This document shows, one piece after another, positions 1-47,479 of a DNA stretch of 47,479 bases. Both the position numbers and the translations under genes were made by a program. Within the stretch, counting starts at the first letter, position 1. Each line of letters opens with the position of its first letter. The stretch covers positions 1 to 47,479 of the forward strand of contig JAAFIC010000014.1 in the NCBI GenBank assembly GCA_013298565.1, read 5' to 3'. Source of the stretch: Alphaproteobacteria bacterium (GTDB lineage: Bacteria; Pseudomonadota; Alphaproteobacteria; Elsterales; Elsteraceae). The notes under the pieces were generated by a model. The model was not told the DNA's origin. It saw only the letters and a list, made by a program, of their open reading frames with translations, and did not search any database.

Positions 1-61
1 TGAAAACCTGACGTTGCTGACCCGAGACGCCATGATTGCCCGTTACGAGGGTACCGCGTAA
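1..61 (+). CDS. C-terminal end of a probable PIN-domain (VapC-like) toxin, partial
   Basis: The window opens inside a reading frame that gives ENLTLLTRDAMIARYEGTA before a TAA at 59-61. A hydrophobic strand followed by TRD and a short helix is typical of the end of PIN-domain ribonucleases, where the last acidic residue of the active site sits in a 'LVTRDA'-type motif. Only 19 codons are visible, so the family call is inference from a short motif. The cognate antitoxin would lie to the left, outside the window. It would fit the toxin-antitoxin-rich character of the next 3 kb. Confidence 0.45.
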   Translation, partial: ENLTLLTRDAMIARYEGTA

Positions 62-80
62 GCGCCAACGCTCCGTTTCC

Positions 81-482
81 CTACCCCCGCATCTGCCGCA
101 GAAACTCGATCTCTTCCGGGTGCCGGTTGAGAAGCTCAATTAGGGCTACCGCCGCGTCGCTAGGCGGGGTTGCGCCGCTTTCGTACTTCTGGAACGCCCG
201 GCGTCCGCCGCCGATAAGCCGCCCGGCTTCTTCCTGGGTAAGTTTCAGCCGATCTTTGCGGATGTGGCGGACGTGCGCGCCGTAGGCGGCCTTCAGCTCA
301 AGAAAGATACGATCCGACTCGGCTGTATCGGCACCCGTGTGAATACTGTCGCTATCGTCATCAGGATACCAGCCCGGCATATCGACCATTCGCGTGAGAG
401 TGCCGAAGATCACTGCCTGCGGTCGGACATCCCGGCGCAGAAGCTTGCCAGTGACAGGGTGGATGAGGGGGTCATCGGTCAT
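81..482 (-). CDS. mqsA: MqsA-family antitoxin, zinc-free variant
   Basis: This 133-residue protein is the antitoxin of an MqsR/MqsA pair. The C-terminal half (about residues 75-120) is an Xre-type helix-turn-helix with the family signature LTQEEAGRLIGGG followed by RAFQKYESG, which binds the operon's own promoter. The N-terminal part, which should neutralise the toxin, has no cysteines, so it cannot form the zinc site of E. coli MqsA. It instead has the PGWYPDD...SIHTG segment found in a shorter alphaproteobacterial branch. The ATG at 480-482 lies inside the 3' end of the toxin gene (11-nt overlap), so the two are translationally coupled. Autoregulation is expected from the family; no operator was identified. 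Confidence 0.85.
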   Translation of the reverse strand: MTDDPLIHPVTGKLLRRDVRPQAVIFGTLTRMVDMPGWYPDDDSDSIHTGADTAESDRIFLELKAAYGAHVRHIRKDRLKLTQEEAGRLIGGGRRAFQKYESGATPPSDAAVALIELLNRHPEEIEFLRQMRG

Positions 483-798
483 GATGCACTTCCTTGAACG
501 ACGTTAGGGTAAGATCGATGAGCGTCTCACCCGCAAACTTCAGGTAGAGCCAGCGTTGGCCCCAAGGTAGAACGTAGGTATCGTGCCAAATCTTAGGGTT
601 TGGCGGGCTATGAGCGGTTTCAGATTTTACGAAATCAGCTCGCTTCAGCGCCCGGACCGCATCAATAATGCCCCTATCGCTGTACCCCAGCGACCGGGCG
701 CTTCTGAGAGCCGTCAATGTCACACTCCAGCTATCGACCGTGCCAAACTTCGCTTGGACGAGCGCAAGATCGTGATGGGGTGTCCGCTTTACCGTCAC
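472..798 (-). CDS. mqsR: MqsR-family mRNA interferase toxin
   Basis: MqsR toxins are RelE-fold ribonucleases that cleave mRNA, preferentially at GC(U/A) sites. The core matches the family: KRTPHHDL at the start, a RSARSLGYSDRGIIDAV helix, ADFVKSETAHS, an IWHDTY segment and a C-terminal LYLKF...LTSFKEV. No ATG is present. The GTG at 796-798 gives a start (VTVKRTPH) equivalent to E. coli MqsR (MEKRTPH) and a 108-residue product close to the usual ~100. A TTG 39 nt further out (837) is also possible. It precedes mqsA and overlaps it by 11 nt, the toxin-first order of mqsRA loci. Confidence 0.85.
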   Translation of the reverse strand: MTVKRTPHHDLALVQAKFGTVDSWSVTLTALRSARSLGYSDRGIIDAVRALKRADFVKSETAHSPPNPKIWHDTYVLPWGQRWLYLKFAGETLIDLTLTSFKEVHHDR

Positions 799-844
799 AG
801 TGATATGCACCTTAAAGGTTAATCGTGCAAGCGACAAACAGCCC

Positions 845-2107
845 CTACGCCCCGTACCGCTGCGTTAACCGCCCGATGCCGCCCAACTGCCGGGCGATGT
901 GCTCGGCGGCGTGGGTGAGGGTGTCGTCTGAGAGGTCTTGGCGGAGGGATTTCACCTCGTCCAGCACCGCCTGCCACGTCTTATGCCCGTCGATACGCGG
1001 CAGCATAGCGATGGCGAGGGTGGGGAGCGGCAGGGTTAGGTCAAGCCCTTCATTGCCCACGGTCAGGCGTCCGCCCCGGTCCATCGCCGCGAGCAGGCGT
1101 TGCGGGTCGATGTCCTTGAAAGCCGGAATAGCGGCGCGGTCGCCCGGCGGGGGCGGGGCGATGGGGTTTTCAGCGCGGACCACATAACCGGCGTGGCGCG
1201 CAAGATTGCCCGCCACCTGTTCGGCCAAGGCGGCTTGGGCTTCCGAAGACAGGCTTTCAGCGCGCTTTAACACAGCGGGGTCAGTGAAATAGGTGTTGAG
1301 TCGATAGCGCGCAGGCTCCACCCATTCGGCCAAGCGCAGGCCCGCGCCGTGGATGAGCGCGAACCAGTCCGGCACGGTATAAGCGCGGTCGCGGGCGTGG
1401 AGCAGCAGATCGAACAACCCCGCCTCGCCGCCATCGAGATGATCGCGGATCACGCCATTCCGCCGCAGCCAGTTGGTGCTGGGAAGCTGGGCGAGCACGC
1501 GCTTGGCTTGGCTGATGCGCTCTTTCGGGGAGCCTTCGGCGGCGAGAGTTCGCAGAATCGCCTGCACATCGTACACGCCGCGCCGCCCGTAAGCGCCATA
1601 GAGCATCAGCCCAATCCCGCCGTGGGGCGCGAGCACTGAAACCAGCGCGCGCAACCCCGCATCGGGATCATCCAAATGGTGCAGCACGCCGCAGCTATCA
1701 ATGTAATCGAAAGGATCATGCCCCTGGCTCGGCAGATCGAGCAGCGAGCCAGTGGCAAAACGGATAGCAACGGTTTCGGAAGCCTCCAACCCCCGCGCCG
1801 CAATCCGCGCTTCCGCCACGGCCCGCGCGGCGTGGGAAGGATCGAGATACAGCAGCTCGGCCTGCCGCCCGGCCTCGGCGAGCTGTTGCGCCAGCATGGT
1901 CAGCGCATCGCCGGACCCGCCGCCCGCAATAAGAACCCGAACGGGCCGCGCCGGCCACCGCCCGCCGAACACGCTTTGCTCGATTTCCTGAAGATGGCTG
2001 GGCGAGCCAACAATCAGCCGCTTCCCCTCGTCGCGCGGGTCGCGGTGCGGATAGGGCAGGGCTTCATACTGCGCCGCCACAGCGGCATCGGGGGAGAGCT
2101 TGGACAT
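845..2107 (-). CDS. Class I SAM-dependent methyltransferase with extra C-terminal region
   Basis: The protein is 420 residues from the ATG at 2107. Residues 57-68 (VRVLIAGGGSGD) form the glycine-rich SAM-binding loop of class I methyltransferases. LLYLDPS is the acidic end of strand 2, and YIDSCGVLHHLDDP (about 135-150) resembles motif IV. The N-terminal YEALPYPHRDP segment is found in proteins annotated as methyltransferases acting on unknown substrates. The last ~130 residues do not belong to the methyltransferase fold and I do not recognise them. An upstream in-frame start at 2143 would add 12 low-complexity residues and is less likely. Substrate unknown. Confidence 0.8.
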   Translation of the reverse strand: MSKLSPDAAVAAQYEALPYPHRDPRDEGKRLIVGSPSHLQEIEQSVFGGRWPARPVRVLIAGGGSGDALTMLAQQLAEAGRQAELLYLDPSHAARAVAEARIAARGLEASETVAIRFATGSLLDLPSQGHDPFDYIDSCGVLHHLDDPDAGLRALVSVLAPHGGIGLMLYGAYGRRGVYDVQAILRTLAAEGSPKERISQAKRVLAQLPSTNWLRRNGVIRDHLDGGEAGLFDLLLHARDRAYTVPDWFALIHGAGLRLAEWVEPARYRLNTYFTDPAVLKRAESLSSEAQAALAEQVAGNLARHAGYVVRAENPIAPPPPGDRAAIPAFKDIDPQRLLAAMDRGGRLTVGNEGLDLTLPLPTLAIAMLPRIDGHKTWQAVLDEVKSLRQDLSDDTLTHAAEHIARQLGGIGRLTQRYGA

Positions 2108-2152
2108 GCCGGGGAGACTGGCAGGGGAGCGCGGGGGAGGCAAGGGGAGAGG

Positions 2153-2317
2153 TTAGGCTTTAACCGCTGGCTCCAACAGCCGAGCAAGGAATGTTTCCAC
2201 GTCTTCCACTTCAACCGCTTCGTATCGACCGGCACCTAAATCCGCTAGCCCGACGGCTGCTGCGGCGCGAAGGACTGCGGGTTTGATACTGTGCCTGATT
2301 TCGTGTTGTTCAAGCAT
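2153..2317 (-). CDS. Small 54-residue protein, possibly an orphan antitoxin-like protein
   Basis: A short frame from ATG 2315-2317 to TAA 2153-2155 has a good ribosome-binding site (AGGA seven bases before ATG) and normal codon use. The product starts MLEQHEIRHSIKPAV, continues through an alanine-rich helix, then GLADLGAGRYEAVEVEDVE and a final helix FLARLLEP. The pattern helix / 'GLAD..AGR..EV.DV..FLA.L' resembles the C-terminal toxin-binding tail of ParD/RelB-type antitoxins, but there is no clear DNA-binding half and no adjacent toxin. It may be a remnant or a stand-alone small protein. The left copy of an 11-bp direct repeat (2326-2336) lies immediately upstream. Confidence 0.55.
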   Translation of the reverse strand: MLEQHEIRHSIKPAVLRAAAAVGLADLGAGRYEAVEVEDVETFLARLLEPAVKA

Positions 2318-2325
2318 AATTGAGT

Positions 2326-2336
2326 CCTAATTGAAT
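2326..2336 (+). repeat. Left copy of 11-bp direct repeat flanking the AT-rich MTase/AlkB island
   Basis: CCTAATTGAAT occurs here and again, exactly and in the same orientation, at 3897-3907. The two copies bracket the AT-rich block that carries the methyltransferase and AlkB genes. The change from GC-rich to AT-rich sequence falls close to both copies. This could be a target-site or attachment-site duplication left by insertion. Confidence 0.6.
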
Positions 2337-2367
2337 AACATGACATCATAGTATATTCATATATAAA

Positions 2368-2973
2368 TTAGAAAATCATATTTCTAAATGTTATCGATAC
2401 TCTTCGAGAGCGACTCTGATTTCCATGTAAAGTGGGATCATTCTTGCGAGGAGCTATCTCATGTGTCCATTTATAGCGCGCGTCATCCGTCATGACGATA
2501 ATTGATCTGGGCGGCAGCATAATTTCGTGAGTTATGCTCTTGTTCTTCACTTGAGCAAATTTCATGACGACCGACGATAGCAAAGATAGAGAGGCAAGTT
2601 CGGGGCCAAAGCAGGGAACGCAATCGACATGCGCGCTGATACCCTGGCCCGGCAGGTACTCGTTAACAATGGCTTGATCTGGTTTATTGAGGAATATAGC
2701 CCTCTTAATCAGCCGATTGCAAAGCGCGTCAACCCACGTCGGCAACGGACCAAGGTAATTATCAGCTTTAGAGGAGCGCGCTTTATAGTCGTACCGATAG
2801 CCATAGTGTTGAACGCGTCGTTTTAGGTCTGAAATCCACTCGGATGTATCGATATAATTTACGAGGCGTCGCTCTTCTTCTTCTGTAATAAAATTTTCAT
2901 GAAGAAGTAGACCTTTTATATCCGGTGCCTTGCGGCACGTTTGTTCAATTTCTGCTAGCAAATCCATTGTCAT
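2368..2973 (-). CDS. AlkB-like 2-oxoglutarate/Fe(II) dioxygenase
   Basis: This 201-residue protein has the double-stranded beta-helix signatures of the AlkB family. H115-x-D117 (ISAHVD) and H171 (KWTHEI) are the iron ligands, and R191-x5-R197 (RVSITFR) is the 2-oxoglutarate and substrate arginine pair. AlkB enzymes oxidatively remove N-linked methyl groups from nucleic acids or, in some branches, proteins; the substrate here cannot be read from sequence. The chosen ATG (2971-2973) has GGAG in front and overlaps the stop of the upstream methyltransferase by four bases (ATGA), so the two are co-translated. Base composition is much more AT-rich than its neighbours, a sign of transfer. Confidence 0.88.
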   Translation of the reverse strand: MTMDLLAEIEQTCRKAPDIKGLLLHENFITEEEERRLVNYIDTSEWISDLKRRVQHYGYRYDYKARSSKADNYLGPLPTWVDALCNRLIKRAIFLNKPDQAIVNEYLPGQGISAHVDCVPCFGPELASLSLLSSVVMKFAQVKNKSITHEIMLPPRSIIVMTDDARYKWTHEIAPRKNDPTLHGNQSRSRRVSITFRNMIF

Positions 2974-3788
2974 AAGACTCCGGCAGAGTAACAAACCTTA
3001 GAAGGTGTATTGCGTATTTGGCGAATACTGCCATCTGGCCTCAGGTAGGCACACTGAGGAAAAGCCATCTGAGGCGCAGATAATACTATTCCAAATTTTG
3101 AAGCCCGTGCTACAAAATCTCTTAGAGCGTTGCCAATCGCTGGTTCAGCAAAAACATAGCGGAGATGGCATCCAGGGGCCAGACGCTTATTTAAATTGAT
3201 CATCGATTCTAATATATGATTGCAATCAGTGTCAGAAAGTGAATTTTGGTTCAAAAGATAGCTTGATATAAAATACACATCTGAATTTATTGGTTGAGTA
3301 AAGGTATTGGTCTGGCTTTTAAAGGATCCAAGATTTTGAAATGAATATCGATTAGAATTTAAAGATATTTTATATCGTTCATTAAAAAATATTTCGCAGA
3401 TTTTATTCATCTCTAAATCAATATCAACTGGATAATATTGCAGTTCTAGCGGAGATGACGTGATCGATGTAATAACCTCACTGAGGGCAAGAGCCGACGT
3501 TCCTGGGCCAGAACCCAGATCAACTAAAATAGCCGCCGTTGTACTAGTTGTTATTGTGGGTAGAATATGCAGTAACGTATCAAAATGCTGCTTCATATAA
3601 TTTAGGCAATAAAAATATGCGCTAGATTTAGTTCTATTGCTATCATTTGGAGGTCCAGCATTTTGTAGTATGGTAATATTATTTGGGTCTCGGCGAAAAC
3701 TCTCCCACGTGGGCTTGATTGTGAGATCAGAGATAATTGTGTTTCCTACAATTTTCGCGAACAAGGTTTCAAAATCACCAAGCGACAT
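2970..3788 (-). CDS. Putative SAM-dependent methyltransferase paired with AlkB-like gene
   Basis: The 272-residue product has a Rossmann-type SAM site at about residues 87-97 (ILVDLGSGPGT) followed by YYPVDID, the acidic end of the next strand. YFISSYLLNQ is in the position of a motif IV strand. The layout (helical N-terminus ending in YFYCLNYMKQHF, then the SAM domain) is loosely like Rsm22-type or other nucleic-acid methyltransferases, but the family is not certain. The start at 3788 has a GGAG ribosome site. It is the first gene of a two-gene AT-rich unit, and its stop overlaps the start of the AlkB-like demethylase. A methylase and a demethylase in one transcript suggest they act on the same modification; that is inference. 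Confidence 0.75.
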   Translation of the reverse strand: MSLGDFETLFAKIVGNTIISDLTIKPTWESFRRDPNNITILQNAGPPNDSNRTKSSAYFYCLNYMKQHFDTLLHILPTITTSTTAAILVDLGSGPGTSALALSEVITSITSSPLELQYYPVDIDLEMNKICEIFFNERYKISLNSNRYSFQNLGSFKSQTNTFTQPINSDVYFISSYLLNQNSLSDTDCNHILESMINLNKRLAPGCHLRYVFAEPAIGNALRDFVARASKFGIVLSAPQMAFPQCAYLRPDGSIRQIRNTPSKVCYSAGVL

Positions 3789-3896
3789 TCTCAGGCTCCA
3801 AGGATAAATAGCAGTTCCATCAAAAATAAAGCATGTAAGTTTAAAATATGTTAATGGTTGTAATGGTTCGGAAATATATCTCGCAATAAATCATTC

Positions 3897-3907
3897 CCTA
3901 ATTGAAT
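3897..3907 (+). repeat. Right copy of 11-bp direct repeat flanking the MTase/AlkB island
   Basis: Exact second copy of CCTAATTGAAT, eight bases beyond the stop codon of the chrR-like gene. With the copy at 2326-2336 it defines an insert of about 1.56 kb. No recombinase gene lies inside the block. Confidence 0.6.
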
Positions 3908-3914
3908 GCCCCCC

Positions 3915-4580
3915 CTAAAACCGCACAAACCTATTCACCACCCACCCCATCACGCCCGTCAGCTTGAGCGTGCCATCGACCACGGCGAGGCAGATGCAGT
4001 CGCCGTCATCGTCCGCGATGGGGGTGTGGGTGTGGTCGGCGGTGGAGATCGAGAGGTCGCCGGGCAGATAGTGACCGAATTGGTCGCTAAAGCCGCCCTT
4101 CAGCACCAGCACATATTCGGTGCCGCCGTGCGTATGTTCGGGCATAGCCCCGCCTGCGGCAATCCGCATGAGGCGCGTGCGGCCCCCTGGCGTGCGGCTG
4201 GGGGTGGTGAGGCGGATTTCCGACAGCGCGCCGGTCACGCGCTTCCACGGGAGCGGTTTGGCCGGCGTGGTGGCAATGCCTGCCAGCGCCCGGCGCACGG
4301 GGCGCGGCATCCACGGCTCGCCCGCCAGCGGGGCATCGGGCGCGGAGGCTTCGGGGAGGGCGAGTTTGGCCAGCACGGTCGCAAGATCAGTCTTCACGTC
4401 TGTCGGCGGCAGGCTCTCCAGCATCGCGCCGCCCACCGCTTCCAGCGCCTGCACTTCTTTGCGGCAGTCCGGGCAGTAGGTGAGGTGGGTTGCCACCAGC
4501 AGGCTAATCGCCTCCGGCAAGGTTCCGGCGGCATAATCCATCAACAGCGAGCCGGACGGGTGGAAGTGGGGCATGGTCAT
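3915..4580 (-). CDS. chrR: ChrR-family zinc anti-sigma factor with cupin domain
   Basis: The 221-residue protein has the two domains of Rhodobacter ChrR. The N-terminal zinc-binding anti-sigma domain shows HFHPSGSLLMDYAAG and HLTYCPDC, giving the His/His-x3-Cys-x2-Cys ligand set (H32, C36, C39). The C-terminal cupin (about residues 110-205) contains PEHTHGGTEYVLVLKG and LPGDLSI. In the family, ChrR holds the sigma factor inactive until singlet oxygen or organic peroxides act through the cupin domain. It overlaps the upstream sigma gene by four bases (4577-4580), the usual rpoE-chrR operon arrangement. Confidence 0.92.
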   Translation of the reverse strand: MTMPHFHPSGSLLMDYAAGTLPEAISLLVATHLTYCPDCRKEVQALEAVGGAMLESLPPTDVKTDLATVLAKLALPEASAPDAPLAGEPWMPRPVRRALAGIATTPAKPLPWKRVTGALSEIRLTTPSRTPGGRTRLMRIAAGGAMPEHTHGGTEYVLVLKGGFSDQFGHYLPGDLSISTADHTHTPIADDDGDCICLAVVDGTLKLTGVMGWVVNRFVRF

Positions 4581-5158
4581 ACGTCCTTCAAAACCGCGCG
4601 CAGCCGGGTTAGGGCCAAGCGGATACGCGATTTAACAGTGCCGAGCGGGATTTTCGTTGCTTCCGCGATGTCGCGGTGCGAGCGGTCTTCCCAATAGGCT
4701 TGTTGAAGTAGGCTGGCTTGCTCTGGCGGCAAGAGCGCTAGGGCGGCGCGCAGCCTATCGTTTTGTTGCGCTAGATCGTAGGCGTGATCGGCCCCCGGAA
4801 CGGGTTCGCCGAAAGCCTCTTCAGCAATGAGGGCGGGATCGTCCGCCTCCCAATCAATGTGCTTATCGCGGCGCAGGCGATCAATCCGCTTATTGCGGGC
4901 AATCGTGAAGAGCCACGTGCTCACCGAGGCTAAAGTAGGATCGAACCCGCCCGCCCGACGCCACAGCGTTACCATCACCTCTTGCAGCAAATCCTCAGCC
5001 TCGGCATCGGGGCTACCGAGGCGCATAAGGTACGATTTCAAGCGCGGACCAAAGTGAGTGAACAGGGCGGCGAAAGCGGCTTGGTCTTGCGATTCCGCTA
5101 CCCGTTGCATGAACTGCTGCATCAACCGCGCCAGCTCGGCGCGGGTCTCATCGCCCAT
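4577..5158 (-). CDS. rpoE: ECF sigma factor, RpoE/ChrR (ECF11) group
   Basis: Region 2 (FAALFTHFGPRLKSYL ... DLLQEVMVTLW...FTIARNKRIDRLRR) and region 4 (LPPEQASLLQQAYWEDRSHRDIA ... GTVKSRIRLALTRLR) of an extracytoplasmic-function sigma factor are complete. The ATG at 5156-5158 (MGDETRAEL) has GGAGA seven bases upstream and matches the usual start of the family, giving 193 residues. An ATG at 5240-5242 in frame would add 28 residues but has only a weak, very close AGAG. The next gene is its ChrR-type anti-sigma factor. A TGATCC box upstream suggests it transcribes itself. The likely role is the response to singlet oxygen or peroxide, by family analogy. Confidence 0.9.
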   Translation of the reverse strand: MGDETRAELARLMQQFMQRVAESQDQAAFAALFTHFGPRLKSYLMRLGSPDAEAEDLLQEVMVTLWRRAGGFDPTLASVSTWLFTIARNKRIDRLRRDKHIDWEADDPALIAEEAFGEPVPGADHAYDLAQQNDRLRAALALLPPEQASLLQQAYWEDRSHRDIAEATKIPLGTVKSRIRLALTRLRAVLKDV

Positions 5159-5271
5159 AACCGTCTCCAGCCGCGCCGACAGGGTTTCGGCGGGCGCGAA
5201 ATACAAAGCCCGAAGGGCAGAAGGGTTCCGCAGAGTGGTCATTACTCTTTGTTCGCGGCCTTCTTATCGGC

Positions 5272-5277
5272 GGATCA
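5272..5277 (-). promoter_or_regulatory. TGATCC -35 element, candidate autoregulated RpoE promoter
   Basis: TGATCC on the minus strand is the -35 hexamer of promoters used by the Rhodobacter RpoE/ChrR sigma factor. It lies 30 bases before the outer ATG (5242) and about 115 before the preferred one (5158). The -10 region is not a clear match (around 5250), so the call rests on the -35 box and position. Confidence 0.4.
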
Positions 5278-5311
5278 TTTTGGGGGCGATTTTTTTTGCC
5301 CATCGCGGCGG

Positions 5312-6523
5312 TCACAGAAGGCTGCGGCCTGCCTCTAACGGGGGAAGGCCGAGGTGCAGGGCGAGGCTCTGGCCGCCATCGGCGAAGCTCTCGCGTCGCC
5401 CCCCATTGACGCCCGCAAGGTGAGGGGCAAGACCGGGGCCGAAGAAAATCAGCGGCACAAATTCGCGGGTATGGTCCGTGCCAATCCACGTGGGATCGCA
5501 GCCGTGGTCGGCGGTGATTAACGCCAGATCGCCCGGTTGTAGCTTGGCGTAAAGCTCCGGCAGGCGCCTATCGAAGGCTTCCAGCGCGTCGGCATAACCG
5601 CCGGGGTCGCGGCGGTGACCGAAAGATTGGTCGAAATCGACGAAGTTGGTGAAGATTAAATCGCCGTCGCCCGCGTCGTCCAAGGCGGCCAGGGTTGCGT
5701 CGAACAGCGCCTCGTTCCCGTCGGCCTTGATGACGCGGCTGATGCCATTATAGGCGAAAATATCGCCGATCTTGCCAATGGCGAGCACCTGACTGCCGCG
5801 CGCGACCAGCTTATCCAGCAGGGTCGGCGCGGGCGGTGGCACGGCAAGGTCTTTGCGATTGGCAGTCCGGCGGTAGGCCCCGCTTGTGCCGATGAAAGGC
5901 CGGGCAATGACGCGGCCTATAGTGTAGGGATCGACCAAAGTGCGCGCGAGTTTGCACAGGGTTAGCAGTCGCTCCAGCCCAAAACTCTCTTCGTGGGCAG
6001 CGATTTGCAGCACCGAGTCGGCGGAGGTGTACACGATAGGTTTACCGCTCGCGACATGCTCATCGCCAAGTTCGGCGATAATCTCGGTGCCCGACGCATG
6101 ACAGTTGCCGAGAATGCCGGGCAAACCGCCTTGCGCGATCAAGGCTTGCGTTAATTCGGGGGGAAAGCTCGGGATGGTTTTGGGGAAGTAGCCCCAGTCG
6201 AACAATACCGGCACTCCCGTAAGCTCCCAGTGGCCGGAAGGGGTATCCTTGCCTTTGGAGCGCTCGGCAGCGGCGGCGTAGAGGCCGGTAAAGCCATCGC
6301 CCTTCAGAAAGCCCGTCGGCAGAATTCCGGTCGCCTCGCGGGCTGCTGCCCCCAGGCCAAGCTCTTCCAAGTTCGGCAGAACCAGCGGACGACCCCGCTG
6401 CGCCAAAGACCAGGAGGCGAGATGCCCGAAGGTATTCGATCCCTGGTCTTGGAAGTGGCAGGCGTCTGGGGCAGCCCCGATGCCGAAGGAATCCATCATA
6501 AGAATAAGCGCGCGCTGAACCAT
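5312..6523 (-). CDS. deoB: Phosphopentomutase
   Basis: DeoB interconverts ribose-1-phosphate (or deoxyribose-1-phosphate) and the 5-phosphate, feeding nucleoside breakdown products into the pentose phosphate pathway. The 403-residue length is standard. The alkaline-phosphatase-superfamily metal motifs are present: [12 protein letters not shown] near the start, the KDTPSGHWE segment that carries the phosphorylated Thr, [13 protein letters not shown], and ITADHGCDP near the end. The start ATG at 6521-6523 follows TTAAGG closely. It stands alone between the sigma-factor operon and the kinase gene, with no nucleoside phosphorylase or deaminase beside it. Confidence 0.95.
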
Positions 6524-6595
6524 AACCTTAACGTCGCGTGCCGCACGCCGCTTTGCAAGCTCGTTATCGACACATCCGACATTTTCAAACGATCT

Positions 6596-8665
6596 CTAAG
6601 ACGCAGCGTTTTGCTGAACCAGCGGCGGCAAGGCTCGGCTGGTCTCGGCGGGTGCGTCTGTCACCATATCCGGCAGCCAGCATAGAACCTCCGTACCGCT
6701 CGACGACGACGTGAGGCTGACCTCCCCGCCGTGGAGTTCGACGATGCTGCGGACCAAGGATAGCCCCAAGCCTGCCCCCGCCTGCCGCCCCGCGCGCTCG
6801 AACCGCCCAAAAATGCGTGGCAAATTTTCAGCCGGAATGCCGGGGCCAGTATCGGATACGCGGATAGAGATACCGCCTTGCGGGTGCCGCCGTGCGCTAA
6901 TCGTTATCTTATCCGTCGGGCGGCAAAATTTGATGGCGTTGGAGAGTAGGTTGAAGAGGGCTTGGCGCAGGCGTTTGGTATCGCCGACGACAGTGCCGAT
7001 CTCCGCAGCGGAATCGAGCGTTAGCGTAATGTCGCGGACCTGAGCGCGCTCGCGCACGAGGGCTAGGGTGGAGACGATGAGGCTATTCACTTCAATCGTA
7101 TCGCGCTCCAGGGCCAAATACCCGGCTTCTATCGTGGCAAGATCGAGAATATCGTTAATCAGCGACAGTAGCCGATGCGAATCAGCCAAAATACCCCGGC
7201 TATACTCCAACTGGCGCGTGTTGAGCGGGCCGAAATACTGTTCGGTTAGAATTTCCGAGAAGCCGATAATCGAGTTCAGCGGCGTGCGAAGCTCGTAGGA
7301 GACGTTAGCGATAAACTCAGTTTTCAGCCGATCCGCCGCTTCCAGCGCCTCGTTACGCTCGTGCAAGGCTAATTGCGCCCGGTTGCGTTCGGTGATGTCG
7401 AGAAAGAGGTAGAGGGTTGCACCATCGGGCATTGGCACAGACGTAAAGTCGATTTCCTTACCGCCGCGCCAACTGAGCACACCCGTACGCAGGCGACGCT
7501 GGCCTAGCGCGCTCTGATCCGGCTCGTCACCGTCCGCCACCCAGGGCAGGGTTGCGGCTTGCAACTCATCAAGAGTTGGCTCGCCCAGCAACTGTTCCTC
7601 GCTGAGGCCCCAAATGTGCAGAAAGGCGGGATTATGCAGGCGCAACCGCCGGTCGATCCCGAAGAAAGCCACCGCTTCGGACAGGTTATCGAGCGTTTCG
7701 CGCTGCACTTCGATAAGTGTATTGTAGGATCGCTCTAGGGCGAATTTATCGGTCGCGTTTTCGTAAGAATAGATCAAGCCGCCCAAGGGATGCGGCGCGA
7801 CGCGCTGAAACAAAGTGCGACCATCGGGCAGGTGCAGAACCTCTTCCTTTGCGCTCACCAGCGATTGAAACTGTGCCAGTTGCTCGCGCTTATACGCCGC
7901 AAAATCTATCACTTCGGGCAGTTGCCGTTTTTCGCGTAGAGTATCTATCAACTCTTGCAGTGTCGGCTCCCGCGCCAACCACACGTCATCGAGGTAAAAC
8001 AGGCGGGCGAAGGCGGCATTGAAGAATTTGATCCGCCGTTCCGGGCCGAAAATTACAATCGGAGCGTTCACCGCGTCCAACACATCGTCTTGCGCCGAAA
8101 TCAAGCGCGAGACCTGGAACATCAGGCTTTCGATCTGGCGCATATCGGTAGCGGAGACCGAAATTCCGGCAGGGGAGGGCAGCGTGCGCAGGGAATAGGC
8201 GTGCATCGCGCCGCCGATAACCAGCGACACGGTTTCCACCTGCTCGCTATTGAGGCGCAAGGCCCGCATAGCGAGTTCGCGCGCCTGTTCGATGAACGTG
8301 TCGCTGCCGCGCATGAGGCCGGACCAGGCGAGGTTGCTTTCCACGAGCCGCGAATCCCGCCCAAATAGCGCGAGCGGCGTTGCGGCGGCATCCATCAAGG
8401 CTTGGCGGCGATCGGCGAGCTGCTGCACGGCGCGCAACTGCTGCTGAATCGCGCGGCCCCGCAAAACAGCGCGAAAATGCAAGGTTCCGATAACCAGTAG
8501 CGCCAGCGCGAACAGGCTGAGAAAGCCGACCAAGGGTTGCAGAATCGAGGGGGAGGCCAATTCGTTCGCCGCCTGAGCCGTCGGGCCGAAACCAACCCCC
8601 AATAGCCCAACGATCCCGGCAAACAGGCGGGAGCGGGCGGGGCGACGAGAGGAGAGAGTGCACAT
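6596..8665 (-). CDS. divL: DivL-like PAS sensor kinase with Tyr in place of the H-box His
   Basis: The 689-residue protein has an N-terminal membrane segment (about residues 43-65, LVGFLSLFALALLVIGTLHF), PAS-like regions at roughly 85-180, 195-310 and 320-430, a HisKA dimerisation helix and a HATPase domain with complete N, G1 and G2 boxes (NLLSNAIKF, VSDTGPGIP, GAGLGLSLV). The H-box reads NVSYELRTPLN, so the phospho-accepting His is Tyr (codon at 7295-7297). This is the hallmark of DivL, which in Caulobacter controls CckA and the CtrA cell-cycle pathway rather than passing phosphate itself. The ATG at 8663-8665 is preferred to a TTG at 8683. No response regulator lies nearby. Orthology with DivL is inferred from the motif and layout. 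Confidence 0.85.
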   Translation of the reverse strand: MCTLSSRRPARSRLFAGIVGLLGVGFGPTAQAANELASPSILQPLVGFLSLFALALLVIGTLHFRAVLRGRAIQQQLRAVQQLADRRQALMDAAATPLALFGRDSRLVESNLAWSGLMRGSDTFIEQARELAMRALRLNSEQVETVSLVIGGAMHAYSLRTLPSPAGISVSATDMRQIESLMFQVSRLISAQDDVLDAVNAPIVIFGPERRIKFFNAAFARLFYLDDVWLAREPTLQELIDTLREKRQLPEVIDFAAYKREQLAQFQSLVSAKEEVLHLPDGRTLFQRVAPHPLGGLIYSYENATDKFALERSYNTLIEVQRETLDNLSEAVAFFGIDRRLRLHNPAFLHIWGLSEEQLLGEPTLDELQAATLPWVADGDEPDQSALGQRRLRTGVLSWRGGKEIDFTSVPMPDGATLYLFLDITERNRAQLALHERNEALEAADRLKTEFIANVSYELRTPLNSIIGFSEILTEQYFGPLNTRQLEYSRGILADSHRLLSLINDILDLATIEAGYLALERDTIEVNSLIVSTLALVRERAQVRDITLTLDSAAEIGTVVGDTKRLRQALFNLLSNAIKFCRPTDKITISARRHPQGGISIRVSDTGPGIPAENLPRIFGRFERAGRQAGAGLGLSLVRSIVELHGGEVSLTSSSSGTEVLCWLPDMVTDAPAETSRALPPLVQQNAAS

Positions 8666-8841
8666 AGCACTCAGTCTAAGCAATTGCCGCCCGGTTGAAC
8701 AGGCGGGTATTGGGTGTCATCGGATCGGGTTGGAGTTCAGGTCCGTGATAAGCGATGGACCTCGTATTATTTTTGTTCCCCACCTTTACCGACTCTTTAA
8801 TGCCATACCTACTTGTGGTAAACTAGAAATAGTCTTGATTA

Positions 8842-8847
8842 TATAAT
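8842..8847 (+). promoter_or_regulatory. TATAAT -10 box before the Panacea antitoxin gene
   Basis: TATAAT sits 17 bases before the preferred ATG (8864) and just ahead of AAAGGA (8853-8858). No convincing -35 hexamer is spaced correctly. Upstream, TACC-N7-GGTA (about 8806-8820) could be an operator half-site pair. The box overlaps an earlier ATG (8846), which makes that ATG an unlikely start. Confidence 0.4.
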
Positions 8848-8863
8848 GCGGCAAAGGAATTCG

Positions 8864-9427
8864 ATGCAACTCACCCCGAATAGCAGACGTATTTTGGAAG
8901 CCATCCTTTTGTTAATCCAGGAGGGCGAGCGGATTGGTGATCCCGTGACGCAATACGAGATCGTAAAGTCATTATTTTTGGCTGATATGGAGCATTTGGA
9001 GCAGTACGGTCGCCCAATTACCTTTGATAATTACGCCGCCTTAGAGTTTGGGCCAGTCCCTGTCAGAGCTTATGATTTTTTGAAACCGGGCTACAATGGG
9101 CAGGCTGATTTCCCTGATGAGGCATGGCCCCCTTGGACCCTGGAACGTGCGCGTGCCAAAGCCTATTTCTACCGGGGGCCAAAGCGAAACCCGAATTTGC
9201 GCGTTTTGTCAAAAACCGACGTAGCGGCTCTCTCGGCGGCGCTTGAAGAGGTGAAGGATCTAAAGTTCGGCGGAGTGGTGGACAAGACCAACAAAAATCC
9301 AGCCTACATCGCGGCGTGGGGCAGGCGGGGCGATAAGCGATCTGCTCCGATAGAGTATGTGCAGCTTATGACGGAGCCAGATCCCGAATTGCTGTCGAAT
9401 CTCATTGACGCTTCGCGTTGTGCTTAG
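8864..9427 (+). CDS. Panacea/SocA-domain (DUF4065) antitoxin-like protein
   Basis: The 187-residue protein carries the Panacea (SocA, GepA, DUF4065) fold: KSLFLADMEHLEQYGRPI followed by FDNYAALEFGPVP is its most conserved stretch. Panacea proteins neutralise many unrelated toxins encoded beside them. The ATG at 8864 follows AAAGGA at good spacing; an ATG at 8846 is in frame but overlaps a -10-like TATAAT. The stop TAG (9425-9427) abuts the ATG of the next gene with no spacer, so the pair forms a bicistronic unit of the antitoxin-first type. The local sequence is less GC-rich than the core genes. Confidence 0.85.
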   Translation: MQLTPNSRRILEAILLLIQEGERIGDPVTQYEIVKSLFLADMEHLEQYGRPITFDNYAALEFGPVPVRAYDFLKPGYNGQADFPDEAWPPWTLERARAKAYFYRGPKRNPNLRVLSKTDVAALSAALEEVKDLKFGGVVDKTNKNPAYIAAWGRRGDKRSAPIEYVQLMTEPDPELLSNLIDASRCA

Positions 9428-9790
9428 ATGCATTCCCCTGGCGATGTAGTGCTATTCTGGAGTGATGAGGCGGATAAAGAGAAATACCATCTCTGCATCA
9501 GCTTGAATGAGAAATATCTCTTTGTAAATTCACCTAAAAAACGCCTTTATCCAGGCGATCTTATTGTTCCTTGTTCAGATTTTCCTTTTCTTGATCCGAC
9601 CGTTGACGGAAATTCCATAATATCTTGCACGCTTATTGTTGGTTAGTCACCAAAAAATAAGCGCGCAGTCGTCAAGGGTACAGTTAGCTCAGATGTCCTG
9701 TTGAAAATTATCGCCTTCGTTGAGGACTGTGCGGTGATCGGCGCCGAAGATCGTGATGCGATCCTAAATGGCTTGGGCGACTGGGTTTAG
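9428..9790 (+). pseudogene. Putative toxin partner of the Panacea protein, interrupted by an in-frame amber codon
   Basis: The frame begins MHSPGDVVLFWSDEADKEKY at 9428 and reaches a TAG at 9644-9646 after 72 codons. Beyond it the same frame stays open for 47 more codons (9647-9787) to TAG 9788-9790, and reads like real protein: KGTVSSDVLLKIIAFVEDC, then DRDAILNGLGDWV, two amphipathic helices. Intact, it would be about 120 residues: a small beta-rich N-terminal part with HLCIS and KKRLYPGDLIVPCSDF, and a helical tail. I do not recognise the family. Its position right after a Panacea antitoxin makes it the presumed toxin. The amber codon suggests the toxin is inactivated or truncated to 72 residues, unless readthrough occurs. 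Confidence 0.65.
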
Positions 9791-9914
9791 CCAGAAGCGC
9801 TGGCGAGAGCTTACCCAGTTAATTATTAGGGAAGTCGCGTGCCGCGCCTTTCTTGCATCGCACGCCCGGCGTGGTATAACGCAAAGTCTGACGTAATCGC
9901 TTGAGGTTGACCTT

Positions 9915-10364
9915 TTGTCCGCCCCCTTGATCTTGGTTCTGAATGGACCGAATCTTAACCTGCTGGGTACGCGCGAGCCGCACATCTACGGCACCGACAC
10001 GCTGGAAGACGTTCGCCTTGCGACATCTCGGGCAGCAGACCAGCTTGGCTGTGCGCTCGATTTTCGCCAGTCGAACCATGAAGGCGTGTTGATTGACTGG
10101 GTGCAGGACGCGCGCGGGACCGCCGCTGGAATTATCATTAACGCGGGGGCCTATACCCATACGTCGATTGCGCTGCTGGATGCGCTGAAGGCGGTGGACC
10201 TACCCGTCATCGAGGTGCACCTCTCCAATATCTTCCATCGCGAACCATTTCGGCACACGTCCTACCCAGGCCGGGCCGCGATTGGCGTGATCGCCGGGTT
10301 TGGCGGTCAATCCTATGTGCTGGCCGTGGCCGCCCTCGCCAATCTGATTAAAACCGCAGCGTGA
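9915..10364 (+). CDS. aroQ: Type II 3-dehydroquinate dehydratase
   Basis: AroQ converts 3-dehydroquinate to 3-dehydroshikimate in the shikimate pathway. The 149-residue length and motifs are standard: LNGPNLNLLGTREPHIYG with the catalytic Tyr on the mobile loop, QSNHEG, INAGAYTHTSIA and EVHLSNIFHREPFRH with the catalytic His. The start appears to be TTG (9915-9917), with GAGG about eight bases before it; no ATG lies in a suitable place. It is followed by accB and accC, an order often seen in proteobacteria, and the three genes are probably one operon. Confidence 0.95.
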   Translation: MSAPLILVLNGPNLNLLGTREPHIYGTDTLEDVRLATSRAADQLGCALDFRQSNHEGVLIDWVQDARGTAAGIIINAGAYTHTSIALLDALKAVDLPVIEVHLSNIFHREPFRHTSYPGRAAIGVIAGFGGQSYVLAVAALANLIKTAA

Positions 10365-10414
10365 CGCTCGCGTCTCGTTTCCGGCCTCATGCCGCGTTTG
10401 TTTAGAGAGAAACC

Positions 10415-10864
10415 ATGTCTCAGCATCAATTAGATAGCGAACTGATCCGCAATCTCGCCAGCCTGCTCGACGAGACCAAGCTGACCGAAATCGAATATCA
10501 GCGCGATAATGTTCGCATCCGCGTGGCCCGCAATTTACCGCCGCAGAGCGTGGCTTTGCCGCCGGTGCCGGTCGCCGCCCCTGTCGCCATTGCCGTTGCT
10601 CCTGTTGCCGCGCCCGCACCTGCCGATCACCCCGGCATGGTGCCCTCGCCGATGGTTGGCATGGTTTATTTGGCAGCAGAACCTGGCGCGCGCCCGTTCA
10701 TTGCCGTGGGCGATACGGTGCAGAAAGGCCAGACTCTGCTCATCATTGAAGCGATGAAGGTGATGAACCCGCTGCCCTCGCCGCGCACCGGCGTGGTGAA
10801 AGAGATTGTGGTGACGGATGGTAAGCCGATTGAATATGGCGAGCCGTTAGTGATCATCGAGTAA
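10415..10864 (+). CDS. accB: Biotin carboxyl carrier protein of acetyl-CoA carboxylase
   Basis: AccB carries the biotin that shuttles carboxyl groups between AccC and the carboxyltransferase in fatty-acid synthesis. The 149-residue protein has an N-terminal helical domain, a flexible Ala/Pro/Val linker (about residues 42-70) and a biotinyl domain. The biotinylated lysine is K115 in EAMKVMNPL; Val replaces the common Met after the lysine. PSPMVGMVY is the start of the biotinyl fold and includes the protruding-thumb region typical of acetyl-CoA carboxylase. It ends two bases before accC. Confidence 0.95.
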   Translation: MSQHQLDSELIRNLASLLDETKLTEIEYQRDNVRIRVARNLPPQSVALPPVPVAAPVAIAVAPVAAPAPADHPGMVPSPMVGMVYLAAEPGARPFIAVGDTVQKGQTLLIIEAMKVMNPLPSPRTGVVKEIVVTDGKPIEYGEPLVIIE

Positions 10865-10866
10865 TC

Positions 10867-12234
10867 ATGTTCGAGAAGATCCTCATCGCCAATCGTGGCG
10901 AAATCGCCCTTCGCATCCACCGTGCCTGCCGCGAGCTTGGCATTCAAACGGTTGCGGTCCACTCCACGGCAGATGCCGACGCGATGCACGTGCGCTTGGC
11001 CGACGAAAGCGTTTGCATCGGCCCACCCGCGCCGCGCCAAAGCTATTTGAACATGCAGGCGATTCTGTCGGCGGCGACGATTACCGGGGCGGAAGCCATT
11101 CACCCCGGTGTTGGTTTTCTGTCGGAAAACGCTGATTTCGCGCAGATGGTGCAAGATCACGGACTGGTGTTCATCGGCCCATCGCCCGAGCATATCCGCA
11201 TTATGGGCGATAAGATTACCGCGAAAAAGGCCGTGCAGGAGCTTGGCATCCCCACAGTTCCCGGCTCCGACGGCCCCGTGACGAATGACGAGGAAGCGCT
11301 GGAAATCGCCCGGCGCATCGGCTTCCCCATCCTCATCAAGGCGGCGGCAGGCGGCGGCGGCAAGGGGATGAAGATTTGCCGGAATGAGGCCGATCTTCGC
11401 CGGGAACTGCCGATCGCTCGCGCCGAAGCTCGCACGTTCTTTGGTAACGATATGGTGTTCTTCGAGAAATTCCTCGAAAAACCCCGCCATATCGAGTTGC
11501 AGATTCTCGGCGACGGGCAGGGCAATGTCATTCACTTGGGCGAGCGTGATTGCTCGCTGCAACGCCGCCATCAAAAGCTGCTGGAAGAGGCGCCCTCTCC
11601 CGCGCTAAACGCCGACGAGCGCGAGGCTATCGGCCAGATCGCGCTGAAGGCGATGGGGTCACTCGGCTATGCTTCGGCAGGCACGCTAGAGTTTTTGTAC
11701 GAAGATGGGCAGTTCTATTTCATCGAAATGAACACCCGGTTGCAGGTGGAGCACCCGGTTTCTGAATTCATCACCGGCATTGATTTGGTGCGGGAGCAAA
11801 TCCGCATCGCCGCCGGCGGCAAGCTAACGCTGAAACAGGAAGATGTGCGCTTCAATGGGGCCGCCATTGAAGTTCGCATCAATGCCGAACACCCGGAAAC
11901 TTTCGCGCCCTCGCCGGGCAAGATTATCGAATACCACGCGCCGGGCGGGCCTGGAGTCCGTGTCGATTCGGCACTCTATTCCGGCTACAAAGTGCCCTCG
12001 CACTACGATAGCCTCGTGTCTAAGCTCATTGTTCACGGCAAAACGCGCAACGAGTGCCTGATGCGCCTCCGCCGCGCTTTGGAGGAATATGTGATCGCCG
12101 GGATTCATACCACGATCCCCTTGCACCAGCGCGTTATTGCCGATCCCGATTTCATCACCGGCGATTACACGATTCACTGGCTGGAGCAGTTTATGGAGCG
12201 CACTGCCGCTGAAAAGGAGAGTGGCGACGCTTAA
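10867..12234 (+). CDS. accC: Biotin carboxylase subunit of acetyl-CoA carboxylase
   Basis: AccC uses ATP and bicarbonate to carboxylate the biotin on AccB. The 455-residue protein is full length and shows the N-terminal biotin carboxylase domain (MFEKILIANRGEIALRIHRA), the ATP-grasp glycine loop (KAAAGGGGKGMK), HLGERDCSLQRRHQKLLEE, and the catalytic stretch FIEMNTRLQVEHPVSE. The C-terminal biotin carboxylase domain follows. It starts two bases after accB, so translation is likely coupled. Aat follows after three bases. Confidence 0.97.
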   Translation: MFEKILIANRGEIALRIHRACRELGIQTVAVHSTADADAMHVRLADESVCIGPPAPRQSYLNMQAILSAATITGAEAIHPGVGFLSENADFAQMVQDHGLVFIGPSPEHIRIMGDKITAKKAVQELGIPTVPGSDGPVTNDEEALEIARRIGFPILIKAAAGGGGKGMKICRNEADLRRELPIARAEARTFFGNDMVFFEKFLEKPRHIELQILGDGQGNVIHLGERDCSLQRRHQKLLEEAPSPALNADEREAIGQIALKAMGSLGYASAGTLEFLYEDGQFYFIEMNTRLQVEHPVSEFITGIDLVREQIRIAAGGKLTLKQEDVRFNGAAIEVRINAEHPETFAPSPGKIIEYHAPGGPGVRVDSALYSGYKVPSHYDSLVSKLIVHGKTRNECLMRLRRALEEYVIAGIHTTIPLHQRVIADPDFITGDYTIHWLEQFMERTAAEKESGDA

Positions 12235-12237
12235 GCG

Positions 12238-12927
12238 GTGGCAGATCGGATGCGCTTAACCCCCGATCTCTTGCTGCGCGCTTACGCCGCCGGGATTTTT
12301 CCGATGGCGGACGGTCGGGACGACCCAGAGATTTTCTGGGTCGATCCCGATGTGCGCGGTATTCTGCCGCTCGATAATTTTCACGTTCCCAAGCGCCTAA
12401 AGCGTAGCTTACGCGCCCAACCTTACCGCGTGAGTATTGATACCGCCTTCCGCCGCACAGTGGCCGCTTGCGCCGCCCCGCGCCCCGGCAGCCCGGATAG
12501 TTGGATCAATGCCGAAATAAAGCGGCTTTACGGCTTACTGTTCGAGGCAGGCCGCGCCCATTCGGTAGAATGCTGGCAGGGCGACACCTTGGTGGGTGGG
12601 CTATATGGCGTTACCCTTGGCGGGGCGTTTTTTGGCGAAAGCATGTTTTCGGTTGCGCGCGATGCCAGTAAGATTGCCTTGGTCTATTTAGTGGCGCACT
12701 TAAAGGCCGGGGGCTTCACTTTGCTGGATACGCAATTCAAGACCGATCATCTCGCTCAGTTCGGCGTGATCGAAATTGCGCGGGCCGAGTATCGCAGAAG
12801 ACTGGACGAAGCCCTGCTTCAACAGGCAGTGTTTGGCCAGAGGGATTTAGACCCGATAGGTTTAGGCTCAATAGATTTAGAACAGCCGCTGTCGTTGGAG
12901 GACGTAATCCACTATGCGGGATGCTGA
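12238..12927 (+). CDS. aat: Leucyl/phenylalanyl-tRNA--protein transferase
   Basis: Aat adds Leu or Phe from charged tRNA to the N-terminus of proteins starting with Lys or Arg, marking them for ClpS/ClpAP degradation. The 229-residue protein has the family signatures [55 protein letters not shown], and [19 protein letters not shown]. The start may be GTG 12238 or ATG 12250 (MRLTPDLLL), the latter with GGTGG in front. It is the last gene of the aroQ-accBC run. Its 3' end overlaps the next ECF sigma gene by 14 nt. Confidence 0.95.
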
Positions 12928-13462
12928 AACGCTTGATATTGCCGAACTGCTCACGCGGGTACCCTCCGGCGATGAAGGGGCGTTCGCCACGCTTTATCGA
13001 CAGACGGGGCCGCATCTATACGGCGTTGCCCTCCGTATCACTAGGGATCGGTCCAGTGCCGAGGACGTGGTGCAGGATGTGTTGACGAAGCTGTGGTCGG
13101 GCGCGGCACGGTTTGAAGCCGGGCGAGGCTCACCCTTGGGCTGGTTGCTGACGATGGCGCGCAATCGGGCGCTCGATCTCATCGCGCGGCGCGGGCGTGA
13201 TGCCCCGCTGCCCGAAGAGTTCGATGAACTGCCGGACCCGGCGGAAGACGCGCTCTCGGCGCTGGCAGGCCGCGAGGATGCTAGTCGCTTGCACGCCTGC
13301 CTTGCAGTGCTGACGGACGATCAACGCCGGGCGATTCTGGTCGCCTTCTTCGAGGGGGCCACTCACGAGGAAGCGGCGGAAAAGCTGGAAACGCCCCTGG
13401 GCACGGTCAAAAGCTGGGTCCGCCGGGGCCTCTTGAAACTGAAAGGGTGCCTGGGATCATGA
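12914..13462 (+). CDS. ECF sigma factor paired with an RskA-type anti-sigma factor
   Basis: The 182-residue protein has sigma region 2 ([49 protein letters not shown]) and region 4 ([45 protein letters not shown]). It resembles the SigK/ECF19 type that is controlled by membrane anti-sigma factors of the RskA family. It begins inside the 3' end of aat and its stop overlaps the next gene's ATG (ATGA at 13459-13462). It is distinct in sequence from the RpoE-type sigma at 4.6 kb. Regulon unknown. Confidence 0.92.
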
Positions 13463-14286
13463 GCGCCTTGGACCGCGAAACGCTAACGGTTTTAGCCGGA
13501 GAATATGTTCTCGGCACGCTGCGGGGCCGGGCGCGTCAGGAGTTTGAGACCCTGTGCGAGATGGACCCGGAGATCGCCGCCGCGCGCACCGCCTGGGAAG
13601 AGCATTTCGCGCCGCTGCTGGTGCTCTCCCCGCCAGTGCCGCCGCCCGAAACCCTGTGGGCGCACCTGCATGATGCCTTGGGCTTCGAGGTTATCTCTGA
13701 CCGAAGCAGTTCGGATCGCGGCCTAGTCGAGGAAGACGTACCCTATACAGACGATTTGCCCGCGACCGCCGAAATCATCCACCTGCGCCGCAGCCTGGGG
13801 CGCTGGCGCGTGACCAGTGTGATGATGAGCATGGCGGTAGCCGCAGGGCTGGTTAGCCTCGTTCTGGTCCGCCCGGACCTGTTGCGCGCCCCGACGCCTG
13901 CCCCTGTGCAAGTGGCGGAAGCGCCGCCCGCCAAAGCCGAGCCTGCACCCCTGCGCCCAATGCTGGTTGCGGTCATGCTCAACGAGCAGCAAGACCCGTG
14001 GTGCGTGATCCGCGAGGGTGCGCCCGACGGCAAACTCACCCTCACTCTGCTGCACCCCCTCCCCGACGATGGGCAGGACCGGGAGCTTTGGATTGTTGGC
14101 GACGATAGCGTGCCAAAATCCCTCGGCATCATCGGCCCCGCTGGCCTCTCCATCGACCCGGCTGTCGAAACCGCGCCGGGCCGCTTGATGGCGGTCAGCC
14201 GCGAGCCGAAAGGCGGCTCCCCCACGGGCACCCCCACCGGGCCGATCTTTGCGACGGGTAAACTGGTGAAGGTGATGGATTTGTAG
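13459..14286 (+). CDS. RskA-type membrane anti-sigma factor
   Basis: This 275-residue protein is the presumed antagonist of the sigma factor it overlaps by four bases. The N-terminal cytoplasmic part (LAGEYVLGTLRGRARQEFE and AWEEHFAPLL) is the anti-sigma K signature. A single membrane span lies near residues 120-138 (VMMSMAVAAGLVSLVLV). The periplasmic C-terminal domain (about 165-270) with GREL/ELWIVGDD and a GRLMAVSREPKGGSPTG stretch is typical of RskA. These proteins release sigma after regulated proteolysis. The ATG at 13459 is preferred over one 12 nt upstream because it gives the coupled ATGA overlap. Confidence 0.9.
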   Translation: MSALDRETLTVLAGEYVLGTLRGRARQEFETLCEMDPEIAAARTAWEEHFAPLLVLSPPVPPPETLWAHLHDALGFEVISDRSSSDRGLVEEDVPYTDDLPATAEIIHLRRSLGRWRVTSVMMSMAVAAGLVSLVLVRPDLLRAPTPAPVQVAEAPPAKAEPAPLRPMLVAVMLNEQQDPWCVIREGAPDGKLTLTLLHPLPDDGQDRELWIVGDDSVPKSLGIIGPAGLSIDPAVETAPGRLMAVSREPKGGSPTGTPTGPIFATGKLVKVMDL

Positions 14287-14565
14287 GATACCTCTCTTGC
14301 GATAGTAAGAATTAGGGCCACGGACGGCCTCCGCCACCCATGCTGCCCGGAATCATCCTGCGCGAGCCTTATCTCGCGGCGCGCGACCAGCCAGGGTTAT
14401 GGCGAGTGTCGATATCCTCTCGCTTTCTTTTAGCCCTCGCCCTTGGCCGCAGCCTCACCCGACACGCTTGGCATGTCAAACACGCCTGATTCTGCTTTTA
14501 GAGCTGCGTCTGACTAATCGCACGCAACCCTAAATTTTACGCACGACGCTATATAACAGACCTCA
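14287..14565. other. Intergenic stretch between convergent genes, nothing recognised
   Basis: These 279 bases separate the anti-sigma gene (plus strand) and the heparinase-like gene (minus strand). I see no tRNA, no strong hairpin with a T-run and no frame with a good ribosome site. A 44-codon plus-strand frame from ATG 14393 region lacks a Shine-Dalgarno sequence and protein-like composition. A small RNA cannot be excluded by eye. Confidence 0.4.
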
Positions 14566-16326
14566 TCACACAGTTTTGATAGGTGATTGCCCGGACCGCT
14601 CGTCCCGCCGCAGCGCCCATTTCACTGTCGCGCCCGCGCCGTCCGTTTCACCGCTAAGGGTGATTTGTTGGCTGCGGCGCATATCGAGACCATTGCCGAG
14701 ATAGAGCGAGTCGGCGACGGCCAAGGTTGCCCCCGCTGCCCGCAGCCGCCAGCCCGCGCCGCTCTGGGTTCTGAGTAGAACCGCGCTGCCGCCGTGCAAC
14801 AGCGAGGCTTGCACTTTTGGGTGGAGGTGAAATCGAATAACGAAGGGCGCAACGCCATAGCCCATCTCGCCGCCGCCCGGCACCAGCCGATCTTCGCCGC
14901 GCAGGTCGTGGCCATCACTGGCGAGAAACAGGCGGCGCTGCACCAGTAGCCCAAGCGGGCCGATGTAGCCGTCGTGACTAAGTTCCAGCCACACGCCGTC
15001 CGGGTTTTCTTCCCGGCTGACCCCAACCTGAACCGGGCCGCGTGTGATGCGGCCTTCTGCATCGAAATCGCTACTGGAGCGGTCGGCGAGGGTAAGGGTG
15101 GAGTGGGCAGCGGTAGCGCGCTGGGCCTTGCGCCAGCGCGGGCTTGCCGCCAGATGCGCGCCGCAGTTGACGATCAGCCGCTCGCGCCCATCCGATACTT
15201 CGAGGCTAAGGGTGCCTGCGTGGGCCGCCCCGCCGAGGGGGTAGAGCGCGGGCGGCACAGGTTCGCTGCGTCCGCTGGCCTGGGTACTGCCGCACTCGAC
15301 GAGTACAATCGTTTTGCCGCGCTCTAGTCGCTGAAAGCCAGAATGGGGCGCGCCGTGCGGGGTTTTACTGCCGCCGCCCGCCACATCGAGCACACGGCCA
15401 ATCCGGCCAGCACTGCCTTCCTGCCCACCGTTAAACAAGGCCAATGCGCCATCGCCGTGGCAGAAGAAGCGCAGAATCGGCACGATCCTGTCCAAGGCCA
15501 AGTTGAGGGCCGCAGGCGGCGTCGTGTGCGCGGTGCCATAGGCCGCGCGCACGGTCAGCAGCGCTTCCGTTGCCAGTAGTTGCGTAGAGGGGCAGCGTTC
15601 TATCACCCCGCCATCGGGGCGAATATCTTCGGTCAGAATAAGTTCGCTCAGGCTTGCCACCGCTTTTTCGGCCTGAGCCTGCAAATCGGGCGGCAGCGGC
15701 AGGGCGAGGCTGGCCAGCGCCAATCCCGTGAAAGCGTGCAGCCGGGGCAGGCCGGGGGCCGCCAGCGGGGCAGCATCAACCAAATAGCGCCCCTGCCGCC
15801 CAAGCGAGGCCAACAGGGGCGCGCGCAACGGATCGCCGGTTGTGCTTAAGAGAGTGCTCGCCGCCGTCAACCACGCCGTCACTCGCCGCCCAACACTATC
15901 GGGCCGCCAGGAAACCGGGTGCCAATGGCCGTGATCGGCAATCCAGCGCCCTATCATTTCGCGGGCGCGGTCGTGGGCCGCAGGGGTATCGAGCTTGATT
16001 AAGGCCGCAAGCCAGCCGAAGGCATGAAGTTCAGCGCGCCATGCGGGCGTGCTGGTGTCGGGCAGCCACGTGCTATCGCTTTCGCCCAAAGGGTGGCTTT
16101 CGCCGAAAAACACGAAAGTGCCGTCAAGCAGCGCCGTTGCGTCGCGCGCGTTGGTTTCGGTGTTACTGCTATCGCGAGCGACAGGTTCGTCGCGCGCCTC
16201 ACCGTCCGGGGTATCCCACAGCGCGGGAAGGCTGATAAGCAGACGATCAGGGGGCGCACGATCCAGCCGCCGCCAATAGAACGGGGAGAGGAACCGCGCG
16301 TGCCGTACCCAGGTCCAGGTTGCCAT
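14566..16326 (-). CDS. Heparinase II/III family protein
   Basis: The 586-residue protein matches the alphaproteobacterial heparinase II/III-like family. The N-terminal half is an alpha/alpha toroid (HAFGWLAALI, RMIGRWIADHGHWHPVSWRPDSVGRRVTAWL). The C-terminal beta-sandwich contains HAGTLSLEVSDGRERLIVNCG and RWRKAQRATAAHSTLTL. Family members are polysaccharide lyases, but this branch, usually found beside rsmB and rpe, has no proven substrate. No signal peptide is evident, so a cytoplasmic or peripheral role is possible. It follows rpe on the same strand with a gap of about 33 bases and is probably co-transcribed. Confidence 0.85.
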   Translation of the reverse strand: MATWTWVRHARFLSPFYWRRLDRAPPDRLLISLPALWDTPDGEARDEPVARDSSNTETNARDATALLDGTFVFFGESHPLGESDSTWLPDTSTPAWRAELHAFGWLAALIKLDTPAAHDRAREMIGRWIADHGHWHPVSWRPDSVGRRVTAWLTAASTLLSTTGDPLRAPLLASLGRQGRYLVDAAPLAAPGLPRLHAFTGLALASLALPLPPDLQAQAEKAVASLSELILTEDIRPDGGVIERCPSTQLLATEALLTVRAAYGTAHTTPPAALNLALDRIVPILRFFCHGDGALALFNGGQEGSAGRIGRVLDVAGGGSKTPHGAPHSGFQRLERGKTIVLVECGSTQASGRSEPVPPALYPLGGAAHAGTLSLEVSDGRERLIVNCGAHLAASPRWRKAQRATAAHSTLTLADRSSSDFDAEGRITRGPVQVGVSREENPDGVWLELSHDGYIGPLGLLVQRRLFLASDGHDLRGEDRLVPGGGEMGYGVAPFVIRFHLHPKVQASLLHGGSAVLLRTQSGAGWRLRAAGATLAVADSLYLGNGLDMRRSQQITLSGETDGAGATVKWALRRDERSGQSPIKTV

Positions 16327-16359
16327 CGCTGCTCGCTCTCTTTACCTTTTTCCGAAGGT

Positions 16360-17022
16360 TCAGGCCGCTTTCAAGCGCCGGATATTATCGGCATAAGCGC
16401 TTGGGCCGCCCGTGAAGGTGGCGGTTCCGGCCACAAGCAGATCGGCCCCGGCGGCGACGGCGCGCGGCGCGGTCGCCAGCGTAATGCCGCCATCGACTTC
16501 CAAATCAATAGGCTTGCCGCTGGCATCAATGCGCTTTCGCAAGGTTTCGATCTTCCGTAACTGGCTGTCGATAAAGCTCTGCCCGCCGAAACCGGGATTG
16601 ACCGACATGACCAGAATGAGATCAAGATCATCAATCAGATAATCTATCATCTCGACTGGCGTATGCGGGTTCAGCACGATTCCGGCCTTTTTGCCCAGGG
16701 ATTTGATGAGTTGCACCGTGCGATGCGGGTGCGCCCCCGCTTCCGGGTGAAAGCTGATAATATCTGCCCCCGCCTCGGCAAAGGCGACCACGAACGGATC
16801 GACGGGCGCAATCATCAAATGCACGTCGAACGGCAGCGCCGAATGAGGGCGCAAGGCTTTCACGATGGCGGGGCCGATGGTGATGTTGGGCACGAAATGC
16901 CCATCCATCACATCGACATGAACCATATCGGCCCCAGCTTCGGTAATCGCTGCGACTTCTGCCCCCAAGGTGGCGAAATCGGCGGAGAGGATTGAGGGCG
17001 CAATCCGAGTAGCCTGCTGCAT
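16360..17022 (-). CDS. rpe: Ribulose-phosphate 3-epimerase
   Basis: Rpe interconverts ribulose-5-phosphate and xylulose-5-phosphate in the pentose phosphate pathway. The 220-residue TIM barrel shows APSILSADF at the start, the metal and acid-base site MVHVDVMDGHFVPN, FDVHLMI, SVNPGFGGQSF and LEVDGGI, all intact. The gene lies 14 bases after the end of rsmB on the same strand and is followed by the heparinase-like gene, a gene order common in alphaproteobacteria. Confidence 0.97.
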   Translation of the reverse strand: MQQATRIAPSILSADFATLGAEVAAITEAGADMVHVDVMDGHFVPNITIGPAIVKALRPHSALPFDVHLMIAPVDPFVVAFAEAGADIISFHPEAGAHPHRTVQLIKSLGKKAGIVLNPHTPVEMIDYLIDDLDLILVMSVNPGFGGQSFIDSQLRKIETLRKRIDASGKPIDLEVDGGITLATAPRAVAAGADLLVAGTATFTGGPSAYADNIRRLKAA

Positions 17023-17036
17023 CTTATCCTTACCCC

Positions 17037-18905
17037 TTACGAAACGCGCCGCAGGCGGGCGGCATAGAACCCATCAATCCCGCCCAACTCCGCCAAATGG
17101 CTCGGTAGGGTTCGCAGATCGCCTTGCGGTGTGATGACATCGGTCACGCCGCCCAGTTCCGCTGCCCGAATCGGCACGCGGATAAAGCGGCGGTCGCGCG
17201 CAAGAAAGCGGGTAATCCGCTCCGGCCCTTCTTCTTCTTCCAACGAGCAGACGCAGTAAACCAGCGTGCCGCCCGTGGTGAGCATACGGGCAGCAGCATC
17301 GAGCAACCGATCTTGCGCCAGCACCATTGCGTCAATATCGCCTTGCTGCTTGAGCCACAGCACGTCTGGGTGGCGGCGGGCGGTGCCCGTGGCGGAACAG
17401 GGCGCATCGAGCAAAACCGCATCGAACGGGCGCGGCGGACGGTAGAAGGCGGCATCATCGGCCACAGTTTCTGCCGTCAGCCCCACGCGGGCGAGGTTTT
17501 CAGACACGCGGCGCAAGCGGCCTGCCGACCGATCTAGCGCCGTGACTTTCGCGCCTGCGGCAGCAAGCTGCATGGTTTTGCCCCCCGGCGCGGAACAGAG
17601 ATCAATCACACGCAGGCCATTCACGGGGCCGAGCAGTTTAGCAGGCAAAGCGGCACCCGCATCCTGCACCCACCATGCACCTTCATAGAAGCCCGGCAGC
17701 GCATCAATACGGCCATGATTGTCATGCACGCGCAAGGAGCCAGTGGGTAGAACCACCGCGCCTAGCTTTTTAGCCCACTCATCGGTCGTGCTGGGGTCTT
17801 TCAATGTTAAATCGAGCGCGGCTTCCCCGCGCAACGAAGCCGCGATAGCCTTGGTTTGCGGCTCGCCGTAGGTTGCGACCCACGAGGTCCACAGCCAATC
17901 GGGAATGGCGACGCGCGTGCGGTCGATTTCCGCCAGCACGGTTTCTTGCTCGTCGATCACGCGGCGTAGCAGCGCGTTCACAAAGCCAGTCATATGAGCC
18001 ATATTGAGTGCGGTCGTGAGCGCGACCGTGGCCGAGACCGCTGCGTGCGGCGGGGTTTCGAGCACGAGAAGTTGGGCGATACCGAGGCGCAGAATATCTT
18101 CGGCCACCGCATCGCGCGCCTTAATCGGTTCGCGCACCAGCTTGGTAATCACCGCATCAATATACCCCAGGTGCCGCAACACGGCAGTAGAGAGCGCGCG
18201 GACGAACGCCCGGTCACGCGGGTCCAGCCCCTTCAGGCCCTGGTGCGTGGCGAAGGCATCATCGAGCGGTCGGCGGCGGCGCAAGACCTGGCCGATAATC
18301 TCAACCGCCAGTACGCGCGGATTAACCTCAGCGCCGGGGCGTGGCTTGCGTTGCCCACCGCTTTCACTGCGAACCCGGAAAGGCCGATCCCCTGGCGGCC
18401 TGTCTCCCTGCGGGCGGTCGCCTTGGGGACGGTTGCCGTAGGGTCGATCCCCCGGCGGACGGTCGCCTTGAGGGCGGTTGCCGTAGGGTCGATCTCCCTG
18501 CGGGCGGTCGCCTTGGGGGCGGTTGCCGTAGGGTCGATCTCCCTGCGGGCGGTCGCCTTGGGGGCGGTTGCCGTAAGGTCTATCTCCCTGCGGACGGTCG
18601 CCTTGGGGGCGGTTGCCGTAGGGTCTATCTCCCTGCGGGCGGTCGCCTTGGGGGCGGTTGCCGTAGGGTCTATCTCCCTGCGGGCGGTCGCCTTGGGGGC
18701 GGCTGCCGTAAGGTCTATCTCCCTGCGGGCGGTCGCCTTGGGGACGGTTGCCGTAAGGTCTATCTCCCTGCGGACGGTCGCCTTGAGGACGGTTGCCGTA
18801 GGGTCGATCTCCCGGCGGGCGTTTACCGCCGCCACCAGTTCCCGGAGGACGATTGCCACCGGGGCGGTTTCCAGGCGGGCGGCGGCCCGATGAATGGTCG
18901 TTCAA
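17037..18905 (-). CDS. rsmB: RsmB-type 16S rRNA m5C methyltransferase with a repetitive N-terminal extension
   Basis: RsmB methylates C967 of 16S rRNA. The 622-residue protein has a NusB-like RNA-binding domain (about 190-320), then a Rossmann methyltransferase domain with LCSAPGGKTMQLAA, the two catalytic cysteines in DAPCSATGTARRHPDV and VYCVCSLEEEEGPE, and the C-terminal FYAARLRRV. The first ~185 residues are extra: a low-complexity Arg/Pro/Gly/Asp/Gln-rich tail with nine 15-residue repeats (residues 32-166). The start codon is TTG 18903-18905, overlapping the htpX stop; it has an excellent GGAGG eight bases upstream, so the extension is translated. The usual family length is about 430. 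Confidence 0.93.
   Translation of the reverse strand: MNDHSSGRRPPGNRPGGNRPPGTGGGGKRPPGDRPYGNRPQGDRPQGDRPYGNRPQGDRPQGDRPYGSRPQGDRPQGDRPYGNRPQGDRPQGDRPYGNRPQGDRPQGDRPYGNRPQGDRPQGDRPYGNRPQGDRPQGDRPYGNRPQGDRPPGDRPYGNRPQGDRPQGDRPPGDRPFRVRSESGGQRKPRPGAEVNPRVLAVEIIGQVLRRRRPLDDAFATHQGLKGLDPRDRAFVRALSTAVLRHLGYIDAVITKLVREPIKARDAVAEDILRLGIAQLLVLETPPHAAVSATVALTTALNMAHMTGFVNALLRRVIDEQETVLAEIDRTRVAIPDWLWTSWVATYGEPQTKAIAASLRGEAALDLTLKDPSTTDEWAKKLGAVVLPTGSLRVHDNHGRIDALPGFYEGAWWVQDAGAALPAKLLGPVNGLRVIDLCSAPGGKTMQLAAAGAKVTALDRSAGRLRRVSENLARVGLTAETVADDAAFYRPPRPFDAVLLDAPCSATGTARRHPDVLWLKQQGDIDAMVLAQDRLLDAAARMLTTGGTLVYCVCSLEEEEGPERITRFLARDRRFIRVPIRAAELGGVTDVITPQGDLRTLPSHLAELGGIDGFYAARLRRVS
18408..18812 (-). repeat. 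Nine tandem 45-bp repeats inside rsmB
   Basis: The unit encodes GDRPYGNRPQGDRPQ and is repeated nine times with few changes (one Ser for Asn, one Pro for Gln). Copies differ at several silent sites, for example gggtcgatct against aggtctatct, so the array is not a very recent duplication, but 45-bp periodicity is preserved exactly. The array is open in most of the other frames, which creates long artefactual frames on both strands. Confidence 0.9.
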
Positions 18906-19828
18906 CCCCAGGGCCTCCGGCTGCGCGGCGCATCGGATTTAGACCGGCTCCGCCAGGACGTGCCCGGCAAAGTCGGTTTGGCGAGGGAGGAAACAAGCGC
19001 CATCAATCGGGTTACTCTATTCTGCGTCGAAGGGTGCGTGGAAAACAGACTATCCGCTCCCGCACCGCTCAAGGGATTGTAGATGAACACATGGGCCGAG
19101 GCCGGATTGCGTTCGGCTGAAAGGTTTACGCGACCTTTGGCATAGGCTTCAATCTTTTGTAGGGCTGTGGCAAGCGCTTCAGGGTTGCCACAAATCGAAG
19201 CACCCGTTTTATCGGCTTCATATTCCCGCGTTCGGGAGATGGCCATTTGTACCAGCATGGCCATGATCGGGGCTAAAAGCATCAAAATCAGCGCGCCGAT
19301 GCCGCCAATACCGCCGCCCGCGCGGGTGTTGTTGGACGGGCTGACCATCATGGCGAAATTCGCCAACAGGCCAATTGCCCCGGCCAGGGTGGCGGTCATC
19401 GTCATCGTCAGCGTGTCGCGGTTTTTGATATGGGCGATTTCATGGGCGATAACCGCCGCGATTTCGTCGCGGTCCAGAATTTCGAGCAACCCTGACGTAA
19501 CAGCCACCACGCCCTTATCGGGGTTGCGCCCGGTGGCAAAAGCGTTCGGCTGGCCCTCGTGCATTAGGTACACGCGCGGCATAGGAATATCGGCCCGGCG
19601 CGCGAGATCGGCAACGATTTGATACAGTTCTGGGGCCGAAGCTGGATCGAGCGGTTGAGCGTGGTGCATCCTGAGCACCAGGGAATCCGAGGTCCAATAG
19701 GCAAAGAAATTCATCGCGGCGGCGACCACAAAGGCAATCAGCATCCCGCCCTGCCCGGCAATGGCATAGCCTGCCACGCCAAAGATGGCGGTAAGCCCCG
19801 CCAAGAGCAGAAATGTGCGCGCGTTCAT
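18902..19828 (-). CDS. htpX: Membrane zinc metalloprotease HtpX
   Basis: HtpX is an inner-membrane M48 protease that degrades misfolded membrane proteins. The 308-residue protein has two N-terminal membrane spans (residues 4-22 and 28-46), the zinc motif H129-EIAH-133, two further spans (about 143-163 and 178-198) and the third ligand in REYEAD (E204). The last ~30 residues are a basic tail (TSWRSRSKSDAPRSRRPWG) of unknown role. Its TGA overlaps the TTG start of rsmB by four bases, so the two are coupled. No sigma-32 promoter was identifiable upstream. Confidence 0.95.
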   Translation of the reverse strand: MNARTFLLLAGLTAIFGVAGYAIAGQGGMLIAFVVAAAMNFFAYWTSDSLVLRMHHAQPLDPASAPELYQIVADLARRADIPMPRVYLMHEGQPNAFATGRNPDKGVVAVTSGLLEILDRDEIAAVIAHEIAHIKNRDTLTMTMTATLAGAIGLLANFAMMVSPSNNTRAGGGIGGIGALILMLLAPIMAMLVQMAISRTREYEADKTGASICGNPEALATALQKIEAYAKGRVNLSAERNPASAHVFIYNPLSGAGADSLFSTHPSTQNRVTRLMALVSSLAKPTLPGTSWRSRSKSDAPRSRRPWG

Positions 19829-19946
19829 CGTAAGGCGCCTCCTTGGCCGTGCCGAGTTTCAAGCGCAGCGCTTGCCCTTCGATACCAAGCATATATGTAA
19901 GAAGGCTATAGCCCCAATCAAGAAACCGAACGCGGAGACCGGACCA

Positions 19947-20102
19947 ATGCCCGAAAAACTGCCCCCCCTCCCGCCTGCCGCCCCCCCACCTGAAACGAAG
20001 CCCCTTGAGACTAAACCCCCCAAAGAATACGGCGGCCCCCAAGGCCCCGAACCAACCCGCTTCGGCGATTGGGAGAAAAACGGGCGGTGTTCGGATTTTT
20101 AG
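19947..20102 (+). CDS. SdhAF4-like small protein (DUF1674)
   Basis: A 51-residue frame from ATG 19947 to TAG 20100-20102 ends in KEYGGPQGPEPTRFGDWEKN followed by GRCSDF, which is the DUF1674/SdhAF4 signature. In mitochondria and alphaproteobacteria this family helps assemble succinate dehydrogenase by binding the flavinylated SdhA subunit. The N-terminal half is proline-rich (LPPLPPAAPPPE) and variable, as in relatives. GGAGA lies about nine bases before the ATG. No sdh gene is present in the window. Convergent with the lipoprotein pseudogene: the stops overlap by four bases. Confidence 0.85.
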   Translation: MPEKLPPLPPAAPPPETKPLETKPPKEYGGPQGPEPTRFGDWEKNGRCSDF

Positions 20103-20667
20103 GGGCTTTGAATGGTGGAGAGGCGCCTTAAAAATTCCTCTGCGGTCACGACGATCTTTTTGACGGAGGAATCCGCGTCAGCTTTAAATTGGACGACCAG
20201 TTGGGTGAGTAGATTGATCGATGCGCTTTTATCAATAGCTTCCAAAGCTTGAGCGCGGATAAGTAGTGCGCGGGCAACCAGCCCTCGCGCTACTGCAAAC
20301 CTGATCCCCGCATGATGATCGATCACCCACTGGGTGTCAGCCAGTATACCCGTTGTGTTTGGTGGAACTTGTTCGCGGTAGGCCATGGCACGATCTAAAT
20401 GGGCGCGAGCGATTGAAAACGGGATGAAGCCGTCCTGCCGCTCTTTGTAGCGTTCAATTGTTCGGTTTAAAGTTGGCAGGGCTAAGGTGAAAGGTTTTGT
20501 ATCTACCGTCTTCAAAAATGATAACTGCGCCTCGTAGCATAATAGAAGGTAAAAAACAGCGTCGGCTTCCGTCACGGTATCGTAACGTGATTCTAAAATA
20601 AGCATAATATCATTAATATCTTGCCTGTAATTTATCCCAATTTCAGTATAAATACTAGGCTCCAGAC

Positions 20668-21425
20668 TCATAACCAATAGCTGACGGTTGCCGCAATGCA
20701 GATGGCAGCCATAAAGACAGTTGCTCTGCGGTCGTATCGGGTTGCGATACGCCGGAAGTCTTTGAGGCGGCAAAACATGCGTTCAATGGCGTTTCGCTTG
20801 CGGTACAGGGCTGGTGAGAAACAGTTTTTCCAGCGCCGGTTAGCCTTTGGCGGGATGTTGGGAGCCGTTCCCTTGCTCTCGATTTTTCGGCGGACGGCAT
20901 TGCTGTCATAGCCCTTGTCGCCATGCAGAAGTGCGGTTTTCGGCAGCGCGTCGAGCAGGGCATCGGCAGCTTTGCAGTCCGCCACCTGTCCGCCGGTCAG
21001 CAGAAACGCGATGGGGCGGCAAAAAGCATCGGTCAGCGCATGGATTTTCGTTGTCCGACCACCCCGCGAGCGACCAATCGCCTGCGCCCGTTCCCCCCTT
21101 TTCCGCCCGCAGCACAGCGGTGCGCTTTCACAGCGGAACTGTCGATCAACACCTCCGCCGGAGGCCCGCCTGCAGCGGCAAGCGCCTTGAAAATCCCCTG
21201 CCAGATGCCTTTGTCGCCCCAGCGGACGAAGCGATTATAGAGCGTCTTGCGCGGCCCGTAGATCGACGGCGCATCGACCCAACGGCACCCCGATTTCAGC
21301 ACATGAATGATGCCGCTGATGACCCGCCGGTCGTCCACCCGCGCCTTCCCGCGCGTATCCTGCGGAAGATGCGGTTCAAGCCGCGAAAACTGCTCGTCGC
21401 TCAGCCAGAAAGCTACGTCGCTCAT
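20668..21425 (-). CDS. IS5-family transposase made by -1 frameshifting (OrfA-OrfB)
   Basis: OrfA starts at ATG 21425 (MSDVAFWLSDEQFSRLEPHL) and contains the N-terminal DNA-binding part and the first catalytic Asp in VLIDSSAVKAHR. OrfB supplies IGRSRGGRTTKIHALTD, the second Asp in LHGDKGYDSNAVR and the Glu in RNAIERMFCRLKDF, completing the DDE triad. The frames join by a -1 shift at AAAAGGGGGG (21093-21102) into a 252-residue protein, the normal arrangement for this group. OrfA alone would end at 130 residues (stop at 21033). Confidence 0.92.
21093..21102 (-). other. Slippery sequence for transposase frameshift
   Basis: On the minus strand AAAAGGGGGG follows GGC GGA. Slipping back one base after the G-run changes reading from GGN GRR... 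to ER AQAIGRSRGG, which is the conserved continuation of IS427-type transposases. The combined length (758 nt plus one re-read base) divides by three. Confidence 0.75.
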
Positions 21426-22228
21426 TCAAAGCCTCCATCACGAGGCTTTGAATCATAACTGCATTGGCTTGAAAAGAGAGTTTATGGGTCCGGAGCCTAA
21501 TTAACGCGCCATAACCATTTAAAATATACGTATTTTTGTGCTTTAAATAAGCATTGCTTTTTTCTAATTCGCTGATGGCGTTTTTAATTTTATTTATGTA
21601 TTTAAGAGTTAAATTTATGTTTTTAACATGTGCATACATGTAAGAAAGCCCAGAATATGATTCTATCCTCTGCCGTGGGTCAAGTTCATCAATGTCAAAG
21701 CCATAACGGCTTTCGAGATTGATAAAAATCTCTATATAGCGGTACTTTTTTTCGTCGTCGTCTGCGGCTCTGAGTATGTGACCTGCATAAGTCATAGCAC
21801 TGATAACAGTATATTTTATTTCCGGATTTGGATCGTTTTCAAAATTCTTTAGAAGATCATTTAATATTTTGTTGGTCTTATCGAAAGGATCAGCTTCATA
21901 TTTTGTTGGATTTATCAAACTGTTATTTAAATCTCGCGCATATTCGAGCCGGCGCGCGCGGGCGAGTTTGTCCGTAGCTTCCTGCGGTGTCTGGGAAAAT
22001 TGGTTAAAGTATTCGATTATAGCTTTGTAATTTGGATCGTTTTGAGGCAGGGCCTTGGTAATTCTTGCCAACTCCGCGGTTGCCGATTCAGGTGATGGTA
22101 AGCTTGACGGAGTGCATCCTGCCAAACCGAGCGCCACCAAAGCATATATAAAAAACCGCATTACATTCTCTTCCAAAGTCGCTGAATATCGAAGACGGCG
22201 GTGTCTCTCACCAGGGCTGAGAGTCCCT

Positions 22229-24133
22229 CTACCCCATCACCGGCCGTGCCAGCGTTTGCAGCTTTTGCCGGGCGGCGCGCACGTAGTCTTGCAGGCGCGG
22301 ATCGGGGTTGTTCTCGAAGCGGCGGAGGATGTCTTCGGCGGTGGCTTTGGCGTCGGCGGGGCGGTTGGTGGTTTCCATCAGGCGCTGACGGAGGCTGAGG
22401 GCGCGGGCGACGTTGGAGAGAATATCGGCATCTTGCGAGGGGCCGAAGCGCTGAACCACGCGCTCAACGTCGGCTAAAGCCGCCTCGGTTTGCGGGGTTG
22501 GCAGGCTTTGGCGGGCGAACGCCCCGTTCACCGCCGCACGCGCGATATAGGGTTGCAGCAGGGGGGCATCGCTATCGCTGTAGCGCTGAAGCAGCGGCTC
22601 GACAATCGCAAGGGCCTTGGCCCAATCAATCGGCGGCGTCCGCCCTATCAGCCGAAGTTGGTTCTCATAGGCCAAAAAATGCTGGCTGATGATGAAGGGC
22701 GTCGAAGTCGGCGTAACCCGCCCTTCAAGGCGCATCATCAGCGCGTCGATCTCGCTTAAGGAGGTTCCGTTGAGCGCCACCAGGGCAATTACCCGCTGGC
22801 TAAGGCTGCGCGCGGTGAACTCATCCTTACGTTCCGCCGGGGCTTGTGCTGCGAGAGTGTCGGACAGATCGAGATACGTCTTGGCGTCGGTGGGGCGATT
22901 AAGGCGGGCGTAGGTTCGGCCCAGATCGACGGCGATTTCGTGACGAACGCTAAGACCGTCGCCCGGTGGCAGGCGCTCTAAGCGGCGCTGGGCGGCGAGG
23001 TAACTGTCCAGCGCTTCTTCGTAGCGGGGCGGGGTGGTTTCGCTCAGGCTGTCGCCTTCCAGCCCCAGGGCTTCGGCCACTCGGCCTATACTGACCCCAT
23101 CGGTTTCCGCGCTGAAGCGGGCCAGAAAATCGCGAACGGCGGCGCGTTGAGCTTCAAGGCGGCGCGGTTTGGCGTCGCGGTGAGCATAGATGATGTTGAG
23201 CGCAACCCGCGACACCACGCGGCGCGTGCGGATTTCGGAGGCTTTGGAAAAGCGATTCAGAACATCGTCGCCAATCGCCAGCGCTTCGGTTTCGCGCCCG
23301 AGCCGATAGAGGGCCAAGCCCTTTTGCAACAGCGCATCGGCAATATAAAAATCCTTCCCCAGAATTCCCATTGGTTCGGCCAGGGTTAGCGCGTCTTCGG
23401 CAAAAGGAATGGCTTTAGCGGCATCGCTGGGAGTGTTGGAAAATGCCCGCGCGGCCTCTACCCGCGCCATCAACAACCGTTCTTGCACGGCGGGCTGCCT
23501 GCTGCCGCGAAACCGGGTGACGAGCGTGTCCCAGGTTTCCAGCGCTGCCGTGCGGTCTTTCGGCGCATCGAGCAGCAAGCCTAAGCCCTTATCATAGAGG
23601 GCAGAGGCGGTAATCTCTTCCGCATCATCGCCGCTGAGGGCTTTGGCGCGCTCCAACGCGCCCTCGTACAGCGCGCGCTTATCCGCAACGGGCGTATCGC
23701 CGCCAAGCCGCAGCCGCATGACGCCAAGGTTGAGGAAGGACCGGGCAACAGTGGCGGCAATCTCGGGATCGGCGTTGCCGTCGAACTGGTCCATAATCCG
23801 GCGGTAATCGGCAGCCGCACTGCGATAATGGGCGGGGGTGAGCCGGGTGAGCGCCAGCGCGCGGGTGAAATAGCCGTACACCAGCACGCGCTGGTTTTCC
23901 GGTGTTTGGGCCGTGCGAGCAGGATCGGCCAAACGGTCGAGGATCGCCTGATAGGCCGGGTCGCGCGCCGGTAGGCTCGCGAGCTTCTGGCGATATTCAA
24001 ACATGCTGGCCTCGGGAACGCTCACTGTTGAGCGCAAGGCCGAAGCGGGATCGTTGGCGCAACCACCAAGCAGGGCAATCCCGCTGCCAAGGCCCAAGAG
24101 GAGAGCGCAAAAACGAAAGCGGGGGCGCAGCAT
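22229..24133 (-). CDS. TPR-like repeat lipoprotein, paralogue 2
   Basis: The 634-residue protein has a lipoprotein signal peptide ending in LLGGC (Cys at about residue 25) and is otherwise helical, with repeating units of ~45-60 residues ending in patterns like RF...DPE/QPxxxxxVARxxxN, which suggests TPR-like solenoid repeats. ATG 24131-24133 follows AGGATAG at six bases. It shares with the gene at 24.7-26.6 kb the start motif DPAYQAILDRLADPARTxQT and the whole repeat layout, and with the IS-split gene downstream the same N-terminal region. A consensus promoter with a palindrome lies 35-65 bases upstream. Function unknown; probably an outer or inner membrane periplasmic scaffold. Confidence 0.8.
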   Translation of the reverse strand: MLRPRFRFCALLLGLGSGIALLGGCANDPASALRSTVSVPEASMFEYRQKLASLPARDPAYQAILDRLADPARTAQTPENQRVLVYGYFTRALALTRLTPAHYRSAAADYRRIMDQFDGNADPEIAATVARSFLNLGVMRLRLGGDTPVADKRALYEGALERAKALSGDDAEEITASALYDKGLGLLLDAPKDRTAALETWDTLVTRFRGSRQPAVQERLLMARVEAARAFSNTPSDAAKAIPFAEDALTLAEPMGILGKDFYIADALLQKGLALYRLGRETEALAIGDDVLNRFSKASEIRTRRVVSRVALNIIYAHRDAKPRRLEAQRAAVRDFLARFSAETDGVSIGRVAEALGLEGDSLSETTPPRYEEALDSYLAAQRRLERLPPGDGLSVRHEIAVDLGRTYARLNRPTDAKTYLDLSDTLAAQAPAERKDEFTARSLSQRVIALVALNGTSLSEIDALMMRLEGRVTPTSTPFIISQHFLAYENQLRLIGRTPPIDWAKALAIVEPLLQRYSDSDAPLLQPYIARAAVNGAFARQSLPTPQTEAALADVERVVQRFGPSQDADILSNVARALSLRQRLMETTNRPADAKATAEDILRRFENNPDPRLQDYVRAARQKLQTLARPVMG

Positions 24134-24167
24134 GAGCTATCCTGACGATCAGACGATGTTCAGGATG

Positions 24168-24196
24168 ATTATAAGATTTCTGCTAAATTTCTGCAA
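24168..24196 (-). promoter_or_regulatory. Sigma-70 promoter with palindrome for lipoprotein paralogue 2
   Basis: On the minus strand TTGCAG (24191-24196), a 17-base spacer and TATAAT (24168-24173) make a near-consensus promoter. The -35 box is overlapped by the palindrome GCAACGC-C-GCGTTGC (about 24193-24207). The same arrangement precedes paralogue 3. Confidence 0.75.
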
Positions 24197-24232
24197 CGCG
24201 GCGTTGCGAGCGCGGGCCATCCCCCCGGAATA

Positions 24233-24256
24233 AACGGGGTTGGCGATGGCCCCGTT
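24233..24256 (-). terminator. Candidate terminator after the GlsB-like operon
   Basis: AACGGGG and CCCCGTT (7-bp stem, 10-base loop), read on the minus strand and followed by TATT, lies 12 bases beyond the stop of the small membrane protein gene. The T-run is short, so it may be weak. Confidence 0.5.
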
Positions 24257-24268
24257 CGTCCTCGCGGG

Positions 24269-24409
24269 TTAGTTCTTCTGAAGGGTAACGCCGCCCTCGC
24301 CAATGCGGAGTTCCAGCGCTTTCGGGCGGGTTTGCTCATAATAGAGATAGCCGCCAAGGCCAATCAGCGCCGCGACGAGCACGCCGATAACAAAGCCATT
24401 CCGGTTCAT
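24269..24409 (-). CDS. Small single-span membrane protein
   Basis: A 46-residue frame from ATG 24407-24409 encodes MNRNGFVIGVLVAALIGLGG, a clear N-terminal membrane anchor, then YLYYEQTRPKALELRIGEGG and a short tail. It overlaps the stop of the GlsB-like gene by four bases (ATGA), indicating co-translation. The pattern (anchor followed by 'EVKIGKGGVEVE'-type tail) is seen in small proteins encoded beside transglycosylase-associated membrane proteins. Function unknown. Confidence 0.7.
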   Translation of the reverse strand: MNRNGFVIGVLVAALIGLGGYLYYEQTRPKALELRIGEGGVTLQKN

Positions 24410-24666
24410 GCTGCCACCCGTCGCACTAAACCAACAACGACCAGCAGAATAATCGCGCCCACAGTGGCGTGCAGCACCGCGCCCAGGAAACCCGAGCCGA
24501 TCACCAACCCAAAGCGCGGGAGCACCAACCCCGCAACAAACGCGCCAACAATCCCAACGGCGATATTGCCCAGCAGACCAAAGCCGGACCCCGCCACAAC
24601 AACCCCCGCGAGCCAACCCGCCAGCGCCCCGATGAGCAGAAAAATGAGAAGGCTTTCGATACCCAT
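24406..24666 (-). CDS. GlsB/YeaQ/YmgE family stress-response membrane protein
   Basis: This 86-residue, very hydrophobic protein has three glycine-rich membrane segments: LLIFLLIGALAGWLAG, LLGNIAVGIVGAFVAGLV and LHATVGAIILLVVVGLV. That is the transglycosylase-associated (GlsB/YeaQ/YmgE) family, small inner-membrane proteins linked to general stress with no proven activity. AGGAGA lies eight bases before the start (24666). It is followed by the small membrane protein with a 4-nt overlap. The pair sits between two of the lipoprotein paralogues. Confidence 0.9.
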   Translation of the reverse strand: MGIESLLIFLLIGALAGWLAGVVVAGSGFGLLGNIAVGIVGAFVAGLVLPRFGLVIGSGFLGAVLHATVGAIILLVVVGLVRRVAA

Positions 24667-24746
24667 GTGGGGTTCTCCTGTGATCTTTACCCCCCTTGGA
24701 GGGGGGTGTGCTTAGAACAACGCCGGAGGGGCGGAAAGGTTCCGGG

Positions 24747-26627
24747 CTAAGGCTTTGGCGTAACCGGGGCCGGGAGGGCGGGAACGGCAGGAAGCGTTAA
24801 CCCGCGCAGCGCTTCACGCCCTTTCGTTACCCATTCCACGACGCGCGGGTCGCTATCGGCCCCATAGAGGGCAATCAGTTTTTCGAGGGTTTGAATTGCT
24901 CCAGGCCGATCGCTGCCTTGGAGCGCCCCACTGCGGAAGGTGAGGGCTTGGGCGACTTGTGCCCGGACAGCGGGGTTCTGACTATCCTGGTAGCGGCTGA
25001 CGACAAGATCACTATCTTCCAAAATCCCCTTGTTTCGGGGTGGCTGCAAATTTGAGTAAAGAACGATGCGATTAACGTAGGTTTGTGCGAGTTGGCCCGA
25101 AAATTTCGGATCGAGGCGATGGCCGTAGCGCTGGATCATCGGGTTAACAAAAGCCAGCGCCGATTCCCAAGCGCCAGGAGATTTGTTGAGAAAGGCAATG
25201 AGATAATTTGTGTTAGCCCAAAGTATGTTTTCGATGATATTGGGATCATCAGACTTAAAAAACTCTTGATCCATATTATCAATAATTGGCGATATTTTAT
25301 TATAATAATTTATTCCCATTGCTTTAAATAAAGAAACTTGATTTGCGTATATATCGGAGCGAACTCTTTCGATTGATAGCGTTTTTTGCGGGTTATTTTT
25401 TGTTATATAGAGCAACTCATCAAGTTTGTTTATATTTGAGACGGCTTTGTTTTCGTTCTTGGTCAGCACGTTCATCATCGCCAAACCTCGATACACGGCA
25501 GCCTTATCGTCATTGATAATCGTCGTGGGGTCTTGAGCGAGGCGTTTTTCTATTTCTTGAAAAGCTTCGATAAATTTTGGCGTTGACTCGTGAGCCATAC
25601 CAAATACTAAGAGCGATTGGAGCATGAAAGCGCGAATAGATTGGTCGGATTCATCGCGGAATTTAGTTTGGATATCCTGATTGAGTGCCTCGATATCAGC
25701 CAATTTTCCGGGAAATTTATCCCGTTGATAGATAAGAATATTGACTGCGGCGCGTGCGGCGAAACGACGTTGAAGTATATTGACCGAGGTATAATTGGTT
25801 TCCACCAAAGATCGGCTCAGGCTGAGGGCCTCATCATTTTTTCCCAAATTAAAGAGGCCGCCGGTTTTCTTGAGCGTCGCGTCGGCTTTCCATTGTTCTT
25901 GAACGTCTGCCGCAAGCGTCGGCACCAAGGTTAGCGCATCATCAGCAAAGGCAATGGCCGTTGAGGGTGTATTCTGGGTTTCATCGGCAAGGCTAACCAG
26001 CGCCGAAACCACCCACACGCGCACCTCCGGCAATGGGCTTGTACGGTAACGCTGCGTAAGGGTTTCAAGGCCAATAAGTCCCTGCTTGCGCTGCTCCGGG
26101 GTTCCATAAAGCAGGTCAAAGTTCATATTGTGATAGGCGAGAACCGCAATTTCCTGCGCTTTGGCCCCTTGGGTTCCCTGAATGCGGGCCAAGGCACGAT
26201 TGTAACCATCCAAGGCTTCGGGCAGGCGGCGGGGGTCAATCTTCGTTGCACTGGTCGCGGCATTGAGGAGTGAGGCGCTAACCATGAGATCGATCAGCGC
26301 ATCAGGGTTCTGCTCGTACTCGGTAACGAGGCGGGTATAGTCGTTATTGGCGGCCACCCAATCGGGCGGCGTGAGCTTCTCGAACGCGCGGGCGCGGTTA
26401 AACAAAGCGTCCGCCCGGTTATACTCGCTTTCCACTGTTTGCTGCGTGCGCGCCGGGTCGGCCAGCCGGTCCAGCAAGGCTTGGTAGGCGGCATCGCGCG
26501 GCGACAAACCTTTCATCGCCCTCGCAATATCGGCCACGGTCGCGCTGGGCGGGAGGGAGGATTGGGCCGCACACCCCAGCACGGACAACGCTAAACCGCA
26601 GAGAACAAGAGACAGACGCAGGCGCAT
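24747..26627 (-). CDS. TPR-like repeat lipoprotein, paralogue 3
   Basis: The 626-residue protein begins with a lipoprotein signal (MRLRLSLVLCGLALSVLGC, Cys at 19). It then shows the family start DAAYQALLDRLADPARTQQT and helical repeats with recurring RY/RF...P-E/D-VR.WV motifs, ending with a Pro/Ala tail. ATG 26625-26627 is preferred over a TTG at 26642. The central part (about 25.1-25.9 kb) is AT-richer than the ends, like the IS-split paralogue. It has its own promoter upstream, almost identical in design to that of paralogue 2. No enzymatic motif is seen; role unknown. Confidence 0.8.
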   Translation of the reverse strand: MRLRLSLVLCGLALSVLGCAAQSSLPPSATVADIARAMKGLSPRDAAYQALLDRLADPARTQQTVESEYNRADALFNRARAFEKLTPPDWVAANNDYTRLVTEYEQNPDALIDLMVSASLLNAATSATKIDPRRLPEALDGYNRALARIQGTQGAKAQEIAVLAYHNMNFDLLYGTPEQRKQGLIGLETLTQRYRTSPLPEVRVWVVSALVSLADETQNTPSTAIAFADDALTLVPTLAADVQEQWKADATLKKTGGLFNLGKNDEALSLSRSLVETNYTSVNILQRRFAARAAVNILIYQRDKFPGKLADIEALNQDIQTKFRDESDQSIRAFMLQSLLVFGMAHESTPKFIEAFQEIEKRLAQDPTTIINDDKAAVYRGLAMMNVLTKNENKAVSNINKLDELLYITKNNPQKTLSIERVRSDIYANQVSLFKAMGINYYNKISPIIDNMDQEFFKSDDPNIIENILWANTNYLIAFLNKSPGAWESALAFVNPMIQRYGHRLDPKFSGQLAQTYVNRIVLYSNLQPPRNKGILEDSDLVVSRYQDSQNPAVRAQVAQALTFRSGALQGSDRPGAIQTLEKLIALYGADSDPRVVEWVTKGREALRGLTLPAVPALPAPVTPKP

Positions 26628-26663
26628 AGAACGGACTCTCAAAATCTAGCGGTAGAGAGCATG

Positions 26664-26692
26664 ACTATAAAATCCTAATCCTTTTTCTGCAA
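26664..26692 (-). promoter_or_regulatory. Sigma-70 promoter with palindrome for lipoprotein paralogue 3
   Basis: TTGCAG (26687-26692), a 17-base spacer and TATAGT (26664-26669) on the minus strand, with the palindrome CAACGC-G-GCGTTG overlapping the -35 box. The spacer sequences of this and the paralogue-2 promoter differ, but the hexamers, spacing and palindrome are shared. Confidence 0.75.
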
Positions 26693-26724
26693 CGCCGCGT
26701 TGTGGGGGCACAATGTTAGCCAAA

Positions 26725-26756
26725 CAAAAAAACGGGGCCGTTGCCGCCCCCGTTTC
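26725..26756 (-). terminator. Rho-independent terminator of ahcY
   Basis: Read on the minus strand, AAACGGGGGC is followed by a short loop and GGCCCCGTTTTTTTG: a GC-rich stem followed by seven T. It lies about 25 bases beyond the ahcY stop codon and just upstream of the lipoprotein promoter. Confidence 0.85.
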
Positions 26757-26780
26757 TGAACGCTCGAAAGCCGCCGCCGT

Positions 26781-28070
26781 TTAGTAGCGGTAATGGTCCG
26801 GCTTGTACGGCCCTTGATTGTTGATGCCGAGGTAATCGGACTGCGCCATCGTGAGCTGCGTTAGTTTCGCGCCGACTTTGGCGAGATGCAGGGCGGCGAC
26901 TTTTTCATCGAGATGCTTCGGTAGAGTGTAAACCTTACGCTCGTAGTTCGCCGAATTCTGCCACAGCTCAATCTGCGCCAGCACCTGATTGGTGAAAGAG
27001 GCGGACATCACGAAGCTGGGGTGGCCCGTGCCGCAGCCCAGGTTCACCAAGCGGCCTTCAGCCAGCACAATCAGGCGTTTGCCGTCCGGGAAGACGACTT
27101 CATCGACCTGCGGCTTCACGTTTTCCCACTTGTAGTTCCGCAGCGAGCCGATTTGGATTTCGCTATCGAAATGGCCGATGTTGCAAACAATCGCGCGGTC
27201 TTTCATATCGCGCATGTGATCGAGGGTAATCACGTCGATATTGCCCGTCGCGGTGACGAAGATATCGCCCAACGGGGCGGCCTCGTCCATCGTGACAACC
27301 TGATAGCCTTCCATCGCGGCTTGCAGCGCGCAAATCGGATCGACTTCCGTCACCATCACGCGCGCGCCTTGGCTGCGGAGCGAGGCGGCGGAGCCTTTAC
27401 CCACGTCGCCATAGCCCGCGACCACAGCGACCTTGCCGGCCATCATCACGTCGGTCGCGCGCTTGATGCCATCGACTAGGCTTTCGCGGCAGCCATAGAG
27501 ATTATCGAACTTCGACTTGGTCACGCTATCGTTCACGTTAATGGCCGGAACCTTCAACGTACCCGCTTTCGACATTTCATAGAGGCGATGCACGCCCGTC
27601 GTGGTTTCTTCCGAAATACCGCGAATATCGTCCATCAACGCCGGGAAGCGCTGATGCAGCACCAGCGTTAGATCGCCGCCGTCATCCAGCACCATATTCG
27701 GGCGCCAGCCGTTCGGGCCTTCAATGGTTTGGTCGATACACCACCAAAACTCTTCTTCCGACATGCCTTTCCAGGCGAACACCGGAATACCCGCTTCGGC
27801 CATCGCAGCGGCGGCTTGGTCTTGCGTCGAGAAGATGTTGCACGACGACCAACGCACTTCCGCGCCCAACGCCGTTAGGGTTTCGATCAGAACCGCCGTC
27901 TGAATGGTCATGTGCAGCGAGCCTGCAATGCGCGCGCCCTTGAGCGGTTGCGCCGCGCCATATTCGGCGCGCAGGGCCATCAGGCCGGGCATTTCGGTTT
28001 CAGCGATACGGATTTCCTTCCGGCCCCAATCGGCCAGAGACATATCCTTAACTTTATAATCGGCGCTCAT
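26781..28070 (-). CDS. ahcY: S-adenosylhomocysteine hydrolase
   Basis: AhcY splits S-adenosylhomocysteine to adenosine and homocysteine, removing the inhibitor made by every SAM-dependent methylation. The 429-residue protein from ATG 28068-28070 ([10 protein letters not shown], with GGAAGGAAG upstream) shows [15 protein letters not shown], the substrate site [20 protein letters not shown], the NAD site [17 protein letters not shown] and the C-terminal [13 protein letters not shown]...YKPDHYRY. An upstream in-frame start at 28115 would add an unrelated 15-residue stretch. It is monocistronic with its own terminator, and a 20-bp palindrome lies in front. Confidence 0.97.
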
Positions 28071-28123
28071 GATCTTCCTTCCGGCGGCACGGCCTGCTTC
28101 GGGGTGGGCAAGCATGTATCAAG

Positions 28124-28143
28124 ACATAAAGATAGCTTTATGT
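28124..28143. promoter_or_regulatory. 20-bp palindromic operator upstream of ahcY
   Basis: ACATAAAG-ATAG-CTTTATGT is a perfect 8-bp inverted repeat with a 4-base centre, 54 bases before the ahcY start. ArsR-family SAH-responsive repressors (SahR) bind palindromes of ATAAAG/CTTTAT type in front of methionine-cycle genes. That similarity is from memory, so the regulator assignment is inference. A protein operator fits better than an RNA hairpin because the arms are AT-rich. Confidence 0.55.
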
Positions 28144-28200
28144 GCGCCGCTTATACGCGCGCGCCGCCGGAAGGGCAAGGGGAAGTCTTTTGAGGGTTTG

Positions 28201-28605
28201 CTAGAACTTGTTTTTAGCGCCGACAAAACCCGATTTCGCCGCCTCGCCCGCGCAAGCGTAGGCCCCGTCTTTGGTTTTGCCGAAATAGCGATTGCCGGGA
28301 TCGAAAGATTTGCCGGAGTTAGGGTTGAGCCACACGACGCCACCTTTGCCGCAGCCTTTTTCCGCCAGAGCGAGATCGGTAAAACTTTGGCCGGGCAGGG
28401 CTTTGGTGAGGGCACCCGCCTTCGCAGCGGTCGAAACATCGGCCTTCGGGGCTTCAACCTTGGGCATTTCAACTTTTGGGGCCTCGACCTTTGGAACAGC
28501 CACTTTCGGCGCAGCAGGAACCCCGTTCGGTAGGGGCGTTTGAGCGAGCACACTTGTGGATAGCGTGATAAGCGCAGCGGACAGTAGGATTGATAGGGAG
28601 CGCAT
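28201..28605 (-). CDS. Small secreted protein with PKVE repeats
   Basis: This 134-residue protein has a Sec signal peptide (MRSLSILLSAALITLSTSVLAQ, cleavage after ALA/Q region near residue 21). A spacer follows with four short repeats of the form (V/A)PKVE(A/M), then a compact C-terminal domain with CGKGGVVWLNPNSGKSFDPG and RYFGKTKDGAYACAGEAAKS. The last motif ('VWxNxxSGxxxxPGxRxYGKTKxGxYxxExxA') recurs in short secreted proteobacterial proteins of unknown function. Two cysteines in the domain may pair. No link to the adjacent genes is evident. Confidence 0.75.
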   Translation of the reverse strand: MRSLSILLSAALITLSTSVLAQTPLPNGVPAAPKVAVPKVEAPKVEMPKVEAPKADVSTAAKAGALTKALPGQSFTDLALAEKGCGKGGVVWLNPNSGKSFDPGNRYFGKTKDGAYACAGEAAKSGFVGAKNKF

Positions 28606-28749
28606 AGCTCATCTCCTGAGTAGGAAAACCTAAAACACTCTATCACCGTTGCGGAAGAAATACCGCCTTTGCCCGTCGCTGGAACAGGAAAGCCCCTGCC
28701 ACTGATCCAGGCAACCGTCGCGGCCCTGCTCGTCCCTTACCCGATTCGT

Positions 28750-29262
28750 CTAAACCCCTTCGTCCGCCCCGTCCAGCACCACCCCCAGTTCTGCCTCGAA
28801 GGCGGCGACGGCAGCATTCAGGTGGGTTGCCAGCCGCTCGAAGGCGGCAAGGTCGGCGGCGGGGAGGCTAGCCAGCAGGCGTTTTTCAGCCGAAAGGGCC
28901 AGCGGCACGATCTGGTCGTACACCGCGCGGCCCGTCTCGGTCATTTCCAGGGTCAGGCGGCGGCGGTCGTGGGGATCGACTCGGCGGGCGAGGCGTTCGG
29001 CCTCCAGCAGGCGGGCGATGGCGCGCGACACGCGCACCTTATCCATCGCCGTGCGCCCTGCTACTTCGGTTGCCGTCATTTCGCCGTAGCGGCCCAGCAC
29101 GGCCAAAATCCGCCATTCGGGGATCGTGAGACTGAACTGATCCGAATAGAGTTTAGCAATCAAGGCGCTCACGCGGTTACTCAGCACGCTCAATCGGTAC
29201 GGCATGAACCGTTCCAGATTAAGCGGCGTCTCGTTAAGGCTCGGTACCATTTCCTCCCCCAT
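28750..29262 (-). CDS. MarR-family transcriptional regulator of the homogentisate cluster
   Basis: The 170-residue protein has the MarR winged helix-turn-helix: LTIPEWRILAVLGRYGEMTATEVAGRTAMDKVRVSRAI followed by the wing LARRVDPHDRRRLTLEMTETG. It is divergently transcribed from hppD-hmgA-fahA across a 118-base gap, the usual position of a local regulator of tyrosine or homogentisate catabolism. A GTTTC-TTAT-GAAAC site lies close to its start. The effector, if any, is not predictable; homogentisate or 4-hydroxyphenylpyruvate are candidates by context. Confidence 0.88.
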   Translation of the reverse strand: MGEEMVPSLNETPLNLERFMPYRLSVLSNRVSALIAKLYSDQFSLTIPEWRILAVLGRYGEMTATEVAGRTAMDKVRVSRAIARLLEAERLARRVDPHDRRRLTLEMTETGRAVYDQIVPLALSAEKRLLASLPAADLAAFERLATHLNAAVAAFEAELGVVLDGADEGV

Positions 29263-29276
29263 CTTGCTTGCGATTT

Positions 29277-29290
29277 GTTTCTTATGAAAC
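29277..29290. promoter_or_regulatory. Candidate MarR-type operator
   Basis: GTTTCTTATGAAAC is a perfect 5-bp inverted repeat with a 4-base centre, within an AT-rich stretch 15 bases from the marR start and 91 before hppD. Its position between divergent genes and its size fit a MarR dimer site; binding is inference. Confidence 0.4.
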
Positions 29291-29380
29291 TAATATCGAG
29301 TTTAATCATTGTTTCCCAGATGAGATCGCAACGCAATCTGCCGCAGACGGCAATTTAATAATACGAGGGGAGGGTGCGAC

Positions 29381-30439
29381 ATGAGCGGAATGACCGAAAT
29401 TAACCCGATGGGGACAGATGGTTTCGAGTTCGTCGAATATACGGCGGCAGACCCGGCGCACCTGGAAGCCCTGTTCACGCGGCTGGGCTTTAAGGCGGTG
29501 GCGCGGCATCGCTCCAAAAACGTGCGGCTGTTTAAGCAGGGCGACGTGAATTTTATTCTGAATGCCGAGCAGTCCAGCTTTGCCCAAGCCTTCGCGCGCG
29601 TTCACGGCCCCTCCGCCTGCGCGATGGCCTTCCGAGTAAAGGATGCGGCCTATGCCGTGCGCCGCGCCGAAAGCCTGGGGGCGAAAGTGTTCGCGGGTAC
29701 AGTCGGGCCGATGGAACTCACTATCCCGGCGATCCAAGGTATCGGCGGGAGTCTGATCTATCTCGTGGACCGCTACGGCCCCAGCACGATTTACGATGTC
29801 GATTTCGTGCCGCTACCGGGGGTGGAGCCGGTGCCGTTCGGCGTCGGTTTAGCGCAGATTGATCACCTCACGCATAACGTCCATCGCGGGCGGATGACTG
29901 AATGGTCCACTTTCTACGAGCGCCTGTTCAACTTCCGCGAAATTCGCTATTTCGACATTGAGGGCAAGGTAACGGGCCTAGTCTCGAAAGCCATGACCAG
30001 CCCGTGCGGCAAAATCCGCATTCCGATCAACGAAAGCTCGGACGATAAAAGCCAGATCGAGGAATATCTACGCGCGTATAATGGCGAAGGCATTCAGCAT
30101 ATCGCCCTCTCGACCGACAATATCTATGAGACGGTCGAAGCGTTGCGGGCTAAGGGCGTGACGTTCATGGATACACCGGAGAGCTATTACGAGCTTATCG
30201 GCACGCGGCTGCCCTACCATAGCGAAGATACCGAGCGCTTACGCAAAGACCGAATTCTGATTGACGGCGCTCCCACCGAAGACGGCGGCATTCTGCTGCA
30301 AATCTTCACCGATACCGTCATCGGCCCAATCTTTTTCGAGATTATTCAGCGTAAAGGCGATGAAGGCTTCGGGGAGGGCAATTTCCGCGCGCTGTTCGAG
30401 TCTATCGAACTCGATCAAATCCGCCGGGGCGTGATTTAA
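29381..30439 (+). CDS. hppD: 4-hydroxyphenylpyruvate dioxygenase
   Basis: HppD converts 4-hydroxyphenylpyruvate to homogentisate, the second step of tyrosine breakdown. The 352-residue length is typical of bacterial enzymes. The three iron ligands can be placed in AQIDHLTHNVHRGRM (His), EGIQHIALSTDNIY (His) and IFFEIIQRKG (Glu). The N-terminal vicinal-oxygen-chelate domain and the conserved KITGLVSKAMTSPCGKIRIP-like region (here VTGLVSKAMTSPCGKIRIP) are intact. GAGGGGAGG lies before the ATG. Its stop overlaps the start of hmgA. Confidence 0.96.
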   Translation: MSGMTEINPMGTDGFEFVEYTAADPAHLEALFTRLGFKAVARHRSKNVRLFKQGDVNFILNAEQSSFAQAFARVHGPSACAMAFRVKDAAYAVRRAESLGAKVFAGTVGPMELTIPAIQGIGGSLIYLVDRYGPSTIYDVDFVPLPGVEPVPFGVGLAQIDHLTHNVHRGRMTEWSTFYERLFNFREIRYFDIEGKVTGLVSKAMTSPCGKIRIPINESSDDKSQIEEYLRAYNGEGIQHIALSTDNIYETVEALRAKGVTFMDTPESYYELIGTRLPYHSEDTERLRKDRILIDGAPTEDGGILLQIFTDTVIGPIFFEIIQRKGDEGFGEGNFRALFESIELDQIRRGVI

Positions 30440-31569
30440 TGAAAGCCGCCTTCGAGTTCCCCCATATCGAGGGGGAAGCCTCGCGGCAGGCGCACTGCAA
30501 TCTGCCCCCCGGCACTTATGAGCGGGAATTGGGCCGTGATGGATTCTTCGGTCCGGCCACGCACATGTACCACGCCAACCCGCCGACGGGTTGGACCGCG
30601 TGGGAGGGGCCGTTGCGCCCGCGCGCCTTCGATCTCACGCGCCTCACGGCAACCGAGCCGTGCCCGTTCGCAGCCCCGGCGCTCCTCGTGAATAGCCACA
30701 CCCGCCTGCGGTTCTGGCGTGCGCCTGCGCGGATGGATCATCTCGCTCGCAATGGCGATGGCGATGATTTGATCTTCGTTCATACCGGCACGGCGGACTT
30801 GTTTTGCGACTATGGGCATCTTGCGATTGAAGCAGGCGATTACATCGTGCTGCCGCGCGGCACGATGTGGCGGCTGGAGGGGGCGACGCAGTTTTCGGCT
30901 TTGCTGGTTGAAGCCACCAATTCCTCTTACAAGCTCCCCGATAAGGGCCTTGTCGGGCCGCACGCGATTTTCGATCCGGCGATGCTGGACCTGCCGAAGA
31001 TAGATGCGGCGTTTAAGGCACAGCAAGGGCCGGGGGAGTGGCAGGTTCGCATCAAGCGGCGCGGGCAGTTCTCCACGGTTACGTTTCCGTTCAACCCGCT
31101 CGATGCGAAGGGTTGGAAGGGCAATCTTGCGCCCGTGCGAATCAATGTGCGCGATATTCGCCCGTTGATGAGCCACCGCTACCATCTGCCGCCGTCTGCC
31201 CATACCACCTTCGTGGCCGACCGTTTCGTAGTGTGCACCTTCACGCCGCGCCTGTTCGAGACCGACCCTGGCGCGCTGAAAGTGCCGTTCTTCCATAATA
31301 ATGATGATTACGACGAAGTGCTGTTCTATCACGCGGGCGATTTCTTCAGCCGCGACAATATCCACCCCGGCATGATGAGCTTTCACCCCTGCGGTTTCAC
31401 GCACGGCCCACACCCGAAAGCGCTGGGCAATGCGTTTCAATCGAAGAAACCCGCCACCGACGAATACGCCGTGATGATTGATACGCGCGACGCGCTGGAC
31501 ATTGGGGCGGGCGCGGCTTCTGTTGAATGGGCGGGCTATGTCGAGAGTTGGGCCGGACGGAAAGAATAA
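30439..31569 (+). CDS. hmgA: Homogentisate 1,2-dioxygenase, short form
   Basis: HmgA opens the homogentisate ring to maleylacetoacetate. The 376-residue protein is shorter than the ~430-450 residue form of Pseudomonas and lacks part of the usual N-terminal domain. The iron-site region is present: FFHNNDDYDEVLFYHAGDF, NIHPGMMSFHPCGFTHGPHP, with the His/Glu/His set. The first base of its ATG is the last base of the hppD stop, so the genes are coupled. Fumarylacetoacetase follows after 13 bases. A maleylacetoacetate isomerase gene is not present here. Confidence 0.9.
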   Translation: MKAAFEFPHIEGEASRQAHCNLPPGTYERELGRDGFFGPATHMYHANPPTGWTAWEGPLRPRAFDLTRLTATEPCPFAAPALLVNSHTRLRFWRAPARMDHLARNGDGDDLIFVHTGTADLFCDYGHLAIEAGDYIVLPRGTMWRLEGATQFSALLVEATNSSYKLPDKGLVGPHAIFDPAMLDLPKIDAAFKAQQGPGEWQVRIKRRGQFSTVTFPFNPLDAKGWKGNLAPVRINVRDIRPLMSHRYHLPPSAHTTFVADRFVVCTFTPRLFETDPGALKVPFFHNNDDYDEVLFYHAGDFFSRDNIHPGMMSFHPCGFTHGPHPKALGNAFQSKKPATDEYAVMIDTRDALDIGAGAASVEWAGYVESWAGRKE

Positions 31570-31582
31570 AGGGGAGAGAAGC

Positions 31583-32599
31583 ATGAAACTCGCAACACTT
31601 CGCACGGGCGGGCGCGACGGGGCTTTGATCCTGGTATCGACCGACCTTACCCGTGCCACCTCTGCCGCCGGTATTGCCGCCACACTGCAAGCCGCGCTCG
31701 ATACTTGGGCAGACAGCGCGCCAAAACTGCAATCCCTGTGGGCAGAGCTTGAGGCAGGCACCGCCCCCGGCAGCTTTGCGTTCGATTCCGCCGCCTGTCA
31801 TTCCCCCTTGCCGCGTGCGTACCAATGGTGCGACGGCAGCGCGTATGTTAACCACGTCGCGCTCGTTCGCAAAGCACGCGGTGCCGCGCTGCCCGACAGC
31901 TTTTGGACCGATCCGCTGATGTACCAAGGCGGCTCAGACGCTTTCTTAGCCCCGACCGAGCCGGTACGGATGGCTCGCGAAGATTTTGGTATAGATTTTG
32001 AGGGCGAAGTGGCCGTGATCGTTGATGACGTGCCGATGGGGGCGAGCGTGGCGGTTGCGGGTAGGGCCATTCGCCTCCTCATGTTGGTGAACGATGTATC
32101 CTTGCGGAATCTCATTCCGAACGAACTCGCCAAAGGCTTCGGCTTCTTTCACTCGAAACCCTCCAGCGCCTTCTCCCCGGTCACGGTGACGCCGGAAGCG
32201 TTGGGCGCGGCGTGGGATGGTGGTAAATTGCACCTGCCGCTGCTGGTAAGCCTGAATGGTGAATCCTTCGGCAAAGCCAATGCTGGCGTGGATATGACGT
32301 TCGATTTCCCCACGCTCATCGCCCATGCCGCGAAAACCCGGCCCTTGAGCGCAGGCACCATTATCGGCTCCGGCACGGTTTCCAACCGAGATGCCGATGG
32401 CGGGCCGGGGCGTCCGGTCGCCGACGGCGGCTTGGGCTACTCCTGCCTCGCCGAAGTCCGCATGGTCGAAACCCTTCTGCACGGCGGCGCACGCACACCG
32501 TTTATGCGTTTTGGGGACCGCGTGCGGATCGAAATGCTGGATGCTGCGGGGAAGAGTGTGTTTGGGGCGATTGAGCAGGGGGTGGAGATGTATGGCTGA
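31583..32599 (+). CDS. Fumarylacetoacetase-family hydrolase
   Basis: The 338-residue protein belongs to the fumarylacetoacetate hydrolase fold and, by position after hppD and hmgA, should cleave fumarylacetoacetate to fumarate and acetoacetate. The metal ligands are visible in IDFEGEVAVIVDDV (acidic triad with the downstream Asp) and LLMLVNDVSLRN. GFGFFHSKPSSAFSPV and IIGSGTVSNRD are conserved in the family. The ATG at 31583 follows GGGGAGAGAAGC. It ends 13 bases from the convergent Fic gene. Family members with other substrates exist, so the exact reaction rests on context. Confidence 0.9.
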   Translation: MKLATLRTGGRDGALILVSTDLTRATSAAGIAATLQAALDTWADSAPKLQSLWAELEAGTAPGSFAFDSAACHSPLPRAYQWCDGSAYVNHVALVRKARGAALPDSFWTDPLMYQGGSDAFLAPTEPVRMAREDFGIDFEGEVAVIVDDVPMGASVAVAGRAIRLLMLVNDVSLRNLIPNELAKGFGFFHSKPSSAFSPVTVTPEALGAAWDGGKLHLPLLVSLNGESFGKANAGVDMTFDFPTLIAHAAKTRPLSAGTIIGSGTVSNRDADGGPGRPVADGGLGYSCLAEVRMVETLLHGGARTPFMRFGDRVRIEMLDAAGKSVFGAIEQGVEMYG

Positions 32600-32612
32600 G
32601 AGTAGCGGCGGG

Positions 32613-34151
32613 TCACACGCCTTCAGAGGGGCGGGTGGCTGCTGCGATCAATTCTTCGGCGCGTGCAATTCGCGCATCAGAGAGTTCTGGGAAGTGTGCC
32701 CGTTTATTCTTCGATAACTGCCCGTTATTCTGAAGAATGCAGCGGATCAAACTCCGAACTGTCTGTTGCGGTAGCCCATCCAGATATTCGTCGATCACTC
32801 GGAAGGCAGAATCGAACGTGCGAAGAAAATCTAACTCTTCTTTCAAATCAACCCGGATTGATTCAAGAATAGTTGCATTCAGGTAGATGCAAAGATCGGT
32901 GGCGTCAAAATAGCGGTAAAGGTCGATTGTCTCGTTTGTGACAAGGATCGACCCATCGCCGACGCTGGACCAGCCCCACTCGATAAACGGCATGATGCGC
33001 TTGGAAAAACTTTCCAGCGCGGCATCATAGTTCGCCCGTTTACGCAGCATGGTGGCAGAGATAGGGAAGATGATTCCTTCGGGCGTCACCTTAGTTTTCG
33101 CGAGGGCTTGGTGGATCAAGAACCGATGTAAGCGACCATTCCCGTCCATAAACGGATGGATAAACACAAAACCGAAGGATAAAACGGCAGCGGCGATGAT
33201 TGGGTTGATTTGGACTAATAGTATTGCTCCGTGTGCCTGTAACCCATCCATAAGCTGCGGGATGTCCCCTGGTTTTGGAAAAATGCAGTGTATTCTATCT
33301 TGGAGCCTGACTGTTGATTCCCCAATATAGACCTGTTCAGTTCGCCAGTGTTTAGCTCTGAAATCGGGATTTGAGATGATCGTATTTTGGATTTCGATAT
33401 AGCTTTTTGTCGATGAGAAGTCGAAATCATTGTGCTGTCTCAGCGCATCGATAAAACGGAGTATTTTATTATCGGATGGTTTCTCCGACTCGATTTCGTA
33501 AGAGGCACGAGTTTCTTTTGTATAGAGATAACTGACAGCCCGCCGGAATAAATCTTCGTCACCCTCCGGCATCAGATCAATAATAGCCTCTTGAGCGGCA
33601 CGGGTATTAATGTCGTTGATTTCGGGTGTCCGCCGGATCAGGGGGCAAAAGTCTCGGTTTCCGATCAAATTGATCTCAATCCGGTGTCGTGGTGAACGGT
33701 TGAGGGGCGAACAGTTTGGAGCGGGTTCAAGCGTAATCTGGAGGTTGCTATCCAAGAGAGAGACATAATTTATAGGCGCGCTATCTGGCATGGGTAGAAC
33801 GCGGTCTGTCAGAAATTCTAATAGAAACCAAGCCCGGCGAGCAAAGGCGCTCGTGGGTTGCTTCTCCAGCCACTCGGTTATCGCACTCGCAAAAAAATCC
33901 CAATCGGCCCGAAAGGCTGCTTTCACAATAGCAAGATCAATGGGTTCCCAGCGCAAAGCAAAATGCAGATCACCTATGCCGGTATCTCCATAATCTTGAT
34001 CCCGATACCAATTATAAATATTTGTCGCGCTTACTTCGGTTTTCCTTGCTCTCGCGCCAACGATTGAAAATTGATAAGGTTTTGGAACTGGGAGTCTGTA
34101 CCGGTCAATTAGCCCTCTTTGCCCGGTGTACCGTTCTGTATCGCGGAGCAT
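32613..34151 (-). CDS. Fic-domain protein (probable AMPylase/nucleotidyl transferase)
   Basis: The 512-residue protein has the Fic active site HPFMDGNGRLHR at residues 332-343, with the catalytic His, the phosphate-binding DGNGR and the trailing Arg all present. An inhibitory-helix-like segment lies N-terminal to it (S217-YEIE-S222); it fits (S/T)xxxE(G/N) except for the last position, Ser instead of Gly/Asn, and the key Glu (E221) is present. The first 200 residues are not recognised. The C-terminal ~110 residues are helical and could be a winged-helix or regulatory part. Composition is AT-richer than the neighbours, which suggests acquisition. Targets unknown. Confidence 0.88.
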   Translation of the reverse strand: MLRDTERYTGQRGLIDRYRLPVPKPYQFSIVGARARKTEVSATNIYNWYRDQDYGDTGIGDLHFALRWEPIDLAIVKAAFRADWDFFASAITEWLEKQPTSAFARRAWFLLEFLTDRVLPMPDSAPINYVSLLDSNLQITLEPAPNCSPLNRSPRHRIEINLIGNRDFCPLIRRTPEINDINTRAAQEAIIDLMPEGDEDLFRRAVSYLYTKETRASYEIESEKPSDNKILRFIDALRQHNDFDFSSTKSYIEIQNTIISNPDFRAKHWRTEQVYIGESTVRLQDRIHCIFPKPGDIPQLMDGLQAHGAILLVQINPIIAAAVLSFGFVFIHPFMDGNGRLHRFLIHQALAKTKVTPEGIIFPISATMLRKRANYDAALESFSKRIMPFIEWGWSSVGDGSILVTNETIDLYRYFDATDLCIYLNATILESIRVDLKEELDFLRTFDSAFRVIDEYLDGLPQQTVRSLIRCILQNNGQLSKNKRAHFPELSDARIARAEELIAAATRPSEGV

Positions 34152-34190
34152 ATCGGCCTCGGGAATTTATAAACTAGGCTCAATCTATAC

Positions 34191-34221
34191 GAAAATCTTT
34201 AAGCGGCAGTGAAAATCTTTA
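34191..34221. repeat. 20-bp-spaced direct repeat upstream of the fic gene
   Basis: GAAAATCTTTA occurs at 34191-34201 and again at 34211-34221, exactly 20 bases apart, 40-70 bases before the fic start. Two helical turns of spacing suits a protein binding one DNA face; possible autoregulatory site. Confidence 0.4.
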
Positions 34222-34254
34222 GAAATCGACGAATCTGTGATTTTTTTTATAATC

Positions 34255-37188
34255 TCACCGCTCCGCCCATTCCAACCGCCGCTGCCAGCGTGTACCCTGC
34301 CGTTCGGTGATGAGCACGGCGGTTTCCCCGTCTTTTGCGGTGAACCAAACGCGGCCTAACGTCAGCGGGCCAAGGTCGGCGGCGGTGCCGCTGGCGTCTA
34401 TCTGAAGGTCCGGCACGCTCAAAGTGAGGCCCTCCGTGTGGGCAGTGCCGTTAGCAATTTCGATCCGGCCTTTGCCGTCCGTGAAGGTCAGCGCCCCGCC
34501 TGCGAAAGCGTTGGAAAGGGTAAGGCCGCGCTCTGCGGTACGGGCGGGGTTGGCTTCGCTGGCAGGGGCGAGGGCTTGGCGCAAGGCGGGCAGGTCGATC
34601 CCGCCAAGGCGCCCGCCGCCAATTTCCAGCGCTAAACTGCCCGCAAGGCGGCTCGGAAGCTCCTTCAGCGTCAGCGGTTTGGCGGTCAGGGTGCCTGTCA
34701 GCGACAGCTTGCCCTCGGTGTCTGGTTCATCGAAAAAGGCAGCCGTGGCAACGCCCAGGTCAGCATTTTTGAGGGCGAGGTTCACGGTCAACAGCGGTTC
34801 GGCCTCGCCAAACGCCAGCGTGCCGGAAAGATCGAGGCTGCCGTTATAAAGCTGTGCGCGGCCTTCATCGAAGCGCCAGCGCCCCTCGGCAAAGCGAACC
34901 CGCCCTGCAACATCCGATAGGGCGTAGGGCGCGTGCTCCAATAGCCCGATGCGAAGGGCAACGTCGAGATCGAGCGGCATCAGCAGCGCATCGGCTAAGC
35001 GGCCAGAGGTGAGGGCGCTATCTTTCCACAGGGCGGGGCGCACGACCGAAACGCCAACGCCGCCGCTAATTTTCCACACGCCGTCTTTCAAGGGCAGAGC
35101 CAGCGTACCGCGCGCATCCAGCGCTAGGTCTGGCAGGCGCAGGGCCGCAGTGTCCACCTGAAGCCGGTCGCGGCTGAGGTCGAGCCGGGCGGTGAGGCTC
35201 ATCGGCCCATCGCCGTCCACGGCCAGCCCCCAGCCAAGATCGCGCAGCGCCTGCGTTTGCGAGGGGGCGTGCGCCTCAAGATCGAGCAAGGCGGTGCCTG
35301 CGAGGGGCGACCACGCCCCGCCCCACTGGGTTTCGATCCCGCCGAGCGTGGCGGTCAGGGCAAGATCGGCACGCGAAATCGGCCCCGTCATCGCAAGCGT
35401 AAAGCGCCCCTCAACACCGGGAGTCAGCGGCAGCGGCGCGCGCAACAAATCGGCACTGCGAGCCACATCGGCCACGGCTCCGTTGGCTTTCAGCGCCAAG
35501 GTGGCGGGGGTGGCCGAGGCATCGAGGGTACCGTTGAGGGTGAGCGGATCGGCCCCGGCAAAGCCCAACACGCGCGCCTCTTGCACCGTCAGCACGCCGC
35601 CGACCAGCAGGGCGGTAACTCTAAGATCGCGCAACGGATGATCGCGCAGCCGGGTCTCGCCGACAGTAAGCGACACGGCCCCATCAAAGCGGGCTAATCC
35701 GGCGAAGGCGTCTTCGCCCTTCAGCAGGGTTTCCCAAGGGGTGAGCGGGTCGAGCGCGTCCAGCGGCAGCCAGTCGGCGGCGAGGGTTGCGGTCACGGTC
35801 GGGCGGTCCCAGCCGCCTTCCACGCGCACGGTTCCGGTCACGCGGCTATTGTCGAAACTAAGGTCCAGATGATCGGTCATCAGGCTGTTGCGGTCGCCCG
35901 AAAACGCGAGGGTGCCGGAAAGCCGTCGCAGCCGGTCGCCGCGCGGAAACCAGCGCGGATCAAGCCCGGCCCACACCAGTGCGGGGCGGGGATCGTCGCC
36001 ACCGAACTCGCCGCGCCCGGCAAAGCGCCAATCTTCATCGGGCAGAACGGCACCGCTGAGGGCAATATCGGTGCCGCCGGGCAAAACGACAGCGGCTTCG
36101 GAAATGGTCACGGCCCCATCGTTCCAGGTAGCGCTGATGCGGGCTTGCCGCAGCAGGCCGGAGCGCCACGCCACCGCATCGGCGGCAAAGGCGAGCGTGC
36201 CCTCGGGAATCGACGAATCCGTGCGCGGCACCAGCGGCGGTTGCCACGGCCCCCGCAAGGCATCGAGATCGAGCCGGGCGGTGCGAAGGCTGGCCTGCCA
36301 CGTCAGATGATCGGTCCAAGCCAGCGCAAGCGATCCCGCGAGCCGTTGGTCGCCCAGCGTAAGCGTGAGATCATGCAGCGACAGCCCATCGGGCGTAAGA
36401 TCGACTGAACTGTCGAGGGCAAAGCGCCCTTCAGCGGGTTTGGGCACGCCGAAGCCGATGAGATGTGCAAGCTCGGTCGCGCGCGCGCCGTCCCCCTTCA
36501 GCTTGCCAATAAAGCGGGCGCCCCCGCCTTCGGCTACAGTGCCGGTTAGGCGCAGAGTAGGGCCGCCGCCGCGTGGGCCGAGGTTGAGCGACAGAGTGCG
36601 CCCTAACGCCGCTTCAACACGCCACGGCAAACTGCGGTGGCGGAAGGTGGCGTTCAGGCGGGGCGCGTCGCCGGGTTTACCGAAGGTAAGATCGGCCTCA
36701 ATCGCGGTCAGCCGGTCCCCCGCATCCATTAAGGGGGAGCCAGCTTCGCCGTCGATAATCCTAACCCGCTCCAGCGTGGCGCGGCCAAAGCCTAGGAAAT
36801 CGGTTCCCGTCGGCAGGTCGAGAAATTCCGCGACCGGATGTTCGATGGTTAAGGAGGAAACGCGGATCGTGCCGAGCAGCAACGCGCCTAAATCGAGGTC
36901 GGCCTGAATAGCATCGGCGCGCAAAAATAGGGGGGAGCGTTCGCCCGCAGCCTCCCCCAAGCGCACCTCTTCAGCGCGCAAAGATGGTGTGGGCAGCAGG
37001 GTTAGGCGCACGTCGCCATCAATCGCTACGCGCCGCCCGGTGACAGTGCTGATGAGATCGGTCAACTCGTCGCGATATTGCGTCCAATCAATCCAGCGCG
37101 GCACGACCAGCGCGGCCCCGATGACCAGCACGCACAGCCCTAACAGAAGGGTCCAGCCAATTCCACGCTTGCTTGCCCGCTGGCCCAT
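34255..37188 (-). CDS. AsmA-family protein
   Basis: The 977-residue protein has an N-terminal membrane anchor (about residues 10-32, TLLLGLCVLVIGAALVVP) followed by IDWTQYRDELTDLISTVTGR and VAIDGDVRLTLLPTPSLRAEEVRL, the AsmA N-terminal signature. The remainder is a long beta-rich periplasmic region. Near the C-terminus LPSRLAGSLALEIGGGRLGGIDL and LTLSNAFAGGALTFTDGKGRIEIANG match the AsmA C-terminal domain. AsmA-like proteins form lipid-conducting bridges between the two membranes or help outer-membrane assembly. ATG 37186-37188 is preferred to an in-frame start 18 nt upstream. It stands alone after leuA. Confidence 0.92.
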   Translation of the reverse strand: MGQRASKRGIGWTLLLGLCVLVIGAALVVPRWIDWTQYRDELTDLISTVTGRRVAIDGDVRLTLLPTPSLRAEEVRLGEAAGERSPLFLRADAIQADLDLGALLLGTIRVSSLTIEHPVAEFLDLPTGTDFLGFGRATLERVRIIDGEAGSPLMDAGDRLTAIEADLTFGKPGDAPRLNATFRHRSLPWRVEAALGRTLSLNLGPRGGGPTLRLTGTVAEGGGARFIGKLKGDGARATELAHLIGFGVPKPAEGRFALDSSVDLTPDGLSLHDLTLTLGDQRLAGSLALAWTDHLTWQASLRTARLDLDALRGPWQPPLVPRTDSSIPEGTLAFAADAVAWRSGLLRQARISATWNDGAVTISEAAVVLPGGTDIALSGAVLPDEDWRFAGRGEFGGDDPRPALVWAGLDPRWFPRGDRLRRLSGTLAFSGDRNSLMTDHLDLSFDNSRVTGTVRVEGGWDRPTVTATLAADWLPLDALDPLTPWETLLKGEDAFAGLARFDGAVSLTVGETRLRDHPLRDLRVTALLVGGVLTVQEARVLGFAGADPLTLNGTLDASATPATLALKANGAVADVARSADLLRAPLPLTPGVEGRFTLAMTGPISRADLALTATLGGIETQWGGAWSPLAGTALLDLEAHAPSQTQALRDLGWGLAVDGDGPMSLTARLDLSRDRLQVDTAALRLPDLALDARGTLALPLKDGVWKISGGVGVSVVRPALWKDSALTSGRLADALLMPLDLDVALRIGLLEHAPYALSDVAGRVRFAEGRWRFDEGRAQLYNGSLDLSGTLAFGEAEPLLTVNLALKNADLGVATAAFFDEPDTEGKLSLTGTLTAKPLTLKELPSRLAGSLALEIGGGRLGGIDLPALRQALAPASEANPARTAERGLTLSNAFAGGALTFTDGKGRIEIANGTAHTEGLTLSVPDLQIDASGTAADLGPLTLGRVWFTAKDGETAVLITERQGTRWQRRLEWAER

Positions 37189-37247
37189 GATGCTCCTAAA
37201 GCGCAACGCCCGATAGGAATGTTATAGCAGAAGGACGCAAGCGGAGC

Positions 37248-37276
37248 GCTAGGGGAAGCATCGACTTTCCCCTAGC
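37248..37276. terminator. Perfect 10-bp inverted repeat after leuA
   Basis: GCTAGGGGAA and TTCCCCTAGC are exact complements separated by nine bases, 13 bases beyond the leuA stop. There is no T-run on either strand, so it is a non-canonical terminator or an mRNA-stabilising hairpin. Confidence 0.5.
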
Positions 37277-37288
37277 CTCACACCGAAT

Positions 37289-38959
37289 TTATGCTTTTAG
37301 CAGCCGATTAACCGCCGAAGTGACGGCTTTTAGCGCGGCGGTAACGATATTGCGATCCGCGCCGACGCCCCAGATAGTGCCGTCTGCCGTTTTCAGTTCG
37401 ATATAGGCGACGGCCTGAGTGTTCTGCCCCCGGCCCGTCGCCTGCTCGCTGTAGGACAGAAGATCAATTTCGATGCCATGCAGGCTTTGCAAAGCGCTGC
37501 AATAGGCATCAATGGGGCCATTGCCGCTGCCTTTGATCGTCGCTTCTGCACCCTTATGGCGGATGGTTGCGGTTAGATGGCGGATTTCCGAAGCGTGAGC
37601 GTCGGGCACCGTGGTGTGGGAGAGAAACTCGACCGGATCAATAGCTTTGATGTATTCGCTATTGAACACGTCCCAAATATTCCCCGCCGATAGCTCCTTA
37701 CCCGTCGCGTCGGTGACGCGCTGAACCACGTGCGAGAACTCGATTTGCAGGCGGCGCGGCAGGGTGACGCCATAATCGGCTTCCAGCAAATAGGCGATAC
37801 CGCCTTTGCCCGACTGGCTGTTAACGCGAATAATGCCTTCGTAGCTGCGGCCCACGTCCGACGGGTCGATGGGCAAATAGGGTACTTCCCACTCGCCGCT
37901 GTTAGAGCGTTTCAGCGCTTCCAGCCCCTTCTTGATCGCGTCTTGGTGGCTGCCGGAGAAGGCGGTGAACACAAGGTCGCCAGCATAGGGGTGGCGCGGA
38001 TGCACAGGCAGTTGATTGCAGTATTCCGCCACGCGCACAAGCTCGTTAATATCCGATAAATCCAGGTCAGGATTAACACCCTGGGTGAACATATTCAGCG
38101 CAAGCGTAACAATATCGACATTGCCGGTGCGCTCGCCATTACCGAACAAAGTGCCCTCTACGCGATCCGCGCCCGCCATAATCCCCAATTCGGCGGCGGC
38201 AACGCCCGTGCCTCGGTCGTTATGGGGGTGCAGGGAAATGATCGTTTCCGCACGCCAGCGCGTGTGGCGGCAGTAATATTCGATTTGATCGGCATAGATA
38301 TTCGGCGAGGCCATTTCCACCGTGGCGGGTAGATTGATGATCGCCCGATGGGTTGCGGTGGGTTGCCACACGTCCAGCACGGCATCGCAGACTTCAACAG
38401 CATACTCGATTTCGGTGCCGGTAAAGCTTTCGGGCGAGTATTGGAACACCACCTCAGTGTCCGGCACGGTTGCAACTAGGTCTTTTACAATCTGGGTGCC
38501 TTCGGTAGCAATCGCCTTAATCCCGTCCTTCTCCAGGCCGAACACCACGCGCCGTTGCAGCGTGGACGTGGAGTTGTAGAGGTGAACGACGGCGCGGCGC
38601 GACCCTTTAATCGCCTCGAACGTCCGCTCGATCAGCGGGCGGCGGGCTTGAGTGAGCACCTGAATCGTCACATCGCCTGGAATGAGGTTTTCATCAATCA
38701 ACTGGCGACAGAAATCGAAATCAGTCTGGCTGGCTGCCGGGAAGCCGATTTCAATTTCCTTGAAGCCCATTGCCACGAGGGCCTTGAACATCCGCAGTTT
38801 GCGCTCCGGCCCCATTGGCTCGATCAACGCTTGATTGCCGTCGCGCAAATCCACCGAACACCACAGGGGCGGTTTCGTGATTTGAGCATCGGGCCAGGTG
38901 CGATTGGGCAGGTTGATGGGCGGGAACGGGCGATACTTGCTCGCAGCGTCGATCTTCAT
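37289..38959 (-). CDS. leuA: 2-isopropylmalate synthase
   Basis: LeuA condenses acetyl-CoA with 2-ketoisovalerate, the first committed step of leucine synthesis. The 556-residue protein is of the longer LeuA2 type: W CSVDLRDGNQALIEPM (metal Asp and catalytic Arg), EIGFPAASQTDFDF, SLHPHNDRGTGVAAAELG with the metal-binding H-x-H, and GTLFGNGERTGN are all present. The C-terminal regulatory domain (about 430-556) contains HKGAEATIKGSGNGPIDAYC and DLLSYSEQATGRG, the leucine feedback region. A leucine-rich leader peptide and inverted repeats precede it, so attenuation is likely. Confidence 0.97.
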   Translation of the reverse strand: MKIDAASKYRPFPPINLPNRTWPDAQITKPPLWCSVDLRDGNQALIEPMGPERKLRMFKALVAMGFKEIEIGFPAASQTDFDFCRQLIDENLIPGDVTIQVLTQARRPLIERTFEAIKGSRRAVVHLYNSTSTLQRRVVFGLEKDGIKAIATEGTQIVKDLVATVPDTEVVFQYSPESFTGTEIEYAVEVCDAVLDVWQPTATHRAIINLPATVEMASPNIYADQIEYYCRHTRWRAETIISLHPHNDRGTGVAAAELGIMAGADRVEGTLFGNGERTGNVDIVTLALNMFTQGVNPDLDLSDINELVRVAEYCNQLPVHPRHPYAGDLVFTAFSGSHQDAIKKGLEALKRSNSGEWEVPYLPIDPSDVGRSYEGIIRVNSQSGKGGIAYLLEADYGVTLPRRLQIEFSHVVQRVTDATGKELSAGNIWDVFNSEYIKAIDPVEFLSHTTVPDAHASEIRHLTATIRHKGAEATIKGSGNGPIDAYCSALQSLHGIEIDLLSYSEQATGRGQNTQAVAYIELKTADGTIWGVGADRNIVTAALKAVTSAVNRLLKA

Positions 38960-39004
38960 CGGATTTTTCCTGAAATATCTATAATCGGCATGGGGAGGGT
39001 GCGC

Positions 39005-39049
39005 GCGGCCCGCCTACAGCTACCGGAGGGCCGCCTTAAGGCCGGTAGC
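39005..39049 (-). promoter_or_regulatory. Alternative hairpins of the leuA attenuator
   Basis: Read on the minus strand, GCTACCGG (39042-39049, inside the end of the leader peptide) pairs with CCGGTAGC (39019-39026), and GCGGCCC (39028-39034) pairs with GGGCCGC (39005-39011). The 3' arm of the first stem lies in the loop of the second and the 5' arm of the second lies in the loop of the first, so the two structures compete. No T-run follows, so the switch may act through Rho or on leuA translation. Confidence 0.6.
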
Positions 39050-39146
39050 CGCCGATAAGTCGAAGCGCGAGCAGAAGGCCAGCCGTATCCTGCGCCCCGG
39101 AAAGGGTCGGCAGCAGAAACAGAGTGTTGGCCGTCTGAATGCTCAT
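39036..39146 (-). CDS. leuL: leuA leader peptide
   Basis: A 36-residue frame from ATG 39144-39146 to TAA 39036-39038 encodes MSIQTANTLFLLPTLSGAQD, then TAGLLLALRLIGGYRP. Nine of 36 codons are leucine, including LLLALRL near the end, immediately before the hairpin region. This is the design of a leucine attenuator: ribosomes stalled at Leu codons change which RNA stem forms. The distance to the leuA ATG is about 76 bases. The ribosome site is weak. The symbol is by analogy with enterobacterial leuL. Confidence 0.75.
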   Translation of the reverse strand: MSIQTANTLFLLPTLSGAQDTAGLLLALRLIGGYRP

Positions 39147-39276
39147 AAAACCGACGATAGGCGGGCGGGCGCGGGCGGGTCAACCGTCTTTCGATAGGGG
39201 GGCGGTCATACGCCCGCTATTCTGAGGCGCCTTTACGTCCGATTTGAAATAAGACGCCCCTCCCTATATTTCGACC

Positions 39277-40215
39277 CTACCCCGCCGTCGGCAATCGGCC
39301 CGCCTTTGCCTCGCCTGCCGCCTCTTGGGCCGCGAACTGCGCGCCGAGGCGGCTGGGGGCGGCGACATCCATCACCACTAACTTGCCTTTACTGGAGGCG
39401 TGGACGATAGCGTCTAGCCGATTGAACTCGATCAATTGTTCCATCAACCGTTCGGGGTTGACGCCTGCGGCGTGGAGCGCGTCGGCATTCTCCCGCAACA
39501 GAACGACATAACCGTTGAAGATGAGGGCGCGGGCTTCGCTGATGCCCTGGGCTTGGCGGATCATATAAGCGGCGTCCGCCTCCGCCTCGCCCCGGCGGCG
39601 GATGAGAGTGGAGTGAGCCTCGAACTGAGCGGCTTCCTGGCCGCGCGCCGCGCTGACGACCTTATCGAAGGAGCGTTGGACCTCCTCCGAGACATGGGGC
39701 GCGCCGACTGTGATGCTTTGAATTTGATACCCGAAGGCCGCAAAGCGCGCCGCCACTTGCTCTTCCAACTGATGGCCGAGACTCATGCTTTCTTCATAAA
39801 GTTCCGCGCTGCTTTTGTTGCCCGTCACCGAGCGCATCGCGTCCATCACAAAGCCCGCCAGCATTTCATCGACGTTATCGACGCTATAGGCCGCCGCGAT
39901 AATGCTGTCGCTGCTGTCGGTAATAGAGGTTTGTACGCTGGCGGAGAGCGTCATGAACAAATTGTCTTTCGAGCGAATCTGCTGGGAGATGGCAATCGAA
40001 AACACGCGGAAGTTAATACGCTTATCAAGCTGCTCGAAAGGGGCGGGCAGTTTTATATTGAGGCCCGCAGGTGCAATCCGCACGAAGCGGCCAAAGCGCG
40101 TGACCGTGCGAACTTCATTTTGTTGCACCTGAAAAATCATCGTGAACAGCAACAGGCCGATCACAATCACGGCGATCACAACCATCGGCGCGGACTCGAA
40201 ATTGAGAAAGCCCAT
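39277..40215 (-). CDS. SPFH (stomatin/prohibitin-like) membrane protein
   Basis: The 312-residue protein has an N-terminal membrane helix (residues 10-30, MVVIAVIVIGLLLFTMIFQV) and an SPFH domain (VQQNEVRTVTRFGRFVRIAPAG, NIKLPAPFEQLDKR, VDNVDEMLAGFVMDAMRSV). A predicted coiled coil rich in Ala/Glu/Arg follows (about 195-245, SAARGQEAAQFEAHSTLIRR). SPFH proteins organise membrane microdomains or modulate membrane proteases such as FtsH. No NfeD or protease partner is adjacent. It lies between leuA and corA on the same strand. The specific subtype (flotillin, stomatin, HflK-like) is not settled. Confidence 0.88.
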   Translation of the reverse strand: MGFLNFESAPMVVIAVIVIGLLLFTMIFQVQQNEVRTVTRFGRFVRIAPAGLNIKLPAPFEQLDKRINFRVFSIAISQQIRSKDNLFMTLSASVQTSITDSSDSIIAAAYSVDNVDEMLAGFVMDAMRSVTGNKSSAELYEESMSLGHQLEEQVAARFAAFGYQIQSITVGAPHVSEEVQRSFDKVVSAARGQEAAQFEAHSTLIRRRGEAEADAAYMIRQAQGISEARALIFNGYVVLLRENADALHAAGVNPERLMEQLIEFNRLDAIVHASSKGKLVVMDVAAPSRLGAQFAAQEAAGEAKAGRLPTAG

Positions 40216-40243
40216 TATGGGAAGTCCTTCGCGAAAGATAAGG

Positions 40244-41221
40244 TTACAGCCAGCCCTTCCGGCGCAGCCAGAAAAACGGCACGAGCGCCGAGGCCAGCAT
40301 CAGCAGCAGCGAAAAGGGATAGCCGAAACGCCAGTGGAGTTCCGGCATCGACTCAAAATTCATCCCGTAGATCGACCCCACCAGAGTAGGCGGCAGGAAC
40401 AGCACGGCCAGAATGGAAAAGACTTTTACGATCTGGTTTTGCTCCAGCGTAATCAGCCCCAAGGTGGCCTCGTGCAAATAGCTAACCTCGGACGAAAGCT
40501 GTGACTCGAACGTGGTCAGCGCCCGAATATCGCGCAATAGCAGCGTTAGGCGCGTGCGGCAGTCGGCGGTCAGGGCCTCGCCGGATTGCTCGATGAGGAA
40601 CGGCACCAGTCGATCAAAACTAAACAGGCTTTCACGCAACAGGGCGGCAATGCGCCGCTTGCGCCCCAGGCGGCGAATGAGCGCCTGCATCTGTTCGTCC
40701 GATTTGGCGCGGCGTTTTGTCTCCTGATCTTTGAAGAAGAGCCGCAAGGAGACTTCATTGAGATCGGCTGCAACCACCTCTAGCACGTCCGCCGCGCGCT
40801 CTAAAATCGCCTCCAGCAGCCCGACCAGCAGGGCTTCCGGCGCAATCTCCTCGGGGGGAAGCGTGCAAACGCGCGCACCGAAAGTGCGAAACGGTAGCGG
40901 ATCGACGACGCGGACTGTGACCAGCGTGGTTGCGGTCATTACAAAGGTGATCTGAGTGCGTAACGGCTGGCCTTCAGCCACGCCGGTGATGATGACGGCG
41001 GTCATCACGAGCGCGCTGCTTTCCCGGTAGAGCCGGGCCGAGTCTTCGATCGGGCGACGGTCTTCCGCTGTGGGAATATCAAACCCCAGCAACGCCTCTG
41101 CGGCTATTTCTTCCTCGGGCGTCGGCATATGTAAATCTATCCACCGCACCGCCCCCGCCGTGGTTGGCAGGGAGGGGAGGGGTGTCAGCCGAGTATCGAC
41201 TATGCCGTAGGCGGTAAGCAT
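40244..41221 (-). CDS. corA: CorA-family divalent cation transporter
   Basis: CorA is a pentameric channel for Mg2+ and sometimes Co2+ or Ni2+. The 325-residue protein has the long cytoplasmic alpha/beta domain and helices, then two C-terminal membrane spans (about 264-284 and 300-318). The signature GMN loop is at residues 286-288 in IYGMNFESMPELHW. In this loop the usual MPE motif that follows is conserved. It starts 13 bases beyond the infC stop on the same strand, so it may be read from the thrS-infC transcript. Confidence 0.93.
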   Translation of the reverse strand: MLTAYGIVDTRLTPLPSLPTTAGAVRWIDLHMPTPEEEIAAEALLGFDIPTAEDRRPIEDSARLYRESSALVMTAVIITGVAEGQPLRTQITFVMTATTLVTVRVVDPLPFRTFGARVCTLPPEEIAPEALLVGLLEAILERAADVLEVVAADLNEVSLRLFFKDQETKRRAKSDEQMQALIRRLGRKRRIAALLRESLFSFDRLVPFLIEQSGEALTADCRTRLTLLLRDIRALTTFESQLSSEVSYLHEATLGLITLEQNQIVKVFSILAVLFLPPTLVGSIYGMNFESMPELHWRFGYPFSLLLMLASALVPFFWLRRKGWL

Positions 41222-41234
41222 AGAGAAATGGCGC

Positions 41235-41771
41235 CTAACGGGGCGCCATCACCATAATCATCTGTCGGCCTTCCATCTTGGGCATCTGTTCCACTTTCGC
41301 AATCTCATCGAGATCGTCCCGAACGCGGACCAGTACCTGCATCCCCAATTCTTGATGGGCCAACTCGCGGCCTCGGAAGCGTAGGGTGACTTTAACCTTG
41401 TCCCCTTCGTTGATGAACTTGAGCATCGCGCGCATTTTAACGGCGTAATCATTATCATCAATCATCGGGCGAAGTTTTATTTCCTTCACTTCGATGATTT
41501 TTTGCTTCTTCCGAGCTTCAGCTTTACGCTTCTGCTCTTCAAAATTGAACTTGCCATAATCGAGAATCTTACAGACCGGCGGAATGGCTTGAGCGGCGAC
41601 TTCGACTAAGTCCATACCTTCATCTTCGGCCCGTTCCAGCGCTTCACGCAGCGAAACAATACCGACCATTTCGCCGTCCGACCCGACCAGGCGAACCTGC
41701 ATCGATGTAATCTCGTGATTGATACGCGGCCCATCGCGGGTCGGCACCATGTCTTGTGGGATCCTAGCTAT
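41235..41771 (-). CDS. infC: Translation initiation factor IF-3, probable ATA start
   Basis: IF-3 keeps ribosomal subunits apart and checks start codons. The protein has the N-terminal domain ([17 protein letters not shown]...[20 protein letters not shown]) and the C-terminal domain ([44 protein letters not shown]). The usual ATG lies at 41748-41750, but no ribosome site precedes it. Seven codons upstream an ATA (41769-41771) follows AGGAG with a perfect six-base spacer and yields (M)[17 protein letters not shown], the N-terminus expected for this order. Non-standard start codons are the known basis of IF-3 autoregulation (AUU in E. coli). Length 178 residues. Confidence 0.95.
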
Positions 41772-41782
41772 AGCTCACTCCT
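41769..41782 (-). promoter_or_regulatory. Ribosome-binding site and ATA start codon of infC
   Basis: AGGAG (41778-41782), six bases TGAGCT, then ATA (41769-41771) on the minus strand. This is the only Shine-Dalgarno sequence near the start of infC, and it decides the start in favour of the non-standard codon. Confidence 0.7.
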
Positions 41783-41825
41783 ATTGAACGCCACCGAAAA
41801 AGAAAGACGGAGAGAATCCCGGTGG

Positions 41826-43763
41826 CTATGCCGCCGGAACCTTCGCTTCTTCTGCTAGTCTAGTCAGGGCTGCCGCAAGATCAAGCACTTCCTGTGCATC
41901 CCCGTCCATCCGGCGGATGGCGACGCTGCGATTTTCGGCCTCACGGCGACCGACAACCAGCATAACCGGCACTTTTGCCAGCGAATGCTCGCGGACCTTG
42001 TAGTTGATTTTCTCGTTCCGCGTATCAATTTCAACCCGCAATCCTGCGGCTTTACAGGCGGCGAGCACCTCTTGCGCGTAGGGTTCTGCATCGCTGGTGA
42101 TATTCGCGACCACAACTTGCAGCGGTGCCAGCCACAGCGGCAATTTGCCCGAATAATGTTCGATAAGAATGCCGATAAAGCGCTCAAGGCTGCCCAAAAT
42201 CGCCCGATGCAGCATGACGGGGCGGTGGCGCGCGCTGTCTTCGCCGATATAAGTGGCGTCCAGCCGCTCTGGCAGCACGAAATCAAGCTGCAAGGTGCCG
42301 CACTGCCACGTCCGCCCGATGGCGTCGGTTAGATGAAATTCCACCTTGGGGCCGTAGAACGCGCCCTCGTTCGGCAACTCCTCGAACGGAAGTTCGGCAG
42401 CGTTAAGCGCGTCGCGCAAGCCTTGCTCGGCCCTGTCCCAGGTTGCATCGGTCCCGGCGCGCACATCGGGACGGAGGGCGAGCTTAACGCTAACCTGATC
42501 CAGCCCGAAACCAAGATCGCGGTAAACGCCTAGTTGCAGTTTGCAATAGTCGAGCGATTCCGATGTGATCTGATCTTCGCGGCAAAAGATATGCGCGTCG
42601 TCTTGGGTGAACGCGCGCACGCGCATAATGCCGTGCAGTGAGCCTGAAGATTCGTTGCGGTGGCACGCGCCAAACTCTGCCATACGGATTGGCAAATCGC
42701 GGTAAGATTTCAGCCCTTGCCGGAAGACCTGAACGTGCGCCGGGCAGTTCATTGGTTTGATGCCAAACACGCGCTCCCCCGCGTCAACCTCCACCTTGAA
42801 CATATTATCGCCGTACATGTCCCAGTGACCGGACGCTTTGAAGAGGGAGCTATCAACCAGTTGCGGGGTTTTCACCTCCACATAACCGTTTTGATCCAGC
42901 CGCCCCCGAATGAAATTCTCCAGCGTGCGAAACAGCGTCCAGCCCTTCGGGTGCCAGAACACCATGCCCGCCGCCTCTTCCTGCTGATGAAACAGGTTCA
43001 TCTCGCGCCCGAGCTTGCGGTGATCGCGCTTTTCGGCTTCGGCCAGTTGGAACAGGTGTTGGTCTAGCTCTTCTTGCGTGCGCCACGCCGTGCCGTAGAT
43101 GCGCTGAAGCTGCGCTTTGCTGGCATCGGCACGCCAATAGGCCCCCGACACTTTGGTGAGCTTAAAGGCTTGGCCGATTTTGCCCGTGGCGGGGAGATGG
43201 GGGCCAGCGCACAGGTCCAGCCAATCATCGCCCTGGCGGTAGATGGAAATATCTTTATCCGCGTCGATTTCCCCGATCCACTCGGCCTTAAAGCTCTCGC
43301 CCTTCTCGGTGAAGTACGCGACCGCTTGATCGCGGCTCCAAACTTCGCGGGTAAACGGCAGGTTGCGCTTTACGATGTCGCGCATCCGCGCTTCAATGCC
43401 TGCTAGGTCTTCGGTCGAAAACGGTTCGGCGCGGTAGAAATCGTAATAAAAGCCCGTGTCAGTCGCGGGACCGAACGTAACCTGCGTACCGGGAAACAGT
43501 TCCTGCACAGCTTGCGCCATAATGTGACTGCAATCGTGCCGAATAAGCTCCACGGCTTCTGGCGATTTCAGCGTGATGATTTCTAGCTTGGTGTCGGTCG
43601 TGAGTGTTGTCGTCAGGTCTTTCACTTCGCCGTTGATTTTAAGGGCGAGGGCAGCCTTTGCCAGCCCCGCCCCGATGTCGGCAGCCACCGCCGCGCCCGT
43701 GACCGGGCCGGGGAACTCCCGCACACTATTATCGGGAAGGGTAATCCTGATCATGTCACTCAC
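41826..43763 (-). CDS. thrS: Threonyl-tRNA synthetase
   Basis: ThrS charges tRNA-Thr. The 645-residue protein is complete: an N-terminal TGS domain ([21 protein letters not shown]), the editing domain with the HxxxH-type motif in [17 protein letters not shown] and the second half of the editing site near LCAGPHLP, the class II catalytic core (motif 2 [34 protein letters not shown], zinc ligands including C in [12 protein letters not shown] and [19 protein letters not shown]) and the C-terminal anticodon-binding domain ([11 protein letters not shown]). It is followed 55 bases later by infC, the common thrS-infC order. An inverted repeat GCCACCG/CGGTGGC spans this gap. Confidence 0.97.
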
Positions 43764-43952
43764 TTCTAATCTCGTTGAGCAGCGGAATCCTGCGAGGGCA
43801 GACCTTCCGAGAGGGGGGCTTTTCTGTCAAGCCTTGTGGCAAGCCTGCTTGGTGGATTTTTAGGTCAATAACAGCGCAAGGACCGGGACGCGCTTAAGAT
43901 TAGCTCGGCATACTCTCAGGGCATTCCGCTTCGCTTCATCGGAGACGCTGCT

Positions 43953-45047
43953 ATGCTGGACATTACCCCGATCCAACCGGATTTTGCGCCCGTGACCGAT
44001 GCTGCCCCGCCCCCCGACGATCACCGCTACGCGCAAATTCTGGCCCGCGATGCTAGCCAGGATGGCATTTTCTGGTATGGGGTGATGACAACCGGCGTCT
44101 ATTGCCGCCCCGGTTGCGCCTCGCGCGCGCCAAAACGGCAGAATGTGCGCTTCTATGCCAGCCCTGCCAACGCGCAATCCGATGGCTTACGCGCCTGCAA
44201 GCGCTGCCGCCCGGATGCGATTGCCAGCAGGGCGCATCATACCGCCGCGATGACGCGCGCCTGCCGTCTGATTGATACGTCTGAAACTCTGCCAAGTTTG
44301 GAAGAACTGGCGGCGGCGGCGCACCTTAGCCCCTTCCACTTTCATCGTTTATTCAAAGAAATCATCGGCATCACGCCCAAGCAGTACGCTCAAAGCCAAC
44401 GCCGCGCCCGCGTGCAGGTGGCCCTGCAACGCGAGAGTAGCGTAACCGAGGCGGTTTATGCGGCGGGTTTCGGCTCCTCCGGGCGCTTCTACGAGGCCGC
44501 CGAAGGGATGCTGGGCATGAGTCCGACGCGCTACCGCCAAGGGGGCCGGGGGCTTCGCATTCACTATGCCGTTGCCCCCTGCTGGCTCGGGCACGCGCTG
44601 GTTGCCGCGACTGAAACAGGGCTGTGCTGCATTCTGCTGGGCGACGGGGCGGATGTGCTGGTGGTTGATTTACAGGTGCGCTTTCCCCAAGCCGTGTTCG
44701 CCCCAGCGGCGGAGGATTTTAGCGCAGCGGTGAGCGCTGTCGTGGCCTTTATCGAAGCGCCCGCCCTCGGCCTCGCGCTGCCGCTCGATATTCAAGGCAC
44801 AGCTTTCCAACAGCGCGTCTGGCAAGCCTTGCGCGCCATTCCCGCAGGCAAAACCGCGAGTTATGCCGAAATCGCCGCTGCTATCGGCAAACCCACGGCA
44901 GCCCGCGCGGTTGCGGGAGCCTGCGCGGCCAACCCGCTGGCGATCGCCGTTCCCTGTCACCGGGTCGTGCGCGAGGGCGGCGCGCTTTCCGGCTACCGCT
45001 GGGGCGTGGAGCGTAAGAAGGCGCTGCTGGCGCGGGAGCGGGGGTGA
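43953..45047 (+). CDS. ada: Ada, methylphosphotriester/O6-methylguanine methyltransferase and regulator
   Basis: Ada repairs alkylated DNA by transferring methyl groups to its own cysteines and activates the adaptive response. The 364-residue protein has the N-terminal zinc domain with four Cys (C51, C55, C82, C85; GVYCRPGCASRAPK and ACKRCRPD), an AraC-type helix-turn-helix (LEELAAAAHLSPFHFHRLFK, VTEAVYAAGFGSSGRFYE) and a C-terminal O6-methylguanine methyltransferase domain. That domain holds GTAFQQRVWQALRAIPAGKT and the acceptor Cys at about 335 in PCHRVVRE. It is divergent from thrS. The order of domains is the same as in E. coli Ada. No alkB or alkA is adjacent. Confidence 0.96.
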   Translation: MLDITPIQPDFAPVTDAAPPPDDHRYAQILARDASQDGIFWYGVMTTGVYCRPGCASRAPKRQNVRFYASPANAQSDGLRACKRCRPDAIASRAHHTAAMTRACRLIDTSETLPSLEELAAAAHLSPFHFHRLFKEIIGITPKQYAQSQRRARVQVALQRESSVTEAVYAAGFGSSGRFYEAAEGMLGMSPTRYRQGGRGLRIHYAVAPCWLGHALVAATETGLCCILLGDGADVLVVDLQVRFPQAVFAPAAEDFSAAVSAVVAFIEAPALGLALPLDIQGTAFQQRVWQALRAIPAGKTASYAEIAAAIGKPTAARAVAGACAANPLAIAVPCHRVVREGGALSGYRWGVERKKALLARERG

Positions 45048-45056
45048 GTCTGGCGG

Positions 45057-45308
45057 CTAGCGGATCAAGCCCTGGGACGCGGTGAAGTCAAACCCGCAGT
45101 GTCGGCAGACGTGCGCGTCCTTCTTTACTTTTTCCGCGCACTTGGGGCATTTCTTGCCATTTTGCCCCAATACTAACAAGATTATACCTGATAAAAGCGG
45201 TGAAATTACTAAGGAAATAAAGAACCAAATTATTCCGCTGCGTTCTAATCGGCGTGCGAGCAAGATAATGGCAAGTGAAAAGACAAACCACATTAGAACA
45301 GCGAACAT
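45057..45308 (-). CDS. Small membrane protein with C-terminal zinc ribbon
   Basis: The 83-residue protein has two membrane segments (residues 1-18, MFAVLMWFVFSLAIILLA, and 27-48, IWFFISLVISPLLSGIILLVLG). A zinc ribbon follows: CPKCAEKVKKDAHVCRHCG with the Cys-x2-Cys...Cys-x2-Cys set. Proteins of this design (two spans plus a rubredoxin-like ribbon) are common and uncharacterised. It is convergent with ada and ends ten bases from it. It is somewhat AT-rich compared with its neighbours. Confidence 0.8.
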   Translation of the reverse strand: MFAVLMWFVFSLAIILLARRLERSGIIWFFISLVISPLLSGIILLVLGQNGKKCPKCAEKVKKDAHVCRHCGFDFTASQGLIR

Positions 45309-45402
45309 TTTAAGCCTCCTATGCTTACCCGAAACAATATTACTCTAATCAGTAATTTTCAAGTTAAAATTGTAAGATTTGATTCTCAGAAACCCCACCC
45401 GG

Positions 45403-46467
45403 TCACTCTGCCGGGGCAATATCGGCGATAACCACGCGCTCGTTCCGCACCCGCCCGTCGCGCTGAACGGTGATTTCGATGGGTTTGCCGATGCCGATTT
45501 GATCGAGCAGGGCGGCGAGATTGGCGATTCCGGCGACGGGTTGACCCGCGACATGGGTAATGACATCGCCCAAGCGCCCGCCGCTCCGGTCGATACCTTT
45601 CAGTCCCAGGCGCGCTGCCGGGCTTCCGGGGATAACCGAGGCCACGATGAGGCCGGACACGCCAAACCGCGCCGCAAGCTCGTCTGGCGCGGCAAGAATG
45701 CCGATACCGGGCCGGGGAATGCGCTTATCGCGGATGAGAATGGGGACGATGCGGTTGACGGTATCGACCGGCACGGCAAAGCCGACGCCCGCCGAGGAGC
45801 CGGAGGCGGAGAGAATGGCCGTGGTCACGCCGATCAACCGTCCGGCGCTATCGAGCAGAGGTCCGCCGGAGTTGCCGGGGTTGATGGCGGCATCGGTCTG
45901 GACTGCGCCGATCACTTCGCGTCCCGGCGCGGTGGGCAAGCGCCGATCCAGCGCGGAAATGATCCCAGAGGTCAGCGTGCGCGACAGGCCGAACGGGTTG
46001 CCGATGGCATAAACGCTCTGGCCAACCTTAAGGTCCGCCGAACTGCCCAACGGAATTGGACGCAGCGGCACACGGCTATCGGCCAGCTTTACCACCGCCA
46101 AATCATGATCCGGCGACACGCCAATCACCCGCGCCTCGTGGGCTTCCCCCCGGTCCAAGCGCACGCGCACACTCTGCGCGCCTTCAACCACATGATAATT
46201 CGTCACCACATGCCCGGCGAGATCCCACACAAAGCCCGACCCCGCGCCGCCATCGCCATTCGGATCGCCCGTAAAGATGTAGGCGACCGACGGCGCAGCA
46301 TTCTCGAACAGTGCCACCGTGTGCTGCTCATGCTCAGTCAGCGACCCGCGCGCATCAACAGGCCGAGGCCGATCCACGACCAGCCACACCGACCGAACGA
46401 AGCGCTCCCCCATCCACAGAGCGGCGATGAGGAGAAGGCCGAGAAGGAGCAGGCGGGAGAGCTTCAT
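45403..46467 (-). CDS. HtrA/Deg-type serine protease with one PDZ domain
   Basis: The 354-residue protein has an N-terminal signal anchor (residues 4-19, SRLLLLGLLLIAALWMG) and a trypsin-like domain. The catalytic triad is complete: H92 (TNYHVV), D122 (HDLAVV) and S200 (NPGNSGGPL). One PDZ domain follows (about 255-345, SGLIVASVIPGSPAARLGL and GDVITHVAGQPV). The one-PDZ, membrane-anchored layout is that of DegS, although housekeeping DegP-like functions are also possible. Its ATG overlaps the stop of the HNH nuclease gene by four bases (ATGA) with GGAAGAG just upstream, so it is translationally coupled to the defence-like operon. Confidence 0.93.
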   Translation of the reverse strand: MKLSRLLLLGLLLIAALWMGERFVRSVWLVVDRPRPVDARGSLTEHEQHTVALFENAAPSVAYIFTGDPNGDGGAGSGFVWDLAGHVVTNYHVVEGAQSVRVRLDRGEAHEARVIGVSPDHDLAVVKLADSRVPLRPIPLGSSADLKVGQSVYAIGNPFGLSRTLTSGIISALDRRLPTAPGREVIGAVQTDAAINPGNSGGPLLDSAGRLIGVTTAILSASGSSAGVGFAVPVDTVNRIVPILIRDKRIPRPGIGILAAPDELAARFGVSGLIVASVIPGSPAARLGLKGIDRSGGRLGDVITHVAGQPVAGIANLAALLDQIGIGKPIEITVQRDGRVRNERVVIADIAPAE

Positions 46468-47087
46468 AAAGACTCTTCCTGAATAATGCCTTGATATTTC
46501 AATGCAGAGTAGAGAAAGGGTGCCCGAAATTTTAGTTCATCACTATCTCCACCCATGCGGTACGCTTTTATTAACTGGCTGCGCCTTCTCTTCAAATTCT
46601 TACTATTAAGTCTAAGTGTGTTGATTGTCATTCGGCATGCTTCAATCCAATCTTCATGCCCTGGAAACTCCCGGAGATTTACAGAGCCATCATCTATATT
46701 GAGATATAAAAAATCCTCTGGAATCGAAATCGGGTCGATGATCTCTTCTGAATCCCCCTTGTTGTAGTTGATTTTTTTTAGGCAAAGACGGTAGTTAGCC
46801 CACTCATAGGCCCAATCTTTATGTTTTACCTTGGGCTTAAAGTGGTCAATTGAGACTTTTTGATTATCTATTTCTTCGTCAAAATCGATATATAAGCCTG
46901 TGAATGCACAAACCCCATTGTATATATTATATATCTCTCGTGTGTAATCTGCCCAAAATGCTTTGAAATGCTTAGATTGCAGCGGCTCAGTCCGCTGCTC
47001 TTCGACTGTTGCGAGGTGAGTTCGCCCCTTTTGGCGCACGCCTGCGTCAAACCAACTCGGTTCATCGGCAAGTGTAAGCGGGATCAT
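46464..47087 (-). CDS. HNH endonuclease, PtuB-like (TIGR02646 type)
   Basis: The 207-residue protein from ATG 47085-47087 (MIPLTLADEPSWF) shows an HNH nuclease core: CAFTGLYIDF, VSIDHFKPKVKHKDWAYEWANYRLCLKKINYNKGD. The DH pair and the N/K residues are in the order of the metal-dependent HNH fold. This arrangement is typical of the TIGR02646 family, the nuclease (PtuB) of Septu-type anti-phage systems. Its start overlaps the stop of the ATPase gene (ATGA), the usual PtuA-PtuB coupling. Composition is AT-rich against its GC-rich neighbours, as expected for an acquired defence module. Confidence 0.82.
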   Translation of the reverse strand: MIPLTLADEPSWFDAGVRQKGRTHLATVEEQRTEPLQSKHFKAFWADYTREIYNIYNGVCAFTGLYIDFDEEIDNQKVSIDHFKPKVKHKDWAYEWANYRLCLKKINYNKGDSEEIIDPISIPEDFLYLNIDDGSVNLREFPGHEDWIEACRMTINTLRLNSKNLKRRRSQLIKAYRMGGDSDELKFRAPFLYSALKYQGIIQEESL

Positions 47088-47479
47088 GGCTGACCTCGCA
47101 GCGTCAGTCCTTTTTGCTTGGCAAGCCAAACCCAGTGGGTCCGCTCCAGATGATCCGGGGCGAAATGCGCCCGCATCAACCGATCAACTTCGTCAATCTC
47201 GGCTTGGCTTGGCTTTTCTTGCTCAAAGAGTGCGGCCCGCTTTTTGAGTGCCTCTGCATTCGGCTCCGGTATATCGTCAGTATTAAACATATCACTCATG
47301 AGCCATTCACCGACGGAGCCGAGCTTTTCAAACTCAACCTCCCTCAGTTCCACGCGGCCCCGCTCGCCCGGAGCGCCGGGGGTTAGCTGAAGGTCCAGCA
47401 ACTTGTCTATCGCCGGATCGAAATGCGGCTCAATCCCCGTTAGCACGATGGGCGAATGGGTGGTGCAGATGACTTGAAC
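47084..47479 (-). CDS. C-terminal part of an ABC/SMC-like ATPase, PtuA-like (partial)
   Basis: The last 131 codons of a larger gene are visible; the 5' part lies beyond the right edge. The first residues read VQVICTTHSPIVLTGIEP, the Walker B-following 'TTHSP' H-loop of OLD/RecF/PtuA-type ATPases. The rest is an acidic and helical tail with VDRLMRAHFAPDHLERTHWVW. Followed directly by an HNH nuclease with a 4-nt overlap, it fits the ATPase of a Septu-like defence system. The N-terminal Walker A region would have to be checked outside this window. Confidence 0.75.
   Translation of the reverse strand, partial: VQVICTTHSPIVLTGIEPHFDPAIDKLLDLQLTPGAPGERGRVELREVEFEKLGSVGEWLMSDMFNTDDIPEPNAEALKKRAALFEQEKPSQAEIDEVDRLMRAHFAPDHLERTHWVWLAKQKGLTLRGQP

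Follow-up and report, generated by a model that had tools for sequence, protein, structure and literature searches.

Where a gene for a SAM-dependent methyltransferase is followed, with overlapping ends, by a gene for an oxygenase of the AlkB superfamily, one may ask what the two enzymes do together and how they came to lie side by side. We analysed such a pair in a stretch of 47,479 nucleotides from an alphaproteobacterium of the family Elsteraceae (GenBank assembly GCA_013298565.1, contig JAAFIC010000014.1), referred to here as the window. The oxygenase proved to be ALKBH8-like, and the substrate of the bacterial ALKBH8 enzymes has been in question since a knock-out was reported to leave the eukaryotic target unchanged (PMC4051686).

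A recently acquired gene pair

Both genes are encoded on the minus strand. The first (2970..3788) specifies a methyltransferase of 272 aa, a member of the family in our alignment A3, with an intact motif I (DLGSGPGT), and the second (2368..2973, with its ATG at 2973) a 2OG/Fe(II) oxygenase of 201 aa. Four nucleotides, ATGA (2970..2973, minus strand), are shared by the stop codon of the methyltransferase and the start codon of the oxygenase, which suggests translational coupling and agrees with the original prediction of an AT-rich two-gene block with a 4-nt overlap. The GC content of the pair is 0.412, compared with 0.591 in the rest of the window.

On the right, the block is flanked by a conserved chromosomal gene for a ChrR-family anti-sigma factor (3915..4580, minus strand), and on the left by a chromosomal methyltransferase gene (845..2104, minus strand) that is unrelated to the one in the pair and neighbours ChrR in relatives. 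These two flanking genes are only 29 bp apart in a genome of the same family (G008), while two congeners carry other genes in the gap: G002 has a toxin-antitoxin pair of the parDE type along with an esterase, and G001 an esterase and a gene of no assigned function (names read from translations). The AlkB-like gene was absent from all eight family members sampled and the methyltransferase from the other relatives searched. The base composition of the block, its absence from these family members and the adjoining flanks in a family relative make it well supported that it is foreign and was acquired horizontally, as had been proposed. The accompanying description of the flanks as GC-rich housekeeping DNA does not hold just outside the left repeat, where a truncated parD-like antitoxin remnant (2153..2317, minus strand) marks the edge of the block. 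This ORF matches the C-terminal half of the antitoxin whose gene is intact in G002, and parE is gone. The left edge is a deletion or replacement which removed parE and half of parD; most simply, the lineage of the window has lost the greater part of parDE together with the esterase and gained the pair. An MqsR/MqsA-type toxin-antitoxin pair also lies near the island (81-837, minus strand), so that, counting the parD remnant, the stretch is a variable one and rich in toxin-antitoxin genes.

The direct repeat and the mode of arrival

An 11-bp direct repeat, CCTAATTGAAT, had been noted at the ends of the block. Its coordinates and orientation were borne out (2326..2336 and 3897..3907, both on the plus strand), and these are the only two copies in the whole 3.02-Mb genome. 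The right copy stops at 3907, and from position 3908 onwards the sequence is again homologous to the sister genome G001. Exact direct repeats of at least 11 nt at a spacing of 300-3000 bp abound in the window (100 pairs versus 47 in shuffles), so the repeat by itself is weak evidence of insertion. Its placement, however, is rare by chance: when the edges were set from homology with relatives and without regard to the repeat, only 1 of 4000 island shuffles had a repeat within 20 bp of both, and 5 of 4000 had one within 40 bp.

The expected precise empty site with a single copy of CCTAATTGAAT was not found in G001, G002 or G008, even when two mismatches were allowed, and the left edge cuts the parD antitoxin remnant; a target-site duplication is therefore only suggested. 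The idea that the block is cargo moved in trans fared no better, as a search of the block for terminal inverted repeats and other signs of mobilisation returned none. These observations, the deletion running through parDE and the lack of convincing flanking repeats at the other bare pairs described below all favour arrival by illegitimate recombination, the repeat being a coincidence or a scar, over insertion of a mobile unit with target-site duplication. The low odds of finding an 11-bp repeat by chance at each edge of homology argue the other way; we rate arrival by illegitimate recombination as an even chance.

The oxygenase is ALKBH8-like

The second gene had been called an AlkB-like demethylase. 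Its product does belong to the AlkB superfamily (PF13532) but resembles ALKBH8 rather than the E. coli-type enzyme. Among solved AlkB homologues the best match is human ALKBH8 (3THP/3THT; E=1.2e-29, residues 20-186 of 201), followed by a DNA N6-methyladenine demethylase (3e-20), and assignment as an E. coli-type AlkB repair enzyme was rejected on its weaker match (6e-5). The HxD...H iron ligands and C-terminal arginines (H115, D117, H171, R190, R191 and R197) are invariant in alignment A1, indicating by sequence an ALKBH8-like oxygenase, which sits on a long branch of the family tree where its placement is unsure.

In eukaryotic ALKBH8 a methyltransferase and a hydroxylase are joined and act on wobble mcm5U (PMC4051686). 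This protein (RRM-AlkB-methyltransferase; mcm5U to (S)-mchm5U in tRNAGly) likewise combines an ALKBH8-type oxygenase with a SAM methyltransferase, whereas in the window the genes are separate, the RRM is absent and the methyltransferase has no recognisable Trm9-type match in the libraries used. A bacterial ALKBH8 group from Rhizobium, Roseobacter, Rickettsia and Agrobacterium has been described as being without a methyltransferase domain (PMC4051686). The window oxygenase is of this family and likewise single-domain; its locus differs in showing a linked methyltransferase gene, of a type rarer than the BMT5-like one discussed below. In an A. tumefaciens ALKBH8 knock-out the wobble position of tRNAGly(UCC) was unchanged, which shows that a bacterial ALKBH8 leaves the wobble base of the eukaryotic target unmodified, and the R. 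etli enzyme repairs etheno lesions (PMC4051686); the eukaryotic target is thus unlikely and repair possible. The recombinant ALKBH8s from R. denitrificans and R. felis had low or negligible activity in repair, and the authors favoured RNA modification for the canonical bacterial ALKBH8s while leaving the substrate open (PMC4051686).

A class I methyltransferase of a rare type

The window methyltransferase matched no Pfam family above the cut-off. Its predicted structure, of moderate confidence (pLDDT 68, pTM 0.73), is that of a class I Rossmann methyltransferase, and its homologues conserve a DxGxGPxT motif, Y60 and H68. The best full-length fold match to this model (pLDDT 68) was mitoribosomal METTL17/Rsm22 (Z 16.3, rmsd 3.7, 228 aligned), with histamine methyltransferase less than one Z unit away, and a homologue at locus L139 weakly matched PF09243 (E=0.0076). 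An EgtD-type histidine methyltransferase was considered and rejected (PF10017, 14.3 bits against a cut-off of 23). In PADLOC the protein matched the methyltransferase profile C3a159 (1e-9), the only match there, with no complete anti-phage system. A tblastn search of phages, plasmids and viral contigs gave no match, and a single-sequence search of 398 genomes of the phylum found the window alone, for which reason linkage was traced through AlkB and then with profiles.

The pair recurs across phyla

Scanned for the oxygenase family, bacterial and archaeal genomes yielded 478 relatives, of which the best 80 were kept. Methyltransferase homologues adjoin the oxygenase in Chryseobacterium, Sphingobacterium, Pedobacter, Flavobacterium, Cytophagales, a Rhodospirillales bin and Picosynechococcus plasmids, so that the pairing spans Alphaproteobacteria, Bacteroidota and Cyanobacteria. 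The combination had been thought unusual; its recurrence in different phyla shows that it is not. Searches independent of AlkB gave the same picture. The methyltransferase occurs in 8 of 395 Bacteroidia genomes, a sample that takes in two already reached via AlkB (G748 and G792, apparently the genome of L106), and 7 of the 9 loci adjoin an ALKBH8-like gene, the loci in G904 and G910 having no AlkB nearby. In 385 alphaproteobacterial genomes there were two strong matches, the window genome and G651, both near an ALKBH8-like gene. A search for homologues of the two proteins side by side had been proposed as a check, and such loci were thus found. Conversely, the methyltransferase was missing altogether from 17 genomes whose ALKBH8-like gene is unlinked to a partner of this type.

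The two proteins also co-diverge (Mantel r=0.87, 0 of 2000 permutations; r=0.43 for distant pairs), and this together with the conserved adjacency upholds the view that the genes form a functional unit. Both features weigh against alkylation-damage repair, in which the methyltransferase would be an unrelated passenger of an oxygenase that mends etheno or methyl lesions. The activity of the R. etli ALKBH8 on etheno adducts (PMC4051686) speaks for repair, and the closer kinship of the oxygenase family to ALKBH8 than to E. coli AlkB against it; on balance we hold it to be very improbable.

Bare pairs like that of the window were found at L139, L192 and, in degenerate form, L190. Each is AT-richer than its surroundings, and those at L139 and L192 lie among housekeeping genes.

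A second, unrelated partner

At many of the remaining alphaproteobacterial loci we found a second METHYLTRANSFERASE, a BMT5-like methyltransferase encoded upstream of the oxygenase gene and usually overlapping it. By Pfam, 27 of 46 coupled upstream genes are BMT5-like (PF10354), and by profile the type is present at 36 ALKBH8-like loci, overlapping AlkB at 31. No locus carries both types (36 BMT5-like versus 19 window-type loci), and on the tree the paired AlkBs group together (7 changes versus 17.9 when shuffled). Neither methyltransferase was detected for 57 of 112 sampled AlkB ORFs, a count which includes viral contigs and contig ends, rests on mechanical ORFs with partners sought on the same strand within 2 kb, and contains two loci (L108 and L166) with a window-type methyltransferase nearby. 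An AlkB-independent search with PF10354 found 6 of 289 alphaproteobacterial genomes, in 5 of which the gene adjoins an ALKBH8-like one; one of the five, G053, had come up earlier through AlkB. We found no prior report of this linkage in the literature searched, most subscription journals lying outside its coverage.

The BMT5-like pairs have the same gene order and tight overlap as the window pair, but comparison of their profiles detected no relationship between the methyltransferases (hhalign E 0.17), and homology between them was dismissed. The exchange of one methyltransferase for another at an unchanged position speaks strongly for methylation and the oxygenase being parts of one process.

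In five loci (L065, L088, L093, L118 and L134) the overlapping upstream slot is taken by a DUF488 protein. ALKBH8-like genes also occur on 18 viral contigs (L144-L161), some near portal-like genes, and neither methyltransferase type was detected there.

The nature of the common process can be read in different ways. AlkB-type enzymes take N-methyl groups off bases, and the BMT5-like family is named for uridine N3-methylation in rRNA, which yields an N-methyl pyrimidine of the kind that AlkB enzymes can remove. Such chemistry would suit the writer and eraser of the original prediction, in which the methyltransferase adds a base methyl and the oxygenase strips the same methyl, giving a switchable mark. 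However, co-expression from an overlapping operon would set up a futile cycle unless the two were separately controlled, and the R. denitrificans and R. felis ALKBH8s have negligible or low repair activity (PMC4051686). We consider a reversible mark unlikely.

Larger cassettes and the question of defence

In Chryseobacterium, Sphingobacterium and relatives, homologous methyltransferase and AlkB genes are adjacent as in the window and are preceded by genes for an SF1 helicase and a 2CompART/2CompARG-domain protein; the window pair, in contrast, has neither beside it. In Flavobacterium a Dna2/SMUBP2-like helicase and the methyltransferase form one fused protein, and in G651 the methyltransferase comes first, then an SF1 helicase and last a 748-aa protein with the oxygenase at its end. 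One genome, G884, has two copies of the helicase - ART - methyltransferase - AlkB cassette, on two contigs (L188 4468-10257 and L189 2537-8322), with 99.7% identity over 5.8 kb. A KTI12 match of the cyanobacterial kinase was set aside as probably a general P-loop match.

The Bacteroidota partner genes (SF1 helicase, ADP-ribosyltransferase/glycohydrolase) point to a larger and perhaps conflict-related system. The pair might accordingly be a stripped-down form of a mobile module for marking or healing nucleic acid under attack by phages or toxins. The larger cassettes of Bacteroidota, G651 and cyanobacterial plasmids (SF1 helicase, ADP-ribosyltransferase/glycohydrolase, kinase-WYL), the C3a159 match, the patchy distribution, the nearly identical copies in two contigs of one genome and the occasional defence-type neighbours (Abi or PLD/Snf2 helicase, at two loci) could all be so explained. 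Against this, no defence genes adjoin the pair in the window, the bare pairs at L139 and L192 have housekeeping surroundings, and 7 of 9 neighbours tested with PADLOC had no match. An AAA_11 helicase partner elsewhere in the host genome was also looked for and not found. For the window pair, a conflict or RNA-repair module seems to us a minor possibility.

A proposed role in RNA modification

The reading that we tentatively prefer, at somewhat less than an even chance, is that the pair is an acquired RNA-modification cassette in which methylation is followed by ALKBH8-like oxidation of an RNA nucleotide, the methyltransferase being exchangeable. One transcript would yield the class I methyltransferase and the ALKBH8-like 2OG/Fe(II) oxygenase together. 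The methyltransferase would methylate a nucleotide, with a uridine-type base of tRNA or rRNA as the likeliest target; the oxygenase would then hydroxylate the methylated base or its side chain, much as in animal ALKBH8, where methyltransferase and oxygenase are fused. The pair would be one variant of a broader bacterial scheme, in which an ALKBH8-like oxygenase works with either a window-type or an unrelated BMT5-like methyltransferase.

More speculatively, bacterial ALKBH8s in general may act in two-enzyme modules for RNA modification in which unrelated families have taken over the part of the methyltransferase; the rarer type, that of the window, would have entered mobile cassettes alongside helicases and ADP-ribosylation enzymes, to form an unrecognised RNA-modifying conflict or repair system. 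We regard this wider scheme as doubtful. ALKBH8-like oxygenases are in any case often encoded, and often overlap, with one of two unrelated methyltransferases, which are thereby candidate upstream enzymes and open the substrate question to direct experiment.

Other features of the window

No Rfam RNA family was found across the window, and counts of promoters and terminators were not above those in shuffles. Three related lipoprotein-like genes form a tandem array (21033-26642, minus strand), the last of which has apparently been cut down by an IS5-like transposase fragment (21033-21425). Near the end of the window, an AT-rich ORF (46464-47129, minus strand) resembles an HNH endonuclease (CAFTG...IDHFKPK).
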